From positions 124,001-188,000 of the forward strand of contig NZ_JYFE01000041.1 of NCBI RefSeq assembly GCF_000877395.1: a stretch of 64,000 bases of DNA. Direction: 5' to 3'. Below the pieces are notes generated by a model. It searched no databases. It was not told the DNA's origin and worked only from the letters and a program-made list of their open reading frames with translations. The DNA comes from Jannaschia aquimarina (GTDB lineage: Bacteria; Pseudomonadota; Alphaproteobacteria; Rhodobacterales; Rhodobacteraceae). Every line of letters begins with the position of its first letter. Position 1 is the stretch's first letter. The position numbers and the translations under genes were made by a program. Shown piece after piece: positions 1 to 64,000 of the stretch.

Positions 1-1024
1 CGGATGCCTCGGGCGGGGCATCCCAGTCGATCTCTTCGAAGCGGACGCAGCGTGAATTGTGCCCGGGGCCCGCATCGCGCATCGGGATCGGCTGTGCGTC
101 GCAGCGGCCGGCTTCGAAATAGTCGCAGCGGGGGCCGAAATTGCAGCCGGGCGGACGCTCATGGGGCAGGGGGAAGTTGCCCGGGATCGCCACGAGCGGG
201 CGGGCCGTCTTGTTCGCACTCGGCAGAGGGATCGAGCGAAAGAGGGCCTGCGTATAGGGGTGCCGCATCCGGTCGAAGACTTCGGCGATGGCGCCATCCT
301 CGACCGCTTCGCCGGAATACATCACGCAGACCCGATCGCAGGTCTCGAGCACGAGACCCAGATTGTGCGAGATGAACAGCATCGAAGTGCCGTATTTGAC
401 GCCCAGTTCCTTCACGAGTTCGACGATGCCGGCCTCGACCGTCACGTCGAGCGCGGTGGTTGGCTCGTCCAGGATCAGAAGCGACGGTTTCGACATCAGT
501 GCCATCGCGATGACGATGCGCTGCTGCTGGCCGCCGGAGAGCTGGTGCGGATAGGCGTCGAGGATGCGCGCCGGATCCGGCAGCTTGACGTCCGTGACGG
601 TCTGGAGCGCCATGTCGTAGGCGGCCTGTTCGTCGGCGCCATCGTGCAGGATCGGGACCTCCATCAGCTGCTTCCCGATTTTCATGGCAGGATTCAGAGA
701 GGCCATGGGTTCCTGGTAGATCATGGCGATCTCGTTGCCGCGGATATCGCGCAGTTCGGCCTGGGACATCTCGGCCAGATCGCGGCCCTTGAACTTGATC
801 GTGCCGCCGACGATCCGTCCGTTCACGCCGAGATCCTGCATCACGCCGAGCGCGACCGTGGATTTGCCGCAGCCCGACTCTCCGACCAGCCCCACCGCTT
901 CACCCGGTTGGACGCTGACGGAGAAATCCATGACGGCCGGGATCTCGCGCAAGCGGGTGAAGAAGGAGATCGAGAGACGGTCGATCTCGAGGATGGGGCC
1001 GTCGTAGTCGGGGTTCTGTTTCAT
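1..1024 (-). CDS. Dipeptide/oligopeptide ABC transporter ATP-binding protein (3' end outside window)
   Basis: Cytoplasmic ATPase that should power the adjacent permease pair for import of a peptide or similar solute. It begins with ATG at 1024 (MKQNPDYDGP). It shows Walker A GESGCGKST near residue 50, signature LSGGQQQRI, Walker B LLILDEP and the switch histidine (ISHN). Near residue 310 is the cysteine-containing PPGCNFGPRC segment typical of the C-terminal oligopeptide/dipeptide extension. The frame is still open at the left edge after about 341 codons, longer than a single DppD-type subunit. I therefore infer either a C-terminal tail or, more likely, a fusion to a second DppF-type ATPase, as in other tandem-ATPase importers. 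It is the last visible gene of the minus-strand operon. The family is clear; the substrate cannot be read from sequence. Confidence 0.9.
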   Translation of the reverse strand, partial: MKQNPDYDGPILEIDRLSISFFTRLREIPAVMDFSVSVQPGEAVGLVGESGCGKSTVALGVMQDLGVNGRIVGGTIKFKGRDLAEMSQAELRDIRGNEIAMIYQEPMASLNPAMKIGKQLMEVPILHDGADEQAAYDMALQTVTDVKLPDPARILDAYPHQLSGGQQQRIVIAMALMSKPSLLILDEPTTALDVTVEAGIVELVKELGVKYGTSMLFISHNLGLVLETCDRVCVMYSGEAVEDGAIAEVFDRMRHPYTQALFRSIPLPSANKTARPLVAIPGNFPLPHERPPGCNFGPRCDYFEAGRCDAQPIPMRDAGPGHNSRCVRFEEIDWDAPPEAS

Positions 1025-1041
1025 GTCTGTCTCCGGGTGGA

Positions 1042-1097
1042 GAGCGCCGGGGGGCCAGCCCCCCGGACCCCCCGGGATATTTTCAGCAGGATGAGAG
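1042..1097. repeat. GC-rich palindromic intergenic element, copy A
   Basis: The gap between the permease and ATPase genes holds an 8-bp perfect stem (CCGGGGGG / CCCCCCGG, loop CCAG). It is followed by CCCCCGGGATATTTT and an AGCAGGATGAGA tail. The same layout in reverse complement occurs at 38975-39029, with looser relatives at 57795-57848 and 59535-59594. It may act as an mRNA-processing or partial-termination signal inside the operon. That role is inferred. Confidence 0.6.
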
Positions 1098-1108
1098 GCA
1101 GGACTGCC

Positions 1109-2548
1109 TCAATCCCGCAGGCTTTCTTCGCGCAGGCCGTCGGCCAGGAGGTTGAGGCCGAGGACGAGGCTCAGGAGGGCGAGCGCGGGCGCGATGGCCG
1201 GGTGCGGGTAGATCGAGAGGAGCTTTCGGCCCTCGTTGATCGTCGATCCCCAATCTGGGCTCTCTGGCGGAAGGCCGAGGCCGAAGAAGCCGAGCGTCCC
1301 CAGCAGGATCGTGGTGTAGCCGATGCGGAGGCAGAAATCGACAATGAGGGGGCCGCGGGCATTGGGCAGGATTTCCCACAGCATGATGTACCAGGGCGTC
1401 TCGCCCCGTGTCTGCGCGGCGGCCACGTAGTCACGTGTCTTGATGTCGAGCGTCAGGCCGCGGACGATGCGGAACACGGTAGGCGAGTTCACGAAGACCA
1501 CCGACACGAATACCACGAGGATGCCGCCGGGAATGTTGAAGAAGTCCAAAGGCCAGAAGTCGATCGGCGTATCGTCGGCGTTGATGACCGAAAGGTATAC
1601 CAGCGCCATGGGCGTCAGGACGAGCGCGAGCAGAAGCCAGGCGCGGTTGGGTTGGGTGCGATACCGGCTCCAGATCAGGACGCCCATGAAGACGAGCGGC
1701 GCGAGGAACAGCACCATCGCCATGTAGGCGGGGAGGCCCGTCTGGACGATCTCCGGCGTCACGAGAAGGTAGAAGAGCAGGATCACCGGGAAGGCGAGGA
1801 TCAGGTTCGCAAGAAAGGACAGGACGGTGTCCAGCTTGCCGCCGTAATAGCCAGCGGGCAGGCCCAGGGTGATCCCGACCATGAACGCGAAGAGCGTGGC
1901 GAAGGGCGCGATCACGATGACGATGGTCGACCCGGCCACCATCCGCGCGAACACGTCACGGGCCAGCGTATCGCCGCCGAGGAGGTAGAACGGATAGCCC
2001 CCGTCTTCGGTCAGGGGCGAGCCGGGCGGCTCGTTCTTCATGCCCGACACCTGATTGAGCGGGTCGGAGGTGTAGATCATGTCGAAGACGCCACCAAAGA
2101 TCGCGGTGAAGACCCAGAACATGACCAACCCGAAGCCGATCATCCCGATCGTCGAGTCGAAGAGCTTGCCGTAGAGCCCGAGGCTCCGCTTGAACCAGAT
2201 CGAAGCCGCGAAGAGCGCGACGAGCGACAGCCAGACCGGGGTGAAAGCGCGCATCATTCCGCCGATGATGCCAGCCCCCTGCCATCCGAGCGCGATGCCT
2301 CCGACGATGTAGGCGACCAGCGTTCCGATGAGCGCGTAGAGCGCGTTTTGCTGTGCCCGTCCCACGAGGCCCGGCAAACCTTCTGCCATTGCGGCAGTGC
2401 CATCGGGGTTCACCGTGATGCGGGGCGTCGGTGTCACGAACGAGGCAAGGATCGCGAATACGGTCGTCACTGCGAGCGCGAGGGTCGCAATCCCGAGCAA
2501 GGGATCCAGAATGTCTCCGAGTTCGCCTGTCCAGGTCAACGGTTCCAT
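1109..2548 (-). CDS. Dipeptide/oligopeptide ABC transporter permease, DppC type with long N-terminal region
   Basis: Inner-membrane permease of a peptide-type importer. The C-terminal half has the usual permease core: GGDTLARDVFARMVAG, then membrane helices and the EAA-like coupling loop (AAAQTRGETPWYIMLWEILPN region). At 479 residues it is much longer than the roughly 300 of a typical DppC. The extra N-terminal part, residues 1 to about 190, holds several additional hydrophobic segments (around residues 15-40, 70-95, 100-120 and 135-155). It starts one base after the stop of the upstream permease and is followed by the ATPase gene after a short gap containing a palindromic element. The family is sure; substrate and role of the extension are unknown. 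Confidence 0.92.
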   Translation of the reverse strand: MEPLTWTGELGDILDPLLGIATLALAVTTVFAILASFVTPTPRITVNPDGTAAMAEGLPGLVGRAQQNALYALIGTLVAYIVGGIALGWQGAGIIGGMMRAFTPVWLSLVALFAASIWFKRSLGLYGKLFDSTIGMIGFGLVMFWVFTAIFGGVFDMIYTSDPLNQVSGMKNEPPGSPLTEDGGYPFYLLGGDTLARDVFARMVAGSTIVIVIAPFATLFAFMVGITLGLPAGYYGGKLDTVLSFLANLILAFPVILLFYLLVTPEIVQTGLPAYMAMVLFLAPLVFMGVLIWSRYRTQPNRAWLLLALVLTPMALVYLSVINADDTPIDFWPLDFFNIPGGILVVFVSVVFVNSPTVFRIVRGLTLDIKTRDYVAAAQTRGETPWYIMLWEILPNARGPLIVDFCLRIGYTTILLGTLGFFGLGLPPESPDWGSTINEGRKLLSIYPHPAIAPALALLSLVLGLNLLADGLREESLRD

Positions 2549-2549
2549 C

Positions 2550-3599
2550 TCAAGCGATCCTGATGCGGGGGTTCAGGTAGACGTAGCCGATGTCGGAAAT
2601 CAGCTGCGTGACGAGAACCACGATGACGGAGATGATCGAAACGCCCAGCAGCAGTTCGATATCGTTGTTGCCGGCCGCCTGAACGAGCGTCCAGCCTATG
2701 CCCTTGTAGTTGAACAGTGTCTCGACGATCACGACGCCGTTCAGGAGCCAGGGGAATTGCAGCATGATCACCGTGAAGGGGGCGATCAGCGCGTTGCGCA
2801 GGGCGTGCTTGAGGACGATGTCGCGGAATGCCACGCCCTTGAGGCGGGCGGTCCGGATATATTGGGCGGTCATCACCTCCGTCATGGACGCTCGGGTCAT
2901 GCGGGCGATGTATCCCATCCCGTACAGCGCGACCGTCAGAACGGGGAGCGTGAAGTTCTCGAAGGTGATGTTCTCCATCGCCGAGGTGGCGGTCCCCTTG
3001 AACCACCGCAGACCGACCGCCGAGGATGCAAAGACCGCGATGAAGATGACGCCCGACACATATTCCGGGGTCGCGGTCGTCGCGATGGAGACCGTCGACA
3101 GGGACCGGTCGAGCTTGGAGCCTTCCCGCATGCCCGCGAACACGCCCAGAAGCAGAGCGCCGGGCACCATCACCACCGTAACCCAGAACATCAGCTTGGC
3201 CGTCTGCCATCCACGCTCTGCGAGGATGTCGAGCACGTCGGAGCGGAAGACGGTCGAGAACCCCCAATTGCCCTGAAGCACACCGCAGTAGCGGCCGACT
3301 TCGTCCGGCTCTTCTCCGGGGCGGGCGCAGCGGTTGAAGACGATGGCACCGTCGTCGCCAGTCCGGACATAGGCCGGCGCGACGCCAAGCCACCGGGCGT
3401 ACTTCAACGGCATCGGATCCAGGTAGCCCCGGTTGTCGAGCCAGGACACGACCTGATCGTCGCTCATCCTCGCATTGGCTTGCGTTTTCGCCAGCTTTTC
3501 GAGGTTCGGATAGAGGTTCGTCAGGAAGAAGACGATGAAGGTCAGGCACAGTGCCGTCAGCACGATGACCCCGAACCGTCTCAGAATGAACAGGCCCAT
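2550..3599 (-). CDS. Dipeptide/oligopeptide ABC transporter permease, DppB type
   Basis: Inner-membrane permease, 349 residues, close to the usual size. It has a DppB-type N-terminal helix (residues 1-25) and a periplasmic loop of about 100 residues before the core helices. The coupling segment TARLKGVAFRDIVLKHALRN (about residues 235-255) is the family's EAA loop, and the C terminus ends in YLNPRIRIA as in many DppB proteins. It lies between the binding-protein gene and the second permease gene on the minus strand. The 77-bp gap on its 5' side contains a strong stem-loop. It should form a heterodimer with the DppC-like protein encoded directly downstream. Confidence 0.93.
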   Translation of the reverse strand: MGLFILRRFGVIVLTALCLTFIVFFLTNLYPNLEKLAKTQANARMSDDQVVSWLDNRGYLDPMPLKYARWLGVAPAYVRTGDDGAIVFNRCARPGEEPDEVGRYCGVLQGNWGFSTVFRSDVLDILAERGWQTAKLMFWVTVVMVPGALLLGVFAGMREGSKLDRSLSTVSIATTATPEYVSGVIFIAVFASSAVGLRWFKGTATSAMENITFENFTLPVLTVALYGMGYIARMTRASMTEVMTAQYIRTARLKGVAFRDIVLKHALRNALIAPFTVIMLQFPWLLNGVVIVETLFNYKGIGWTLVQAAGNNDIELLLGVSIISVIVVLVTQLISDIGYVYLNPRIRIA

Positions 3600-3640
3600 T
3601 CGCCCCCCGATGGTCTGTATTCTTTGGCCCGAAGGCAGAA

Positions 3641-3665
3641 GGGCAGGGGCCGCCGGCCCCCGCCC
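3641..3665 (-). other. Stem-loop between binding-protein and permease genes
   Basis: An 11-position inverted repeat (GGGC-A-GGGGCC / GGCCCC-C-GCCC, one mismatch, 3-nt loop) lies 11 bases downstream of the binding-protein stop. There is no clear T tract. In importers such a hairpin often protects the upstream message or partly stops transcription, so that binding protein exceeds permease. That role is inferred here. Confidence 0.5.
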
Positions 3666-3676
3666 GGATCAATCGC

Positions 3677-5332
3677 TCAGGCGGCGAGGCCCCATTTATA
3701 CATCTGCGGAAGGTACGCGATGTGCATGTCGAGGCCGACCAGGCCGGGCCGCGAGTGGCGGTAGAGCGACCGCCAGTACGGCTGGATCGTGACGCCCTCG
3801 TCGATCACGATCTGCTGGATGCGGCCCATCACTTCGCGCCGGGCATCGGCGTCGGCGATCGAGTTGGCTTCGGCCAGCAGGCTGTCGAACTCGGCATTCG
3901 AGAAGCCGAACTCGTTCCAAGCGACCCCCGACTTGTAAGCCAGACCCAATACCTGCGTTCCGAGCGGACGGTGGTTCCAGTTCGTCGAGGAGAAGCTGTA
4001 CTTCGTCCAGTCGTTCCAGAAGGTCGAACCCGGCAGGATCGTGCGCTTCACCTGGAACCCGGCGTCACGCAGCTGGGCCGCGACGGCATCCGTCGTGTTC
4101 CGGCGCCAATCGTCGTCGATGGAAAAGAGCTCATGCTCGAAATCCATCATCCCCGCCTCTTCCATCAACGCGCGGGCGCCGTCGGGATCGTAGGGGATCC
4201 GGGTGACCGACGGGTCGTGCTCCGGGTGGATGGGACCGACATGGCAGTTATCCGCCGTGACGCCCTGACCGGCATTGCCCAGTTCCAGAAGGACCGCGTT
4301 GTCACAGGCCATGGCGAGAGCCCGGCGGACGCGCGCATCCTCGTAGGGGCGCATGCCGTCGACTTCGGCCAATTGGTTCGGGCGGATGACGATCGTCGAT
4401 CCGGTCGCGATCTCGGACTTGTCCCAACCCAGCGAGTCGAAGATCTCGACGAACTCTCCGACATTCTCGTAGATCGTGTCGACTTCCTCGGCTTCGGCCG
4501 CGGCCACCCAGGCGGAGGGATCCGTTCCGTAATCTATGTATTCGATCCGATCCAGATAGGCGCCCTTGCCGGCGGCAGCGCCCCACCATTCGTGATCGGG
4601 CCGACGAACCAGAACGGACTTCACGCCCACTTCGTGGCTTTCGGACATGTAGGGACCCGTCCCGATCTGCTGGCCGAGAATATCGCCCGGATCCTGGTCG
4701 GGATGGATGATGTGCGCCGGATAGTCGGCAATCCCGGGAATCATCGTGATGTCGGGGACGTTCAGGTTCAGGCGCAATGTCAGGTCGTCGATCACCTCGA
4801 TCGCGCCTTCCGCCGCCTGACCTGTTTCCTCGTCGATGATCGAGGCGACCCGTGCCGCCATCGAGTTCCCTTCCGCATCCCGTTCGGCCCAGCGGCGGAA
4901 ATTGTGCGCGACGTGTTCGGCGGTGAACAGATCGCCGTTCGACCACGCGACATTCGGGCGGATACGAAGGGTGTAGACGGTCGCGTCATCGTTCACGTCC
5001 CAACCGTCCAGCAGGAAGCCTGTGAACGTACCGTCGGAATTGTATTCCACCAGATGTTCCAGCCAGCCACCGGCGACATACGACATCTGGGTCCAATCGA
5101 AGGTGCGCGGATCCTTCAGGGCGCGCACTTCCATCTGCATCCGCAGCGTGCCGCCCTGTTGCGCATGAGCATCCGCGCGGGCCGGGGTGGCGCCGATCAG
5201 GGCATAGGCCGCCGGCACGCTCACGCCGAGCGCGGTCGCCCGGGTCAGGAACTCACGGCGGTCCATAAGGCCCGCCTTGTGCTCCTCGGCAAACATCACG
5301 GCACCCGGATGCAGGTTCTCTGTATCGGTCAT
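3677..5332 (-). CDS. ABC transporter substrate-binding protein, family 5 (peptide type), Tat-exported
   Basis: Periplasmic solute-binding protein of 551 residues for the adjacent importer. I chose ATG at 5332 ([10 protein letters not shown]), preceded by GGAG at a suitable distance, because the frame upstream has no family features. After about 20 residues comes a twin-arginine signal ([15 protein letters not shown]) and an alanine-rich cleavage region (PARADA). The mature part follows the SBP_bac_5 layout: [11 protein letters not shown] and later [15 protein letters not shown], typical of peptide, opine and nickel binding proteins. It is the first gene of the minus-strand operon. Roseobacters have many such proteins with different ligands, so the substrate is not assigned. 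Confidence 0.9.
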
Positions 5333-5542
5333 GTTTCTCCAACTCTCCCTGTGGCGGACGGGCCCGTTTTTCAGGCCGCACCGTTGGGCTCGGACGAGGG
5401 TCCAAACCGTTTCCGCAAACATTGGGGCGGGTTTGCACGATGGCGTCAACAGCACAAATCGACTTGACGAGGTCAAAATGCGACATGACGTGGGGAAAGA
5501 TGTGTCGCTTTCTGACCGCTTCGAAGGGCTATCGGCGCGGCC

Positions 5543-6418
5543 TCAGAACGTCCGCGCATTCACTCGAACCCAGCCCTTCATCCGGTTCCGGAACCACGTG
5601 CGCTGCCGCTTGGCGTATTGGCGGGTCGCGAGGATCGCGGCGTCGCGCGCCTGATCCAGGCCGGCCTCCCCGTTCAGATATCCGACCAGTTCCGCTGCGC
5701 CGATCGCGCGCGCGGCGTTCAGTCGCGGATCCCATCGCGGCAGGATCCTTCGCACTTCATCCAGTGCACCAGCCTTGAGCATCGTGTCGAAGCGGAGGGC
5801 GATGCGCTCGTCCAGCCAGTCGACGGGCGCCTCGATCACGATACAGGTTGCATCCTGCAAGCGCAGCAGCGGAGGCGGGGTTTCGGCCTGCCATGCCCTG
5901 ATCGACCGGCCGGTTGCCCGTTTGACCTCCCACGCCCGCAGGACGCGCATCGGATTGGAGAGGTCGAGGTCGGCGCGCACGTCCTCATCCAATTCTTCGG
6001 CAAGACGGGACAGGCCGATGTCTTCCAGCCGCGCAATTGCTTCTTCCCGGATCTCCGCCGGGATTGCCGGGATATCCGCCAGCCCCTCCGTCAGAGCGCG
6101 GAAATAAAGGCCGGTCCCGCCGACGATGATAGGGCGGGGTCCGCCAAGCAGGGGGGCGACATCCCTGAGCCAATCGCCCGTGGAATAGGCCCGCTCCCAC
6201 TCGACATGGCCATAGAGGACGTGAGCTGCCCGAGCTTCGTCCTCGGCGCTTGGCCGTGCGGTCAAGACCCGCCAATCCGCAAAGACCTGGAGCGCGTCCG
6301 CATTGATGATCCGGCCCCCACGCTTGGCGATCCGCATGGCAAGCCCCGATTTCCCGGAGGCTGTCGGGCCTGCGATCAGGACGGGGCGGTTCTGAGGTAT
6401 CGAGTCCAACAATTCCAA
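5543..6418 (-). CDS. miaA: tRNA dimethylallyltransferase
   Basis: Adds a dimethylallyl group to N6 of A37 in tRNAs reading UNN codons. The protein has 291 residues. It shows the N-terminal P-loop GPTASGKSG (about residues 18-26), the INADALQVFADW segment corresponding to the family's DSxQVY motif, and GGTGLYFRALTEGL near residue 100. The start is TTG at 6418: an in-frame TGA lies only a few codons upstream and there is no earlier ATG, so a non-ATG start seems forced unless the protein starts inside the conserved N terminus. It is divergent from pyrH, with 116 bp between them. Confidence 0.93.
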   Translation of the reverse strand: MELLDSIPQNRPVLIAGPTASGKSGLAMRIAKRGGRIINADALQVFADWRVLTARPSAEDEARAAHVLYGHVEWERAYSTGDWLRDVAPLLGGPRPIIVGGTGLYFRALTEGLADIPAIPAEIREEAIARLEDIGLSRLAEELDEDVRADLDLSNPMRVLRAWEVKRATGRSIRAWQAETPPPLLRLQDATCIVIEAPVDWLDERIALRFDTMLKAGALDEVRRILPRWDPRLNAARAIGAAELVGYLNGEAGLDQARDAAILATRQYAKRQRTWFRNRMKGWVRVNARTF

Positions 6419-6534
6419 TATCCTAGGGCCCGTCCTTCATGTCACTCGGCAACCATTGAGGTAAGCGGCCCCGCAGCGGTTGCCGAGATGGGGGTATTCT
6501 GGCACACGTCGCTCCGCAACGATGGGGGCAGGCC

Positions 6535-7275
6535 ATGCAGGACACCGCAACGCAAAGCGACCCGCGCCCCACCCATTCCCGCGTGATGCTCAAGATCAGC
6601 GGCGAGGCCCTGATGGGAGATCAGGGGTTCGGGCTGCATCCCCCCACCGTGGAACGGATCGCGCGAGAGGTGAAGTCGGTCCACGATCTGGGTGTCGAGA
6701 TCTGCATGGTCATCGGCGGCGGCAACATCTTTCGCGGTCTTCAAGGGTCGGCTCAGGGGATGGAACGGACCACGGCCGACTACATGGGCATGCTGGCCAC
6801 TGTGATGAATGCGCTGGCCATGCAGGGCGCGCTCGAAACGCTGGGCCTGCATACGCGGGTCATCAGCGCGATCCCGATGGATCAGGTCTGTGAGCCTTAC
6901 ATCCGGCGTCGCGCCGTCCGCCATCTGGAGAAGAAACGAGTCGTGATCTTCGCGGCCGGCACCGGCAACCCCTATTTCACGACCGACACGGCCGCGACCC
7001 TTCGTGCGTCCGAAATGTCCTGCGAGGCGATTTTCAAGGGCACGAAGGTCGATGGCGTCTACGACAAGGACCCCATGAAGCACGACGACGCCGTGCGTTA
7101 CGACAGCATCACCTACGACGAGGTTCTCCAGAAGCACCTCAAGGTAATGGATGCGTCGGCCATCGCGTTGGCCAGGGAGAACCAGCTTCCGATCATCGTC
7201 TTCTCGCTGGATGAACCGGGCGGGTTCCGGTCCATTCTTCGTGGCGAGGGCACGTCTACACGGGTCGAGGGGTAG
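6535..7275 (+). CDS. pyrH: UMP kinase
   Basis: Phosphorylates UMP to UDP in pyrimidine nucleotide synthesis; a cytosolic amino-acid-kinase-fold enzyme. It has 246 residues, with [11 protein letters not shown] near residue 18, GGGNIFRG near residue 62, and the UMP-binding and C-terminal kinase regions ([22 protein letters not shown]). It opens the essential-gene run pyrH-frr-uppS-cdsA-dxr-rseP. A 291-bp spacer separates it from frr, so frr may also have its own promoter. Confidence 0.97.
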
Positions 7276-7509
7276 CGGATCGCCTCTCGTCTGCCCGGTG
7301 ATGCCGCTCGACGGCGCCTTCGACGATCGGAGCGGCCTAGGCGGCCTCGACCTGCGATGGAGGCTTCGCTCCCCTGACAGATAAGAAAATTTCGTGGAGC
7401 TTTGCGCTCGATGCCTTACTGACCAGCCGGCTTAGCCGGAGAGGGCAGTGCACCGGGCGACAGAGGATTCCAAGACACAGTTCGGAAACCCACCCGGCCG
7501 GCTGACGCT

Positions 7510-7537
7510 TTGCATCGCGCGGTGCGCCGGATATAGC
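7510..7537 (+). promoter_or_regulatory. Candidate sigma-70-type promoter for frr
   Basis: TTGCAT (7510-7515) and TATAGC (7532-7537) are separated by 16 bp and lie 30 bp before the frr start codon. The rest of the 291-bp pyrH-frr spacer shows only a short CCGGC/GCCGG hairpin and no gene. This is a by-eye motif match only. Confidence 0.35.
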
Positions 7538-7566
7538 CACGTCAATGGAATAAGAAAGACCTCCGA

Positions 7567-8121
7567 ATGTCCGACGATTTCGACCTCGACACCGGCGATC
7601 TGGAACGCCGCATGGATGGGGCCATGGCCAACCTGCGAACGGAGTTCGCGTCGCTGCGAACCGGCCGGGCCAGCGCATCGATGCTCGAACCGGTGATGGT
7701 CGATGCCTACGGCTCGCCGACGCCGATCAACCAGGTCGGCACGGTGAACGTGCCGGAGCCGCGGATGGTCACGGTCAATGTCTGGGACAAGGGACTTGTC
7801 GGGAAGGTCGAGAAGGCGATCCGTGAAAGCGGGCTCGGCATAAACCCGCAGCTGAACGGCACGATCATCATGCTGCCGATCCCGGAACTCAACGAAGAGC
7901 GGCGGCGCGAACTCACGAAGGTCGCCGGCCAATATGCAGAGAGCGCCCGTGTCAGCGTCCGCAACATCCGCCGTGACGGAATGGATCAGATCAAGAAGGG
8001 CGATCTGCCGGAAGACGAACGAAAGATGTGGGAACAGGAGGTCCAAGAGATGACCGACCGCCACATCAAGGCGATCGACGACGCCCTCGAGACGAAGCAG
8101 GGCGAGATCATGCAGGTCTGA
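7567..8121 (+). CDS. frr: Ribosome recycling factor
   Basis: Releases the 70S post-termination complex together with EF-G. The product has 184 residues, the normal length. It carries the conserved [10 protein letters not shown] segment near residue 21, the central [13 protein letters not shown] segment and [14 protein letters not shown] near the C-terminal helix. It follows pyrH and precedes uppS, the usual order in alphaproteobacteria. Assignment is secure. Confidence 0.97.
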
Positions 8122-8211
8122 CGGCCTGCCTCCGCCGATCCGGAAGTGCGGTCCGGGGAAGATGACGGCGAACCCCACCAACCCCAGACTTCACCCGGAA
8201 GGAACCTGCAG

Positions 8212-8928
8212 ATGGCCAACCAGACATCGCCACGGCACGTCGCGATCATAATGGACGGAAACGGCCGCTGGGCCGAGATGCGGGGACGCCCTCGGTTGCT
8301 CGGTCACCGCGCCGGTGCCAAGCGGGTCCGCGAGATCGTCGAAGCCTGTCCCGACCTCGGCGTCGAGTACCTCACGATCTTTGCCTTCTCGACCGAGAAC
8401 TGGAAGCGGACCCAGGAAGAGGTTTCGGGTCTGATGCGCCTTTTCCGGACCTACATCCGGAAAGAGGCACAAGATCTGCTCCGGCGCGGCGTGCGGGTCC
8501 GATTCATCGGCGACCGCCTTCGGCTCGATGCCCAATTGCGCCGCCTAATGGACGAACTCGAAGCGCTGACCGCCCACAATACGCGCGTGAACCTGACCAT
8601 CGCGCTGAATTACGGTGGCCGCGACGAGGTGGCGCGGGCGACCAAGCGGCTGGCGCGCGATGTGGCGGACGGCAAGCTCGACCCCGAAGGCATCAGCGAC
8701 GAGACGCTGCCCCGTTATCTGGATACCTGCGTCTTGCCCGATCCGGATCTCGTGATCCGGACTTCGGGCGAAGCCCGGATCTCGAACTTCCTTCTCTGGC
8801 AATCGGCCTACGCGGAATACGAGTTCGTCGACACGCTCTGGCCCGATTTCACCGAGGCCTGTTTCCGGGAGATCATGGGGCGCTTCGGCGCCCGTGACCG
8901 CAGGTTCGGAGGCATCAAGTCCGCATGA
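8212..8928 (+). CDS. uppS: Isoprenyl transferase, (2Z,6E)-farnesyl-PP specific undecaprenyl-PP synthase type
   Basis: Condenses isopentenyl-PP units to make undecaprenyl diphosphate, the lipid carrier for peptidoglycan and O-antigen. The product has 238 residues. The catalytic IIMDGNGRWA motif lies at about residues 11-20, with FAFSTENW, RTSGEARISNFLLWQ and the C-terminal WPDF motif. I chose ATG at 8212 because AAGGAA lies just upstream and residues of the longer frame are not conserved. Its stop overlaps the cdsA start (ATGA), suggesting coupled translation. Confidence 0.96.
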   Translation: MANQTSPRHVAIIMDGNGRWAEMRGRPRLLGHRAGAKRVREIVEACPDLGVEYLTIFAFSTENWKRTQEEVSGLMRLFRTYIRKEAQDLLRRGVRVRFIGDRLRLDAQLRRLMDELEALTAHNTRVNLTIALNYGGRDEVARATKRLARDVADGKLDPEGISDETLPRYLDTCVLPDPDLVIRTSGEARISNFLLWQSAYAEYEFVDTLWPDFTEACFREIMGRFGARDRRFGGIKSA

Positions 8929-9821
8929 GCGAGACGGATCCGCGACACGAGCGGGCGGACCCCGCGCGCCCGGAAGCGGAAGAAGAGGAGCCGCCGCTCT
9001 TCCAGTTCGAGATGCAGGATCCGATCGAGCCCGCGCTGGCCGGGCGGTTCGAGGATCTCGCTCCACGGCTTGTGACCGCGTTGCTGCTCCTGGCGGTCGG
9101 ACTCGCGTCGATCTGGATCGGCGGCCTCTTCTTCACGGCGCTGATCTCGCTGGCGGTCGGGCTGATGATCTGGGAACTCGCCACGATCGTGCGGACCGGA
9201 CCGAGGCGCGCGATGCTTCTGGCCGGAACCGGGGGCGTCACCCTGTTCCTGTCGAGTGTCCTGCCTGTCGGCTTCGGCCTGCCGCTCATGATGCTCGTGC
9301 CGATGCTGGCGATCGCCGTCATCCGCAAGCATCGGCGGCTCATGGTCTTCTTTCCGACCGCGATCATGCTGGCCGGCCTCGCGCTGACTGAGCATCTGAC
9401 GAATTTCGGCTTCTGGTGGATGATCTGGCTGATCCTCGTCGTCATCGCGTCCGACGTGATGGGGTATTTCGCCGGACGGATGCTTGGCGGTCCGAAGTTC
9501 TGGCCTCGCGTCAGCCCCAAGAAGACGTGGTCCGGGACCATCGCCGGCTGGGTTGGCGCCGGAATCGTGGGCTTGATCTGGGCGATCTGGATGGATGCGG
9601 GCTGGGAAACCATCGGCATTTCCGTCGCGCTCGCGATGATGGCGCAGATGGGCGACATCGCTGAATCGGCGGTCAAGCGGCGGTTTGGCGTCAAGGACAG
9701 CTCGAACCTCCTTCCGGGACATGGCGGGCTCTTCGACCGCTTCGATGCCATGCTCGGCGCTGCCCTCATGCTTCTGGTAATCGAGTCCGTGGCCGAGTTC
9801 CCGCCGATCCCTGGGGTCTGA
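8925..9821 (+). CDS. cdsA: Phosphatidate cytidylyltransferase
   Basis: Integral inner-membrane enzyme that makes CDP-diacylglycerol from phosphatidate and CTP for phospholipid synthesis. It has 298 residues. An acidic cytoplasmic N terminus of about 45 residues precedes the hydrophobic part. The C terminus holds the family signature: SDVMGYFAGRMLGG, SPKKTWSGTIAG, and GDIAESAVKRRFGVKDSSNLLPGHGG up to the FDRFDAM end (about residues 175-275). Its start overlaps the uppS stop by four bases, and dxr follows after one base. Confidence 0.95.
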   Translation: MSETDPRHERADPARPEAEEEEPPLFQFEMQDPIEPALAGRFEDLAPRLVTALLLLAVGLASIWIGGLFFTALISLAVGLMIWELATIVRTGPRRAMLLAGTGGVTLFLSSVLPVGFGLPLMMLVPMLAIAVIRKHRRLMVFFPTAIMLAGLALTEHLTNFGFWWMIWLILVVIASDVMGYFAGRMLGGPKFWPRVSPKKTWSGTIAGWVGAGIVGLIWAIWMDAGWETIGISVALAMMAQMGDIAESAVKRRFGVKDSSNLLPGHGGLFDRFDAMLGAALMLLVIESVAEFPPIPGV

Positions 9822-9822
9822 C

Positions 9823-10998
9823 ATGCGCCGCCGCGTCAGCATCTTCGGAGCGACCGGGTCGATCGGGCAGTCCACGCTCGACCTCATCGGGCGGGAGCCG
9901 GACCGGTACGAGGTCGTCGCGTTGACGGGGGCGTCGAACATCGTCCGGCTCGCGGAGGACGCGATCAGATTGCGTGCCGAAGTCGCGGTGACGGCCGACG
10001 AGGACCGGCTGCAGGACTTGCGGGACGCGCTGTCCGGCACGGGTATCGAGGCGGCGGCGGGGCAGGGCGCTTTGATCGAGGCCGCCGACAGGCCGACCGA
10101 CTGGGTCATGAGCGGGATCGTCGGCTTCGCCGGTCTCGCACCGGGCCTGAGGGCACTCCGCCATGGCGGCACTCTCGCGCTTGCTAACAAGGAGAGCCTG
10201 GTCTGCGCCGGTCCGATCCTGCTGGCCGAGGCGCGGCGGCACGGCGCGACCGTTCTTCCTGTGGATAGCGAGCATTCCGCGCTGTTCCAGGCCCTTGTCG
10301 GCGAACGCATGGATACAGTCGAGAAGGTCATCATCACCGGCTCCGGGGGCGGTCTGCGCGACTGGCCGCTGGATCGTCTGGCCTCCGCAACGCCCGAAGA
10401 GGCCGGGACCCATCCGAACTGGGACATGGGCCAGCGGATCACGATCGATTCCGCCACGATGTTCAACAAGGCGATGGAGCTGATCGAGGCGCACGAACTG
10501 TTCGACCTTCCGTCCGACAGGATCGAGACGGTCATCCATCCCCAAAGCCTGATCCACGCGCTGGTCCAGTATTCGGACGGAGCGCTGATGGCCCATATGG
10601 GCACGACCGACATGCGTCATGCGATTGGCTACGCGCTGAACTGGCCGGACCGCCGGCACCTTCCGGTCGAACGTCTCGACCTGCCCCGCATCGGCCGCCT
10701 GGATTTCCGCGCCCCGGATCCGGCGCGCTACCCGGCGATCGACCTCGCCTGGCGGGTGATTGAGACCGGTGGCCTGTCCGGAACGGCCTTCAACGCGGCA
10801 AAGGAAATGGCGCTCGACCTCTTCATCGGGCGGTCGATCCGCTTCACGGATATGGCGCCATTGGTCGCGCGGACCATGGATGCGCTCGAAAGCCGCCTTG
10901 AAGCTGACGCGATCACGCTCGATATGGTGCGGGACATGGATGCGCGGGCCCGCGAGACGGCTCGACGTCTTGGTGAGCAGGCGATGGCGACGAGGTGA
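9823..10998 (+). CDS. dxr: 1-deoxy-D-xylulose 5-phosphate reductoisomerase
   Basis: NADPH-dependent second enzyme of the MEP isoprenoid pathway, supplying the isoprenoid precursors used by UppS two genes upstream. It has 391 residues. It shows the N-terminal NADPH-binding GATGSIGQST (residues 7-16), the NKESLV motif near residue 124, and the metal- and substrate-binding segment PVDSEHSALFQ with ITGSGGGLRDW after it. The sequence ends just before the rseP start. Assignment is secure. Confidence 0.97.
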   Translation: MRRRVSIFGATGSIGQSTLDLIGREPDRYEVVALTGASNIVRLAEDAIRLRAEVAVTADEDRLQDLRDALSGTGIEAAAGQGALIEAADRPTDWVMSGIVGFAGLAPGLRALRHGGTLALANKESLVCAGPILLAEARRHGATVLPVDSEHSALFQALVGERMDTVEKVIITGSGGGLRDWPLDRLASATPEEAGTHPNWDMGQRITIDSATMFNKAMELIEAHELFDLPSDRIETVIHPQSLIHALVQYSDGALMAHMGTTDMRHAIGYALNWPDRRHLPVERLDLPRIGRLDFRAPDPARYPAIDLAWRVIETGGLSGTAFNAAKEMALDLFIGRSIRFTDMAPLVARTMDALESRLEADAITLDMVRDMDARARETARRLGEQAMATR

Positions 10999-11000
10999 GC

Positions 11001-12362
11001 ATGGACGCTGCGGGAGTGATCTTTCAATTCGGCAGCGTGATGTGGACTTTGCTGGCCTTCATCGTCGCGATCTCGATCATCGTCGCGGTCCATGAATACG
11101 GCCATTACATCGTCGGACGCTGGTGTGGCATCAAGGCGGATGTCTTCTCGATCGGCTTCGGGCCGGTCCTTCTGAAGCGAATGGACAGCCGTGGGACGCA
11201 ATGGCAGCTCGCGGCGCTTCCGCTTGGCGGTTACGTCAAGTTTCGCGGCGACGCCAACGCGGCTTCGGTGGGTGACGACGGCACCGTGGCCACGATGTCG
11301 GCAAGCGAACGTGCCGAAACGATGACCGGCGCGGCCCTGTGGAAGCGGGCCGCCACAGTCTTCGCGGGGCCTGCGATCAACTTCCTTCTGACGCTCGTCA
11401 TCTTCGCGGCATTCGCCCTGTTTACCGGTCGCGCGACCGATGACGCCGTCGTTGGGGACTACGTGGCTCTGCCAGCAGACGTGCCCACGCTCGTCCAGGG
11501 CGACGAGGTGCTGGCCGTCGAGGGGACGCCCGTCGGCTCGCTCACGGACATGCATGAGCAGCTCAAGGACGTGTCGGATCAGGCGACGGTCACCTACACG
11601 GTCCTGCGCGATGGCGCGGAACTCGAAGTCGAGGCCGCGCCCGCTCTTCCGCCGCGCGCCGGATCGGTCGAGCCGCGCTCGGCCGCCTGGCAGGCCGGCA
11701 TTCGGCCGGGCGACCTCATCCAGACGGTTGACGGCTCTCCGATCCATTCGTTCCGTGACCTGCAGAACGTCGTCGCGGCGTCCGAAGGAGCGACACTCGA
11801 ACTTGAAGTCTGGCGCCCGGAAGAGGGGATGCTGCCCCCGGTCGCGCTGAACCCGCGCGAATCCGCCAGACCGGCAGAAGACGGTGGGTTCGAGAACAAA
11901 TACCTGATCGGTATCGGCGGAGAGCTGGCGTTCGCCCCCGCCACGGAATGGGTCGGGCCGTTCTCGGCGATCGCGCACGGCGCGACGCAAACCTACGACA
12001 TCGCGGCGACGTCGCTTTCGGCTCTCAAGCACATCCTCATCGGGACGATCAGTACCTGCAACCTCTCCGGACCGGTCGGGATCGCGCAGGTATCCGGGGC
12101 CACAGCCTCGCTGGGGGCAGAGAACTTCATCCTCTTCATCGCCATCCTGTCGACCGCGGTCGGGCTGCTGAACCTCTTTCCGATCCCCGTACTCGATGGC
12201 GGGCATCTCGTGTTCTATGCCTACGAGGCGGTGCGCGGCCGGCCTCCGTCGGACAACGCGGTAAAGGTCCTCATGACGGCTGGGATCACCCTGATGGCGG
12301 CGCTCATGATCTTCGCGCTGTCGAATGACCTCTTTTGTCCGGGTGGCCTGCTGGCGCGGTAG
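11001..12362 (+). CDS. rseP: RIP metalloprotease RseP (site-2 protease family)
   Basis: Inner-membrane zinc protease that cuts transmembrane segments, classically an anti-sigma factor in envelope stress. I use ATG at 11001, placed five bases after GAGG; a GTG at 10995 that overlaps the dxr stop is the alternative. The active-site HEYGH lies near residue 31 in the first membrane segment. A central PDZ region (about residues 195-270, RPGDLIQTVDG) follows, and the second zinc ligand is in NLFPIPVLDGGH near residue 395. Length of 453 residues is normal. Its position next to bamA is typical. Confidence 0.95.
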   Translation: MDAAGVIFQFGSVMWTLLAFIVAISIIVAVHEYGHYIVGRWCGIKADVFSIGFGPVLLKRMDSRGTQWQLAALPLGGYVKFRGDANAASVGDDGTVATMSASERAETMTGAALWKRAATVFAGPAINFLLTLVIFAAFALFTGRATDDAVVGDYVALPADVPTLVQGDEVLAVEGTPVGSLTDMHEQLKDVSDQATVTYTVLRDGAELEVEAAPALPPRAGSVEPRSAAWQAGIRPGDLIQTVDGSPIHSFRDLQNVVAASEGATLELEVWRPEEGMLPPVALNPRESARPAEDGGFENKYLIGIGGELAFAPATEWVGPFSAIAHGATQTYDIAATSLSALKHILIGTISTCNLSGPVGIAQVSGATASLGAENFILFIAILSTAVGLLNLFPIPVLDGGHLVFYAYEAVRGRPPSDNAVKVLMTAGITLMAALMIFALSNDLFCPGGLLAR

Positions 12363-12456
12363 TCGGGAAGACTAAAAGTCGCCCTATCGCCGCCGGGCTG
12401 CCCCAATCGCGCCCGAATTCACCTTCACCTGTTCATCGCAGAGCAGGAGAGTTGAC

Positions 12457-12582
12457 ATGCGACATATGCAAGATGGATATCGCGGCCTGTCCCTTTTCCT
12501 TGGGCTGAACATCGACCGTTTCCTGTCGGCCTTCGCGATCGGCGGTGCGATTCTGATGGCTGCCTGGATCCAGTCCCTCTGA
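12457..12582 (+). CDS. Small single-pass membrane protein, 41 residues, function unknown
   Basis: A 42-codon frame (MRHMQDGYRGLSLFLGLNID...) fills the rseP-bamA gap. It is preceded by AGGAGAG six bases before the ATG, a better ribosome site than several neighbours have. The N-terminal 18 residues are polar or mixed. Residues about 22-38 (FLSAFAIGGAILMAAWI) form one hydrophobic segment long enough to cross the membrane. I do not recognise a named family. Its position between an intramembrane protease and the outer-membrane assembly factor suggests an envelope role, but that is inference. Coding is supported by the ribosome site and codon pattern, not by homology. Confidence 0.6.
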   Translation: MRHMQDGYRGLSLFLGLNIDRFLSAFAIGGAILMAAWIQSL

Positions 12583-12622
12583 CGCGCAGACGCCACACCC
12601 GACACGCGCGGGTGCTGGCTCT

Positions 12623-12651
12623 TTGACAAGGGTTGGGCCCCACGCTACTCC
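12623..12651 (+). promoter_or_regulatory. Candidate promoter for bamA
   Basis: TTGACA (12623-12628) and TACTCC (12646-12651) are separated by 17 bp and lie 27 bp before the bamA ATG. The -35 is a perfect consensus; the -10 is partial. This suggests bamA can be transcribed separately from rseP. Confidence 0.45.
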
Positions 12652-12677
12652 GATCCCAAGAATAATGGCGGGACAGG

Positions 12678-15071
12678 ATGGAAGCGATGGGGGCACGCTC
12701 TGGCGGGCGGATCGGGTATAGGCCGATCCTGACGTTCCTTTCGGGCACGGCGCTGGCCGCGGTCACGGCGGCAGCGATACACGCGCAATCTTTCCGGTTC
12801 AGCAGTTTCGACGTGCAGGGGAACCAGCGCATCGAAACAGCCACGATCCTGTCCACGCTTGGCGTCACTCCCGGCGAAGTGGTCAGCGCGGGCGCGCTGA
12901 ACGATGGGATCCAGCGCCTTCAGGCGTCGGGTCTCTTCGAAAGCGTCGAGGTCGTCCCGCAGGGCAACCAGCTTCTGGTTCTTGTCGAGGAATACCCAAC
13001 GATCAGCCGCATCTCCATCGAGGGGAATCGCCGCGTTGATGACGAGGTGCTGAACCAGATCATCCGAAGCCAGGTCCGTCGCGTCTACGATCCCCGTCAG
13101 GCCGAGCAGGACGCCGCGAACCTCGCCCAGGCCTACGCCCAGGAAGGACGCCTCGCGGCGACCGTGGTGCCAAAGATCATCCGCCGCAGCGACAACCGTG
13201 TCGACCTGATCTTCGAGGTCGCCGAGGGACAGGTCTCGGAAGTTGAGCGGATTAGCTTCGTCGGGAACCGCGCCTTCTCGGACAGACGCCTGCGGCGCGT
13301 TCTGGAGACCAAGCAGGCGGGTATCTTCCGGACGTTCATCGGCTCGGACACGTTCGTCGCCGACCGTGTGGCCTTCGACTCGCAGCTCTTGCGCGACTTC
13401 TATCTGAGCCGGGGATACATCGACTTCGAGTTGCTGTCCGCGACGCCTGAACTCTCGCCGTCCCGCGATGCCTACTTCCTGACCTTCCGTGTGCAGGAGG
13501 GACAGCAGTTCCGTTTCAACAACGTCACGGTCACGTCCGATCTGCCCGAAATCGACATCGACGCCTACCAGCGCCAGATCCGGATCGACGATGGCGACGT
13601 CTACTCGCCGCAGGCCGTTGAGCGTCAGATCCAGCGGCTGGAGCTTCTTGCGACCCGAGACGGTCTCAGCTTCATCCGTGCGACGCCCCGCGTGACCCGC
13701 AACGATGCCGATCTGTCGCTGGACATCGAATTCGTGATCGAGCGTGGAGAACGCGTCTTCGTCGAACGCATCGACATCGAGGGCAACGCGACGACGCTTG
13801 ATCGGGTCATCCGCCGCCAGTTCGAGACGGTCGAGGGCGATCCCTTTAATCCGCGCGAGATCCGCGCGGCGGCCGAACGCATCCGCGCCTTGGGTTACTT
13901 CACCCAGGCCGAGGTCACCGCCCGCGAGGGGACCGACGAAGGGCGCGTGATCGTCGACGTGGACGTCGAAGAACAACCGACGGGATCGCTCGGCTTTGGT
14001 GTGAGCTATTCGTCCGACAACCAGGCCAGCGTGGCATTCAGCTTTGCCGAGACCAACTTTCTGGGTCGCGGACAGACGCTGAACTTCGCCGTCGATACCG
14101 GCAGCCAGGCATCGGCCTCGAACATCACCTTCGTGGAGCCGGCCTTCCTCGACCGCGATCTCGCATTCAGCGTGTCCGCCTTCTACAACGAGACGTCGCG
14201 CGATGGCCGGAACTTCGACAGCAAGGATATCGGCTTCCGTACCGGCCTCGGGTTTCCGGTGGGCGAGTATTCCCGCCTGAACGTTTTCTACAGCCTGACG
14301 GAAACGGAGTTGGAGCGGAACGAGGATCCCTTTGACGTGAACGACGATGGCATCGTCGATCCGGGCGAAGGGATTGATCCGGTATCGGCAATCCTGCTGC
14401 GCGATGCGGGCGACCCGACGCTGACTTCTTCGGTCGGGTACAGCTTCGTCTACAACACGATCGGGACCGGTCTCGATCCAACGAGAGGCATCCGGCTGAC
14501 ATTTGGCCAGGAATTCGCGGGCCTCGGCGGGGACGAGAAGTTCGTGAAGACGACATTGGGCGTCGATGCCCAGCGGACGGTCCGGAACGACGAGGTCGTG
14601 CTGCGCGCATCGCTGGATGTCGGGGCGCTGGTGTCGCTGGACGACACGGTTTCCGTACGAGGTAACCGTTTCATCAACAACACCGGCCTGATCCGGGGCT
14701 TCGCCTCGGGTGGGATCGGTCCGCGTGACCCGTTCGCGCCCGACGATCCTCTGGGCGGCAACTATTTCGCGTCCGCCCGCTTCGAGGCGCAATTTCCTCT
14801 TGGGTTCATCCCCGAGGAATACGGCATCTCGGGCGCGCTCTGGCTGGATGCCGGTTCGGTCTGGGGGTTGGACGATGTGGACGGTGGCGCCGATGGCGAC
14901 GACGGGATCGGCCTCGTGGACGATGACTTCTTCCTGAACTCCGCCGTTGGCTTCTCGATCCTGTGGGACACCCAGATCGGCCCGCTTCGCTTTGACTTCT
15001 CCGAGGCGATCGACAAGCGCGACTTCGATGAGACCCAGTCCTTCGATCTGACGATTCAGACGCGGTTCTGA
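12678..15071 (+). CDS. bamA: Outer membrane protein assembly factor BamA
   Basis: Central outer-membrane component of the BAM complex, which folds and inserts beta-barrel proteins. It has 797 residues. An N-terminal export signal ends near IHAQS (about residue 38). Periplasmic POTRA repeats cover about residues 39-415, for example SRISIEGNRRVDDEVL and VFVERIDIEGNATTL. A C-terminal 16-strand barrel follows. The barrel contains the conserved loop-6 motif as IRGF (GLIRGFASGG), and the protein ends in an aromatic residue (QTRF) as barrel proteins usually do. Its stop overlaps the ompH start. Confidence 0.96.
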   Translation: MEAMGARSGGRIGYRPILTFLSGTALAAVTAAAIHAQSFRFSSFDVQGNQRIETATILSTLGVTPGEVVSAGALNDGIQRLQASGLFESVEVVPQGNQLLVLVEEYPTISRISIEGNRRVDDEVLNQIIRSQVRRVYDPRQAEQDAANLAQAYAQEGRLAATVVPKIIRRSDNRVDLIFEVAEGQVSEVERISFVGNRAFSDRRLRRVLETKQAGIFRTFIGSDTFVADRVAFDSQLLRDFYLSRGYIDFELLSATPELSPSRDAYFLTFRVQEGQQFRFNNVTVTSDLPEIDIDAYQRQIRIDDGDVYSPQAVERQIQRLELLATRDGLSFIRATPRVTRNDADLSLDIEFVIERGERVFVERIDIEGNATTLDRVIRRQFETVEGDPFNPREIRAAAERIRALGYFTQAEVTAREGTDEGRVIVDVDVEEQPTGSLGFGVSYSSDNQASVAFSFAETNFLGRGQTLNFAVDTGSQASASNITFVEPAFLDRDLAFSVSAFYNETSRDGRNFDSKDIGFRTGLGFPVGEYSRLNVFYSLTETELERNEDPFDVNDDGIVDPGEGIDPVSAILLRDAGDPTLTSSVGYSFVYNTIGTGLDPTRGIRLTFGQEFAGLGGDEKFVKTTLGVDAQRTVRNDEVVLRASLDVGALVSLDDTVSVRGNRFINNTGLIRGFASGGIGPRDPFAPDDPLGGNYFASARFEAQFPLGFIPEEYGISGALWLDAGSVWGLDDVDGGADGDDGIGLVDDDFFLNSAVGFSILWDTQIGPLRFDFSEAIDKRDFDETQSFDLTIQTRF

Positions 15072-15652
15072 TGCACCGCAGAGGCGTCCTCGCGGGATTG
15101 GCCGCGTGGATCGCGCTTCCCGGCCATGCGCAGGGTCAGGACGCGATCGCGGTGCTCGACCGGGATGCCCTCTTTCCGCGCTCTGCGTTCGGCCAACGAA
15201 TCCTGCGGGAAATCGAGGCAGAGACCGCGGAACTCGGGGCCGAGAACCGGCGGATCGAGGCGGAACTCGAGGCCGAAGAACTGACGCTGACCGAACGGCG
15301 CAAGGAGATGGAACCGGGCGAATTTCGCCTGTTGGCGCAGGCCTTCGATACGCGAGTGGAAGGGATCCGGCGGACGCAGGACGCCAAGGCGCGAGCAATC
15401 CAGGCCAAGTCGGACCGGGCACAACAGGTCTTTCTGGAGCGGGTGCGCCCGATCCTGGGCGCTCTCATTCAGGAGGCAGGGGTGCAGATCCTCTTGGATC
15501 GGCGTTTCGTCATCGCTTCGGCCGAGGGGATCGACATCACCCAGGCCGCGCTTCGCCGGATCGACGCGGAACTGGGCGAAGGGCACGGGCTGGAGGACCC
15601 TTCCGGGACAGAGGAGACCCCCGCTCCAGTCGAGGAAGCCACCGATCCTTAG
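15071..15652 (+). CDS. OmpH/Skp family periplasmic chaperone
   Basis: Probable periplasmic holdase that carries unfolded outer-membrane proteins to BamA. It has 193 residues. A signal peptide (residues 1-22, [15 protein letters not shown]) is followed by the Skp-like start [10 protein letters not shown], then a long charged coiled coil (about residues 50-130) and the conserved [11 protein letters not shown] segment near residue 145. An acidic, proline-containing tail is longer than in E. coli Skp. The gene starts inside the bamA stop codon (TGATG), supporting coupled expression. Confidence 0.9.
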
Positions 15653-15779
15653 ATCTGAACGGGGGCCATCGCGCAGTCCAATACGCGGTCGCCAAGCGGG
15701 CATGCGAGTCCCCGGCACCAGCCAACTGGACCCGCTCCGGCCGCCCTGCTACCCCCGTTACAGACGTGAAGGAGGGCGC

Positions 15780-16250
15780 ATGTCCGACACCCCGAGTGAA
15801 GCCGATATCCACCTCATCCAGCGGATCATTCCGCATCGGTACCCCTTTCTCCTGATCGACAAGGTCCGCGACATCGTTGCGAACACGTCCGCGACGGGGG
15901 TGAAGAACGTCACCTTCAACGAGCCGCACTTTCAGGGGCATTTCCCTCAGGCGCCGATCATGCCGGGGGTTACGATCGTCGAGGCGATGGCTCAGACCGC
16001 GGCGGTTATGGTCGGGGTCAGCAACGATTTGGCGGACAAGGATTTCCTCGTCTATTTCATGGGGATCGACGGCGCCAAATTTCGCCGCAAGGTCGTTCCG
16101 GGCGACGTGCTCGAACTGGCCGTCACCGTCACGCGGGGCAAGCCCGGCGCGAAGGTCTGGCGGTTCACGGGGCGCGCCACCGTCGAGGGGGAACTCGCCG
16201 CCGAAGCCGACTTCACCGCCATGATGGACTTGCCCAAGGACGCGGCTTGA
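15780..16250 (+). CDS. fabZ: 3-hydroxyacyl-[acyl-carrier-protein] dehydratase FabZ
   Basis: Dehydrates 3-hydroxyacyl-ACP in fatty acid elongation and competes with LpxA for 3-hydroxyacyl-ACP. The start is ATG at 15780 ([10 protein letters not shown]), preceded by GAAGGAGGG. The 156-residue hot-dog protein has [11 protein letters not shown] near residue 18 (catalytic His) and [12 protein letters not shown] near residue 54 with the nearby catalytic Glu (IVEAMAQ). Its TGA overlaps the lpxA ATG. Confidence 0.96.
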
Positions 16251-17047
16251 TGGCCATCGACCCGTCCGCCTCCGTCCACCCGAGCGCGATTGTCGAAGAG
16301 GGCGCAAGCCTAGGGCCCGGGGTGCGCATCGGTCCGTTCAGCGTCGTCGGTTCGGACGTGACCCTGAACGAAGGGGTCGAGCTGAAATCCCATGTCGTTG
16401 TCACCGGCTGGACGGAGATCGGTTCGGGGACGACGATCTGGCCCTTTGCCTGCATCGGCGAGATCCCTCAGGATCTGAAGTTCGGTGGCGAACGCACGAA
16501 GCTCTCGATCGGGAGGCGGAACCGGATCCGCGAATACGTGACGATGAATCCGGGCACCGAAGGCGGCGGGGGCGAGACAGTGGTCGGGGATGACGGGCTC
16601 TACATGGCGGGATGCCACATCGCCCACGATTGCCATGTCGGCAACAACGTCATCGTGGTGAACAACTCTGCCGTCGCCGGTCACTGCCAGGTCGAGGATG
16701 ACGTGATCATCGGCGGGCTGTCGGGCATTCATCAATGGGTCCGGGTCGGGCGCGGGGCGATCATCGGGGCCCTGTCGATGGTGACGGCGGACGTGCTGCC
16801 CTACGGCCTCGTTCATGGACCTCGTGGAGAGTTGGACGGCCTGAACCTCGTCGGACTGAAGCGACGCGGGGTTGCGCGCTCCGACATTCAGGCTTTGCGT
16901 GCCGCGCTGCTGACGTTGAAACAGGGCGAGGGCACGTTCGCCGAGCGGGCCCGCCGTCTTGGTGAGGAAAGCGACAGCGCCTACGTCACGCGTATGGTGG
17001 AGTTCATCACCGGCGCGACCGATCGGTCGTTCCTCGTGCCGAAATGA
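16250..17047 (+). CDS. lpxA: Acyl-ACP--UDP-N-acetylglucosamine O-acyltransferase
   Basis: First step of lipid A synthesis: transfers a 3-hydroxyacyl chain to UDP-GlcNAc. The 265-residue protein is a left-handed beta-helix made of hexapeptide repeats through about residue 190 (VHPSAIVEEGASLGPGVRIG). It shows the catalytic-His region MAGCHIAHDCHVGNN near residue 123 and a C-terminal helical part. I use ATG at 16250 rather than the in-frame TTG one codon earlier. It overlaps both fabZ and lpxI by a few bases. Confidence 0.96.
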   Translation: MAIDPSASVHPSAIVEEGASLGPGVRIGPFSVVGSDVTLNEGVELKSHVVVTGWTEIGSGTTIWPFACIGEIPQDLKFGGERTKLSIGRRNRIREYVTMNPGTEGGGGETVVGDDGLYMAGCHIAHDCHVGNNVIVVNNSAVAGHCQVEDDVIIGGLSGIHQWVRVGRGAIIGALSMVTADVLPYGLVHGPRGELDGLNLVGLKRRGVARSDIQALRAALLTLKQGEGTFAERARRLGEESDSAYVTRMVEFITGATDRSFLVPK

Positions 17048-17949
17048 GCCGCACGGCGCTGATCGCGGGGCAGGGCGGTCTGCCCCGCGCCGTGGCCAAC
17101 GCATTGGGCCGCGCCGATGTGCCGTGGTTCGCGTGCCATCTCGAAGGCTTCGTGCCCGAGGGTGTGGGCCAGTCGCGTGGCTTTCGCATCGAACATCTCG
17201 GCAGCTTCATCGCCGGCCTGAAGGATGACGGGGTAGAGCGGGTGGTTTTCGCCGGCCGCGTGGCCCGTCCGCCTTTGGACGCCGAGGCAGTGGACGCGGC
17301 GACGATGCCGCTTGTGCCTCGGATGATGCAGGCGATCCGCTCCGGCGACGATGCCGCCCTGCGCGCCGTGATCTCGTTCTTCGAAGAGGCCGGCCTCGCC
17401 GTCGTCGGCGTGCAGGACGTCGCGCCGGAACTGGTCGATCTGCCGGAGATCGGAGAACCGGACGAAGGACACCGCGCCGACATCGCCCGTGCACGGGAGG
17501 TCCATGCCGCGATGGGGTCGGCCGATGTCGGGCAGGCCTGCGTCGTCGTGGCGGGGCAGGTCCTGGCGGTGGAGGCCTTGCCGGGGACGGACTGGATGCT
17601 GGCCTCGCTCGCGCCGCCACCCCCCGCACCGCCTCGGCCATCCACAGGGGGGCTTTTCGGGGGTGATCTCTTCGGCGGGGCAGCGGATTGGTTGTCCGGA
17701 CCCGGCCTCCCCGCCGGTCTGCCGGACTTTCCGCGTCCCCCGGGCGGGGTGCTCCTGAAGGCGCCGAAGCCGGGTCAGGACCGACGCATCGACCTGCCGA
17801 CGATCGGCCCGGAAACCGCGCAGCGGGCCGCCAAGGCCCAGCTCGCGGGCATCGCCGTGGAAGCCGGCGGCGTGCTGGTGATCGACCGCGACGAGGTCGC
17901 GCAGATCGCGCGCGGCGCAGGGCTGTTCCTGCACGCCTATACGCCGTGA
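17044..17949 (+). CDS. lpxI: UDP-2,3-diacylglucosamine diphosphatase LpxI, with a Pro/Gly-rich insert
   Basis: Hydrolyses UDP-2,3-diacylglucosamine to lipid X in lipid A synthesis; LpxI replaces LpxH in many alphaproteobacteria. The N-terminal domain starts LIAGQGGLPRAVA. The C-terminal domain has the family segment LLKAPKPGQDRRIDLPTIGP followed by IAVEAGGVLVIDRD. At 301 residues it is longer than a typical LpxI of about 270-280. The excess lies between the domains, about residues 188-236: a proline run (APPPPAPPRP) and GGLFGGDLFGG-like glycine repeats. It overlaps lpxA by four bases and lpxB by four bases (GTGA). Confidence 0.93.
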   Translation: MSRTALIAGQGGLPRAVANALGRADVPWFACHLEGFVPEGVGQSRGFRIEHLGSFIAGLKDDGVERVVFAGRVARPPLDAEAVDAATMPLVPRMMQAIRSGDDAALRAVISFFEEAGLAVVGVQDVAPELVDLPEIGEPDEGHRADIARAREVHAAMGSADVGQACVVVAGQVLAVEALPGTDWMLASLAPPPPAPPRPSTGGLFGGDLFGGAADWLSGPGLPAGLPDFPRPPGGVLLKAPKPGQDRRIDLPTIGPETAQRAAKAQLAGIAVEAGGVLVIDRDEVAQIARGAGLFLHAYTP

Positions 17950-19064
17950 ACCTGTTTCTTCTGGCCGGGGAGCCATCTGGGGACCGCCTTGGCGCGGCCC
18001 TGATGGACGGCTTGCATACGATTGCAAAGCCGCGGATCGCTGGTATCGGCGGGCCGCAGATGATCGCGCGGGGTCTCGACAGCCTGTTCCCAATGGATCG
18101 GCTGTCGGTGATGGGCCTCGCGGAGGTCCTGCCGCGTCTCCCGGAACTTTTCGCCCTTCGGGATCAAGCGGTAGAGGCCGTGCTGGACGGCAAGCCGGAT
18201 GCGCTGATCACCATCGACAGTCCCGATTTCGGCCTGAGGGTCGCGGCGAAGGTGCGCGCCGCGGACCCTTCGATCCGGACCATCCACTACGTCGCCCCCT
18301 CCGTCTGGGCGTGGCGGCCCGGCCGGGCGGCGAAAATGGCGCGCAGCATCGACCACATCCTCGCGCTTCTGCCGTTCGAGCCGCCCTACATGGAGGCCGC
18401 TGGTATGACCTGCGATTTCGTGGGCCACCCCGTGGTCGCCGCGCCCCGAGCGACCCTGGCGCAGGCAGAGGCGTTCCGTTCGGCCCACGGGGAGCGCCTG
18501 GCTCTCGTTCTGCCCGGCTCTCGTGGAGGGGAGATCGCGCGCCTTGCGTCCATCTTCGGTGAGGCGTTGCGGCAATTGCCCGACGGCGTCCGTGTCGTGG
18601 TTCCGACCCTCCCGCATCTGAAGGACCGTCTCTCCGAGGCGACGCGGAACTGGCCCGGCAAGCCCCTTGTCGTGGCGGAGGAGGACGATCGCCGTGCGGC
18701 CTTCGCCGCAGCCGACGCCGCGCTGGCGGCCTCGGGCACTGTCAGCCTTGAACTGGCCGCGAACGGGGTCCCGATGGTTATCGCATACGACATGGCCTGG
18801 CTGAGCCGCCTCCTGCTCGCACGCATGCTCCAGGTCGATACCGTGACGCTCGTCAATCTCGTCAGCGAGACGCGCGCCGTACCCGAATTCCTCGGCGCCG
18901 CCTGCAAGCCCGGTCCCGTGGGCGAAGCTTTCTCCCGGTTGCTGACGGTGCCTTCTCTCAGGGAAACCCAGCGCGAGGCACTGGACCTGACGATGGATCG
19001 TCTGGGCCGCGGGGGCGAAGCGCCCGGTCTGCGTGCCGCACGCTCTGTGCTGGCCCATCTGTAG
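17946..19064 (+). CDS. lpxB: Lipid-A-disaccharide synthase
   Basis: Glycosyltransferase that joins lipid X to UDP-diacylglucosamine, forming the lipid A disaccharide. I choose GTG at 17946 (VNLFLLAGEPSGD), which overlaps the lpxI stop. The reading frame continues upstream but that part is antisense to nothing conserved and lies inside lpxI. The 372-residue product shows GEPSGD at the N terminus, HYVAPSVWAWRPGRA near residue 115, and LPGSRGGEI near residue 195. It is the last gene of the envelope block and faces the minus-strand hydratase genes. Confidence 0.95.
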   Translation: MNLFLLAGEPSGDRLGAALMDGLHTIAKPRIAGIGGPQMIARGLDSLFPMDRLSVMGLAEVLPRLPELFALRDQAVEAVLDGKPDALITIDSPDFGLRVAAKVRAADPSIRTIHYVAPSVWAWRPGRAAKMARSIDHILALLPFEPPYMEAAGMTCDFVGHPVVAAPRATLAQAEAFRSAHGERLALVLPGSRGGEIARLASIFGEALRQLPDGVRVVVPTLPHLKDRLSEATRNWPGKPLVVAEEDDRRAAFAAADAALAASGTVSLELAANGVPMVIAYDMAWLSRLLLARMLQVDTVTLVNLVSETRAVPEFLGAACKPGPVGEAFSRLLTVPSLRETQREALDLTMDRLGRGGEAPGLRAARSVLAHL

Positions 19065-19116
19065 GCGGTCGAGACATGCCCTGGGCACATCGGCTGCAGG
19101 ATCCACCTCAGCCCGG

Positions 19117-19767
19117 TCAGGCAGGCGCCTCGGTTGCAGGCAGCGCCTCTGCCACGCCGATCATGCTGTCGCGCGTCACCAGCTTCGCGAGTCGATCGGG
19201 CTGCCAGCCGTCGGTGCCGTCCGGCCTGCGCGGGACGACGATGTAGCGCATGTCGGCCGTGCTGTCGTGGACGCGAAGCTCCACGCCTTCCGGAAGGATC
19301 GTGCCGAACTCGGCGAGCACCTTTCGCGGCTCCCGCACGGTGCGGGAGCGATAGGCGCGGCTCTTGTACCAGTCGGGTGGCAGGCCGAGCAGGTTGCGCG
19401 GATAGCAGCTACACAGGGTGCAGACGACGACGTTGTGCAGCCGGGACGTGTTCTCCAGCGCGATCAAACGCATGGGACCGACCTCGAAGCCCATCTCCGC
19501 ACAGGCGTTCGATCCGTCGCGCAGCGCGAGATCGCGAAAGGCAGGATCCGTCCAGAAACGCGCAACGAAGGCGGCGCCTTGTGCCGGGCTGCGCGCGTCC
19601 ATCGCGTCGATCTGCTCTCGAACCTGAGCAGCGGTGACGATGCCCTTCTCGACCATCAGTTCCCGGATCGCGATCTCCATCGCCTGCCAGTAGGTCAGCG
19701 GTCCATCCTGATCGGGCCGATACGGATGACCGGATGGAGAGAGATGATCGTGGTGATCGTGAGGCAT
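19117..19767 (-). CDS. Cobalt-type nitrile hydratase alpha / thiocyanate hydrolase gamma-like subunit
   Basis: Metal-binding catalytic subunit, 216 residues. The claw motif VVCTLCSCYPR lies near residue 110, and CTLCSC is the Co(III)-type sequence. The start is ATG at 19767 (MPHDHHDH), which overlaps the upstream stop as ATGA. The His-rich N terminus recalls the thiocyanate hydrolase gamma subunit. An Arg follows CSCYP, where nitrile hydratases as I remember them have Trp and thiocyanate hydrolase has Arg. The rest (VLAEFGTILPEGVELRV, then GTDGWQPDRLAKLVTRDSMIG) fits both. With the two split beta genes upstream the locus has the scnB-scnA-scnC order. Family certain; nitrile versus thiocyanate substrate unresolved. 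Confidence 0.88.
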   Translation of the reverse strand: MPHDHHDHLSPSGHPYRPDQDGPLTYWQAMEIAIRELMVEKGIVTAAQVREQIDAMDARSPAQGAAFVARFWTDPAFRDLALRDGSNACAEMGFEVGPMRLIALENTSRLHNVVVCTLCSCYPRNLLGLPPDWYKSRAYRSRTVREPRKVLAEFGTILPEGVELRVHDSTADMRYIVVPRRPDGTDGWQPDRLAKLVTRDSMIGVAEALPATEAPA

Positions 19768-20036
19768 CAGGCCGGCTCCAGCCAGTGCGCGTAGATCTCG
19801 GCCTCCAGCGTGTCCGCGTCGTCCCTGTCCCACAGATCGCCAAGCGGGAAGCGGACACGATAGAGATCGAGGGGATCTCCCTTCCGGCGGTAGGCAAGCT
19901 GTTCGGGGTTCGGAAATGGACCGAGGACGCGCTCGACCTCTCCGACGCGGCCGCGCAGGTATCCCGGCGTGCGCACGTGGCCGGGCGGCATCATCGCTTT
20001 GACGCGGACACGCGCACCGGGCGCGAAGTCAGCCAT
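19767..20036 (-). CDS. Nitrile hydratase beta C-terminal-domain protein / thiocyanate hydrolase alpha-like subunit
   Basis: An 89-residue SH3-like barrel protein equal to the C-terminal half of a nitrile hydratase beta subunit. It has GARVRVKAMMPPGHVRTPGYLRG at the start (HxRxPxYxRG pattern) and ends YRVRFPLGDLWDRDD ... LEAEIYAHWLEPA. I choose ATG at 20036, eight bases after GGAG. It overlaps the N-half gene by eight bases and the alpha-like gene by three. A beta subunit split into two genes in this order is the arrangement of thiocyanate hydrolase. Confidence 0.85.
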   Translation of the reverse strand: MADFAPGARVRVKAMMPPGHVRTPGYLRGRVGEVERVLGPFPNPEQLAYRRKGDPLDLYRVRFPLGDLWDRDDADTLEAEIYAHWLEPA

Positions 20037-20361
20037 TCGACGCATCTCCGTAAGTCTCGCCGCGTGCCTGGACCGCCGCGATGCGCTCGCCCAGTTCCGA
20101 AGGGGTATAAACGCCCGCTTCAAGGAGGTTCTGGTTCAGCGATGCGACCCAGCGTTCGTAGTAGCTCATGGTCTCGAAGGCGTCTTCGCCCATGTCCTCC
20201 AGCACGCGCCGCAGGCCGTCGACATTCATCTTGCCAGTGGTGGTCGCCAGGATGACCAAGGCGTCGACCCGCTTTTCCCATAGCGCGTAATCGTGATCCT
20301 CGGGCACGACGCGGCCCGCCTCGCGTCCGCCCATGTCGTGCCAGCGGCGTCCATCGGTCAT
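20029..20361 (-). CDS. Nitrile hydratase beta N-terminal-domain protein / thiocyanate hydrolase beta-like subunit
   Basis: 110 residues corresponding to the N-terminal half of nitrile hydratase beta. It has WHDMGGREAG near residue 7 (the HDxGG motif of true beta subunits), ALWEKRVDAL, MSYYERWVASL near residue 66 and VYTPSELGERI. The HDMGG motif argues against it being only the beta-like activator protein. It starts within the stop of the DUF442 gene (ATGA) and overlaps the next gene by eight bases. All four minus-strand genes from 20783 to 19117 should be one coupled operon. Confidence 0.82.
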   Translation of the reverse strand: MTDGRRWHDMGGREAGRVVPEDHDYALWEKRVDALVILATTTGKMNVDGLRRVLEDMGEDAFETMSYYERWVASLNQNLLEAGVYTPSELGERIAAVQARGETYGDASNG

Positions 20362-20783
20362 CGCTGCGCCATCGTCTCGATCTGTGTGCGCAGGCCCGGC
20401 ATCGGATAGCCCGCCTGGTCGAGTGCGGCCATGATCTCGTCGGTCGGCATGCGCCCTGCCATGGCCAGCGCCCAGAGGATCGCCGAGCGGGTGCCCGAGG
20501 CGCAGTAGGCCACCGTCAGGCCCGAGGCCGCTTCTATGGCGTTCGCCTGCTCTTCGATGGCGTCGACGGTGAGGCCCGGCATGGCGACCGGGTTGAAGGT
20601 GAAGGCCATGCCGGCCGCTTCGGCCGCCGCCTGCATGTCCGCAGCCCTGTGGCCGGGCGGCACTTCGGCATCGGGCCGGTTGCAGATGATCGCCGTCGCT
20701 CCGCGTTCGGCGAGGATCGCCATGTCGGCCGGTTCCAGCATGGGGGCGACGGAGTGGCTTTCGGAAAGAGGTCTCAGGTCCAT
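20358..20783 (-). CDS. DUF442 / TIGR01244 family (Blh-type) phosphatase-like sulfur-handling protein
   Basis: A 141-residue protein with a dual-specificity-phosphatase-like fold. It has VAPMLEPADMAILAERGATAIICNRPD at the N terminus and the Cys-X5-Arg loop YCASGTRS near residue 98. Members occur alone or fused to sulfide:quinone reductase or persulfide dioxygenase-like proteins and are thought to act in sulfide or persulfide detoxification. The start is ATG at 20783 (MDLRPL). It leads the operon and overlaps the hydratase-like genes by four bases. This sulfur-linked partner is one reason to consider thiocyanate as substrate of the downstream enzyme. Confidence 0.82.
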   Translation of the reverse strand: MDLRPLSESHSVAPMLEPADMAILAERGATAIICNRPDAEVPPGHRAADMQAAAEAAGMAFTFNPVAMPGLTVDAIEEQANAIEAASGLTVAYCASGTRSAILWALAMAGRMPTDEIMAALDQAGYPMPGLRTQIETMAQR

Positions 20784-20913
20784 GATTCGACGATGGGTCA
20801 GGGCAGGGGGATGGTCAACGGGTCCCTCGCCGGTCTTGCGCATCCGGTTTCACCGGTCGCCCCGGCGGGACCGGAGCATGGAAGCCGCTCTGCTTGGCGT
20901 CTATACGGCGCGC

Positions 20914-21783
20914 ATGAGCCTCGACCGTTCCGATCCGCCTGTCGCGCCCCAGCCGCCAACCCGTCCCGCTCCGGAGGGGGCGTGCGACACCCACATCCAC
21001 ATGCTGGCGAATGACATGCCGATGTGGCCCGGACGGGTGGAGGACCCGGCGGCATTGGGGTTCGCCGACTATCTCGCGGTCTGGCGCGCCGAGATGGCTG
21101 CGAACGGCATCGACAGAACGGTTGTCGTGCAGTCGATCCTGTACGGGACCGACAACACGGTGACGCTGCGGACGGTCGAGGAATTGGGACGCAACGCCGC
21201 TCGCGCGGTGGTGCTGGTCACGGATCAGGTCACCGATGCGGAGCTGGACGAGCTGGTCGCGCGCGGCGCCGTCGGTGTCCGTCTGAACTATGTCCATGGC
21301 GGCGTGCTTACGTGGGACGGGGTCGAGGCCATCGCGCCCCGCCTCGCGGATCGCGGCCTGCACATTCAGATGTTGTGCATGGCCGACCGACACTTGCCCG
21401 ACCTGGCCTCGCGGATCGCTGCATTGCCGGTTCCCGTGGTGCTCGATCACATGGCATGGCCGAACGTGTCCGCCGGTCCGACCGAGCCGGGCTTCGCCAC
21501 GCTCTGCCGACTGCTGGAGCGGCACGACGTCTATGTAAAGCTGTCGGCCCCCTACCGTCTGGCCGAAGCGCCGTTCGACAGGCTGGACGACCACATCCGC
21601 GCGCTGCTGGCCGCGAATGCCCAGCGATGCCTCTGGGGGTCCGATTGGCCGCAGATCATGCTCAACGGGGCGAGACGCGCTTCGGGGGGCACGCTGCTCG
21701 ATGCGTTCGATCGGGTGTGTCCGAACGATGCGACACGGAACGCCGTGCTCGTCGACAACCCGGCACGTCTCTACGGGTTCTGA
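20914..21783 (+). CDS. Amidohydrolase family protein (PDC lactonase / sugar lactonase-like)
   Basis: A 289-residue TIM-barrel metal hydrolase of the amidohydrolase-2 group. It has CDTHIHML near residue 24 (metal-binding HxH), VVLDHMAWPN in the middle and CLWGSDWPQIM near residue 240 (the catalytic Asp region). Close relatives include 2-pyrone-4,6-dicarboxylate lactonase and sugar-lactone isomerases/lactonases. The start is uncertain: ATG at 20914 (MSLDRSDPP) is used, and ATG at 20878 is possible. It is divergent from the hydratase operon and may share its control region. The substrate cannot be named. Confidence 0.82.
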   Translation: MSLDRSDPPVAPQPPTRPAPEGACDTHIHMLANDMPMWPGRVEDPAALGFADYLAVWRAEMAANGIDRTVVVQSILYGTDNTVTLRTVEELGRNAARAVVLVTDQVTDAELDELVARGAVGVRLNYVHGGVLTWDGVEAIAPRLADRGLHIQMLCMADRHLPDLASRIAALPVPVVLDHMAWPNVSAGPTEPGFATLCRLLERHDVYVKLSAPYRLAEAPFDRLDDHIRALLAANAQRCLWGSDWPQIMLNGARRASGGTLLDAFDRVCPNDATRNAVLVDNPARLYGF

Positions 21784-21830
21784 ACTTCGGCGCCATCGCC
21801 TGACCGGTGGGGCAAGTCTCGGGTCGTCTC

Positions 21831-23288
21831 CTATCCCGTGGCACTGGCAAGCTCCGCCCGCAACTCGCCCAGTCGGCCGAGGCAGGCTCTCCCGACGATG
21901 CGGACCGCGTCCGTATCGCCCGTGTTCAGGAGCTCGCTGAGCTTCTGTGCGAGGGTCTGGGTCGGCAAAGCACCCAGAGCCCCGGTCAGCGAAAGCAGGA
22001 TGTGCGTCTGGAATCGTGCCTCCGCCAGATCTCCCTGCGCGAGGGCATTCTCGAGCGTCTTCTCGACATTGGCGAGGTCCTCTTTCATGCGCTCCAGCAT
22101 CTCCGGCGCGGCACTCGGTCCGGCAGAGGCGAGCAGGTCGGCAAGGATGGCGGCGCTCAGGACCGGTGCTGCTTCGGGCTGCCAGTCGGCTGCGCGGGGG
22201 GCGTCGGCCAGAAGGCCGGAGATTGCGCGTCCGAACGTCTCAAGGTCGGGCAGCGGCTTCGTCAGGATCCCGTCCGCGCCTTCCTCCACTATGTCGGCCT
22301 GTATGGCGGGATCCCGATGTGCAGTCATCGCGATCATCGGCATCGGCGGGGCGACGCCGCGCGCCTGGCGCAGCCGCTCGGCCCGTATGACCTCGCGCCC
22401 CCCGAGCAGAGGCATCTCGACGTCGATCAGCGCCAGATCGAACCGCGCCCGCGCGAGCCAGTTCAGGGCGGCCACGCCATCCGTCGCGATGTCGCATTCC
22501 GCCCCCATGCGGGACAGCATGCCGGCCAGCAGCGTCTGAACGGTCGCGCTGTCATCGACGATGAGGACTTTCCAGCCCGACAGATCAGGGATCTCTTCGC
22601 TGGGCGGAGGATCGGCGACCTGAAGCTCTGCCGGCAGATGGAGCGAGACCTCCGCGCCGCCCTCTGCGACGTTTCGTGCGGTGATCGTGGCCCCGATCCG
22701 GCCCGCATGCTCGGTCGCGATGTGCAGGCCCATGCCTGTCCCGTGCGATCCCGGCCCGGTCTGTGCCGGTTCGAACAAGAGCGGCAGCTCGGGCGGAAAG
22801 CCCGGCCCGTCATCGATGATCAGAAGTGCCGCGCCGCCATTTCGTTGCTCCAGCGTGAGCGTGACACGGCTCCGGGCGTGGCGGAGTGCATTGCCCAGGA
22901 CGTTGGCCAGGATGCGGCGCAACGGCAATGCTTCGACGCGCCAGAGTCTCGTGACGCCGTCGTCGATATCCAGGTCCACCGTGACGCCCAACGGCGCGGC
23001 CGCACCGCGCCAATGGCGCATGGTTCGGTCCAGCAGCCTGCGCAGATCGACCACGGAAGTGTCGCCCGGAAGGCTCGCCGTGTCGTCCAGCAGCTCGTCC
23101 ATGAGCCGCACCATGAGGTCCGACGCGGCCTGCACCCGTTCGAGTTGCGCCCGGGCGGCCGACGTCAGGACTTCCTGTTCCAGGAGGCGCAAGCCGCCGA
23201 CGACGTCAGCCGCCGCAGCCCGGAGATCATGGCCCAGAAGGACTCTGTGATCGGGAAGGTCGCTCGCCTCGTCCGCCGGATCGTTCAC
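21831..23288 (-). CDS. Hybrid histidine kinase without sensor domain (HisKA-HATPase-REC-Hpt)
   Basis: A 485-residue cytoplasmic phosphorelay protein. The H-box-like GHDLRAAAADVVGGL is already at residues 19-33, so there is no input domain or membrane segment. The ATPase boxes follow: NVLGNALRHA, IIDDGPGFPPEL and HGTGMGLHIA. A receiver domain has KVLIVDDS, DLALIDVEMPLLGG and LTKPL (about residues 243-360). The C terminus (about residues 395-470) looks like a histidine phosphotransfer domain with THILLSLTGALGALP. It starts with GTG at 23288, overlapping the prpE stop by four bases, so it is coupled to prpE. It may sense a soluble partner or metabolite; this is inferred. Confidence 0.85.
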   Translation of the reverse strand: MNDPADEASDLPDHRVLLGHDLRAAAADVVGGLRLLEQEVLTSAARAQLERVQAASDLMVRLMDELLDDTASLPGDTSVVDLRRLLDRTMRHWRGAAAPLGVTVDLDIDDGVTRLWRVEALPLRRILANVLGNALRHARSRVTLTLEQRNGGAALLIIDDGPGFPPELPLLFEPAQTGPGSHGTGMGLHIATEHAGRIGATITARNVAEGGAEVSLHLPAELQVADPPPSEEIPDLSGWKVLIVDDSATVQTLLAGMLSRMGAECDIATDGVAALNWLARARFDLALIDVEMPLLGGREVIRAERLRQARGVAPPMPMIAMTAHRDPAIQADIVEEGADGILTKPLPDLETFGRAISGLLADAPRAADWQPEAAPVLSAAILADLLASAGPSAAPEMLERMKEDLANVEKTLENALAQGDLAEARFQTHILLSLTGALGALPTQTLAQKLSELLNTGDTDAVRIVGRACLGRLGELRAELASATG

Positions 23289-25174
23289 CCGCGACCTCTG
23301 CCGAGCGTCGCGAGCGCGTCGCGGATCTCGTCCAGGATCGCAGGATCGTCGATGGTGGCCGGCGTCGCCACCGTTTCGCCATCGGCGATCTTGGCCATGG
23401 TCGCGCGAAGGATCTTGCCTGATCGGGTCTTGGGCAGGCGTGGGACGCAGACCGCCTGATGGAAGGCGGCGACGGGCCCGATCCTCTCGCGGACCAGGCG
23501 CACGCAATCCGCGACGATGTCGGCTTCCGCACGCTGGGCACCTGCGTTCAGGCACAGGAAGCCGACCGGGACCTGACCCTTCAGCGGATCGGCCGCGCCG
23601 ATCACGGCGCATTCGGCCACGTCAGGGTGGGTCGAGAGCACCTCTTCCATTCCGCCGGTCGACAGGCGATGGCCGGCGACGTTGATGACGTCATCCGTGC
23701 GGGCCATGATCCAGAGGTATCCATCTTCGTCCAGCATCCCGGCATCCCCGGTCTCGTAGTAGCCGGGGAAGGTGGTCAGGTAGGATTTCCGGAACCGCTC
23801 TTCGGCGTTCCAGAGCGTTGGCAGGGTTCCCGGCGGCAGGGGCAGCTTGATCGCGATCGCACCCAGCGCCCCGGGGGCCACGGCGGTGCCTCCCTCGTCG
23901 AGCACCTCGACCTGATAGCCGGGCATCGGAACCGACGGGCTTCCGGATTTCACTGGCAGAGGCTCCAGCCCCATCGGGTTCGCGGCGATGGCGAATCCGG
24001 TTTCGGTCTGCCACCAATGGTCGATGACCGGCTTTCCGGTGGTCCGTTCGATCCATTCGACCGTATCCGGGTCGGCCCGCTCTCCGGCGAGGAAGATCGT
24101 CCGCAACGCTGACAGATCGAACCGCGAAGCCAGCTCACCTTTCGGGTCCTCACGCTTGACGGCGCGGAACGCGGTCGGCGCGGTAAAGAAGACCGAGACC
24201 TCGTGATCCGCCATCACGCGCCAGAACGTCGTCGCATCCGGCGTGCCTACCGGCTTGCCTTCGAAAACGATGGTCGTGCAGCCGTGGATCAGCGGCGCGT
24301 AGGCGATGTAACTGTGGCCGACGACCCATCCCACATCCGATGCCGCCCAGAAGACTTCGCCGGGCGCGACGCCGTAGACGTTCGTCATGGTCCATTCCAG
24401 CGCGACCAGATGCCCGCCGGTCGGCCGGACGACGCCCTTCGGCGCCCCTGTCGTCCCCGACGTATAGAGGATGTAGGCCGGATGATCCGCTTGCACCGGG
24501 ACGCACTCGACGGGTGCGACCCCGTGTTGCGCGGCGACCCAATCCTCCCATCCCTCTTGCATTTCGGCGTGGCATCGGTTGCGTTGCAGTATCAGGATGC
24601 AGTCGGGTTCATGTTCGGCCTGGTTCAAGGCCCCCGCCAGAAGCGGGCCGTATTCGACGACCCGCGAGGGCTCGATCCCGCAGGAGGCCGCGAGGACGGC
24701 CTTGGGCTTGGCGTCGTCGATCCGGATTGCCAGCTCCGGACTTGCGAACCCGCCGAATACGACCGAGTGAATGGCCCCAATTCTGGCGCAGGCGAGCATC
24801 GCAACGATCGCTTCGGGGATCATCGGCATGTAGATGACGACGCGGTCCCCCGTGCCGACACCGCGTGCGGTCATGGTTCCAGCGAGAACGGCCACCCGGT
24901 CACGGAGTTCCACATAGGTCAGGCGCGCGACGCTTTCCGTGACCGGGCTGTCATGGATGATCGCAAACCGGTCGCCATGTCCGGCCTCGACATGCCGGTC
25001 GACCGCGTTCCAGCAGGTGTTGACCAGTCCGTCGCAATACCATTCCGGCACCGGCCCGCCCCGGTCGAACAGCGCCCTGGAGGGCATCCGATCCCAGTCG
25101 ATGGCCTGCGCCGCGTCCATCCAGAACCCTTCGGGATCCGTCGCGGCCCGATCATACTCGTCCCTGTAACCCAT
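23285..25174 (-). CDS. prpE: Propionyl-CoA synthetase (acyl-CoA synthetase, PrpE type)
   Basis: Activates propionate (and probably acetate) to the CoA thioester with ATP. It has 629 residues from ATG at 25174 (MGYRDEYDRAATDPEGFW), with GAGGGG upstream. It shows the propionyl-CoA synthetase-type MVNTCWN-like segment (LVNTCWNAVDRHV), the nucleotide loop YILYTSGTTGAPKGV near residue 225, HWWQTETGFAI, YETGDAG, and the C-terminal catalytic-Lys motif PKTRSGKILR near residue 590. PrpE rather than Acs is chosen from the N terminus and length. The overlapping downstream hybrid kinase is an unusual partner. It is divergent from the K+ transporter gene. Confidence 0.9.
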   Translation of the reverse strand: MGYRDEYDRAATDPEGFWMDAAQAIDWDRMPSRALFDRGGPVPEWYCDGLVNTCWNAVDRHVEAGHGDRFAIIHDSPVTESVARLTYVELRDRVAVLAGTMTARGVGTGDRVVIYMPMIPEAIVAMLACARIGAIHSVVFGGFASPELAIRIDDAKPKAVLAASCGIEPSRVVEYGPLLAGALNQAEHEPDCILILQRNRCHAEMQEGWEDWVAAQHGVAPVECVPVQADHPAYILYTSGTTGAPKGVVRPTGGHLVALEWTMTNVYGVAPGEVFWAASDVGWVVGHSYIAYAPLIHGCTTIVFEGKPVGTPDATTFWRVMADHEVSVFFTAPTAFRAVKREDPKGELASRFDLSALRTIFLAGERADPDTVEWIERTTGKPVIDHWWQTETGFAIAANPMGLEPLPVKSGSPSVPMPGYQVEVLDEGGTAVAPGALGAIAIKLPLPPGTLPTLWNAEERFRKSYLTTFPGYYETGDAGMLDEDGYLWIMARTDDVINVAGHRLSTGGMEEVLSTHPDVAECAVIGAADPLKGQVPVGFLCLNAGAQRAEADIVADCVRLVRERIGPVAAFHQAVCVPRLPKTRSGKILRATMAKIADGETVATPATIDDPAILDEIRDALATLGRGRG

Positions 25175-25319
25175 GCTGGCATCCCCTCTCGATCTCGCAG
25201 GCGACACTAGGGCGCGGCTGGCGAAACGCGCAAGGGCGCTCGCGCGGGGACGCACGATGGACGGAACATGCGGGTAGCAATAAGAGTTTCGACTCGGCTC
25301 AACCGCAAAGAGAAATGCG

Positions 25320-26681
25320 ATGACCACTCCTCACGTGCCGGGCAAGATTCTGAAAGGGTGGGCGCGCTGGCGCTCCATCCTGATGCACCTGTCTCCGCCA
25401 AAGCTGCTCCTGGTCGGATATCTGAGCTACATGCTCATCGGTTGGGCCCTGCTCTGCCTTCCGTTCGCGCAACAGGTCCCGGTCGCCGCCCTGGACGCGC
25501 TCTTCATTGCGACATCGGCGGTTTCGACCACGGGTCTCGTGTCGGTCGATCCCGGTTCCTCGTTCAGCCTGTTCGGCGAGATCGTGATCCTTTTCCTGAT
25601 CCAGATGGGCGGGTTGGGTTACATGACGATCGGGTCGTTCGTCATCATGCATCTGGCCCAAGGCTTCGACCGGGTGAGGCGCACCACGACGAAGCATGCA
25701 TTCAACCTGCCGGACACGATCGACCCGGCCCAATTCGTCAAGGCGGTGGTGATCTTCACCTTCGCGGTCGAGGCGATCGGTGCGATCCTGCTCTACTTCC
25801 TGTTTTTGGAAGCGGGTGTGGATCGGGCCGCCTGGTCGGCGATCTTCCACTCGGTCTCGGCCTTCGCGACCGCCGGGTTCAGCCTCAATTCGAACTCGTT
25901 CGAGGATTTCGTCGCCAACCCGGGCGTGAATATCGTGATTTCGACGCTGTCGATCCTCGGCGCGATGGGCTTTCTGATCGTCGTCGATTTCTGGCGGAAC
26001 ATGACGGGCCGGAACCGCCATCTGGGCTTCACGTCGAAGGTCATCTGGCGCATCACGCTCAGCTTCCTGATCGTCGGCACGCTGGTTCTGTTTGTCGTCG
26101 AGCCGTCCTATCAGGAGATGCCCGCTGACGAACGCCTGATGGCCAGCTTCTTCCAGGTGATGACCGCCTCGACGACGGTCGGGTTCAACACCACCCCGAC
26201 ATCCGCGCTTGCCCCCGCGATCATCGTGGTGATGTTCTTCCTCATGATCGTCGGCGCCTCGCCGGCCGGGACGGGAGGAGGGCTCAAGACGACCTCGTTC
26301 GCCGCGCTCGTCGGGCTCGTCCGGTCGACGCTGAAGGGGCGGGACCGGATCCGCTATTTCAAGCGGGAGATCCCGTTGGAACGGCTCCAGACGGCGACGG
26401 CATCGCTGACCTACTATGTCGGGCTCCTGTTCGTCGCCACGTTCCTGCTGTTTCTCACCGACAGTTCGCTGCCCTTCGACAAGGTCTTCTTCGAGGCGAT
26501 CAGCGCGATGGGCACCGTGGGCCTGTCGATGGGGATCACCGGCGATCTGACGGAAGTCGGCAAGCTGGTCATCATCGTGCTGATGACCGCCGGACGCGTG
26601 GGTATCCTGACGTTCGGAATGGCGCTGGCGGCACATGACGAGACCCGCGACGAGGAAGAGGACAACGACTTGGTCCTCTGA
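25320..26681 (+). CDS. TrkH/KtrB family K+ uptake membrane subunit
   Basis: A 453-residue inner-membrane potassium channel-like transporter. Four pore repeats are visible by their filter-like sequences: AVSTTGLVS near residue 73, FATAGFSL near residue 183, ASTTVGFNT near residue 283 and MGTVGLSMG near residue 400. About eight membrane helices surround them. The short N terminus and 453-residue length fit KtrB-type proteins better than E. coli TrkH. No KtrA/TrkA-type RCK partner gene is present in the window. It is divergently transcribed from prpE. Confidence 0.92.
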   Translation: MTTPHVPGKILKGWARWRSILMHLSPPKLLLVGYLSYMLIGWALLCLPFAQQVPVAALDALFIATSAVSTTGLVSVDPGSSFSLFGEIVILFLIQMGGLGYMTIGSFVIMHLAQGFDRVRRTTTKHAFNLPDTIDPAQFVKAVVIFTFAVEAIGAILLYFLFLEAGVDRAAWSAIFHSVSAFATAGFSLNSNSFEDFVANPGVNIVISTLSILGAMGFLIVVDFWRNMTGRNRHLGFTSKVIWRITLSFLIVGTLVLFVVEPSYQEMPADERLMASFFQVMTASTTVGFNTTPTSALAPAIIVVMFFLMIVGASPAGTGGGLKTTSFAALVGLVRSTLKGRDRIRYFKREIPLERLQTATASLTYYVGLLFVATFLLFLTDSSLPFDKVFFEAISAMGTVGLSMGITGDLTEVGKLVIIVLMTAGRVGILTFGMALAAHDETRDEEEDNDLVL

Positions 26682-26724
26682 CGTCCTCGCGCGGAATGCT
26701 CGCTGCAAGATCGGCGGGGTGAGC

Positions 26725-26910
26725 TTAGCTTTGGTTCGCCCCCCGCCAGGATCGGATGATGCGCCTCACGGCCTCCCAGTCGTCGGCCTCGTCCCGGTGC
26801 CCGGCGACGCGTTGTTGGCGCGCATTCTTGGCGGCGACGGCTTCGGCGCGGTCGCCCGCCACATCGTATAGCCGATGGGCCTGCTGAACGGCTTCGCTTG
26901 GTTGCAGCAT
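26725..26910 (-). CDS. Small cytoplasmic protein, 61 residues, function unknown
   Basis: A short frame (MLQPSEAVQQAHRLYDVAGD...) begins with ATG at 26910 and is preceded by GGGAGG six to seven bases away, one of the best ribosome sites in the window. The product is alpha-helical in appearance and rich in Ala, Arg, Glu and Asp. It ends WEAVRRIIRSWRGANQS and has no membrane segment or cysteines. A longer open frame runs upstream but overlaps the DNA ligase start region on the same strand and lacks recognisable features. I know no function. Confidence 0.6.
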   Translation of the reverse strand: MLQPSEAVQQAHRLYDVAGDRAEAVAAKNARQQRVAGHRDEADDWEAVRRIIRSWRGANQS

Positions 26911-26984
26911 GACAATCCTCCCAGTTGTCGTGACGAGACCAAGCATACGGGCCCGATGCAGCGATTTAAGGGGAAAAGGGTCCC

Positions 26985-28607
26985 TCAGCCATACTGGGCG
27001 AGCATCTGCATGAGGGTGTCGTGGGTGTCCGCCTCGCTGACGTCTTTGTCTTGCCGCCAGCGCAGCATCCGTGGAAAGCGCAACGAGACGCCTGACTTGT
27101 GGCGCGTACTTTCGCGTATCCCCTCGAATCCGATCTCGAAAACCTGTTCGGGGGGAACCTGCCGCACGGGTCCGAACCGCGCGAGGGTGTTGCGGCGGAC
27201 CCAGTGGGTGATCTTCCGGAATTCCGCATCCGTCAGCCCCGAATAGGCCTTGGTGAAGGGCACCAGATCGTTTCCTTTCCAGACGGCGAAGGTAAAGTCG
27301 GTATAAAGGTTCGCGCGCCGTCCGTGGCCGGCCTGCGCGTAGACCATCACCGCGTCGATGCTGAGCGGGTCCAGCTTCCACTTCCACCAATCGCCCTTCT
27401 TGCGGCCGACATGGTACGGGCTGTCTTTGCGTTTGAGCATCAAGCCCTCGGCTTGCGCCTCGCGCGCGCCGCTGCGGATCTCCGCCAGACCCTCCCAATC
27501 GTCAGCCGAAACCGTCGGGGACAAGAGGACCGGCGCATCCGCGGGCAGGGGCGAGACAAGCTCTTCGAGCCGCGCGCGCCGCTCGGCGAACGGTCGGGCG
27601 CGGATGTCGCGGCCCGCCTCCTCCAGCAGGTCGTAGGCATAGAGGATCGCGGGCGCCTCGCTCAGCAGTTTCTTCGGCACCGTCTTGCGCCCGATGCGCT
27701 TTTGCAGCGCGCTGAAGCCCATGGGGCGACCGGCCGTATGATCCCATGCCAGGATCTCACCGTCGATGACGGTCCCGTCGGGCAGGAAGTCGCCCGCCCG
27801 CGCGAATTCGGGGAAGCGGTCGGTCATCAATTCTTCGCCGCGCGACCAGAGGTAATGCCCGCCGCCGCGAAGGATCAATTGTCCGCGAATGCCGTCCCAT
27901 TTCCATTCCGCCAGCCAGTCTTCGGCGGGTCCCAAGACGGCGGGGCCCGTCCCGGTATCGTAGCCGGGGGCTGTGTCCACACCGTGGGCAAGGCAGAACG
28001 GATAGGGGCGGGACAGGTCGGCCCCGGGATCGGGCGCCACGATCAGAGACTGGTAGCTCACGCTTTCGGGGGACCATTCGCCCATGATCCGATGGGCAAG
28101 CTCCGCCTCCTCGATCCCGGTGGCCTGCGACAAGGCCCGGGTCATGAGCTTCTGGCTCACTCCGACGCGGAAACCGCCCGTGATGAGCTTGTTGAAGACA
28201 AAACGCTCTGCGCCGCCGAGCCTGTCCCACGCATCCAGGATCGCGGCCTTCTTCTCGGCTTCGTCGGCTTTTGCCAATGCACGGATATCGCCGATCCACT
28301 CCGACAGGCTCCGGTCGGCCTCGCGGGTGGGGTCGGGCAGCACGAGGTGGATGGTCTCCGCCAGATCCCCGACCTTGTCGTAGCTTTCGCGGAACAGCCA
28401 CATGGGCAAGCCGGCGACTTCGGCCGCCCACTCCGCGAGCCGGTTGGCGGTGATCGTCCGCTTTGGCCGCCGCCCCGAAAGGAGCGCGATGGTCCAGAGG
28501 CGATCCGCCTCGGGCGCGTCTCCGAAATATGCCGACAGCGCCGCCGTCTTGCGCGTCGTTTTCGTCGTCTGGTCCAGCGCGGTGAAGAGTTGGGCAAACC
28601 GTTTCAT
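26985..28607 (-). CDS. ATP-dependent DNA ligase (ligase of the Lhr-Lig-Exo group)
   Basis: Seals nicks in duplex DNA using ATP. The 540-residue protein has an N-terminal DNA-binding domain (RFVFNKLITGGFRVGVSQ), the adenylation domain with the nucleotidyl-Lys motif EWKWDGIRGQ near residue 235, SRGEELM, DGEILAW, AEGLMLKRKDSPY and WWKWKLDP, and a C-terminal OB fold (VFEIGFEGIRES). It starts with ATG at 28607, overlapping the esterase stop (ATGA). An MBL-fold ligase-associated exonuclease lies three genes upstream in the same operon, supporting a repair role. The Lhr helicase and phosphoesterase partners are not here. Confidence 0.93.
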   Translation of the reverse strand: MKRFAQLFTALDQTTKTTRKTAALSAYFGDAPEADRLWTIALLSGRRPKRTITANRLAEWAAEVAGLPMWLFRESYDKVGDLAETIHLVLPDPTREADRSLSEWIGDIRALAKADEAEKKAAILDAWDRLGGAERFVFNKLITGGFRVGVSQKLMTRALSQATGIEEAELAHRIMGEWSPESVSYQSLIVAPDPGADLSRPYPFCLAHGVDTAPGYDTGTGPAVLGPAEDWLAEWKWDGIRGQLILRGGGHYLWSRGEELMTDRFPEFARAGDFLPDGTVIDGEILAWDHTAGRPMGFSALQKRIGRKTVPKKLLSEAPAILYAYDLLEEAGRDIRARPFAERRARLEELVSPLPADAPVLLSPTVSADDWEGLAEIRSGAREAQAEGLMLKRKDSPYHVGRKKGDWWKWKLDPLSIDAVMVYAQAGHGRRANLYTDFTFAVWKGNDLVPFTKAYSGLTDAEFRKITHWVRRNTLARFGPVRQVPPEQVFEIGFEGIRESTRHKSGVSLRFPRMLRWRQDKDVSEADTHDTLMQMLAQYG

Positions 28608-29470
28608 GCAGGACCAAGCGAGGCGACGATACGCTCGATCGCGGCATCGGCGGCAGCGGAATAGCCCGCCGACAGATGGTAGACATGCGGGACGCCTTCG
28701 ACCCGCGCGACTTCGACCGGGGCGCCGTATCCCCGCAGCAGCGCCGCAACGGCCTGTCCGTCGCCCTCCAGCACTTCGCGGGCGGAGACCTCGATATGGA
28801 CCGGTGGGCATCCGTCGTAGCGGCCGTGGATCGGCGAGAGCCGGGGATCGGAACAATCCACGTCGCAGGCATAGGCAGCGATGCATCGTCGCAGAAAGGC
28901 CTCCGGCAACAGCATCTCGTCATGATCCGGCGGTGCCTCGCGCGTGGCGTCAACGCGCGCAACCGGCGAGATCAGGAAGACCGTGGCCGGGGGCGTGCCC
29001 CGACGCAGCAGGTCCTGCAGGACGGCCAGCGCGATGCCACCGCCAGCGCTGTCCCCTCCCAGATGGAAGCCGGGCTCCAGGGCGCGGGCGACCGCTTCGC
29101 AATCCTCGACCGCCGCGGGGAACGGGTGTTCGGGTGCCAGGCGGTAATCGGGCACGATGACCTCGGCCCGGGCGGCCGAAGCGATCCGGTCCGTCAGCCC
29201 GGCATGGGTGCGCGGAGATCCGAGAATGAAACCTCCGCCGTGCAGGTAGAGCACGCGGCGCACCGCGTCGGGCGGCGTGACGATCCTGCAGGGAACGCCC
29301 GCGATCCTTTCCCATCGTGCGGGAAGTCGGGGCGTCTTGGTGGCGAGGCGGGCCTGCATCTCGAACATCGCACGGTGCACGGCGATCGGCAGCGGCAGCG
29401 CGAGAAGCGGACGGTCGATCCAGCGCGCGGTCAGCGCCCGCATCCGATCGAACCGGGCCTGCGTGCTCAT
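28604..29470 (-). CDS. Alpha/beta hydrolase, hormone-sensitive-lipase family (esterase 2 of the pair)
   Basis: A 288-residue putative esterase. It has the oxyanion motif HGGGF near residue 75, followed by ILGSPRTHAGLTDR and DYRLAPEHPFPAA. The nucleophile motif GGDSAGGG lies near residue 139, a likely acid is in EVLEGD, and the catalytic His is in PHVYH. It is overlapped by four bases on each side, with the sister hydrolase before it and DNA ligase after. It is clearly a tandem paralogue of the upstream hydrolase (shared LGSPRTHAxLTD and YRLAPEHPFPA). The link to DNA repair is unknown. Confidence 0.88.
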   Translation of the reverse strand: MSTQARFDRMRALTARWIDRPLLALPLPIAVHRAMFEMQARLATKTPRLPARWERIAGVPCRIVTPPDAVRRVLYLHGGGFILGSPRTHAGLTDRIASAARAEVIVPDYRLAPEHPFPAAVEDCEAVARALEPGFHLGGDSAGGGIALAVLQDLLRRGTPPATVFLISPVARVDATREAPPDHDEMLLPEAFLRRCIAAYACDVDCSDPRLSPIHGRYDGCPPVHIEVSAREVLEGDGQAVAALLRGYGAPVEVARVEGVPHVYHLSAGYSAAADAAIERIVASLGPA

Positions 29471-30345
29471 GCGTCGCCCTTGAGAAATGCCGCCATCTGC
29501 GCCAGCGCCGCATCCGCGGCCGGGGCGCGCCCGGCGGCGATGTGCCATGCATGGGGAAGGCCGGCCGCTTTCTCGACCGTCACCTGGCCTCCGCCATCGC
29601 GCATCCTGTCCGCCAGCCGGTCGCAATCCTCCTCCAGGATCTCGCCATGCGAGCAATGGATCAAGACCGGCGGGCAGCCGGGATAGTCCGCGCGCAACGG
29701 CGACAGGCGCGGGTCGGCGGGATTGGCGCCAGCCACGTAGTCCCGCGCGATCCGTTCCAGCAGCGGGCGCGACAGGACCAGATCGCGCGCCCCGGTCGGG
29801 TCGGGGCGTGCCGGATCGAGGTCCGCGGCGGGGGCGATGAGGGCGACGCGAAGGGGCGGCGTGCCGTCCGCAAGCAATTGGGCGAGAACCGATGCCGCCA
29901 GTGTGCCCCCCGCACTGTCCCCCCCCAGCAGAAAAGGACCCTGCGCGGCGATCTCGCGGGCGGCGGCGAGGCAGTCCTCGTAGCCTGCGGGGAAGGGGTG
30001 CTCGGGCGCGAGACGATAGTTCGGGACCACGAAGCGCAGACCGGCCGCAGCCATCGGGTCCGTCAGACGCGCATGGGTCCGTGGCGAGCCGAGCGTGAAG
30101 CATCCGCCATGGCACCAGAGAACCGTCTCGACCGGGTCGCGCGGCGTGGCGATGCGGGCCTCGCGGGAGCCGATGCGCCCCCATTCCACATGCAGGCCGG
30201 GCCGGGCCGTATCCCTGACAGCGATCTGGACCGCGCTGCGCCAGACGCTCCAGGGCAGGGGCGCGGCCAGGGCCGGCTTGGCACCGAACCGTGCCGACAG
30301 GGCCAGCGCGCGATCCTGCCAGGTCGTCGGCTCCATCGCGGTCAC
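29467..30345 (-). CDS. Alpha/beta hydrolase, hormone-sensitive-lipase family (esterase 1 of the pair)
   Basis: A 292-residue putative esterase. The oxyanion loop reads HGGCF instead of the usual HGGGF, so one glycine is replaced by Cys, which might change activity. The nucleophile motif GGDSAGGT, NYRLAPEHPFPAG and the His motif PHAWH are intact. The start is GTG at 30345, overlapping the exonuclease stop as GTGA; ATG at 30336 is an alternative. It is the second gene of the exonuclease-esterase-esterase-ligase operon. Confidence 0.85.
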   Translation of the reverse strand: MTAMEPTTWQDRALALSARFGAKPALAAPLPWSVWRSAVQIAVRDTARPGLHVEWGRIGSREARIATPRDPVETVLWCHGGCFTLGSPRTHARLTDPMAAAGLRFVVPNYRLAPEHPFPAGYEDCLAAAREIAAQGPFLLGGDSAGGTLAASVLAQLLADGTPPLRVALIAPAADLDPARPDPTGARDLVLSRPLLERIARDYVAGANPADPRLSPLRADYPGCPPVLIHCSHGEILEEDCDRLADRMRDGGGQVTVEKAAGLPHAWHIAAGRAPAADAALAQMAAFLKGDA

Positions 30346-31358
30346 GCGGCGTCCTCGGCCGTGTCGAGCTCGCTCTCGAACTCCTCGCCCTCGTATTCGG
30401 TGCTGACGACATGGGCGTCATAACCCTCTTCGCGCAGCCAGCGATGGAAGGCCGCGGTATAGCCATGGGTGGCGAAGATCCTGCTGGCGCCGGTCGCGCG
30501 GATCGCGTCGTTCAGACCTGGCCAATCGGCATGATCGCTGATGACGAAGCCCCGATCGGCAGACCGGCGGCGCCGCACGCCACGCAGCGCCATCCACCCC
30601 GATGCGATCCCCGTCGAGGCCTGCCCGAACTTGCGGATCCACCCGCCCGCAAGAGCCGAAGGTGGAGCCACGACAAGCGCGCCGGCATGGGCCTTGAGAT
30701 CTGTCTCGGGCGTGACCCGCACCGTGTCGGGAAGGGCCACCCCCTGCGCGCGCAGAACCGCATTCGTGTTCTCCACCGCACCATGGGTGAGGATCGGTCC
30801 GATTGACGCGTCGACCATGGTCATCACGCGTTGCGCTTTTCCCAAGGCATATGCGCCGATGACGCTGAAGCGGTCCTCTGCGGCGTTCGCGGCCCACCAT
30901 GCGTTCAAATCGGCTTCGAGCTCCGCGTCTTCGCGCCATTTGAAGACCGGGAGACCGAAGGTGCATTCCGTGATGAAGGCGTGGCAGGAAACGGGTTCCC
31001 ACGGTTCGGACAACCTGTCTGCACCCGTCTTGTAATCGCCCGAGACGACCCAGACCTCGCCCTTGTGCTCCACGCGGATCTGAGCGCTTCCCGGAACGTG
31101 CCCGGCCGGGTGGAAGCTGACGGTGACGCCGTTTACGTCGCGGGTCTCCCCGAACCCGATCCCGTCGGCCCGGATCTCGCCAAGCCGATGGCGCATGACC
31201 GGCAGCGCCGCATGGGTTGCGAGGTAGGCCCCATGGCCCGGCCGCGAATGATCCGCATGTCCATGGGTGATCAGCGCGCGGGCGACGGGCCGCCAAGGGT
31301 CGATGTGGAAATCGCCCGCCGGGCAATAGATCCCATCGTCGGTGAATTCGAGTACCAT
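30342..31358 (-). CDS. Ligase-associated DNA exonuclease (metallo-beta-lactamase fold)
   Basis: A 338-residue MBL-fold nuclease of the group found next to bacterial ATP-dependent DNA ligases. It has the metal motif ITHGHADHSRPGH near residue 30, HPAGHVPGSAQI near residue 83, VVSGDYKTG near residue 103 and ISDHADWPGL near residue 272, together the beta-CASP-like site. The start is ATG at 31358. It leads a four-gene operon that ends with DNA ligase, so the two likely act together in repair. Two esterase genes lie between them, which is unusual. Confidence 0.9.
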   Translation of the reverse strand: MVLEFTDDGIYCPAGDFHIDPWRPVARALITHGHADHSRPGHGAYLATHAALPVMRHRLGEIRADGIGFGETRDVNGVTVSFHPAGHVPGSAQIRVEHKGEVWVVSGDYKTGADRLSEPWEPVSCHAFITECTFGLPVFKWREDAELEADLNAWWAANAAEDRFSVIGAYALGKAQRVMTMVDASIGPILTHGAVENTNAVLRAQGVALPDTVRVTPETDLKAHAGALVVAPPSALAGGWIRKFGQASTGIASGWMALRGVRRRRSADRGFVISDHADWPGLNDAIRATGASRIFATHGYTAAFHRWLREEGYDAHVVSTEYEGEEFESELDTAEDAA

Positions 31359-31900
31359 CCCCTTTTAGGTGGGGCGGATGGGACGACGTGTCCAGCCGTC
31401 ATCTCCGGGCTGAATTGGTTCGGAGCGCCTCCGGACGGCTGAAGCCGGATCCGGGCTTCTGTCGATGGTAGGTTAGGATCGGTGCCGCGTGTCCGGCATA
31501 GGCCGCTGCATTCGGGGGCTGCCCGGATTGCGCGGCCTATGCTTTGCTTGCACATGGCTGGCCGCGATCCGGTTCGGCGGCCGTGTCAGCCCGATCTGTC
31601 CTGTCGCGGTCAAGCTACGCAGAGAGGCACCGAGATCGGGCGCGATGGTCCGATGGCTGGCAGCGGACGGAGGCGCAATGGCGCATGTTCTTCCGACATC
31701 GGAACCCACTGACGCCACAGGGCCTCTTGGTTCGGTTCCGTAAAGGGCAGCTTCGCGCCCCCGATCATGCCGCGCGAAGATACGGATGGTCGCGCGTGGC
31801 CCGAAGCACGACCTGATCCGCCGGAGCAATTCGACCTTTCACGAGACGTCGTGCCGAGCGGCCGGCGATCATGCAGGCCATGAACCGGTCGGGTCCGCCC
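31359..31900. other. 541-bp intergenic stretch without a supported gene
   Basis: Between the start of the exonuclease operon and the end of fliG. Several overlapping open frames of 70-118 codons exist on both strands, but none has a good ribosome site, known motif or clear codon bias. The exonuclease promoter must lie at the left end. The right part could be decayed coding sequence. I see no tRNA, strong terminator or direct repeat. Confidence 0.5.
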
Positions 31901-32914
31901 TCAGCTCTCCGGCGCAGGCAGAAGCGTCAGCTCACCCGCATCCTCCAACTCGCGAATCTTCGCGGCGAAGTCCCGTTGGGCGACCTCCGCCTCTTCCGGA
32001 TCGATGGCGCCCTTCTCTTCCAGTTCGTCACGCATCTGTTGCGAAAGACGCTCGGTGATCGCAGAGAACAGGAAGGTGGCGACCGGGCCATCGGCCTCGT
32101 TCCCGATGGCGGCAAGGACGGTTTCGTTCGGGACGTCGCGCATGACCCGCGGCACATCGCGCTTTTCAAGGCGGTCCGGAATGTTCTCCCATGAGAAGAC
32201 GGCAGCCCGAAGTCGGGCCGCAAATTCCGGCGCCGCGGCGTCCAGGCGATCGAGAAGATCCGCCCGCGCACCGGAGGTCGATGCGTTCAGGATCGCACCG
32301 CCCCTGATCTCCGCCGGGAGATCGAACGCCTTGGGCGCCGTCGACGCGGCCGATCGGCCGAGCGCACGGCCGATCTGCGCGACGGTGTGCGGAGGCACCG
32401 CGCCCGTCGTGTCGAAGGCGATCATCACCTCGCTCGCCCGGTCGGGGCCCATCTTCTGCATCAGGTCGGCCGACAGCAGTGACGGCAACTGAGAGAGGAG
32501 AACCGCGCAGACCTCCGGCGTTTCGCCAGCCATGAGGGCGAGCAGGCGGTCCGGCGGAAGTTCCCCCAGGCTGTTCCACGTCGCGTTCCCGGAGACCGAA
32601 CCCTCATCCGGCAATTCGGATATCAGGTCCTCGACGACTTCAGGCGCAAGGCGCCCGTCGAGCGCGGTCAACGCCTCCCCAAGATCGGCGGGAAAGCGGA
32701 CGCCGAGCTGGTCGATCTCCGTCGCGAATTCCGCCGTGACCGCGGCCAATGTCGCACGGTCCACGAAACGCAGATCCCCAAGCGCACGCGTCAGTAACCG
32801 CTGAAGATCCGGCGGGAGATCCGAGACACCGGGATCCGCCCCCTCCGACAACAGAAGGTGGACGATCACCGCAGCCTTCTGCGTCGGTGTGAGAGGATGG
32901 CGGGGCGCGCTCAT
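31901..32914 (-). CDS. fliG: FliG-like flagellar motor switch protein (divergent, orphan)
   Basis: Cytoplasmic C-ring component that couples the stator to rotation. The 337-residue length is normal. The N terminus (PLTPTQKAAVIVHLLLSEG) matches FliG, as does the central repeat around LPPDRLLALMAGETPEVCAVLLSQL (about residues 120-145). The C-terminal torque domain (VFSWENIPDRLEKRDVPRVMRDVPNE, then ERLSQQMRDELEEKGAIDPEEAEVAQ) keeps the family pattern. No other flagellar gene is nearby, and the sequence is diverged, so function in a flagellum is likely but not proven. It is probably in an operon with or downstream of thiE. Confidence 0.82.
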   Translation of the reverse strand: MSAPRHPLTPTQKAAVIVHLLLSEGADPGVSDLPPDLQRLLTRALGDLRFVDRATLAAVTAEFATEIDQLGVRFPADLGEALTALDGRLAPEVVEDLISELPDEGSVSGNATWNSLGELPPDRLLALMAGETPEVCAVLLSQLPSLLSADLMQKMGPDRASEVMIAFDTTGAVPPHTVAQIGRALGRSAASTAPKAFDLPAEIRGGAILNASTSGARADLLDRLDAAAPEFAARLRAAVFSWENIPDRLEKRDVPRVMRDVPNETVLAAIGNEADGPVATFLFSAITERLSQQMRDELEEKGAIDPEEAEVAQRDFAAKIRELEDAGELTLLPAPES

Positions 32915-32948
32915 GCGCCTCTCTTGGCAGTGCCGCCTTAAGGAAGCG

Positions 32949-33554
32949 TTACACCAGCGATGCCGTCAGCCGCGCCAGTTGGCCGGCCGGCTCGTCCGAG
33001 CTCCAGATCTCTTCTCCTAGGGCGAAGAAGTCGCAGACACCGGCCAGCGCCTCGATTGCGGTCGCGTCCAATCCGCCCTCCGCCACGACGGGCAACTCTA
33101 TGATCTCGGACCACCAGGCGAACAGTTCGCGTTGCGCGGTCTCGCCGGCGCCGAGGTTGGTGCCGACCGGCCCGAAGGACACGTAGTCGGCGCCGTTCTC
33201 GCCTGCGACCATGCCGTCGTGACGCGAGGCGCCGCACCACGCGCCGATGATCGGGTCCTCGCCCCAATCCGCGCGCAGCTTCCGCAAGGGCCGGGGGTCC
33301 GTCAGGTGAACGCCATCCAGCCCGAGCGGCTGTACGAGCGCGGTATGATCGGCGACCACCAACGGCACGTCGCGCGCATGGGCGACCTCGCGGCACAGAT
33401 CGGCGGCGCGCGTCACCCGGTCCGCATCCTGCGTGAGCATTTGCAATCGTATGCAAGCCACCGGCCGTGCATCCAGAACCGCCGCCAGACGGTCGGGAAA
33501 GGCGGCGTCGATCTCGGGCGGGGTGATCAGGTAGATCTGCGGCACGTCGGTCAT
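32949..33554 (-). CDS. Thiamine phosphate synthase (ThiE/TenI family)
   Basis: A 201-residue TIM-barrel protein. In ThiE it joins the thiazole and pyrimidine moieties of thiamine. The sequence shows PQIYLITPPEID at the start, GVHLTDPRPLRKLR near residue 93, VSFGPVGTN near residue 130 and VVAEGGLDATAIEAL near residue 155. The phosphate-binding G(P/S)V segments are present, but the pyrimidine-site residues cannot be checked by eye, so a TenI-like role is possible. The start is ATG at 33554. It is divergent from trmJ, with only 61 bp between the start codons. Confidence 0.82.
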   Translation of the reverse strand: MTDVPQIYLITPPEIDAAFPDRLAAVLDARPVACIRLQMLTQDADRVTRAADLCREVAHARDVPLVVADHTALVQPLGLDGVHLTDPRPLRKLRADWGEDPIIGAWCGASRHDGMVAGENGADYVSFGPVGTNLGAGETAQRELFAWWSEIIELPVVAEGGLDATAIEALAGVCDFFALGEEIWSSDEPAGQLARLTASLV

Positions 33555-33615
33555 GCGCGCTTCGCTATCCGGCGGGACGTTGCGCCGCAAGCGCCAGCGG
33601 GATAGGGCGCGCGCC

Positions 33616-34347
33616 ATGTCCCGACCCGCCTTCGTCCTGGTCCGCCCCCAGATGGGTGAGAATATCGGCGCCGCCGCCCGTGCCATGCTGAATTTCGGTC
33701 TGGATCGGATGCGCGTGGTCGGCCCACGCGACGGATGGCCCAACGAGCGGGCCGTCGCATTGGCGTCGGGCGCGGGCAGGGTGCTGGACGCGGCGATGGT
33801 GACGGAAACCACGGCGGAGGCCGTGGCGGACGCGCAATGGGTTCTGGCCACGACCGCCCGTGACCGCGATCTGACCAAACCGATCTACACTCCCGAAGCG
33901 GCGATGACCGAGGCCCGCGACCGCATCGCGGCGGGCCAGCGGGTCGCCGTCCTGTTCGGGCCCGAGAGGGCGGGGCTGGAGAACGACGACATCGCCACGG
34001 CGAACGCCATCGTGAGCGTGCCGACCAATCCCGACTTCGCGTCCCTGAACCTCGCGCAATGCGTGCTGCTGACGGGATACGAATGGCGGCGTGTCACGAC
34101 CGGGGCGGCGGGCGCAGAGACCCGCATGGCCGGCACGGACTGGGCCAATGCGGCCGAGATCGCGGCATTGGGCGACCATTTCGAAGAGCGGCTGGGGCAG
34201 GCCGGGTTCTTCTTTCCAGAGGCGAAAGCGCCCGCCATGAAGCGGCACCTGCGCAACCTCTGGTCACGCATGCCGCTGACGCGGGCCGACGTTCAGACCT
34301 TTCATGGCATGATGCGTCAGATGGTACGCTGGAAGGAGCGGGGATAA
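33616..34347 (+). CDS. trmJ: tRNA (cytidine/uridine-2'-O-)-methyltransferase, TrmJ type
   Basis: SPOUT-class methyltransferase expected to modify the ribose at tRNA position 32. It has 243 residues from ATG at 33616. Motifs are FVLVRPQMGENIGAAARAM near residue 5, VLFGPERAGLENDDI near residue 113 and IPxNPxxxSLNLAQ as VPTNPDFASLNLAQCV near residue 134, which forms the trefoil knot. A C-terminal extension of about 80 residues fits TrmJ rather than the shorter TrmL. It is followed after 40 bp by ctaA. Confidence 0.9.
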   Translation: MSRPAFVLVRPQMGENIGAAARAMLNFGLDRMRVVGPRDGWPNERAVALASGAGRVLDAAMVTETTAEAVADAQWVLATTARDRDLTKPIYTPEAAMTEARDRIAAGQRVAVLFGPERAGLENDDIATANAIVSVPTNPDFASLNLAQCVLLTGYEWRRVTTGAAGAETRMAGTDWANAAEIAALGDHFEERLGQAGFFFPEAKAPAMKRHLRNLWSRMPLTRADVQTFHGMMRQMVRWKERG

Positions 34348-34387
34348 CTGCTTACCTGCCCCCCGACGGATGACGAGAGGGACCCGC

Positions 34388-35521
34388 ATGGCAAAGCGCG
34401 CGATCTTCGAGGAAGTGGGCACAAGCGAGCGCAAGGCGGTCGCGACCGGTGGTATAGATGCCGCGCGCAAGGGCGACAGATTGGCGGTCCGTCTGTGGCT
34501 GGGGATCCTGTTCGCCTTGGTCGTCGTGATGATCGCCGTTGGCGGCATGACCCGGCTGACCGACTCGGGGCTCTCGATCACGGAATGGCGCCCCGTGACT
34601 GGCGCGATCCCTCCGCTGTCGCAGGCCGACTGGGAGGCCGAGTTCGAGCTCTACCGCCAGATCCCGGAATACCAGCTTCAGAACCGCGGCATGACGATGG
34701 CCGAGTTCAAGGTGATCTATTGGTGGGAATGGGGGCACCGGCAGCTTGGGCGCTTCATCGGACTCGTCTGGGCGGTTGGCTTCCTCGGCCTGCTGCTGAC
34801 CAAGCGCATCCCGCCGGGCTGGACGGGGCGCCTGTTGGGTCTCGGTGCTTTGGGCGGCCTGCAGGGGGCGATCGGCTGGTGGATGGTCGCCTCCGGTCTG
34901 ACGGGGACGATGCTGGACGTCGCCTCTTATCGCCTCGCGACGCATCTCGGGCTGGCCTTCGTGATCCTGGGCCTGATCGCGTGGTTCATGCTGTCGATGG
35001 CGCGGCCCGCATCGGACCTGCTCCAGGCGCGGCGGCTGTCGGAGACACGCTTCATGACCTGGGGCGCCGTGCTGGTCGGGGCGGTCCTCTTCCAGATCAT
35101 ATGGGGCGCGCTGGTCGCGGGCATCGATGCCGGGCGCAACTATATCGACTGGCCGCTGATGGCCGGCGGCCTGACCCCGCCCGGCATGTGGGAGATGGCA
35201 CCGTGGTGGCGCAACCTGTTCGAGAATGACGGAACGGTGCAGTTCTTCCATCGTCTCTGGGGGTACGTTCTGTTCGCGCTGGTGATCTGGGCCGCCATGG
35301 CCGCGCGCCGGTCGCCGAACCGTAAGACGAAGATCGCCTTCACCGCCGTGGCGCACATGACCTTCCTTCAGATTCTGTTGGGGATCGTGACGGTGATGTA
35401 TTCCTCGCCCTGGTATCTCGCGATCGTCCACCAATTCGGGGCCGTCGTGCTGTTGGTCCTTGCCATCCGGGCCAGGCATCGCGCCAAGTATCCATTGGCT
35501 CAATCGGTGAGGACCGCATGA
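34388..35521 (+). CDS. ctaA: Heme A synthase (COX15/CtaA)
   Basis: Inner-membrane enzyme that oxidises the C8 methyl of heme O to make heme A for aa3 oxidases. The start is ATG at 34388 (MAKRAIFEEV), preceded by GAGAGGGA. The 377-residue protein has eight predicted helices. Heme-binding His and the catalytic Glu are in WWEWGHRQLGRFIG near residue 115; further His are in LATHLGLAF, FFHRLWGY and IVHQFGAV. Length and layout fit the alphaproteobacterial and mitochondrial type 2 Cox15. The stop overlaps the start of the carboxypeptidase gene. Confidence 0.94.
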   Translation: MAKRAIFEEVGTSERKAVATGGIDAARKGDRLAVRLWLGILFALVVVMIAVGGMTRLTDSGLSITEWRPVTGAIPPLSQADWEAEFELYRQIPEYQLQNRGMTMAEFKVIYWWEWGHRQLGRFIGLVWAVGFLGLLLTKRIPPGWTGRLLGLGALGGLQGAIGWWMVASGLTGTMLDVASYRLATHLGLAFVILGLIAWFMLSMARPASDLLQARRLSETRFMTWGAVLVGAVLFQIIWGALVAGIDAGRNYIDWPLMAGGLTPPGMWEMAPWWRNLFENDGTVQFFHRLWGYVLFALVIWAAMAARRSPNRKTKIAFTAVAHMTFLQILLGIVTVMYSSPWYLAIVHQFGAVVLLVLAIRARHRAKYPLAQSVRTA

Positions 35522-36996
35522 AGGACACGCTCTCTGCCTACGATACGCTGATGGCGCATCAGCGGACGACCGAGGCGCTCGCCTCGGTTGCCGGTCGGAC
35601 CGGATGGGACCAGGAGACGATGATGCCACGCGGCTCCGCCCCCCAGCGTGCCGATGAGATGGCCGCGCTGGAGGAGGTGCTCCACGCCCGCCGCACGGAT
35701 CCGCGCATCGGGGAGTGGCTGGACGCCGCAGATCCGATGGACGAAGTGCAAACCGCCAACCTCCGCGAGATACGCCGCAATTACGAGCGGACGCTGAAAG
35801 TGCCGGGCGATCTGGCGGCGGAAATCGCGCGGGTCACGTCGCTGGCGCAGGGCAAGTGGGCCCGCGCACGCGAGAACGAGGATGCCGATGCCTTCATCCC
35901 GGTGCTGGCCGAAGTGGTTCGCCTGCGCCGCGAGGAGGGGGCGGCCTTGGCCGAAGGCGGGGATCCCTACGACGCGCTGATGCAGGATTACGAGCCGGGC
36001 GGCCATGCCTCGGCCATGGCGGCCATGTTCGACGAGATGCGGTCCCGCCTGGTCGACCTGCGCCGCCGTGCGTTGGACGGCGAGCCGGCACCCCGCCTCT
36101 CGGGGACCTTCCCGAAAGAGACGCAACTCATGCTGGCGCGCGAGATCGCCGAGGCGTTCGGCTACGACTTCCAGCGCGGCCGACTCGATCTTGCGGTGCA
36201 TCCTTTCAGTTCCGGCTCGGGGCTGGACGTTCGCATCACCACACGCGTGGACGAGGCCGATCCTTTCAACTGCCTCTATTCCACGATCCACGAAGTCGGC
36301 CACGCGGCCTACGAGCAGAACGTCGACGCAGCGCATCTGCTGACGCCGCTCGGGCGCGGTGTTTCGATGGGGGTCCACGAAAGCCAGTCACGCAGCTACG
36401 AGAACCAGATGGGCCGGTCCGAGGCCTATTGCGGATGGCTCTACGGGCGGATGCGCGACCTCTTCGGCGAGATCGGTGTCGCCTCGGAACGCGACTTCTA
36501 CCGCGCCGTGAACGCCGTCCGGTCCGGCTACATCCGGACCGAGGCCGACGAGGTGAACTACAACCTCCACATCATGTTGCGCTTCGATCTGGAGCGCGCG
36601 CTGATCCGGGGCGAGTTGGAGGCGGACGGCATCGAGGCTGCCTGGAACGAGCGGTTCGAGGCGGATTTCGGCTTTGCCGTCGACAGGCCTTCGAATGGAT
36701 TCCTGCAGGACGTGCACTGGTCGGTGGGATTGATGGGATACTTCCCGACCTACTCGCTGGGCAACCTGTATGCCGGCTGCCTCATGGCTGCGGCACGGCA
36801 GGAGCTGAGCGGGATCGACGCGGCGCTGGCAAAGGGCGATCCATCGCCTGCGACGACATGGATGTGCGATTGCCTGCAACGGTTCGGCGGTCTGCGCCCG
36901 CCGGTCGAGACGATCGAGAACGCTACCGGGTCGCCCCCCTCGGCGGGACCTTTGCTCGACTATCTGGAAGCGAAATTCGGCGACCTCTATCCGTAG
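35518..36996 (+). CDS. M32 family metallocarboxypeptidase
   Basis: Cytosolic zinc carboxypeptidase of 492 residues, the usual size for M32 (Taq-type) enzymes. The zinc motif IHEVGHAAYEQN lies near residue 258 and the third ligand Glu in MGVHESQSR about 30 residues on. The N-terminal part (WDQETMMPRGSAPQRADEMAAL) and C-terminal QDVHWSVGLMGYFPTYSLGNLYA are highly typical. It starts four bases before the end of ctaA (ATGA) and so is probably co-translated. Confidence 0.95.
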   Translation: MKDTLSAYDTLMAHQRTTEALASVAGRTGWDQETMMPRGSAPQRADEMAALEEVLHARRTDPRIGEWLDAADPMDEVQTANLREIRRNYERTLKVPGDLAAEIARVTSLAQGKWARARENEDADAFIPVLAEVVRLRREEGAALAEGGDPYDALMQDYEPGGHASAMAAMFDEMRSRLVDLRRRALDGEPAPRLSGTFPKETQLMLAREIAEAFGYDFQRGRLDLAVHPFSSGSGLDVRITTRVDEADPFNCLYSTIHEVGHAAYEQNVDAAHLLTPLGRGVSMGVHESQSRSYENQMGRSEAYCGWLYGRMRDLFGEIGVASERDFYRAVNAVRSGYIRTEADEVNYNLHIMLRFDLERALIRGELEADGIEAAWNERFEADFGFAVDRPSNGFLQDVHWSVGLMGYFPTYSLGNLYAGCLMAAARQELSGIDAALAKGDPSPATTWMCDCLQRFGGLRPPVETIENATGSPPSAGPLLDYLEAKFGDLYP

Positions 36997-37023
36997 GCCA
37001 TTCAATCCCGAACGCGGTTACAT

Positions 37024-37059
37024 CGACGCCCGGCTGGCCTCCCCTCCAGCCGGGCGTCG
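37024..37059. terminator. Perfect 14-bp hairpin between convergent operons, probable bidirectional terminator
   Basis: CGACGCCCGGCTGG (37024-37037) and its exact reverse complement (37046-37059) flank an 8-nt loop. It lies 27 bases after the carboxypeptidase stop and 142 bases after the soeC stop on the other strand. There is no T tract, so termination efficiency is uncertain. The remainder of this 205-bp gap holds no gene that I can support. Confidence 0.55.
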
Positions 37060-37201
37060 GCGCGCAGGAGCGTCTTTCGACGGCCCGCGCTCGCACGGAG
37101 CGGTCGTCGTCGCCTCCGTGACTGTCTTCGACCTCTAGCAGCCGGTTCCGGGCCGCGCATTGATCTGTGACAAACTCTATCAAACTTGGCCATTCAAACT
37201 A

Positions 37202-38104
37202 TCAGGCAGCCTGCCGGTCAAGATGAGCGCCGTAATACAGGCCCACCACATGCTCCGCTTCGGCGAAGAACAGCCAGCGCGTCACGAAGACGCCGCCCAG
37301 ATGGATCAGCAAGGCGAGGCCGGCCAGCGCGTGTTTGGCTGCGAAACCCAGATCGAAGGGGGCCAGGACCAGGATCGCGGGCACCAGGGATGCGGCAAGC
37401 AGGCCGATGACCCGCAACTTGACGGCATGCTTGCGCGCGATGCGAAAGACCATCTCTCTCGTCAGGTAGTTATCGCCAGTATGGGGGGCCTCGAATAGGG
37501 TGACTCCACTGTTCAGGCGCGTGGCGGAGCGGATCGTGGTCCCGACCTCGGCAAAGCGGCGGTCGCCCTTCCACCAGTGCCAGAGGGTGATCGCGCCGGC
37601 CAGCAGGAACAGCCAGCCCGACCATGTCTCGCGGCCCGACAGGAGCGCGCCCCCCGCCAGCGCGTAGGCCAGGAACATCGCAGGCGTTGCCGCCTGATTC
37701 CAACGGGGTACGGCACGGAGTTGGGCATAGATCATCGAGGTCGTGAAGACGGTGGCGAGCGAGAGCAAGGCGCCGACCCAGCCCAGAGGCGCGAAATGCG
37801 TGTCGCGGAAGACCAGCCCGGCCGCGAAGACACCCATCACGACCAGTGCCAGCACCGCCGCCCAGGCTTCCCGGCTCAGCCAGGACGTGCGCCATTGGCT
37901 GTAGGATTTCCAGGCGTTCTTCTTATTTTTCAGATGGAAGAACGCCGAAAACAATCCGCCGCAGGCCAGCGCGTAGGCGATGGCGAAGAAGGTGAAGCCG
38001 ACCCATCCGCGGGGCGGGTCCGGGTCGAGGCCGAGGAAGAACAGCAATCCGAACCCCGCACCAGACAGGGTCGAGAAGATGATGACGCTGGGGGCAGGAT
38101 GCAT
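37202..38104 (-). CDS. soeC: Sulfite dehydrogenase membrane anchor subunit SoeC (DmsC/NrfD-like)
   Basis: A 300-residue DmsC-family membrane protein with about eight hydrophobic helices. It begins APSVIIFSTLSGAGFGLLFFLG and has a YSQWRTSWLSREAW segment near residue 68, typical of DmsC proteins. It anchors the cytoplasmic SoeAB pair and passes electrons to the quinone pool. It starts within the stop of soeB (ATGA) and is the last gene of the taurine/sulfite operon. The sulfite role, rather than DMSO reduction, is inferred from the xsc neighbourhood and the lack of a Tat signal on the catalytic subunit. Confidence 0.88.
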   Translation of the reverse strand: MHPAPSVIIFSTLSGAGFGLLFFLGLDPDPPRGWVGFTFFAIAYALACGGLFSAFFHLKNKKNAWKSYSQWRTSWLSREAWAAVLALVVMGVFAAGLVFRDTHFAPLGWVGALLSLATVFTTSMIYAQLRAVPRWNQAATPAMFLAYALAGGALLSGRETWSGWLFLLAGAITLWHWWKGDRRFAEVGTTIRSATRLNSGVTLFEAPHTGDNYLTREMVFRIARKHAVKLRVIGLLAASLVPAILVLAPFDLGFAAKHALAGLALLIHLGGVFVTRWLFFAEAEHVVGLYYGAHLDRQAA

Positions 38105-38865
38105 CAGAGCTTCTCAAGCGTCCGGTCGAGCCAGCCGAGAAACCCTTTCGGTTCCTCCGCGACCGGGGCGAGGAAGGGCGCGAGCACGTCTTCCTCCCCA
38201 GACATTTCAGGGGCTTGCAGCGTGTCCTTCTCACGCGGCGGCAAGTACTTGTTGACCGGTTTCGTCTCTTGTTCGGGCATCAGGTCGACGCCGCCGCGGG
38301 CCTGAACCAGCCGGCTGACATCGCTGTCCGGGTCGGCGAGGTCTCCGAAATGGCGCGCGCCGGCCGGGCAGGTGCGGACGCAGGCCGGCACGCGGTCCTC
38401 CTCGGGCAGGTTCTCGTTGTAGATCCGATCCACGCAGAGCGTGCATTTCTTCATGATTCCAGCGGCTTCGTCCACTTCGCGGGCGCCGTAGGGACAGGCC
38501 CAGGCGCAGAGGCCGCAGCCCATGCAGGCGTCTTCGTTCACGAGGACGATGCCGTCCTCCTCGCGCTTGTAGCTGGCCCCCGTTGGGCAGACCGTCACAC
38601 AGGGCGCGTCATCGCAATGCAGACAGCTCTTCGGGAAGTGGATGGTTTGCGCAAGTCCTTGATCGGGCTCGACTTGGTAGGAGTGGATCCGGTTGAGGAA
38701 CGTGCCGGACGCATCGCCATACGGATCCTGATCGGAGAGCGGGGCGCCGTAATTCTGGGTGTTCCAGCCCTTGCAGGCGGTCACGCAGGCATGACAGCCC
38801 ACGCAGGTGTCGAGGTCGATGACGAGGCCGAGCTTCTTGTTCGTCGATGCAGGTAAGGCCGTCAT
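38104..38865 (-). CDS. soeB: Sulfite dehydrogenase iron-sulfur subunit SoeB (DmsB-like)
   Basis: A 253-residue electron-transfer subunit with four ferredoxin-type cysteine groups: CVGCHACVTAC near residue 22, CLHCDDAPCVTVC near residue 71, CMGCGLCAWAC near residue 102 and CTLCVDR ... CVRTC near residue 125. The start is ATG at 38865 (MTALPASTNKK), with AAGGGGG upstream. The C terminus is extended (MPEQETKPVNKYLPP onward), a feature shared with the SoeB-like group. It is separated from soeA by an unusual 259-bp gap holding tandem and palindromic repeats, and it overlaps soeC. Confidence 0.88.
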   Translation of the reverse strand: MTALPASTNKKLGLVIDLDTCVGCHACVTACKGWNTQNYGAPLSDQDPYGDASGTFLNRIHSYQVEPDQGLAQTIHFPKSCLHCDDAPCVTVCPTGASYKREEDGIVLVNEDACMGCGLCAWACPYGAREVDEAAGIMKKCTLCVDRIYNENLPEEDRVPACVRTCPAGARHFGDLADPDSDVSRLVQARGGVDLMPEQETKPVNKYLPPREKDTLQAPEMSGEEDVLAPFLAPVAEEPKGFLGWLDRTLEKL

Positions 38866-38894
38866 CTTCTGCCCCCTTGGTGCAAAAATGCCGA

Positions 38895-38927
38895 TGCACC
38901 CCCTGTGCACCCCCTGTGCACCCCCCG
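38895..38927. repeat. Three tandem copies of an 11-bp unit in the soeA-soeB gap
   Basis: TGCACCCCCTG occurs twice exactly (38895-38905, 38906-38916) and a third time with one change (38917-38927). Further TGCAC cores follow at 38930 and 38938. It sits 30-62 bases upstream of the soeB start on the transcribed strand. The 11-bp period is close to one helical turn, which could suit a protein-binding array. It could equally be simple slippage. Confidence 0.75.
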
Positions 38928-38974
38928 TCTGCACAACGTGCACCACTCTGCGGACCGGGACCCCCCGATATCTG

Positions 38975-39029
38975 TCTTCTCTGCTTCAAAAATATCCCGG
39001 GGAGCGCGAGGGGCTGGCCCCTCGCTCCC
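38975..39029. repeat. GC-rich palindromic intergenic element, copy B
   Basis: Read on the minus strand it matches copy A at 1042-1097: a hairpin around GGGGCCAGCCCC, then CCCCGGGATATTTTT and an AAGCAGAGAAGA tail. The stem here is GCGAGGGG / CCCCTCGC. It lies between soeA and soeB within the operon, so it may process the message or reduce transcription of soeBC relative to soeA. Confidence 0.65.
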
Positions 39030-39124
39030 ACCCCTGCAACCGGTGCTCGCCCGCCGGATCCGGAAGCGCGTGGCCGCGCGGATCGGCCCGCGGGCGCCAA
39101 ATGCCGGGGTGGCGATGCAAGACG

Positions 39125-41950
39125 TCATTTCACCACCCATTCCAGTTGACCCGGACCTTTTCCGACAGGACTTTCCAGCCGGTCGAATTGCGGCTTGCTC
39201 ACCCCGTCCGCAGGGGCTGCAATCTTCTTCACCTCGACCTTGAGGTCGAACCAGGCCGCCTGGCCGGTGATGGGGTCCGAATTGGACCAGCGCATACCGT
39301 CCTCTCGGGGGGGCAGAAGCTCGTGGATCAGATGGTTCAGGAGGAAGCCCTTCCTCGCCTCGGGTGCGGTGTCGTGGAGGGCCCAGGCCCCCTTGCGCTT
39401 GCCGATGGCGTTCCATGTCCAGACCGTGTTCGCGTTGAGCGCGGGCATGTGGGCGACGGGGACGGTGATCTCCCCATGGGGCGATGTCACCCGCGCCCAA
39501 TCGCCGTCGGCGAAGCCTTCGCGGCGCCAGATGTCGGTGGGCACATAGAGCGGGTTGCGGCCGTGGATCTGACGCAGCCAGGCGTTCTGGGTGCCCCAGC
39601 TATGGTACATCGCCATGGGCCGCTGGGTCAGTGCCGTGGTGGTGAAGCGGGCCTCCGTCTCGTGGTCCTGCATGGGATTCCACCAGATCGGCAGGGGGTC
39701 GAAGGTCGCCAGGATGCGCGGCCGCAAATGATCGGGGGGCTGGCGATTGCCATGCCCTTCCGCGGCGAGCTGGAAGCGGCGCAGCGGCTCGCACCACAGC
39801 GTGAAGAGGTAGGGCGCGGGCTTGTCGTAGAGGCCCAGAGAGACGGCCCAATCCTGATACGCCTTGTTCCATGGCTTCATGAATTGCGCGTCTTCGGGAA
39901 TGTGGGCCAGCGCGAAGCCGCCGTTTTCAATGTAGCGGTCCAACTGATTGGGGTTCGCATCGCCACGCCCGGTCTGTTCGCCGTTGCCGCGCCAGCCCAT
40001 CAGAGGGCCGATGCCGGGGCGGCGTTCGTGGTTGACCATGTAGTCGGCGTAGTCGCGGTATTTCGGGCTGCCGTCATCGGTGACGAAACCCGGCAGGCCA
40101 AGCCTGGCGCCCAGTTCGATCAGTGCCGTCTGGAAGCCTTTCACGTCGCGGTCGGGCTCGACCACGGGCCAGCGGATGGCGTCGGCGGCGGCCTCTGCCT
40201 CGCAGATGGGACGGTCCAGCAGCGAGATGCAGTCGTGGCGCTCCAGATACGTCGTGTCCGGCAGGATCAGGTCGGCATAGGCCACCATCTCGGAGGAATA
40301 GGCGTCGGAATAGATGATCCGGGGGATCCGGTATTCGCCGTCGGGCCGCGTGTCGGTCAGCATCTTCATCGTGCCGGCCGTGTTCATGGACGAGTTCCAC
40401 GCCATGTTCGCCATGTAGAGAAACAGGGTGTCGATCTCGTAGGGGTCGCCCGCATGGGCGTTCGAGATGACCATGTGCATCAGCCCATGCGCCGACATCG
40501 GGTTTTCCCAGGTGAAGGCCTTGTCGATGCGCGCGGGCGTGCCGTCTTCGCGCAGGGCCAGATCGTCGGGGCCGTGCACGAAGCCCAGATGCGGCCCGTC
40601 AAGCGGCGCGCCGGGCGTGACCTTGCAATGGGGCTTGGGATGGATCGTCGCGGGCTTGGGGTAGGGCGGCTTGAAGCGGAAGCCGCCGGGCGCCTCGACG
40701 CTGCCGATCAGGATCTGGAGCATGTGCAGCGCGCGGCAGGTCTGGAAGCCGTTGGCATGGGCCGAGATGCCGCGCATGGCATGAAAACTGACGGGGCGGC
40801 CCTGCATCGTCGCGTGGGTGCGGCCGCGGAAATCGGTCCATTCGATGGGCAGCTCGAACGCCTCCTCGAAGGCGACGCGCGCGATTTCGGCGGCCAGGGC
40901 GCGGATGCGGGAGGCGGGGATGCCGGTGCGGTCGGCCACCGCCTCGGGCGCGTATTGCGCATCGAGATACTTGTGGGCGAGCGCGTGGAAGACGGTGCGG
41001 TGGATCACCCCGTCCTCCTCCCAGGCGCCGTTCAGGTCGGGTTCGACGTCTTCGGCGTCGAAGCAGCGCGGGCGCTGTTCGCGCCGGCACCAGACGAGCG
41101 CGTGGCCGTCGTCGTCGCGCAGCGGCAGGCCCTTGGTCGGCCCCTCGCGCGCATCGATCAGGACGGGAGCGTCCGTGAAGTCGCGAAGGTATCTGAGGTC
41201 GATGCGCCCGGCCTTGAGCAGGCAATGGACGAGCGAGAGGATCAGGAGGCCGTCGGTGCCGGGCGTGACGCCGAACCAGTCGTCGGCGACGGCGTTGTAG
41301 CCGGACCGGATCGGGTTCACGCCGACGACGCGCGCGCCGTTCGCCTTGATCTTGCCGATCCCCATCTTGATCGGGTTGCTGTCGTGATCTTCCGCCACCC
41401 CGAAGAGGATGAAAAGTTTGGTGCGGTCCCAGTCGGGCTGGCCGAATTCCCAGAACGCGCCGCCCATCGTGTAGATGCCCGCCGCCGCCATGTTGACCGA
41501 GCAGAAGCCGCCATGGGCCGCGTAGTTGGGGGTGCCGAAGGCCTGGGCCCAGTAGCTGGTGAAGCTTTGCGACTGGTCGCGGCCGGTGAAGAAGGCGAGC
41601 TTTTCGGGCGCCGTCTCCCGGATCGGCCCGAGCCAGGAGGCGGCGATCTCGTAGGCCTCGTCCCACGAGATCTCCTCGAACTGGCCGGAGCCGCGGGGGC
41701 CCGTGCGCTTCATCGGGGCGCGCAGGCGGGACGGGGCATTGTGCTGCATGATCCCCGCGCTACCCTTGGCGCAGAGGACGCCGCGATTGACGGGATGGTC
41801 GCGATTGCCCTCGATGTAGGAGATGCGGTCGCCCTGGTCGGTGTGCTTGACGTGGACGTCGATGCCGCAGCGGCAGGCGCACATGTAGCAGGTCGTCTTG
41901 CGGATCTCGTCGCCGGGTTTGGGATGCAGGTTCGGAATCAGCTTGGTCAT
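39125..41950 (-). CDS. soeA: Sulfite dehydrogenase molybdopterin subunit SoeA
   Basis: A 941-residue molybdopterin-guanine-dinucleotide oxidoreductase that should oxidise sulfite from taurine breakdown to sulfate on the cytoplasmic side. The N-terminal [4Fe-4S] motif TTCYMCACRCGIDV (about residues 19-32) pairs with RGVLCAKGSAG near residue 57. WDEAYEIAASWL and FTGRDQSQSFTSYWAQAFG mark the cofactor domain, and NANTVWTWNAIGKRKGAW lies in the C-terminal domain. No twin-arginine signal is present, unlike exported DmsA. The start ATG at 41950 overlaps the stop of the exporter gene. The assignment rests on architecture plus the xsc neighbourhood. Confidence 0.88.
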   Translation of the reverse strand: MTKLIPNLHPKPGDEIRKTTCYMCACRCGIDVHVKHTDQGDRISYIEGNRDHPVNRGVLCAKGSAGIMQHNAPSRLRAPMKRTGPRGSGQFEEISWDEAYEIAASWLGPIRETAPEKLAFFTGRDQSQSFTSYWAQAFGTPNYAAHGGFCSVNMAAAGIYTMGGAFWEFGQPDWDRTKLFILFGVAEDHDSNPIKMGIGKIKANGARVVGVNPIRSGYNAVADDWFGVTPGTDGLLILSLVHCLLKAGRIDLRYLRDFTDAPVLIDAREGPTKGLPLRDDDGHALVWCRREQRPRCFDAEDVEPDLNGAWEEDGVIHRTVFHALAHKYLDAQYAPEAVADRTGIPASRIRALAAEIARVAFEEAFELPIEWTDFRGRTHATMQGRPVSFHAMRGISAHANGFQTCRALHMLQILIGSVEAPGGFRFKPPYPKPATIHPKPHCKVTPGAPLDGPHLGFVHGPDDLALREDGTPARIDKAFTWENPMSAHGLMHMVISNAHAGDPYEIDTLFLYMANMAWNSSMNTAGTMKMLTDTRPDGEYRIPRIIYSDAYSSEMVAYADLILPDTTYLERHDCISLLDRPICEAEAAADAIRWPVVEPDRDVKGFQTALIELGARLGLPGFVTDDGSPKYRDYADYMVNHERRPGIGPLMGWRGNGEQTGRGDANPNQLDRYIENGGFALAHIPEDAQFMKPWNKAYQDWAVSLGLYDKPAPYLFTLWCEPLRRFQLAAEGHGNRQPPDHLRPRILATFDPLPIWWNPMQDHETEARFTTTALTQRPMAMYHSWGTQNAWLRQIHGRNPLYVPTDIWRREGFADGDWARVTSPHGEITVPVAHMPALNANTVWTWNAIGKRKGAWALHDTAPEARKGFLLNHLIHELLPPREDGMRWSNSDPITGQAAWFDLKVEVKKIAAPADGVSKPQFDRLESPVGKGPGQLEWVVK

Positions 41951-42714
41951 GATCGCTCCCATGCGAGCCGGATCAGGCCAGACCCGGCAAGCCCCAGCAG
42001 AAGGACGAGGCAGGCGGGGCGGTAGTACCGCTCCCACCGGGGGGTGAAGGCGGCCTGTCCGAGAAAGACGCCCAAAAGGGTCACCGGCACGAGGATCGCC
42101 GCGCGCGCCGCGGTCTGCCCGTCCATCGTGCGCAGGGCCAGATGCGTCACGAGGCCCACCGCGCCGGAGCCCAGCATGTAGATGTTGAGCGTGCCGCGCA
42201 TGGTGCGCGCGGGCAGGTCGCGCACCAGCGCGTAGAGCGCGATGAACATGCCGCCCGCGCCCGCCAGCCCCGTGATCAGCCCTGCGCCCAGCCCGGTGGC
42301 CAGCGTGCCGGGGCGGCTGGCCAGTGCCGGGATCCGCAGACGCGCGAGTTGGGTCAGCGCCAGCCCGATCAGGAGCGTCAGCGCGACCGCCTTCGAGAGC
42401 GTGGCCGGGATGGCCATCGTGGCCAGCAGGCCAAGCGGCAGGCCGACCCCCGCCGTGGCGACCAGCGTGACCGCGGCGGTCCGGTCCGCATCGGCCCAGC
42501 CGCCCTTCATCAGGACGAGGCTGGCCGACATCTCGAGGAACCAGAAGAGCGGGATGAGCTCGATTGGGGCGATGAAGGCGGCGAGGATCGCCATGGCGAG
42601 CGCGGAGAGGCCGAACCCGGCGAAGCCCCGGATCGCGCCCGCCAGAAGGCAGGCAAGGATGGCGAGTACCGCGATGCCGGGTGCGAGGCCCATCCAGTTG
42701 CCGAGCGTGGTCAT
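41947..42714 (-). CDS. TauE/SafE (TSUP) family sulfite exporter
   Basis: A 255-residue inner-membrane protein with about eight helices. It has the family's repeated motif: GAIRGFAGFGLSALAM near residue 28 and the second half around GLITGLAGAGGMFIALYAL near residue 145. In sulfonate degraders such proteins (TauZ/TauE) are thought to export sulfite, or sulfoacetate in some cases. Located between ackA and soeA, with four-base overlaps on both sides, so the cell would have both export and oxidation of sulfite in one operon. Confidence 0.87.
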   Translation of the reverse strand: MTTLGNWMGLAPGIAVLAILACLLAGAIRGFAGFGLSALAMAILAAFIAPIELIPLFWFLEMSASLVLMKGGWADADRTAAVTLVATAGVGLPLGLLATMAIPATLSKAVALTLLIGLALTQLARLRIPALASRPGTLATGLGAGLITGLAGAGGMFIALYALVRDLPARTMRGTLNIYMLGSGAVGLVTHLALRTMDGQTAARAAILVPVTLLGVFLGQAAFTPRWERYYRPACLVLLLGLAGSGLIRLAWERS

Positions 42715-43778
42715 GCGGCCTCCAGCAGGGCGGCGGCGTCACGGGCGAGGGTGCGCTCTTCCTCGGCGGGGATGACGTGGACGGGGATGTCGCCCGCCCA
42801 GGAGAGGCCATCGGCGATGCGGTCGCGAATCTCGGCGTCGTTCTCGCCGATGCCGCCGGTGAAGGCGAGCGCATCCAGCCCGCCCATCGCGGCGATGGCG
42901 CTGCCCGCATGGCGGATGGCCCAATAGGCGAAGTGGTCGCGGGCGAAGCGGGCATCGGCCGTCCCCGCCTGCGCCAGCATCCGCATGTCGGAAGCGCCCC
43001 CCAGCGCGCGCAGGCCCGAGGCGCGGTTCAGGCGTTCTGCGGCGCCGTCGATGCCATGGCGGCGCGCCATGTCGAGGACGGCCATCGGATCGATATCCCC
43101 CGACCGGGTGCCCATGGTCAGGCCCGCCACCGGGGAATAGCCCATGGAGGTCGCCACAGAGCGTCCATCGCGGATCGCGCAGAGCGAGGCGCCATTGCCC
43201 AGATGCAGCGCCAGAAGGCGGGCGGGCAGCGCGCCACGCGCGCGCAGGGTTTCCGTGAGGCCGGCATAGGAGAGGCCGTGAAAGCCGTAGCGGCGCAGGC
43301 CCGCTTCGCGATCCTCGGCGGGGATGGCATAGGTCTGCGCCACTTCGGGGATCGTCGTGTGGAAGGCGGTATCGAACCCCGCGACCTGCGCCAGATCGGG
43401 AGCGCGGGCGGCCAGCGCGCGGATCGGGGCGAGGTTGTGGGGATTGTGGAGGGGGGCGAGGGGGACATGCGCCTCGATCGCGTCGATGACGTCGGACGTC
43501 ACTCGGACGGTCCCGGTGAAGGCGGTGCCGCCATGGACGACCCGGTGGGCCGCCGCCGTGAGCGTGGCGGCGGGATGGCCGCGGTCGCGCAGCGCCTCCA
43601 GTACGAGGGCGGTGGCGGCATCGTGGTCGGGCGCGTCGGCCGATGTCTCGGTGTCGTCCAGTTCGAAGCGGGCCGCGCCGCCGATTTCGGACACGGCGCC
43701 GGCCAGCGCCTCATTCAGGTCCGCGTCGAACAGCGCGAACTTGAGGCTGCTGGAGCCGGCATTGAGGACCAGCATCAT
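42711..43778 (-). CDS. ackA: Acetate kinase
   Basis: Converts acetyl phosphate and ADP to acetate and ATP, a plausible outlet for acetyl phosphate made by Xsc. It has 355 residues from ATG at 43778; a second ATG follows directly. Motifs are VLNAGSSSLKFALFD at the start, AAHRVVHGG near residue 80, YGFHGLSYAGL near residue 160, LHLGNGASLCAI near residue 185 and FTGGIGENDAEIR near residue 300. It is shorter than the roughly 400 residues of E. coli AckA, but all core motifs are there. The start overlaps the pta stop. Confidence 0.92.
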   Translation of the reverse strand: MMLVLNAGSSSLKFALFDADLNEALAGAVSEIGGAARFELDDTETSADAPDHDAATALVLEALRDRGHPAATLTAAAHRVVHGGTAFTGTVRVTSDVIDAIEAHVPLAPLHNPHNLAPIRALAARAPDLAQVAGFDTAFHTTIPEVAQTYAIPAEDREAGLRRYGFHGLSYAGLTETLRARGALPARLLALHLGNGASLCAIRDGRSVATSMGYSPVAGLTMGTRSGDIDPMAVLDMARRHGIDGAAERLNRASGLRALGGASDMRMLAQAGTADARFARDHFAYWAIRHAGSAIAAMGGLDALAFTGGIGENDAEIRDRIADGLSWAGDIPVHVIPAEEERTLARDAAALLEAA

Positions 43779-44728
43779 TGCGCGGCCGGCGCGGTGCGCG
43801 CCGCATCGGCCGCGACGATCATGCCCAGCGCCGCCGAGGCGAGCCGCGCAGGCGTCTTCTGCGCGCGCGACGTCAGCAGGAAGGGGACCTTCGCCCCCAT
43901 CACCACGCCGCCCGCACATGCGCCCATGCCGAAGGCCAGCGTCTTGAAGAGCACATTGCCCGTGGTGATCGCGGGGGCGACCATTATGTCCGCGGCGCCC
44001 GCGACGGGGTTCTCGTAGCCCTTGATCCGCGCCGCCTCGGCCGACAGCGCGAGGTCCATCGCAATGGGACCCGCGACGTCCGCCTGAGGCAGCGCGTCCT
44101 TCGCCCAGTCGGCGATGTCCTGTGATTCCAGCGTGTTGGGGATCGAAGCTATGGGATCTTCGGTCGCGCCCAGCATGGCGGCACGGGGCCTTTCGATCCC
44201 GACGAGCTGCGCGAGCCGGACGGCGTGGGCTAGGCAGGCCTTCCGGGTCTCGACATCGGGCGCCACGTTCAACGCCGCATCCGTCAGGAAGAGCGGGCGG
44301 TCGTCGCCGGGGAGGGTGATATGGAAGACGTGCCCGCAGCGCGCGCCGGGAGCCCGGAGGCCCGCCCGGGACGGAAGGAGACCCTTCAGGAAGGTGGAGG
44401 TGTGGACCTGCCCCTTCATGATCGCGTCGGCGCCGCTGTCGCGCGCCAACTCGGCGGCGGCGACCGAGGCCGCCTCTCGCGGGGCGTCGATCAGCGGGAG
44501 GTCCGAGATGTCCCAGTCGATCTGCGTCGCGGCGTCCCGGATCTTGGCCGGGTCCCCGATCAGGATCGGCGTGGCGAGGCCCGCCGCTGCCATCTCGCGC
44601 AGGCCGGCCAGCGCGGTGGCGGAGCCGGCATTGACCAGCGCCACGCGGGGAACGGGCAGATCGCGTGCGCGGGCCAACAGGGCGCCGGGCGTCTCGGGCG
44701 GGGTGGGGGACAGGAAGGGATGGGTCAT
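43775..44728 (-). CDS. pta: Phosphate acetyltransferase (Pta, PTA_PTB family)
   Basis: Transfers the acetyl group of acetyl phosphate to CoA, linking Xsc to central metabolism. The 317-residue protein is the short single-domain form. It has DAIMKGQVHTSTFLKGLL near residue 105, LFLTDAALNVAPDVETR near residue 150, and AADIMVAPAITTGNVLFKTL near residue 245. This group includes phosphate butyryltransferase relatives, but position directly after xsc matches the Pta of other taurine degraders. It is 88 bp downstream of xsc and overlaps ackA. Confidence 0.9.
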   Translation of the reverse strand: MTHPFLSPTPPETPGALLARARDLPVPRVALVNAGSATALAGLREMAAAGLATPILIGDPAKIRDAATQIDWDISDLPLIDAPREAASVAAAELARDSGADAIMKGQVHTSTFLKGLLPSRAGLRAPGARCGHVFHITLPGDDRPLFLTDAALNVAPDVETRKACLAHAVRLAQLVGIERPRAAMLGATEDPIASIPNTLESQDIADWAKDALPQADVAGPIAMDLALSAEAARIKGYENPVAGAADIMVAPAITTGNVLFKTLAFGMGACAGGVVMGAKVPFLLTSRAQKTPARLASAALGMIVAADAARTAPAAQ

Positions 44729-44816
44729 GGGACAGGCTTGGCCGGTTTGTGGACGATGGCCAAGTGGGTAGGGCCCGGAGGCGACGGGGATGTGACCCCC
44801 CGCCGCGGCGCGCCGC

Positions 44817-46595
44817 TCATTCGGCGGCGACGTTCATGTCGTCTTTCGAGATCCCCGCGACCTGGACCGGCTTCTTCATCGCGTCGCGGCGGAAGGGTTC
44901 GCCCAGTTCCTGGTTCAGCATCACCTCGATGAGCGTGGTGCGGTTGTCCTTCATCTGTGCGCGGATCGCCTCGGCCAGCGCCTCGGTCAGCTCGTCCATG
45001 GTGCGGACCTGCACGCCGATCAGGCCACAGGCCTGCGCGATGCCCGCATAGGAGACCTTGGTGTCGAGTTCGGTACCCACGAAATTGTCGTCGAACCAGA
45101 GGGTCGAGTTCCGCTTTTCTGCGCCCCACTGGTAGTTGCGGAACACGATCTGCGTGATGGCCGGCCATTCCTCGCGCCCGATGGCGGTCAGCTCGTTCAC
45201 CGCGATGCCGAAAGCGCCGTCCCCAGCGAACCCCACGACGGGGACGTCCGGCTGGCCGATCTTGGCGCCAACGATGGAGGGCAGGCCGTAGCCGCAAGGG
45301 CCGAAGAGGCCGGGGGCTAGGTATTTCCGGCCGGCGTCGAAATCGGGATAGGCGTTGCCGATGGCGCAGTTGTTGCCGATGTCGCTGGAGATGATGGCGT
45401 CGCGGGGCAGGGCCGCCTGGATCGCGCGCCAGGCCATGCGGGGGCTCATCCAGTCGGGCTTGGCGTCGCGGGCGCGCTGGTTCCAGGTGGTGCCGGGATC
45501 GTCTTCTTCGTGGTCGAGGGACGACAGCTCCTGCTTCCAGCGCGATTTCGTGTCGGCGATGACGGCCTTGCGGTCGGCGCGGCCCGCATCGCCCGCGTCG
45601 TCGGCGAGGTTTTCCAGGATGCCGGACGCCACCTTGGCGGCATCGCCGACGATGCCGACGCTGACCTTCTTGGTGAGGCCGATGCGGTCGGGATTGATGT
45701 CGACCTGAATGACCTTGGCGTCCTTGGGCCAGTAGTCGATGCCGTATCCGGGCAGGGTCGAGAACGGGTTGAGACGGGTGCCGAGCGCCAGCACGACGTC
45801 GGCCTTGGAGATCAGCTCCATCCCCGCCTTGGAGCCGTTATAGCCCAGCGGCCCGGCAAAGAGCGGGTGCGCGCCCGGGAAGGCGTCGTTGTGCTGGTAG
45901 CCCACGCAGACCGGTGCATCGAGACGTTCGGCCAAGGCCTTCGACGCCTTGATCCCGCCGTCGGAAAGGACCGTGCCGACCCCGTTGAGGATGACCGGGA
46001 ACTTCGCCGACGACAGCAGGTCGGCGGCCGCCTTGACGCTGTTCTCGCCGCCCGGCGAATGCTCGAACTCGATGGGGTCGGGGATGTCGATATCGACGAC
46101 CTGGGTCCAGAAGTCGCGGGGCACGTTGATCTGCGCGGGCGCGCTGGCGCGGTGGGCCTTGGCGATGACGCGGGTGAGGACCTCGGCGATGCGGGAGGGG
46201 TCGCGGACCTCTTCCTGATAGGCGACCATGTCCTCGAAAAGCTTCATCTGCTCGACTTCTTGGAAGCCGCCCTGACCGATGGTCTTGTTGGCCGCCTGGG
46301 GCGTCACCAGCAGCAGCGGCGTGTGGTTCCAGTAGGCCGTCTTCACGGCGGTGACGAAGTTGGTGATGCCGGGGCCGTTCTGGGCGATCATCATGCACAT
46401 CTCGCCCGTGGCGCGGGTATAGCCGTCGGCCATGAAGCCCGCGCTGCCCTCGTGCGCGCAATCCCAGAAGGTGATGCCGGCGGTCGGGAACAGGTCCGAG
46501 ATCGGCATCATGGCGGAGCCGATGATCCCGAAGGCATGACGGATGCCATGGCGCTGGAGGACTTTGACGAAGGCTTCCTCGGTGGTCATCTTCAT
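44817..46595 (-). CDS. xsc: Sulfoacetaldehyde acetyltransferase
   Basis: Thiamine-diphosphate enzyme that splits sulfoacetaldehyde with phosphate to acetyl phosphate and sulfite, the C-S bond cleavage step of taurine breakdown. It has 592 residues from ATG at 46595 (MKMTTEEAFVKVLQRHGI), with AGGAG eight bases upstream. Family sequence is very clear: IAQNGPGITNFVTAVKTAYW near residue 75, ANKTIGQGGFQEVEQM, and the cofactor-binding GDGAFG near residue 450 with NYQWGAEKRN following. It is the first gene of the operon xsc-pta-ackA-exporter-soeABC, with a candidate TauR site 116 bp upstream. Confidence 0.97.
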   Translation of the reverse strand: MKMTTEEAFVKVLQRHGIRHAFGIIGSAMMPISDLFPTAGITFWDCAHEGSAGFMADGYTRATGEMCMMIAQNGPGITNFVTAVKTAYWNHTPLLLVTPQAANKTIGQGGFQEVEQMKLFEDMVAYQEEVRDPSRIAEVLTRVIAKAHRASAPAQINVPRDFWTQVVDIDIPDPIEFEHSPGGENSVKAAADLLSSAKFPVILNGVGTVLSDGGIKASKALAERLDAPVCVGYQHNDAFPGAHPLFAGPLGYNGSKAGMELISKADVVLALGTRLNPFSTLPGYGIDYWPKDAKVIQVDINPDRIGLTKKVSVGIVGDAAKVASGILENLADDAGDAGRADRKAVIADTKSRWKQELSSLDHEEDDPGTTWNQRARDAKPDWMSPRMAWRAIQAALPRDAIISSDIGNNCAIGNAYPDFDAGRKYLAPGLFGPCGYGLPSIVGAKIGQPDVPVVGFAGDGAFGIAVNELTAIGREEWPAITQIVFRNYQWGAEKRNSTLWFDDNFVGTELDTKVSYAGIAQACGLIGVQVRTMDELTEALAEAIRAQMKDNRTTLIEVMLNQELGEPFRRDAMKKPVQVAGISKDDMNVAAE

Positions 46596-46710
46596 GGGCC
46601 GACTCCTGCTGGCAGCGGGCGCGCCTGACGCGCGGGAATTACGGGTGGCGGCGCCCTCCCCGGCGCCTGAGCCGTTGTGTTCAGAATCTACGGTCCGGAT
46701 CAAGGGGTCG

Positions 46711-46743
46711 ATAGGGCCAGACGACCGGTGGGCCTAAGGCCAG
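46711..46743 (-). promoter_or_regulatory. Candidate TauR operator upstream of xsc (direct repeats, 23-bp period)
   Basis: On the minus strand CTGGCCTTAG (46743-46734) is followed at a 23-bp period by CTGGCCCTAT (46720-46711). Both resemble the CTGGACYTAA direct repeats that I recall for Rhodobacter capsulatus TauR. It overlaps the tauR stop codon and lies 116 bp before the xsc ATG. The same CTGGCCCTAT half-site recurs at 51346-51355. Confidence 0.65.
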
Positions 46744-48224
46744 ACGGCCTGGGCCGATCCGGCCAACCGGGCGGTTTCCCGCGCGATGCGGGCGATGCCC
46801 TCCGGGATGTCCTCGGAGGCGATGGACGAATAGGCGAGGCGGTAGAACGGCCCCGGGCGCGGGTCGGAGAAGAAGGCATCCGCGGGTTCGATCAGGACGC
46901 CGCGGGCGCGCAGGCGGTCCGCAAGGTCGATGGCCCGGACGCCCTCGGGCGCGCGCATCCAGAAGGATGAGCCACCGAAGGCATTCGCGCGCGCCGGAGC
47001 CAGGCCATGTGTGTCCATGGCGGCCTGCGCGGCGGCGCGGCGGTCGCGGAAGGCCCGGGTCATGCGCGCCACCTGCGCGTCCCAGTGGCCCTGGGCGAGG
47101 AAGTAGGCCGCGGTGCGCTGGACGTGGCCGGGAACGTGGCGCAGGACGAGGCCGCGCAGGGCACGCAATTCGCGGATCACGGGCTCGGCGGCGACGAGGT
47201 ATCCCAGGCGCAGGCCCGGAAAGAGCGACTTGGCGAACGAGCCGATATAAATAACCCGGCCCGTGCGATCGAGCGATTTGAGCGCGGGCAGGGGCGGTGT
47301 GACGAAGCCCAGTTCGAACTCGTAATCGTCCTCGACGATCAGCATCTCGCGCCGCTCGGCCAATGCGAGCAGGGCGCGGCGGCGGGCGAGCGGCATCGTC
47401 ACGCCGGTGGGGCAATGGTGGCTGGGCGTCACGAACAGGACGTCCGCCCCCTCGGGCACCTGACCGGGAGGCAGCCCGCCGCCATCGACCGCAACTTCCT
47501 GCGCGATGCAGCGGCCGAGTTGCAGGATCTCGCGCAGGGCGGGGTAGCAGGGGCGCTCCATCACCGCGGTGCGCCGCTGCGTGAGCAGGACCTGCGCCGC
47601 CATCCAGAGCGCGTTCTGCGCGCCCATCGTCACCAGCACCTCTTCGGGGCGGGCGTCGATACCGCGGCGGGGCAGGATGCGGGTGGTGATCTGCTCGACC
47701 AGATAGGGGTCGTCGCGGGCATAAGCGTCTTCGGAGAGGGGGCCGAAATCGCGCGAGCCAAGCGCCTGGAGCGCGCAGCGCCGCCAATTGCCGTGATCGA
47801 AGAGCCGCTGGTCGGTCTGGCCGTAGATGAAGGGATACGGATAGCGCCGCCAATCCGCCGGGCGGGCCAGTGGCGCCGGGTCGGGAAAGCGCTGGCCCAG
47901 GGCGCGCGACCAGTCCACACCGCCGCGCGCCGGCCGGGCCGCGCGCGGGACGGGCGCGGGCGTCGGCGCATTGGGCGACACGAACGTGCCGGACCGGCCG
48001 CGGGAGACGAGGTAGTCGTTGGCAACGAGATCGGCATAGGCCAGCGTCACGGTGATGCGGCTGAGGCCCAGATGGCGGGCCAGCGCGCGGCTGGACGGCA
48101 TCCGGTCGCCCGGCCGCATCCGGCCCGCGAGAACGCCGCGCGTCACCGCGTCCTGCACCTGCCGTTGCAGCGTCGCCCCCTGAGCGGGGCCGAGCACGAA
48201 CGATTCGACGGGGATCCGGGCCAT
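46734..48224 (-). CDS. tauR: MocR-family taurine-responsive regulator TauR
   Basis: A 496-residue transcription factor with two parts. The N-terminal GntR winged helix (about residues 15-80) has MPSSRALARHLGLSRITV and ends YLVSRGRSGTFV. The aminotransferase-fold domain (about residues 115-490) has the PLP-Lys motif GSFAKSLFPGLRLGY near residue 310, plus SHHCPTGVTMP and EDDYEFELGF. In relatives it activates taurine genes when taurine is present. It is placed between tpa (with four small genes intervening) and xsc, all on the minus strand. A candidate operator sits directly before its start codon. Confidence 0.92.
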   Translation of the reverse strand: MARIPVESFVLGPAQGATLQRQVQDAVTRGVLAGRMRPGDRMPSSRALARHLGLSRITVTLAYADLVANDYLVSRGRSGTFVSPNAPTPAPVPRAARPARGGVDWSRALGQRFPDPAPLARPADWRRYPYPFIYGQTDQRLFDHGNWRRCALQALGSRDFGPLSEDAYARDDPYLVEQITTRILPRRGIDARPEEVLVTMGAQNALWMAAQVLLTQRRTAVMERPCYPALREILQLGRCIAQEVAVDGGGLPPGQVPEGADVLFVTPSHHCPTGVTMPLARRRALLALAERREMLIVEDDYEFELGFVTPPLPALKSLDRTGRVIYIGSFAKSLFPGLRLGYLVAAEPVIRELRALRGLVLRHVPGHVQRTAAYFLAQGHWDAQVARMTRAFRDRRAAAQAAMDTHGLAPARANAFGGSSFWMRAPEGVRAIDLADRLRARGVLIEPADAFFSDPRPGPFYRLAYSSIASEDIPEGIARIARETARLAGSAQAVWP

Positions 48225-48226
48225 GT

Positions 48227-48258
48227 CTGGACCGATAGCGCGGCCGGGTTGGCCTTAT
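48227..48258. promoter_or_regulatory. Candidate TauR operator at the tauR start (direct repeats, 22-bp period)
   Basis: On the plus strand CTGGACCGAT (48227-48236) and TTGGCCTTAT (48249-48258) begin 22 bp apart, three bases before the tauR ATG. The first half-site differs by one base from GTGGACCGAT at 51369-51378. The orientation is opposite to transcription of tauR, so autoregulation by blocking is plausible. By-eye match only. Confidence 0.45.
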
Positions 48259-48286
48259 GAAGGGGTGTTGTGGCCGGGTGCCGCGA

Positions 48287-48520
48287 TCAGCGGCGGCGGC
48301 GGAACCAGCGGTCGGTGGCGCCGGTCATGGGGGCGAGGATGATCGCCATCAGCAGCCAGAACGTGATCCGCACCGCAGAGCCGCCGTCATTCGCCGTGGT
48401 CGTCGCAAAGCGCGAGACATCGTTGATCAGAAGGAAGCAGGTGAAGGCCGTCGACAGGATCACGCCCATGGCGAGGCAATCGAGCCATTCGTTCAGGACC
48501 TGACGAACGTGCCGGTTCAT
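48287..48520 (-). CDS. Small membrane protein A', 77 residues, function unknown
   Basis: Two hydrophobic segments (about residues 14-34 and 52-70) and a basic C-terminal tail (DRWFRRRR). Near residue 12 it has LDCLAMGVILSTAF ... LLIND, which mirrors LDSLAIGVVVSTLL ... LLD in the protein encoded at 49588-49806, so the two appear homologous. The start is ATG at 48520; the ribosome site is weak. It lies 62 bp upstream of tauR on the same strand. No known family or function. Confidence 0.7.
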   Translation of the reverse strand: MNRHVRQVLNEWLDCLAMGVILSTAFTCFLLINDVSRFATTTANDGGSAVRITFWLLMAIILAPMTGATDRWFRRRR

Positions 48521-48595
48521 GAGGGCTCATCTAGGCCGGAGCTTCCTAACATCCAGTAAAGAAGCCGAAATCCGGCTTTCCACGCGGCTGTCATG

Positions 48596-48961
48596 TCAGA
48601 AGCCGAGATCAATGGAGCGGATCGTCGCTTCGTCGAAAAGGGCGGACAGAGGTGCGGCCACATCGGTGATCGCGACGTAGAGAATGACCCCTCCGATCGC
48701 CAGAACGACCAGCGGGGCAGGCGCCTTCGATTGCTTCCGCGCCGGAGCGGCGGCGCCCCAGGCGGGCGCGGGACGAGGAGCCGCCTTGGCGGATGCAGGG
48801 GCGGTGGCGGCCCGGACCTTGGACGGTCTTTCGGAGCGGACGACCGGCGCGCTGCCGGATCTTGCCTGCGCGGTCCCGCGCATATTCGTGATCGGCCCCT
48901 CGTCGCGCGGAACCGCGTTGCGGGGGTGCCTGGTGTCGAGCGGGTGGAACGACTTCGCCAT
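48596..48961 (-). CDS. HPLD-motif single-pass membrane protein B', 121 residues, function unknown
   Basis: The start is ATG at 48961 (MAKSFHPLDTRHP); upstream codons of the longer frame look non-coding. The N terminus has FHPLDTRHPRN ... GPITNMRG, shared with the neighbour at 49110-49538. A basic, Ala/Pro-rich linker (about residues 30-88) leads to one hydrophobic segment (about residues 88-112, LVVLAIGGVILYVAI). A short acidic end follows. I know no named family. Probably a membrane-tethered protein with a cytoplasmic motif; topology is inferred. Confidence 0.65.
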   Translation of the reverse strand: MAKSFHPLDTRHPRNAVPRDEGPITNMRGTAQARSGSAPVVRSERPSKVRAATAPASAKAAPRPAPAWGAAAPARKQSKAPAPLVVLAIGGVILYVAITDVAAPLSALFDEATIRSIDLGF

Positions 48962-49109
48962 GCCGATCCCATGGCGGGCGAATGCGGCAGGGATTTGGCC
49001 GCCCGGCGCCGCGCCGCCGCTTGGCGAGGAGGGGTGTGGCCCCACGGGGCGTTGCCCGGCGATCCGGGTCCGGGGGCCTGGGGTGCGGCGAGCAGTATGC
49101 CGCCCGCTC

Positions 49110-49538
49110 TCAGGGTGTCTCGCCGTCCCGTGTCAGGACGTCCCAAACGGCCTGGAGATATGTCTTCGGCTCGTAGACCGTGAGCCCGAGAACGGTCACG
49201 CCCGTATCGGGATCGCCGACTTGGCCGACGGTCGGATTGGAGAGGGTGAAGAGCAGCAGATACAGCGCGACGGCGGCCAGCACGCTGAGGATCATCGCGG
49301 GCGCGCTCCTGCCTTCGGCGCGCTGGCGGGCGCTTTCCCCGCGGAACAGGGCCAGAACGGCGGCGCCGGGCAGGAACAGCCTTGCCCAGAGCGGGACGCT
49401 GCGCCGTGCCTCGCGCTCGGCCGACCGGACGCGCGCCTTGCGTGCCTTCGCCTCGGCGCGCATGTCGACGATGGGACCGTCCGCAGGTGGAGGGGGCGCG
49501 GAGCGATTGCGTTCGTCGAGAGGGTGCAGCTTTCGCAT
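49110..49538 (-). CDS. HPLD-motif membrane protein B, 142 residues, function unknown
   Basis: The start is ATG at 49538 (MRKLHPLDERNRS). The N-terminal HPLDER ... DGPIVDMR matches the sister protein B'. A strongly basic stretch (about residues 50-70, KARKARVRSAEREARR) precedes two hydrophobic segments (about residues 72-92 and 105-125). The C terminus (residues 126-142) is soluble. Adjacent genes on the same strand are a two-helix membrane protein (49588-49806) and B'. I do not recognise the family. Confidence 0.65.
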   Translation of the reverse strand: MRKLHPLDERNRSAPPPPADGPIVDMRAEAKARKARVRSAEREARRSVPLWARLFLPGAAVLALFRGESARQRAEGRSAPAMILSVLAAVALYLLLFTLSNPTVGQVGDPDTGVTVLGLTVYEPKTYLQAVWDVLTRDGETP

Positions 49539-49587
49539 GCCGGACCTGATCGCCTCGAAATCGAGCCGGATTGGGTCGGTGCGCGGG

Positions 49588-49806
49588 CTATTCCTCGTCC
49601 CGGCCAAGCAGGACGAGCGTGCCGATCGGCGCCGCCAGCATGGCGAGATGGGCCCAGACGACGGTCAGCATCAATGGCCCCATGGCCCGCAGCCCCTCGC
49701 GTGCCCCGAAGATGTCGAGCAGCATCATGGCTTCGAGCAGAAGGGTCGACACCACGACGCCGATGGCGAGGCTGTCGAGCAGGATCCTGGTCGGTCCGTC
49801 CTTCAT
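49588..49806 (-). CDS. Small membrane protein A, 72 residues, function unknown
   Basis: Two hydrophobic segments (about residues 10-32 and 42-66) and an acidic end (GRDEE). LLDSLAIGVVVSTLLLEAM near residue 9 matches the start of the protein encoded at 48287-48520. ATG at 49806 lies 39 bp after the tpa stop on the same strand, so it can be read from the tpa promoter. It opens an A-B-B'-A' set of four small genes between tpa and tauR. Confidence 0.68.
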   Translation of the reverse strand: MKDGPTRILLDSLAIGVVVSTLLLEAMMLLDIFGAREGLRAMGPLMLTVVWAHLAMLAAPIGTLVLLGRDEE

Positions 49807-49845
49807 CTCTAAGGACTTAGCCGGCCCCGGAGGGCCGGCAAGGCA

Positions 49846-51240
49846 TCAGGAGAGGACGCGGCCCATCGCCTCGTCAACCGAGGCGGTGATGGCGTCGATG
49901 TCGTCGGCCGTCGCGATCAGCGCCGGGCTGAAGAGCAGGCAGTTGTTGCGCTTGGGGACCGAGCGGTTCGACGCCCCGATCACGTAGCCCTGCTGCATGC
50001 AGTCGGCGGCAATGGCCTTGACCTGCGCCTCCGGCAGAGGCTCTCGCGTGTCGCGGTCGGCGACGAGTTCGATGCCGCAGAAGAGGCCCTTGCCGCGCAC
50101 GTCCCCGATGGCTGCGTGGCGTTCGGCCAGCGCGTGAAGGTTGTCCAGCAGGCGTTCGCCCATGGCCTGCGTGTTCCGGAGCAGGTCCTCGGTCTCGATG
50201 ATCTCCATGTTCTTGAGGGCTGCGACGGGCCCGGCGGCGCACCCCCCGAAGGTGGAGACGGCGCGGAAGAAGTTCATCGGATCGTCGGGGGCGGATTTGA
50301 AGGTGTCGAACACCTCTTCGGTCGTCGCGACGCAGGAGATGGCGGCATAGCCCGAGGCGACACCCTTCGCCATTGTCACGATATCGGGGCGCACGCCGTA
50401 ATGCTGGTAGCCGAACCAGGTGCCCGTCCGGCCGATGCCGCAGACGACCTCGTCGATGTGGAGGATCAGGTCGTATTTGTCGACGATCTCCTGCACGCGC
50501 TCCCAGTAGCCGGGGGGCGGGACGATGACGCCGCCGCCTGCCGTGATCGGCTCGAGACAGATGGCACCGACGGTATCGGGGCCTTCGGCGAGGATGACCT
50601 CTTCGATGGCGTCGGCGGCGCGGCGGCCGTAATCCTCTCCGGACAGGTCGCCCCAGCCCTGGTCGTGCTTGCGGTATTCGAGGCAGTGAGGGACGCGCAC
50701 GAAGCCGGGGGCGAAGGGGCCGTATTGCTCGTTGCGTTCGTCCTGACCCCCGGCGGACATGCAGCCGATGGTGGTGCCGTGATAGTCGCGGTCACGGTAG
50801 AGGATCTTCCACTTCTTGCCACCGTGGCGCGTCTGGGCGATCTGGCGGATCATCTTGAACGCCTGCTCGTTCGCCTCGGATCCGGAATTGGTGTAGAAGA
50901 CGCGGCTGAGCCCCGGCATCTTGTCGAGAAGCCGTTCCGCGAACAGCGATCCCGGAATGCTGCCAAGGGTTTGCGCGAAGTAGTTCATCTTGACGAGCTG
51001 GTCGCGGACGGCATCCGCGATCTCTGTCCGGCCGTAGCCGACATTGACCGTCCAGACGCCGCCGGACACGGCGTCGAGATGTTCCTTGCCGTGCTGGTCC
51101 CAGACGCGCATCCCCTTGCCCTCGACGATGATCCGGGGATCCGTCGTCTCGAGCGATTTGTGGGGCATGAGGTGGTGCCAGATATGGGCACGGTCCGCCT
51201 CGACCACATGGCTCAGGTCGTTCGCGTTGAAATCCTTCAT
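49846..51240 (-). CDS. tpa: Taurine--pyruvate aminotransferase
   Basis: PLP enzyme that moves the amino group of taurine to pyruvate, giving sulfoacetaldehyde and alanine. It has 464 residues from ATG at 51240 (MKDFNANDLSHVVEADRAHIWHH), preceded by GGAGGT. Class III aminotransferase motifs are present: YTNSGSEANEQAFKM near residue 110, YHGTTIG, the cofactor Asp in HIDEVVCGIGRTG near residue 245, and the PLP Lys in TMAKGVASGY near residue 280. It is divergent from tauABC, and a candidate TauR site lies 106 bp upstream of its start. No alanine dehydrogenase gene accompanies it. Confidence 0.94.
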   Translation of the reverse strand: MKDFNANDLSHVVEADRAHIWHHLMPHKSLETTDPRIIVEGKGMRVWDQHGKEHLDAVSGGVWTVNVGYGRTEIADAVRDQLVKMNYFAQTLGSIPGSLFAERLLDKMPGLSRVFYTNSGSEANEQAFKMIRQIAQTRHGGKKWKILYRDRDYHGTTIGCMSAGGQDERNEQYGPFAPGFVRVPHCLEYRKHDQGWGDLSGEDYGRRAADAIEEVILAEGPDTVGAICLEPITAGGGVIVPPPGYWERVQEIVDKYDLILHIDEVVCGIGRTGTWFGYQHYGVRPDIVTMAKGVASGYAAISCVATTEEVFDTFKSAPDDPMNFFRAVSTFGGCAAGPVAALKNMEIIETEDLLRNTQAMGERLLDNLHALAERHAAIGDVRGKGLFCGIELVADRDTREPLPEAQVKAIAADCMQQGYVIGASNRSVPKRNNCLLFSPALIATADDIDAITASVDEAMGRVLS

Positions 51241-51345
51241 CACTGACCTCCGGGACTGATCTGGCGAGGGGCGTGGCCCGCCCGTCTTCGCACAGCGCAC
51301 GAATATCATGCCGCCCGCAAGTAGGGCAGCGAAATCGTGAGCGGG

Positions 51346-51378
51346 ATAGGGCCAGATTATCCGTCAGGATCGGTCCAC
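51346..51378 (-). promoter_or_regulatory. Candidate TauR operator between tpa and tauA (direct repeats, 23-bp period)
   Basis: On the minus strand GTGGACCGAT (51378-51369) is followed with a 23-bp period by CTGGCCCTAT (51355-51346). The second half-site is identical to one at the xsc operator, and the distance to the tpa start (106 bp) is close to that at xsc (116 bp). The site could serve the divergent tauABC genes too (tauA ATG 145 bp away). Confidence 0.6.
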
Positions 51379-51522
51379 ATCGGGGAAGTGACGCCGGGTC
51401 GCTTGTCAGCGCTCTCGCGTCGCGCTTAGGCTCTGCTTGCGTGGACGCCCCTGCGATGCTGGGGTGCAGATCAAGGCGGCCGAGAGAGATGCCGCCCGAC
51501 ACATATCCAACGGGAGACCGAC

Positions 51523-52530
51523 ATGACCCTGAAATCCAAGCTGATGGGCGCCGCAGCCGCGGTGGCCGCGCTGTCCGGCGCGCAGATGGCGATGGCAGAC
51601 GCCCATCTTGAAGAAATCACGGTGGGCTACTTCCTGGAATGGCCGATGCCGTTCCTGGCCGCAAAGGCGTCCGGCGCCTATGACGAGGCCCTGGGTGTGA
51701 CGGTGAACTGGGTCAGCTTCGACACCGGCACCGCGATGAGCGCCGCGATGGCCTCGGGCGACGTGCAGATCAGCGTCAGCCAGGGTGTGCCGCCCTTCGT
51801 GGTCGCCACCAGCGCGGGCCAGAACCTGCAAATCGTCGACGTGGCCGTCAGCTATGCCGACAACGACAATTGCGTCGTCCGGGAGGATCTGGAGATCACC
51901 GCCGACAACGCGGCGGACCTGTCGGGCAAGAAGGCCGCCGTGCCATTGGGCACCGCGGCGCATTACGGCTTCCTGCGCCAGATGGAGCATTTCGACGTCG
52001 ACATCTCGACCATGGAGGTCGTCGACATGGCCCCGCCAGAGGGCGCGGCCGCGCTGGATCAGGGATCGGTGGACATGGCCTGCGGCTGGGGCGGATCGCT
52101 GAACCGCATGAAGGAGGCGGGGAACATCCTGCTGACCGGCGCCGAGAAGCAGGAGCTGGGCATCCTAGTCTTCGACGTGACCTCGGCCCCGGCCGAGTTC
52201 GTGGCCGAGAACCCGGATCTGGTCGCTGCCTTCGTAAAGGCGACGGCGGACGCGAATGCGGAATGGGCGGCAAACCCCACGGACGAGATGCTGGCCGTCA
52301 TCGCCGACGAATCCGGCATGGACACCGAGGCGACGCAGGCCTCGCTCGACACGTTCGAGTTCCCGACCATCGATCAGCAGCTGTCCGACGCCTGGCTGGG
52401 CGCCAATGCGGCGACCTTCATGAAGGGCGTGGCGGACGTCTTCGTCGAGGCGGGATCGATTCCCTCGGCGCTGGACAGCTATGAAGACCTGATCAACGTC
52501 GAGCCGCTACAGGACGCGCAGGGCATGTGA
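51523..52530 (+). CDS. tauA: Taurine ABC transporter substrate-binding protein
   Basis: Periplasmic binding protein of 335 residues. A signal peptide (about residues 1-26, ending AQMAMADA) precedes the NMT1/SsuA-type fold: ITVGYFLEWPMPFLAAKASG, then VNWVSFDTGTAMSAAMASGDVQ, which resembles TauA proteins. It has a GGGAGA ribosome site. It is the first gene of a plus-strand tauABC operon divergent from tpa. A hairpin follows its stop. Taurine as ligand is inferred from the locus. Confidence 0.92.
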   Translation: MTLKSKLMGAAAAVAALSGAQMAMADAHLEEITVGYFLEWPMPFLAAKASGAYDEALGVTVNWVSFDTGTAMSAAMASGDVQISVSQGVPPFVVATSAGQNLQIVDVAVSYADNDNCVVREDLEITADNAADLSGKKAAVPLGTAAHYGFLRQMEHFDVDISTMEVVDMAPPEGAAALDQGSVDMACGWGGSLNRMKEAGNILLTGAEKQELGILVFDVTSAPAEFVAENPDLVAAFVKATADANAEWAANPTDEMLAVIADESGMDTEATQASLDTFEFPTIDQQLSDAWLGANAATFMKGVADVFVEAGSIPSALDSYEDLINVEPLQDAQGM

Positions 52531-52536
52531 TCGGCG

Positions 52537-52561
52537 CCGGGGGCGGCCTCGTCGCCCCCGG
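52537..52561 (+). other. Stem-loop between tauA and tauB
   Basis: CCGGGGGCG (52537-52545) pairs perfectly with CGCCCCCGG (52553-52561) across a 7-nt loop, seven bases after the tauA stop. There is no T tract. It probably lets binding protein be made in excess of the ATPase and permease; a similar hairpin follows the other binding-protein gene at 3641-3665. Confidence 0.55.
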
Positions 52562-52598
52562 TCAATCGGCCCCCGAGAGCGGGGCAAGGGGGACAGGG

Positions 52599-53402
52599 AT
52601 GACCGGATTATCCATCGAGAAGCTCTCGATGCGCTTCGACCTGCCCAATGGCAGCCATGTCCAGGCGCTCAAGGACGTGTCGCTGGATCTGAAGAACGGC
52701 GAGCTGCTGAGCGTGCTGGGCCCGTCGGGTTGCGGGAAGACGACGCTACTGAACATCGTCGCCGGGTTCCTCGCTCCGACGGAGGGGCGGATCGTCCTGA
52801 ACGGGCACGATGTGAAAGGACCGGATGCCGAGCGCGGAATGGTGTTCCAGCAAGGTGCCCTCTTCGAATGGATGAGCGTGCGCGACAATGTCGAGTTCGG
52901 TCCGCGCATGAAGGGCGCGCCCGTGGCGGAGCGGCGCGAAAAGTCCGACCACCTGCTGGAGATCACCGGCCTGAAGGATTTCAAGGACAAGGCGATCTAC
53001 GAGCTTTCGGGCGGGATGCAGCAGCGCGTGGCGCTGGCCCGCTGCTTGGCCAACGACCCGGACGTCATCCTGATGGACGAGCCGTTGGGCGCGCTGGACG
53101 CGCTGACCCGAGAGAAGATGCAGGGCCTGGTACTGGAACTCTGGAAGGAGACCGGCAAGACCATCATCCTGATCACCCACTCGGTGGAGGAGGCGCTTCT
53201 CCTGGGCGAGCGGCTGCTGGTCATGGCGCCGCGTCCGGGCCGGATCCACAAGGAGTACCGTCTGCCCTTCGCCGAAGCCGGCGTGGGCGCGGACCTGCGA
53301 CAGGTCAAGAAACACCCCGATTTCGCCACCACCCGCGAAGAGATCCTGACGATGATCTGGGAGATGGAGGAAGAGATCATGGGCCGGACGGAGACTGCGT
53401 GA
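52599..53402 (+). CDS. tauB: Taurine ABC transporter ATP-binding protein
   Basis: A 267-residue cytoplasmic ATPase of the nitrate/sulfonate/taurine group. Walker A GPSGCGKTT is near residue 45, the Q-loop is in MVFQQGALFEW, the signature LSGGMQQRVALA is near residue 145, Walker B is VILMDEPLGALD and the switch His is in LITHSVEEA. I use ATG at 52599 (MTGLSIEKLSM), preceded by AAGGGGG. It is followed one base later by tauC. The C-terminal end (EEILTMIWEMEEEIMGR) is typical of TauB-like proteins in this group. Confidence 0.93.
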   Translation: MTGLSIEKLSMRFDLPNGSHVQALKDVSLDLKNGELLSVLGPSGCGKTTLLNIVAGFLAPTEGRIVLNGHDVKGPDAERGMVFQQGALFEWMSVRDNVEFGPRMKGAPVAERREKSDHLLEITGLKDFKDKAIYELSGGMQQRVALARCLANDPDVILMDEPLGALDALTREKMQGLVLELWKETGKTIILITHSVEEALLLGERLLVMAPRPGRIHKEYRLPFAEAGVGADLRQVKKHPDFATTREEILTMIWEMEEEIMGRTETA

Positions 53403-53403
53403 C

Positions 53404-54675
53404 ATGACCGGATTGCTGATCGTCCTCGTCTACATCGTCCTCTTCGCGCTCTCGGCCTTCGTGGTCACGGCGATCACGGCGCGGGCGCGGCCCAAGGACT
53501 ACACCTCGCTGAAGACGGTGACTTTCGGCGACGAAAGCGCGGTGCGACCGAACCGCTGGGCCAGCGTCATCTCGGTCGTCGTGCTGTTCCTGATCTGGGG
53601 CGCCTTCACCGGGTCCAGCCTGTCGCCGATCCACGTGCCCGGACCGTTCATGGGCGACACCTCGTTCACCTACACGGCCCGGAACGCGTCCGGCGAGACG
53701 GACGAGGCGACGGTCACGGTGCGGGTGCACGAATTCGGTGCCGATGTGGAGGACCCCGCGATCGAGGAAGGCGACGGCTTCGCCAGGAACGACGCCGAGC
53801 GGATCGCCGTCTACAACTCCGCTATCATTCGGGTGGAACGCAACGACGAGGGCGGGCGCGAGGACGGCTATGCGGTCACCGCCATCGACGGCCAGCCCAT
53901 CGGCTTCAACGAAACCGTCCAGACCGCGGATGGCCGCGTCACGATGAACGCGCGGGGTAGCCTGAACTTCGTGCCCGAGCGGGGCTTCCAGATGCAGCCG
54001 CTCTACCTGCCGTCGCCCGAGCGGGTGTGGGCCGCGCTGAGCGAAGTGGCGACCGACGGGTACCGCAACTACACCCTGCTTGAGCATCTGGGATATTCGC
54101 TGTTCCGGGTGCTGGCCGGGTTCTTCTTCGGCGCGCTGATCGGCATCCCGCTGGGCTATGCGATGGGGTTGAGCAACTGGTTCCGCGGCTGGTTCGACCC
54201 GATCGTGGAATTCATGCGTCCGGTTCCGCCGCTGGCCCTGATCCCGCTGGTGATCATCTGGTTCGGCATCGACGAGACGGGGAAGGTGGTGCTGCTGTTC
54301 CTCGCGGCGCTCTGGATCATGGCGATCGGGGCACGGGCGGGCGTGTCCGGTGTGAACATCACCAAGGTCCACGCCGCCTATTCGCTGGGGGCAAGCAAGA
54401 CGCAGATCCTGCGCCATGTCATCATTCCGAACTCTCTGCCCGAGATCTTCACCGCCGCGCGTGTCGCCATGGGCGTCTGCTGGGGGACGGTGGTCGCGGC
54501 CGAGCTTGTGGCCGCGAATGTCGGCGCGGGGATGATGATCACCACGGCGTCCAAGTTCCAGCAGACCTATATCGTGGTGATGGGGATCATCCTCATCGGC
54601 ATCATCGGCTTCGGCATCGACATCCTGATGCGCAAGGCCGAGAGCTGGCTCGTCCCGTGGAAGGGGCGGAGCTGA
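53404..54675 (+). CDS. tauC: Taurine ABC transporter permease with large extracytoplasmic insert
   Basis: A 423-residue permease, against about 275 in E. coli TauC. Helix 1 covers residues 1-25 and helix 2 about 53-70. Residues about 79-198 are a soluble insert between VPGP and the conserved LYLPSPERVW segment; it begins SFTYTARNASGETDEATVTV, which looks like an Ig/cadherin-type beta repeat. The core helices follow, with the EAA loop YSLGASKTQILRHVIIPNSLPE near residue 325. It follows tauB by one base and its stop overlaps the DUF1272 gene. Confidence 0.92.
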   Translation: MTGLLIVLVYIVLFALSAFVVTAITARARPKDYTSLKTVTFGDESAVRPNRWASVISVVVLFLIWGAFTGSSLSPIHVPGPFMGDTSFTYTARNASGETDEATVTVRVHEFGADVEDPAIEEGDGFARNDAERIAVYNSAIIRVERNDEGGREDGYAVTAIDGQPIGFNETVQTADGRVTMNARGSLNFVPERGFQMQPLYLPSPERVWAALSEVATDGYRNYTLLEHLGYSLFRVLAGFFFGALIGIPLGYAMGLSNWFRGWFDPIVEFMRPVPPLALIPLVIIWFGIDETGKVVLLFLAALWIMAIGARAGVSGVNITKVHAAYSLGASKTQILRHVIIPNSLPEIFTAARVAMGVCWGTVVAAELVAANVGAGMMITTASKFQQTYIVVMGIILIGIIGFGIDILMRKAESWLVPWKGRS

Positions 54676-54989
54676 TGCTCCAGATCAGGCCCAATTGCGA
54701 ATGGTGCGACCGGGATCTGCCGCCCGATAGCGCGGACGCGATGATCTGTTTATACGAATGCACCTATTGCGCGGATTGCGTGCGCGACGTGCTCCACAAT
54801 GTGTGCGCGACTTGCGGCGGGGGCCTCGTGCCGCGTCCGATCCGGCCGCGGCACGCCCATCGCGAGGCGCCGAGGCTGGGGCTTGCAAACCAGCCCGCCT
54901 CGATCACGCGCGTGCTGTCGAGATGGCGCCGCGAGGATGTGGACGAGATCGTGCAGCGGTTGCGGGATCTGCCGCCGGAGGCGCGATAG
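54675..54989 (+). CDS. DUF1272-type Cys-rich protein
   Basis: A 104-residue protein starting within the tauC stop codon (TGATG). The first 55 residues hold eight cysteines: CEWCDRDLPP, CLYECTYCADC and NVCATCGGGLVPRP. This is the DUF1272 pattern and probably binds zinc. The C-terminal half is basic and ends in VDEIVQRLRDLPPEAR. Function unknown. Translational coupling to tauC suggests it is made with the transporter, but a role in taurine use is only inferred. Confidence 0.82.
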   Translation: MLQIRPNCEWCDRDLPPDSADAMICLYECTYCADCVRDVLHNVCATCGGGLVPRPIRPRHAHREAPRLGLANQPASITRVLSRWRREDVDEIVQRLRDLPPEAR

Positions 54990-55001
54990 GCGCCCGCCGC
55001 T

Positions 55002-56234
55002 TCAGGCCGGCTTGCGCGCGAAGACCAGCCAGACCAGCGCGCCGCCCGCCAGCGTCAGGAACGGCGCCATCGCCCAATTCACGGCGGCCCATCCGAGTTC
55101 GGCCGTGTCGGCAGAGTTCATCAACCCGCCCGAGGACAGCGATGCCAGCGAGACGAGGCCGAAGACCATCGCGTCATTGAGGCCCTGCACGGTCCCGCGC
55201 TCGTGCGGGGCGTGCGCGCGGGTCAGCATGGTCGTGGCGCCGATGAAGCCGAAATTCCATCCGAGGCCGAGAAGGATCAGGGCGAGATAGAAATTGACGA
55301 GTTCGGTCCCGGAAAGCCCCGCGAGGCCGGCCGCCGCCAGCAGCGCGAGGCCCGCGCCGACGATGGTGGTCGTGCCGAAGCGAGCGATCAGGTGGCCCGT
55401 GAAGAAGCTGGGGGCGAACATCGCCACGACATGGGCGGCCACGATGTCCGAGGCGTTGCCGACGCCGAAGCCGCAGCCCACGACCGCAAGCGGCGTCGAG
55501 GTCATCACCAGGTTCATCAGGGCGTAGCTGACCATCGCGCAGATGATTGCCACCGCGATCACCGGATCCGAGAGGAGTTCCGACCAGGAGCGGCCGCGAT
55601 CCGCGCCCGGTGCAGGCCGCGGCGGGCGCGGGATGTCGAGCGCGAAGAACAGCCACATCCCCGCAAGGTTGAGCGCGGCCGCCGCGAGATAGGTCGCAAG
55701 GAAGGGGGTCAGCGTGACGTCGGAGGTCGCCTTGACCAGTTGCGGCCCGATCAGCGCGCTGAGCAGGCCCCCGGCCATGACGTAGCTGATGGCCTTGGGC
55801 TTGAAATCGTCTGACGCGGTATCGGTCGCGGCGAACCGGTAGAAGCCCTGCGCGCTCATGTAGATGCCGGTCGCGTAGGAGCCGAGGAGGAACAGGACGA
55901 AGCTGCTCCAGACAAGGCCCGCGACGCAGAGAAGCGCGCCGCCAGCCCCGGCCAGTGCGCCCAGAACGAAGCCCGACCGGCGCCCGAAACGCTGCATGAA
56001 CGGGCTGATCCAGGGCGCCGTCGTCATCGAGCCGATCACGATCAGGCTGATCGGCAGCGTCGCCATCAGCGGCGTGGGCGCGAGCGTCATGCCCGCCAGC
56101 CCGCCGGCGATGAAATGCAAAGGCATCTGCGCGCCGAGGATCGCCTGTGCCGCTACCAGAACCCAGACGTTCCGCCGCGCGCGGCGATCGTCCACGAGGG
56201 GGGCGTCGCTGGGAATGTCGGCCGGGCTCGTCAT
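55002..56234 (-). CDS. MFS transporter
   Basis: A 410-residue major-facilitator permease with twelve predicted helices. The start is ATG at 56234 (MTSPADIPSD). The conserved cytoplasmic loop 2-3 appears as FMQRFGRRSGF near residue 85. A long loop in the middle (about residues 200-220, DIPRPPRPAPGADRG) separates the halves. It is convergent with the DUF1272 gene (12 bp between) and divergent from the glycosylase gene. The substrate is unknown. Confidence 0.88.
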   Translation of the reverse strand: MTSPADIPSDAPLVDDRRARRNVWVLVAAQAILGAQMPLHFIAGGLAGMTLAPTPLMATLPISLIVIGSMTTAPWISPFMQRFGRRSGFVLGALAGAGGALLCVAGLVWSSFVLFLLGSYATGIYMSAQGFYRFAATDTASDDFKPKAISYVMAGGLLSALIGPQLVKATSDVTLTPFLATYLAAAALNLAGMWLFFALDIPRPPRPAPGADRGRSWSELLSDPVIAVAIICAMVSYALMNLVMTSTPLAVVGCGFGVGNASDIVAAHVVAMFAPSFFTGHLIARFGTTTIVGAGLALLAAAGLAGLSGTELVNFYLALILLGLGWNFGFIGATTMLTRAHAPHERGTVQGLNDAMVFGLVSLASLSSGGLMNSADTAELGWAAVNWAMAPFLTLAGGALVWLVFARKPA

Positions 56235-56478
56235 GGCTCCGGGATAAGCGCGGGGCGGGGGCAGCGTCCAGCGCTGGATTGTGTGGATACGCTTGGCCCG
56301 CGCGCGGGCGGGACGGGGCCTCGCATTCCCGATCGCGTGGGGCGGACAGCAAGGAGCGGGTTGATCCCCGCTCTCCGCCTCGCACATGTGGACGCATACG
56401 AATTGACGCGACTGGCCCGCCACCCGCGCGTGCGGTCGTCTGGCAGAACGGAGAGGGCGCGGCCTGGCCTGCAGAGAG

Positions 56479-57102
56479 ATGCGAATCATCGAGACTCCGG
56501 ACGATGTGGCCGAGGGCGCGGCTTGGCTTGCCGCCGTCGAGCCGCGCTTCGCCGCCGCCTTGCGCGAGACGGGACCCCTGCCGCTGCGGCGGCGGGGGGA
56601 CGGCTTTGTCGCGCTTCAGAACGCCATCATCAGCCAGCAGGTCAGCGTGGCCGCAGCGCGGGCCATCAGCGCCAAGTGTCGCGCCGCCGGGATCACCGGG
56701 CCCCGCAAGGTGATGTGGGCCAGCGACGACGAGTTGCGCGCCTGCGGGCTGAGCCGTCAGAAGATCCGCTATCTGCGCGAACTCGCCGCCGCGCGGATCG
56801 ACTGGCGCGCCTTGCGCACAGCGCCGACCGAGGAGGTGGTCGAGACATTGATCCGCGTGCCTGGCATCGGCCGCTGGACGGCCGAGATCTATGCGATGTT
56901 CAGCCTGGGCCATGCCGATGTCTTCGCGCCTGCCGATCTCGCATTGCAGGAATCGGCGCGCGTGCTGTTCGATCTGCCCGACCGCCCCAAGGAGCGGCCG
57001 CTGCGCGAGATGGCCGAGGCCTGGGCGCCGTGGCGGTCGGTTGCGGCGCGGCTGCTGTGGTCCTACTACCACGTGGCCAAGGACCGGGAGGGCATCGCGT
57101 GA
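56479..57102 (+). CDS. DNA-3-methyladenine glycosylase II (AlkA-type HhH-GPD)
   Basis: Base-excision enzyme that removes alkylated purines. The 207-residue protein has NAIISQQVSVAAARAI near residue 47, the helix-hairpin-helix motif LIRVPGIGRWTAEIYAMF near residue 126 and the catalytic Asp in FAPADLALQ near residue 153. It lacks the extra N-terminal domain of E. coli AlkA, which is common in bacteria. Its stop overlaps the GTG start of the esterase gene. Confidence 0.92.
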   Translation: MRIIETPDDVAEGAAWLAAVEPRFAAALRETGPLPLRRRGDGFVALQNAIISQQVSVAAARAISAKCRAAGITGPRKVMWASDDELRACGLSRQKIRYLRELAAARIDWRALRTAPTEEVVETLIRVPGIGRWTAEIYAMFSLGHADVFAPADLALQESARVLFDLPDRPKERPLREMAEAWAPWRSVAARLLWSYYHVAKDREGIA

Positions 57103-57758
57103 CGCTTGCATTCGAACGCCGGGGGCCCGAGAGCCCCGACCGGCTGGTGATCTTCGTCCACGGCTATGGCGCCAACGGGGCCGACCTAATCGGCCTTGCC
57201 GACCCACTGGCAGAGCACACGCCGGGCACCGCCTTCCTGTCCCCCGATGCGCCCGAGCGGAGCGTCGCGAACCCGATGGGGTTCCAGTGGTTCCCGATTC
57301 CCTGGATCGACGGGTCCTCGGAAGAAGAGGCGATGGCGGGTATGGAACGCGCGGTCGCCGATCTGAACGCCTTTCTCGACGAGGCGATGGAGCGCGAGGG
57401 GGTCGCGGCCAAGGACGTGGTGCTCTTCGGCTTCAGTCAGGGGACGATGATGTCGCTGCATGTCGCCCCGCGCAGGAGAGAGGCGGTCGCGGGCATCGTG
57501 GGCTTCTCCGGCCGTTTGCTGGCGCCGGAGCGGTTGGCCGACGAGGTGCAGGTGCGGATGCCGATCCTGCTGGTTCACGGAGATGCCGATGAGGTGGTTC
57601 CGCCTCAATCGCTGCCGCTGGCCGCCGAGGCGCTGGAGCAGGCAGGGTTCGAACGGCTCTATGCGCATGTGATGAAGGGGACCGGCCACGGTATCGCACC
57701 GGATGGCCTGTCGGTCTCGCTGGGCTTCATGCGGGACGTCCTGGGGCTGGAAGACTGA
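57099..57758 (+). CDS. Alpha/beta hydrolase, phospholipase/carboxylesterase family
   Basis: A 219-residue serine esterase from GTG at 57099, overlapping the glycosylase stop as GTGA. It has FVHGYGANGADL near residue 20, the nucleophile GFSQGTMMSLH near residue 110, the catalytic Asp in HGDADEVVP near residue 165 and the His in GTGHGIAP near residue 195. This matches the carboxylesterase/acyl-protein-thioesterase group. The frame is open far upstream, but that region encodes the glycosylase in another frame. Confidence 0.9.
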   Translation: MTLAFERRGPESPDRLVIFVHGYGANGADLIGLADPLAEHTPGTAFLSPDAPERSVANPMGFQWFPIPWIDGSSEEEAMAGMERAVADLNAFLDEAMEREGVAAKDVVLFGFSQGTMMSLHVAPRRREAVAGIVGFSGRLLAPERLADEVQVRMPILLVHGDADEVVPPQSLPLAAEALEQAGFERLYAHVMKGTGHGIAPDGLSVSLGFMRDVLGLED

Positions 57759-57794
57759 TCCTCCGGACGTGTTGGCTCGGGTTCTCTTTTTTCC

Positions 57795-57848
57795 TTCCGG
57801 GGGCGCAGCGCCGCGCACTCCGGGGCAAGTCCGGGCCGAGAAGAAGCC
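57795..57848. repeat. GC-rich intergenic element, copy D (weak relative)
   Basis: CCGGGGGCGCAGCGCC ... CCGGGGCAAGTCCGGGCCGAGAAGAAG follows the esterase gene. The end resembles CCCCCCGGACTATTTCGGCCGAGAAGAGG of copy C at 59535-59594, so they may be related; similarity to copies A and B is weaker. It may help end transcription after the esterase. The rest of the 276-bp gap to the HNH gene holds no gene that I can support. Confidence 0.4.
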
Positions 57849-58034
57849 TGGTGCGCCCCGTCAGCTTTGCGGCAGGGAATGTGCCGGGCGTCCTGTGTGG
57901 TCTGTGAATAACTGTCACAGGGTCGTCACCGGCCCCCGCCATATGGGCACTTGAACGGGATCGGACGCCAGATATAGTCCGACCTGAGAGGGCCTCGCGC
58001 CCCGAGCCGCGGGGCCGGTTAGAGGAATGACCGG

Positions 58035-58652
58035 ATGCCAGCGACGAGTCCCAGATCAGACCCGGATCGAAGTCCGGAATTCCGCACCAGTTTCGTGCGC
58101 GACCCTGCCGGGACGCGGCATTTCCCGGCGCTCGTGCTGAATGCGGATTACCGGCCGCTCTCTTACCTGCCCCTGTCGCTCTGGCCGTGGCAGGAGGCGG
58201 TGAAGGCGGCCGTGCTGGACCGCGTGACGATCGTCAGCGAGTACGAAGAGGTCGTACGCTCTCCTTCGACCACGATCCGGATCCCGTCGGTCGTCGTGCT
58301 GCGGGACTATGTGCAGCCTCAGAAGAGGGTCGCGTTCACCCGCTTCAACCTGTTCCTGCGGGACGAATTCCAGTGCCAGTATTGCGGCGCCAAGGGCGAC
58401 CTGACCTTCGATCACGTGATCCCGCGCGCCCGCGGGGGCGTGACGTCGTGGGAAAACGTCGTCGCGGCCTGTGGGCGGTGCAACCTTCGCAAGGGATCGC
58501 GGTCGCTCAAGCAGGTGGGCTTTTCGCTGCGCAAGCCGCCGAAGCAGCCCTCGTCCGGACAGCTGATGAATCTCGGTCGGAAATTCCCGCCGAACCATCT
58601 GCATGAAAGCTGGATGGACTTCCTTTACTGGGATGCCGAACTGGAGGCCTGA
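58035..58652 (+). CDS. HNH endonuclease family protein
   Basis: A 205-residue protein. N-terminal part (about residues 30-100: LVLNADYRPLSYLPLSLWPWQEAVKA) is the conserved region of a widespread bacterial HNH family. The HNH core has FQCQYCGAKGDLTFDHVIPRARGG near residue 115 and WENVVAACGRCNLRKGSRS near residue 140, with two CxxC zinc pairs. It stands alone with no restriction or phage genes beside it, so it is more likely a housekeeping protein of unknown role than a mobile element. Confidence 0.9.
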   Translation: MPATSPRSDPDRSPEFRTSFVRDPAGTRHFPALVLNADYRPLSYLPLSLWPWQEAVKAAVLDRVTIVSEYEEVVRSPSTTIRIPSVVVLRDYVQPQKRVAFTRFNLFLRDEFQCQYCGAKGDLTFDHVIPRARGGVTSWENVVAACGRCNLRKGSRSLKQVGFSLRKPPKQPSSGQLMNLGRKFPPNHLHESWMDFLYWDAELEA

Positions 58653-58699
58653 CGGCGTCGGCCGCGCGAACGGGGCGAAATGACCCCGAGCGGGGGCCG

Positions 58700-59485
58700 C
58701 TAGAGATCCAGGTCCAGCCAGACGGGAACGTGGTCCGAGGGTTTCTCGCGGCCGCGCATTTCGGTCTGGATCGTGCAGTCGGTCATCCGGTCGGCGACCC
58801 ATGGCGACAGCAGGAAGTGGTCGATGCGGATACCGTCGTTCCTGTCCCAGGCGCCGGCCTGATAATCCCAGAAGGAGTAATGCCCCGGCTGGCCCGGATG
58901 GCGGGTGCGGAACGCCTCGGTCAGGCCGAGATTGCAGAGGCGGCGCCAGGCGGCGCGGGTCTCCGGCCGGGCAAGCGCGTCGTCATGCCATTTCGCGGGG
59001 GCGGCCGCGTCCTCGTCCTGCGGGATGACATTGAAGTCGCCCGTCATCAGAAAGGGCGTTTCCTCGGCCAGCATGGCGCGGGCGCGGGTCTCCAGCCGCT
59101 CCATCCAGGCGAGCTTGTAGTCGTATTTCGGCCCCGGCGCGGGATTGCCGTTGGGCAGGTAGAGCCCGCAGATCCTGACCGCGCCCGCCTCGCCGATCGC
59201 GGTCGCCTCGATATAGCGCGCCTGCTCGTCCGCATCGTCGCCGGGCAGGCCGCGCGTGATATCTTCCAGCGGGATCTTGGCGGCGAAGGCCACGCCGTTG
59301 AAGCCCTTCTGGCCGTGGGTGTGGAGGGTGTAGCCCTCGTCCTCGACCAGGTCGCGGGGGAACGCCCCGTCGGTCGACTTGATTTCTTGCAGGACGGCGA
59401 CGTCCGGGGCGTCTTCCCTGAGCCAGGATTGCAGCGTCTGGGCCCGGGCCTTGACGCCGTTGATGTTGAAGGTGGCGATGCGCAT
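58700..59485 (-). CDS. xthA: Exodeoxyribonuclease III / AP endonuclease
   Basis: Removes 3'-blocking groups and cuts abasic sites in base-excision repair. It has 261 residues from ATG at 59485 (MRIATFNINGVKARA). Metal and catalytic motifs are LQEIKSTDGAFP near residue 32, GLYLPNGNPAPGPKYDYKL near residue 105, TGDFNVIPQDEDA near residue 148, RIDHFLLS near residue 222 and the final SDHVPVW. It is divergent from acnA. Confidence 0.95.
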   Translation of the reverse strand: MRIATFNINGVKARAQTLQSWLREDAPDVAVLQEIKSTDGAFPRDLVEDEGYTLHTHGQKGFNGVAFAAKIPLEDITRGLPGDDADEQARYIEATAIGEAGAVRICGLYLPNGNPAPGPKYDYKLAWMERLETRARAMLAEETPFLMTGDFNVIPQDEDAAAPAKWHDDALARPETRAAWRRLCNLGLTEAFRTRHPGQPGHYSFWDYQAGAWDRNDGIRIDHFLLSPWVADRMTDCTIQTEMRGREKPSDHVPVWLDLDL

Positions 59486-59534
59486 GGCGGCATCGTTAGG
59501 GCACGGTCGCGGCCTTGTCACCCGGTTGCGCGGC

Positions 59535-59594
59535 TGGAGGGGGCGCTGCCCCCGCGCCAGCAGCGCCCCCCGGACTATTTCGGCCGAGAAGAGG
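59535..59594. repeat. GC-rich intergenic element, copy C (weak relative)
   Basis: In the xthA-acnA gap: GGGGGCGCTGCCCCCGCGCC then CCCCCCGGACTATTTCGGCCGAGAAGAGG. The tail resembles copy D strongly, and the hairpin-then-CCCCCCGG layout recalls copies A and B. It contains the inverted repeat GGGGGC / GCCCCC. Confidence 0.45.
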
Positions 59595-59626
59595 ACCCGA
59601 GAGGGGGCGGTGCGACAGCATGCCAG

Positions 59627-59646
59627 TGCGGTATACCACGGTATGC
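59627..59646 (+). promoter_or_regulatory. Candidate regulator site upstream of acnA
   Basis: GCGGTATACCACGGTATGCA contains the perfect palindrome GGTATACC and a repeated CGGTAT. It lies 65 bases before the acnA start. Such NTGGTATACCAN-like sites are typical of GntR-family (FCD) regulators, but I cannot name the factor. Confidence 0.35.
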
Positions 59647-59711
59647 ACTTGCGCCGGGGCGCGGGATCGGGCAAACCGCGCGCAAGCCAGGCCTGACCGG
59701 AGGAACCCCGC

Positions 59712-62504
<2,793 letters not shown>

Positions 62505-62528
62505 GCCGGTCTTGCATTTGGAACAGGA

Positions 62529-62555
62529 CGGGGCCTCAGGGCCCCGTTTTCTTTT
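62529..62555 (+). terminator. Rho-independent terminator after acnA
   Basis: CGGGGCC (62529-62535) pairs with GGCCCCG (62540-62546) over a TCAG loop, directly followed by TTTTCTTTT. It is 25 bases after the acnA stop codon. The remaining 230 bp before the next gene holds no other gene that I can support. Confidence 0.9.
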
Positions 62556-62787
62556 CGGGATCTGCGCAGATCCGACGTCTCGGCTCCGCAACGGGCCGCG
62601 ACGGCGGTGAGACGTTTTCGATCTCGGCCATGCGTCGCAGTGCGAGGCCCCGGCCGGTTCGTGCTGTGCGAGGCGCCGCAAAGACCGGTCATCCGTCGCC
62701 GCGAGGTTCACGCAACGTTGACCCGGACGATCTGGCATTGACGCCCTTGTCTCGTTAGGTCGGTCAGACGCAGTCACAGGACCGTCC

Positions 62788-63453
62788 ATGCGCCTCGCCC
62801 TCGCCATTACCGCTTGCATATCCCTTCCGGCCTCTGCCGATCCGGTCGTGGTCGAGCTTTTCACGTCGCAGGGTTGCTCCTCGTGCCCACCGGCCGACGC
62901 GATGCTGCATGATCTCGCCGAACGGGAAGACGTCATCGCGTTGTCGCTGCATGTCGACTACTGGGACTGGATCGGCTGGGAAGACACGTTCGGCGATGCG
63001 GCCCATACCGAGCGGCAAAAGGCTTATGCAGCGCGCGAAGGATCGAGCGTCGTCTACACCCCGCAATTCGTGATCGACGGGCAGGTTCAGATCGCGGGAG
63101 CCAAGGGCATGAAAGTGTCGGAAGCGGTGTCCGCTCATTCGGGCGGTGCGGAAGTGCTGGAGATCGACGGAGACCGACTGCTTCTGTCCGGCCAGGACAG
63201 CCGCGCCGACCTCGTGATGGCGCATGTCCTTCCGGAGATACAGGTTGCCATTGGCCACGGGGAGAATGCGGGACGGACGATCACCTACGCGAACGTGGTT
63301 CAGGGATGGGAAAACCTCGGATCGTGGGATGGTGCGCCCGGCGGGCTGGACCTGCCGGCCCGTCGCGACGGAATGATCCGGGTCGTCCTTGCGCAGGAGA
63401 TCGACGCAAAGGGCCGGCCGAGCGCGATCCTCGGTGCGGCCAGGGATCGGTGA
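62788..63453 (+). CDS. DUF1223 family secreted thioredoxin-like protein
   Basis: A 221-residue protein with a short signal peptide (residues 1-17, LAITACISLPASA). PVVVELFTSQGCSSCPPADA follows near residue 19, with the CxxC pair of a thioredoxin-like fold. VDYWDWIGWEDTFG near residue 57 and VYTPQFVIDGQ near residue 91 are family hallmarks. Role unknown; a periplasmic redox function is possible. The stop overlaps the GTG start of the next gene. Confidence 0.9.
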   Translation: MRLALAITACISLPASADPVVVELFTSQGCSSCPPADAMLHDLAEREDVIALSLHVDYWDWIGWEDTFGDAAHTERQKAYAAREGSSVVYTPQFVIDGQVQIAGAKGMKVSEAVSAHSGGAEVLEIDGDRLLLSGQDSRADLVMAHVLPEIQVAIGHGENAGRTITYANVVQGWENLGSWDGAPGGLDLPARRDGMIRVVLAQEIDAKGRPSAILGAARDR

Positions 63454-64000
63454 TCCGACCCAAGGCTGTCCTCTTCGACAAGGACGGGACGCTGACCGAC
63501 TTCCGCGCGACTTGGGACGATTGGATGGCGGGCGCCGTCCCCGCTCTGGCGGCCGAGGCGAAGGCGGACCCGGCCGGCGTGGCCGATGCGATCGGGTTCG
63601 ACCTGTCGGCCGGGCGGCTGCGGCCCGACGCGGCTTTCGTCACGCAGCCGGACCGGGTGACTCGCAAATCCATCGCGCAAGCCACGGGCTGGGACGAGAA
63701 CGCGATCGCGGCCTGGTTGACGGCGCGTTTGGCGACGGTTCGGCAAGTCCCCGTTGGCGATCCGGTTGCCGTCCTGAGCGGGTTGCGCAACCGCGGCCTT
63801 GGCACGGGCGTCCTGACCAACGCGACACGGCGCGAAGCCGAGACCCACCTCGACCATATGGGCCTCGCGCGCCTTCTCGACACCTTGGTCGCCTGCGACG
63901 ACGGGCACGGCGCAAAACCGGATCCGAGGGGCGCGCTGGCCGCCGCGCGAGCGATGGGGGTCGCGCCGAAGGATGTGCTGTTGGTCGGAGATGGAGAGAC
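63450..64000 (+). CDS. HAD-superfamily phosphatase, phosphoglycolate phosphatase-like (3' end outside window)
   Basis: It begins with GTG at 63450, overlapping the DUF1223 stop (GTGA), and runs off the right edge after about 183 codons. HAD motif I appears as LFDKDGTLTDF near residue 8, motif II as GVLTNATRR near residue 115, motif III Lys in GAKPDPRGAL near residue 150 and motif IV starts VLLVGDGE at the edge. The substrate is unknown; Gph-like is the nearest description. Confidence 0.87.
   Translation, partial: MIRPKAVLFDKDGTLTDFRATWDDWMAGAVPALAAEAKADPAGVADAIGFDLSAGRLRPDAAFVTQPDRVTRKSIAQATGWDENAIAAWLTARLATVRQVPVGDPVAVLSGLRNRGLGTGVLTNATRREAETHLDHMGLARLLDTLVACDDGHGAKPDPRGALAAARAMGVAPKDVLLVGDGE

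Follow-up and report, generated by a model that had tools for sequence, protein, structure and literature searches.

In R. capsulatus the taurine genes reportedly lie in the order tpa, tauR, xsc with a divergent tauABC (Wiethaus 2008). The 64,000-nucleotide stretch of the Jannaschia aquimarina genome analysed here, which we call the window, has the same gene order and divergent tauABC as this arrangement, with four extra genes between tpa and tauR. For the Rhodobacterales more widely, the TauR regulon has been described as tauABC, tpa, xsc, pta, sulfite exporters and bisC/dmsC/hybA, and the four genes, here termed A, B, B' and A', sit inside a cluster of this kind, although the available portion of that description mentions no small membrane protein of the A or B sort (PMC5320631). 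The original prediction knew of no described family for these proteins. This agrees with the absence of any description in the accessible portions of the literature retrieved, including PMC5320631 and PMC12632250, and with scans of Pfam and NCBIfam, in which neither the four proteins nor the scanned relatives of A and B gave a match near a curated cut-off.

Layout, coding signal and predicted proteins

Table 1. Features at the tpa-tauR junction (window coordinates).
Feature	Position	Strand	Description
A	49588..49806	-	72 aa, two-helix membrane protein, taurine-locus clade
B	49110..49538	-	HPLD protein of 142 aa with a basic N-terminal half, a single strong membrane segment and a tail at the C terminus
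B'	48596..48961	-	121-aa HPLD protein; B homologue without the PLWARLF stretch
A'	48287..48520	-	77-aa two-helix membrane protein; separate old branch, orthologue in G160
tpa	49846..51309	-	class III aminotransferase
tauR	46734..48224	-	MocR/GntR-type regulator
xsc	44817..46703	-	sulfoacetaldehyde acetyltransferase
tpa-A spacer	49807..49845	-	39 bp between tpa and the start of A; 8-bp G+C stem-loop, without U run
TauR-like half site	48227..48235	-	TCGGTCCAG; lies after the four genes, just upstream of the tauR start codon

The four ORFs follow one another on a single strand in the order A, B, B', A' (Table 1), and the soe and tauABC genes belong to the same cluster. Their coordinates were confirmed, and we accept them as genuine small membrane-protein genes at the junction between tpa and the regulator gene, which we take to be tauR on the basis of the original prediction and of context. 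B' and A' are separated by 75 bp, and A' and tauR by 62 bp. Two starts are available for B, and the ATG at 49538 (142 aa) appears likelier than the alternative TTG at 49607, because in B', in the B of genome G166 and in the B of genome G303 the protein starts only a few residues ahead of the HPLD/RPLD motif; with the TTG start, B would overlap A by 20 bp. Elsewhere in the window, ORF calls over the soeA region (38947-43774) gave no single clean reading frame, and the SoeB and SoeC ORFs are open.

Codon-position G+C is consistent with minus-strand coding in A, B and A' (GC3 0.82-0.89) and fits it less sharply in B' (GC2 0.61, GC3 0.80). A plus-strand ORF of 378 aa (window 48684-49820) opposes A, B and most of B', and its composition is not coding-like (GC2 0.68, GC3 0.69). 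Values of dN/dS in eight between-species pairs ranged from 0.30 to 0.72 by the Nei-Gojobori method, a rough measure here given the large divergence.

Two hydrophobic segments are present in A and two in A', as had been described, and AlphaFold2 confidently predicts A to be a helical hairpin (pLDDT 92). B and B' each have a basic N-terminal half followed by one strong hydrophobic segment; the AlphaFold2 prediction for B is without confidence (pLDDT 57). The basic HPLD N terminus of B and B' is probably cytosolic and followed by one membrane helix and a short tail. Both proposed pairs proved homologous in alignments judged against composition shuffles, none of 2000 of which scored as well in any of the comparisons: z was 6.8 for A/A', 9.0 for B/B' and 9.6 for the N termini of B and B' alone. 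A search with B also recovers B' in its own genome (E 2.8e-4). The B of G166 is close to B (z 18) and scores only z 2.4 against B' in the shuffle test. As to a phage holin-like origin, none of the four proteins gave a PHROGs match near cut-off (best E 0.076, for B), and the G157 relative reached only E 0.69 against Pfam GTA_holin_3TM.

With respect to regulation, the portion of PMC5320631 available quotes the TauR consensus CTGGACYTAA, the reverse complement of which corresponds to the TAAGTCCAG-like sites at these loci. With a simple pattern, two such sites 22 bp apart were found before tauR in four of 16 stretches downstream of tpa (G156, G162, G151 and G152), and variants were recognized by eye in others. 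The window retains one, the half site of Table 1, which lies after the four genes and not before them, in contrast to the regulon as presented in that portion of the paper (PMC5320631). The simple pattern gave no site between tpa and A in the window, a result of little weight since it gave none in the tauA-tpa intergenic region either. The tpa-A junction folds strongly (66 bases, -36.3 kcal/mol versus -23.2 for shuffles, z -4.4), and similar G+C stems between tpa and A can be seen by eye in G158 and G155 and are not evident in G159, G157 and G150. No promoter-like or terminator-like site was called between 48000 and 51600. The hairpin after tpa may limit read-through; co-transcription of A with tpa is possible, and expression of A from tpa is uncertain because this strong hairpin separates the two genes.

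Occurrence of A-type and B-type genes

We sampled 20 Jannaschia genomes, all of which contain tpa. Strong matches to an A-type profile (E <= 1.5e-9) were obtained in ten of them, amounting to 11 A/A' genes, all of them placed within the taurine locus and oriented like its tpa, tauR or xsc. The site is between tpa and tauR in six genomes and between tpa and xsc in two (G159 and G160); in G154 the A-type gene sits between tauR and xsc, and G166 has the order tpa-B-A followed by pta, with neither tauR nor xsc in its 12-kb stretch. Two of the 11 genes are of the A' type, those of the window and of G160. The latter genome has its A' orthologue without A, and eight other species have an A-type gene without A'. 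In six other genomes the protein retains 38-54% identity to the window's A.

The remaining ten Jannaschia genomes have tpa and no A. Since tpa and tauR are only about 80-95 bp apart (by alignment ends) in three of these, G167, G163 and G164, the four genes of the window are extra relative to that state, in keeping with the earlier impression that the set had been inserted. In the 17 genomes where tpa is followed by tauR or xsc, the gap after tpa measures between 74 bp and about 2.2 kb; in G153, G151, G152 and G156 it contains long ORFs unlike A or B.

The link with taurine genes was then considered outside the genus. Sixty stretches that follow tpa in other genera, 31 of them with tauR at 53-64% identity, contained no A-like ORF (best E 0.41) and no B-like ORF (best E 0.32). 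These stretches are not a random sample: they were taken from the top 64 entries that follow the window in the tpa match list (107 other genomes match), G142, G098, G060 and G064 having been left out, they cover only the region downstream of tpa, and contig ends cut six of them to less than 4.3 kb. Plasmid records, 32 of which contain tpa, gave no match for the A of G159. Taking these counts together, linkage to tpa, tauR or xsc holds for 11 of 11 genes, with ten of 20 Jannaschia genomes lacking A and none of the 60 other-genus stretches containing it. A connection of the genes with taurine loci thus stands within Jannaschia and was not found at the 60 tpa loci of other genera; the taurine link is real and, as far as sampled, genus-specific and dispensable.

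We also searched 394 genomes of the bacterial family, a term that here denotes the search tool's own grouping (NCBI places Jannaschia in the Roseobacteraceae). With the A profile at E <= 0.01, 12 of the 394 genomes were matched, the window's included, in searches that scored only 11-15 first-look candidates per genome, so that absences may hide misses. The 11 matches other than the window's comprise seven members of a wide two-helix family, considered below, and four that are chance-like.

B is rarer than A. Among the 20 Jannaschia genomes, B-type genes were found only in the window (two) and in G166 (one), and four weak Jannaschia matches of the B profile were rejected as relatives. Across the same 394 genomes the B profile (E <= 1e-3) gave five matches outside the window, of which only that in G303, a genome of another genus, is a true B and the only one detected outside Jannaschia; of the others, three are parts of larger proteins resembling sensor kinases, and the fourth is part of a larger membrane protein. 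A single-protein search with B of 149 genomes returned 18 weak matches beyond its own genome, none of the eight inspected being B-like, and a genome-collection scan with B found nothing. The locus in the other genus (L174, 7649-8053) encodes a B-type HPLD protein of 134 aa preceded by a 66-aa ORF, and the genes upstream of this pair are presumably glnB and glnA.

Relation of A and A' to a wide two-helix family

The profile of the wide two-helix family matched 271 of the 394 genomes (E <= 1e-5), subject to the same caution about absences. Its members are proteins of 73-111 aa (rows of alignment A6), and a standard copy occurs elsewhere in four of the 20 Jannaschia genomes, including on contig C68 of the window's own genome (E <= 4.1e-27). 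A and A' share with this family their length, two helices, conserved glycines (G16 and G43 of A in alignment A6) and similarity over the full length of the profiles: comparison by hhalign of nine A-type rows (alignment A2) with seven wide-family rows (alignment A3) gave a probability of 97.9% and E 4.6e-13 over 76 columns. The genes of G154 and G157 are intermediate. They show the D-x-x-x-L-G turn of the wide family, and its profile matches them at 1.5e-10 and 9.2e-10, respectively. In the shuffle test the pair A157/W167 reached z 16.2, while the window's A and A' gave only z 3.8 and z 3.4 against W302.

A model built without taurine-locus rows was run against 6042 ORFs and gave 13 hits, nothing beyond the wide family and A/A'. 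The top four were wide-family genes from its training set, and the other nine were all A/A' genes at E 1.5e-12 to 0.34, several of them not significant on their own. The model failed to recover two of the 11 taurine-locus genes, those of G155 and G158, and it found the window's own A only at E 0.34.

Despite these similarities A is not a standard member. The N-G-I-V-F-x-G-V-Q stretch in helix 2 of the seven rows of alignment A3 is absent from all A/A' rows of alignment A6, the core A sequences having LDSLAIG and APFGTL in its place; several further rows of the wide family have it missing or changed as well, so that it marks the main branch only. A and A' also differ from wide-family members in being located in the taurine locus. 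Because the stretch is missing in all A/A' rows, we classify A, on sequence grounds, as a divergent paralogue of the wide family. The notion of A as an orphan was rejected, since the intermediates in G154 and G157 tie it to the family, and its earlier treatment as a family of its own has to be replaced by that of a divergent paralogue of a widespread family absent from Pfam and NCBIfam. In this way what had been an orphan gene set is now tied to a large protein family.

In a tree, A and A' form a single clade (support 100/97) whose nearest row is the C68 copy of the window's genome (91/84). Within the clade A' forms one branch (100/98), the seven core A rows a second (100/98) and G154/G157 a third (92/80). 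The tree was built from short sequences, and only six of its 30 inner branches are well supported, with 15 open. Since A and A' each fall in a well-supported group with members in other species, the pair is old. A recent mirror duplication is ruled out by the tree and by the presence of A' without A in G160; the proposal that a two-gene unit was duplicated in this lineage was accordingly given up, and nothing shows that B moved or was duplicated jointly with A. The simplest history, considering that the taurine-locus genes form one clade, would be that a copy of the two-helix family entered the taurine locus once, early in Jannaschia, and split into A and A' types before the present species separated, and that after later losses about half of the species retained a copy, which always has the orientation of the taurine genes.

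The neighbourhoods of the wide family are of other kinds. A gene that we take to be nusB or mmcB, from recognition of the sequences, lies within about 1.5 kb at 27 of the 30 best-scoring wide-family loci. Neither is present in the A/A' loci (L062-L071 and L074, of about 3.2 kb), where tpa, tauR or xsc is found instead, and the four Jannaschia wide-family loci (L100-L103) likewise lack both. One of these, L101 (genome G000, contig C68, 63379-63663), is the copy of the window's genome, with neighbours that are presumably bolA, a monothiol glutaredoxin gene and ispG. Among 17 inspected loci of mostly weaker members (L157-L173), 12 stand beside a gene presumed, again by recognition, to be of the propionyl-CoA carboxylase type, and eight are flanked on both sides; a wide-family branch adjoining such subunit genes extends over 12 genera (L159 and L162-L172). 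At L173 a weak member lies near genes resembling phnM and phnN.

Possible functions

Our best reading, to which we assign an even chance, is that A and A' are taurine-locus paralogues of a two-helix inner-membrane family outside Pfam and NCBIfam and act as optional accessories of taurine-related membrane machinery, B and B' representing a second, rarer family. Its parts differ in standing: descent and linkage are well supported by the sequence comparisons, and the choice of partner membrane protein is a guess. The four proteins would be made during taurine use, the HPLD end of B would face the cytosol, and as small inner-membrane accessories they would most likely stabilise or tune a membrane protein of the same cluster, such as TauC, the SoeC anchor or a sulfite exporter. 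A is dispensable for the taurine pathway, since half of the Jannaschia genomes do without it. This provides a natural experiment: the sister Jannaschia species share one and the same taurine cluster, yet A is present in only half of them, so that a part played by the gene in taurine uptake or in sulfite handling can be tested directly.

Somewhat less probable, though a serious contender, is that the genes are passengers: the tpa-tauR junction would be permissive, and a membrane-protein gene that landed there early would have been lost at random without having any taurine role. The variable size of the gap, the unlike ORFs that it holds in G153, G151, G152 and G156, the many unrelated genes that the wide family adjoins, the lack of A in half of the genus and the only moderately low dN/dS all speak for this. 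However, the same type of gene keeps recurring at the site (10 of 20 genomes), all 11 genes agree in strand, A has remained in the locus despite changes of gene order (G154, G159, G160 and G166), and sequence identity to the window's A has been kept across six further genomes. The recurrent location and strand favour, not strongly, an optional accessory over a pure passenger.

We consider it quite improbable that the proteins are dedicated, required subunits of SoeABC or TauABC, as their membrane character and the soe and tauABC genes in the same cluster might suggest. SoeB and SoeC were found in the stretches covered in all ten A-positive genomes, yet SoeB, SoeC and xsc are also present in all eight A-negative genomes that were followed downstream of xsc; in the other two A-negative genomes (G149 and G161) the 12-kb stretch contains no xsc, and these two fall outside this count. 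None of the 60 other-genus stretches contains A or B. Since SoeBC occurs with or without A, a required Soe role is not supported, and the suggestion of a partner of the Soe complex is weakened. Within these stretches pta was present in three of ten A-positive versus one of eight A-negative genomes.

Next to no credence attaches to the idea that the four ORFs arose by chance in DNA of high G+C content and that the real gene is the 378-aa ORF of the plus strand: the ORFs are short and the opposite strand holds long ones, but homologues occur at the same place in other species, and codon-position composition and protein-level conservation also speak against it.

Beyond the optional-accessory reading of A and A', a broader and unlikely conjecture would have the wide family consist of undescribed small inner-membrane helpers that were repeatedly recruited to catabolic operons, among them those for taurine and propionyl-CoA carboxylase, where each would tether or tune the membrane side of its pathway, with A, A' and B as the taurine-specialised branch and B as a cytosol-facing adaptor. 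About two thirds of the genera sampled from the bacterial family have a member of the wide family.
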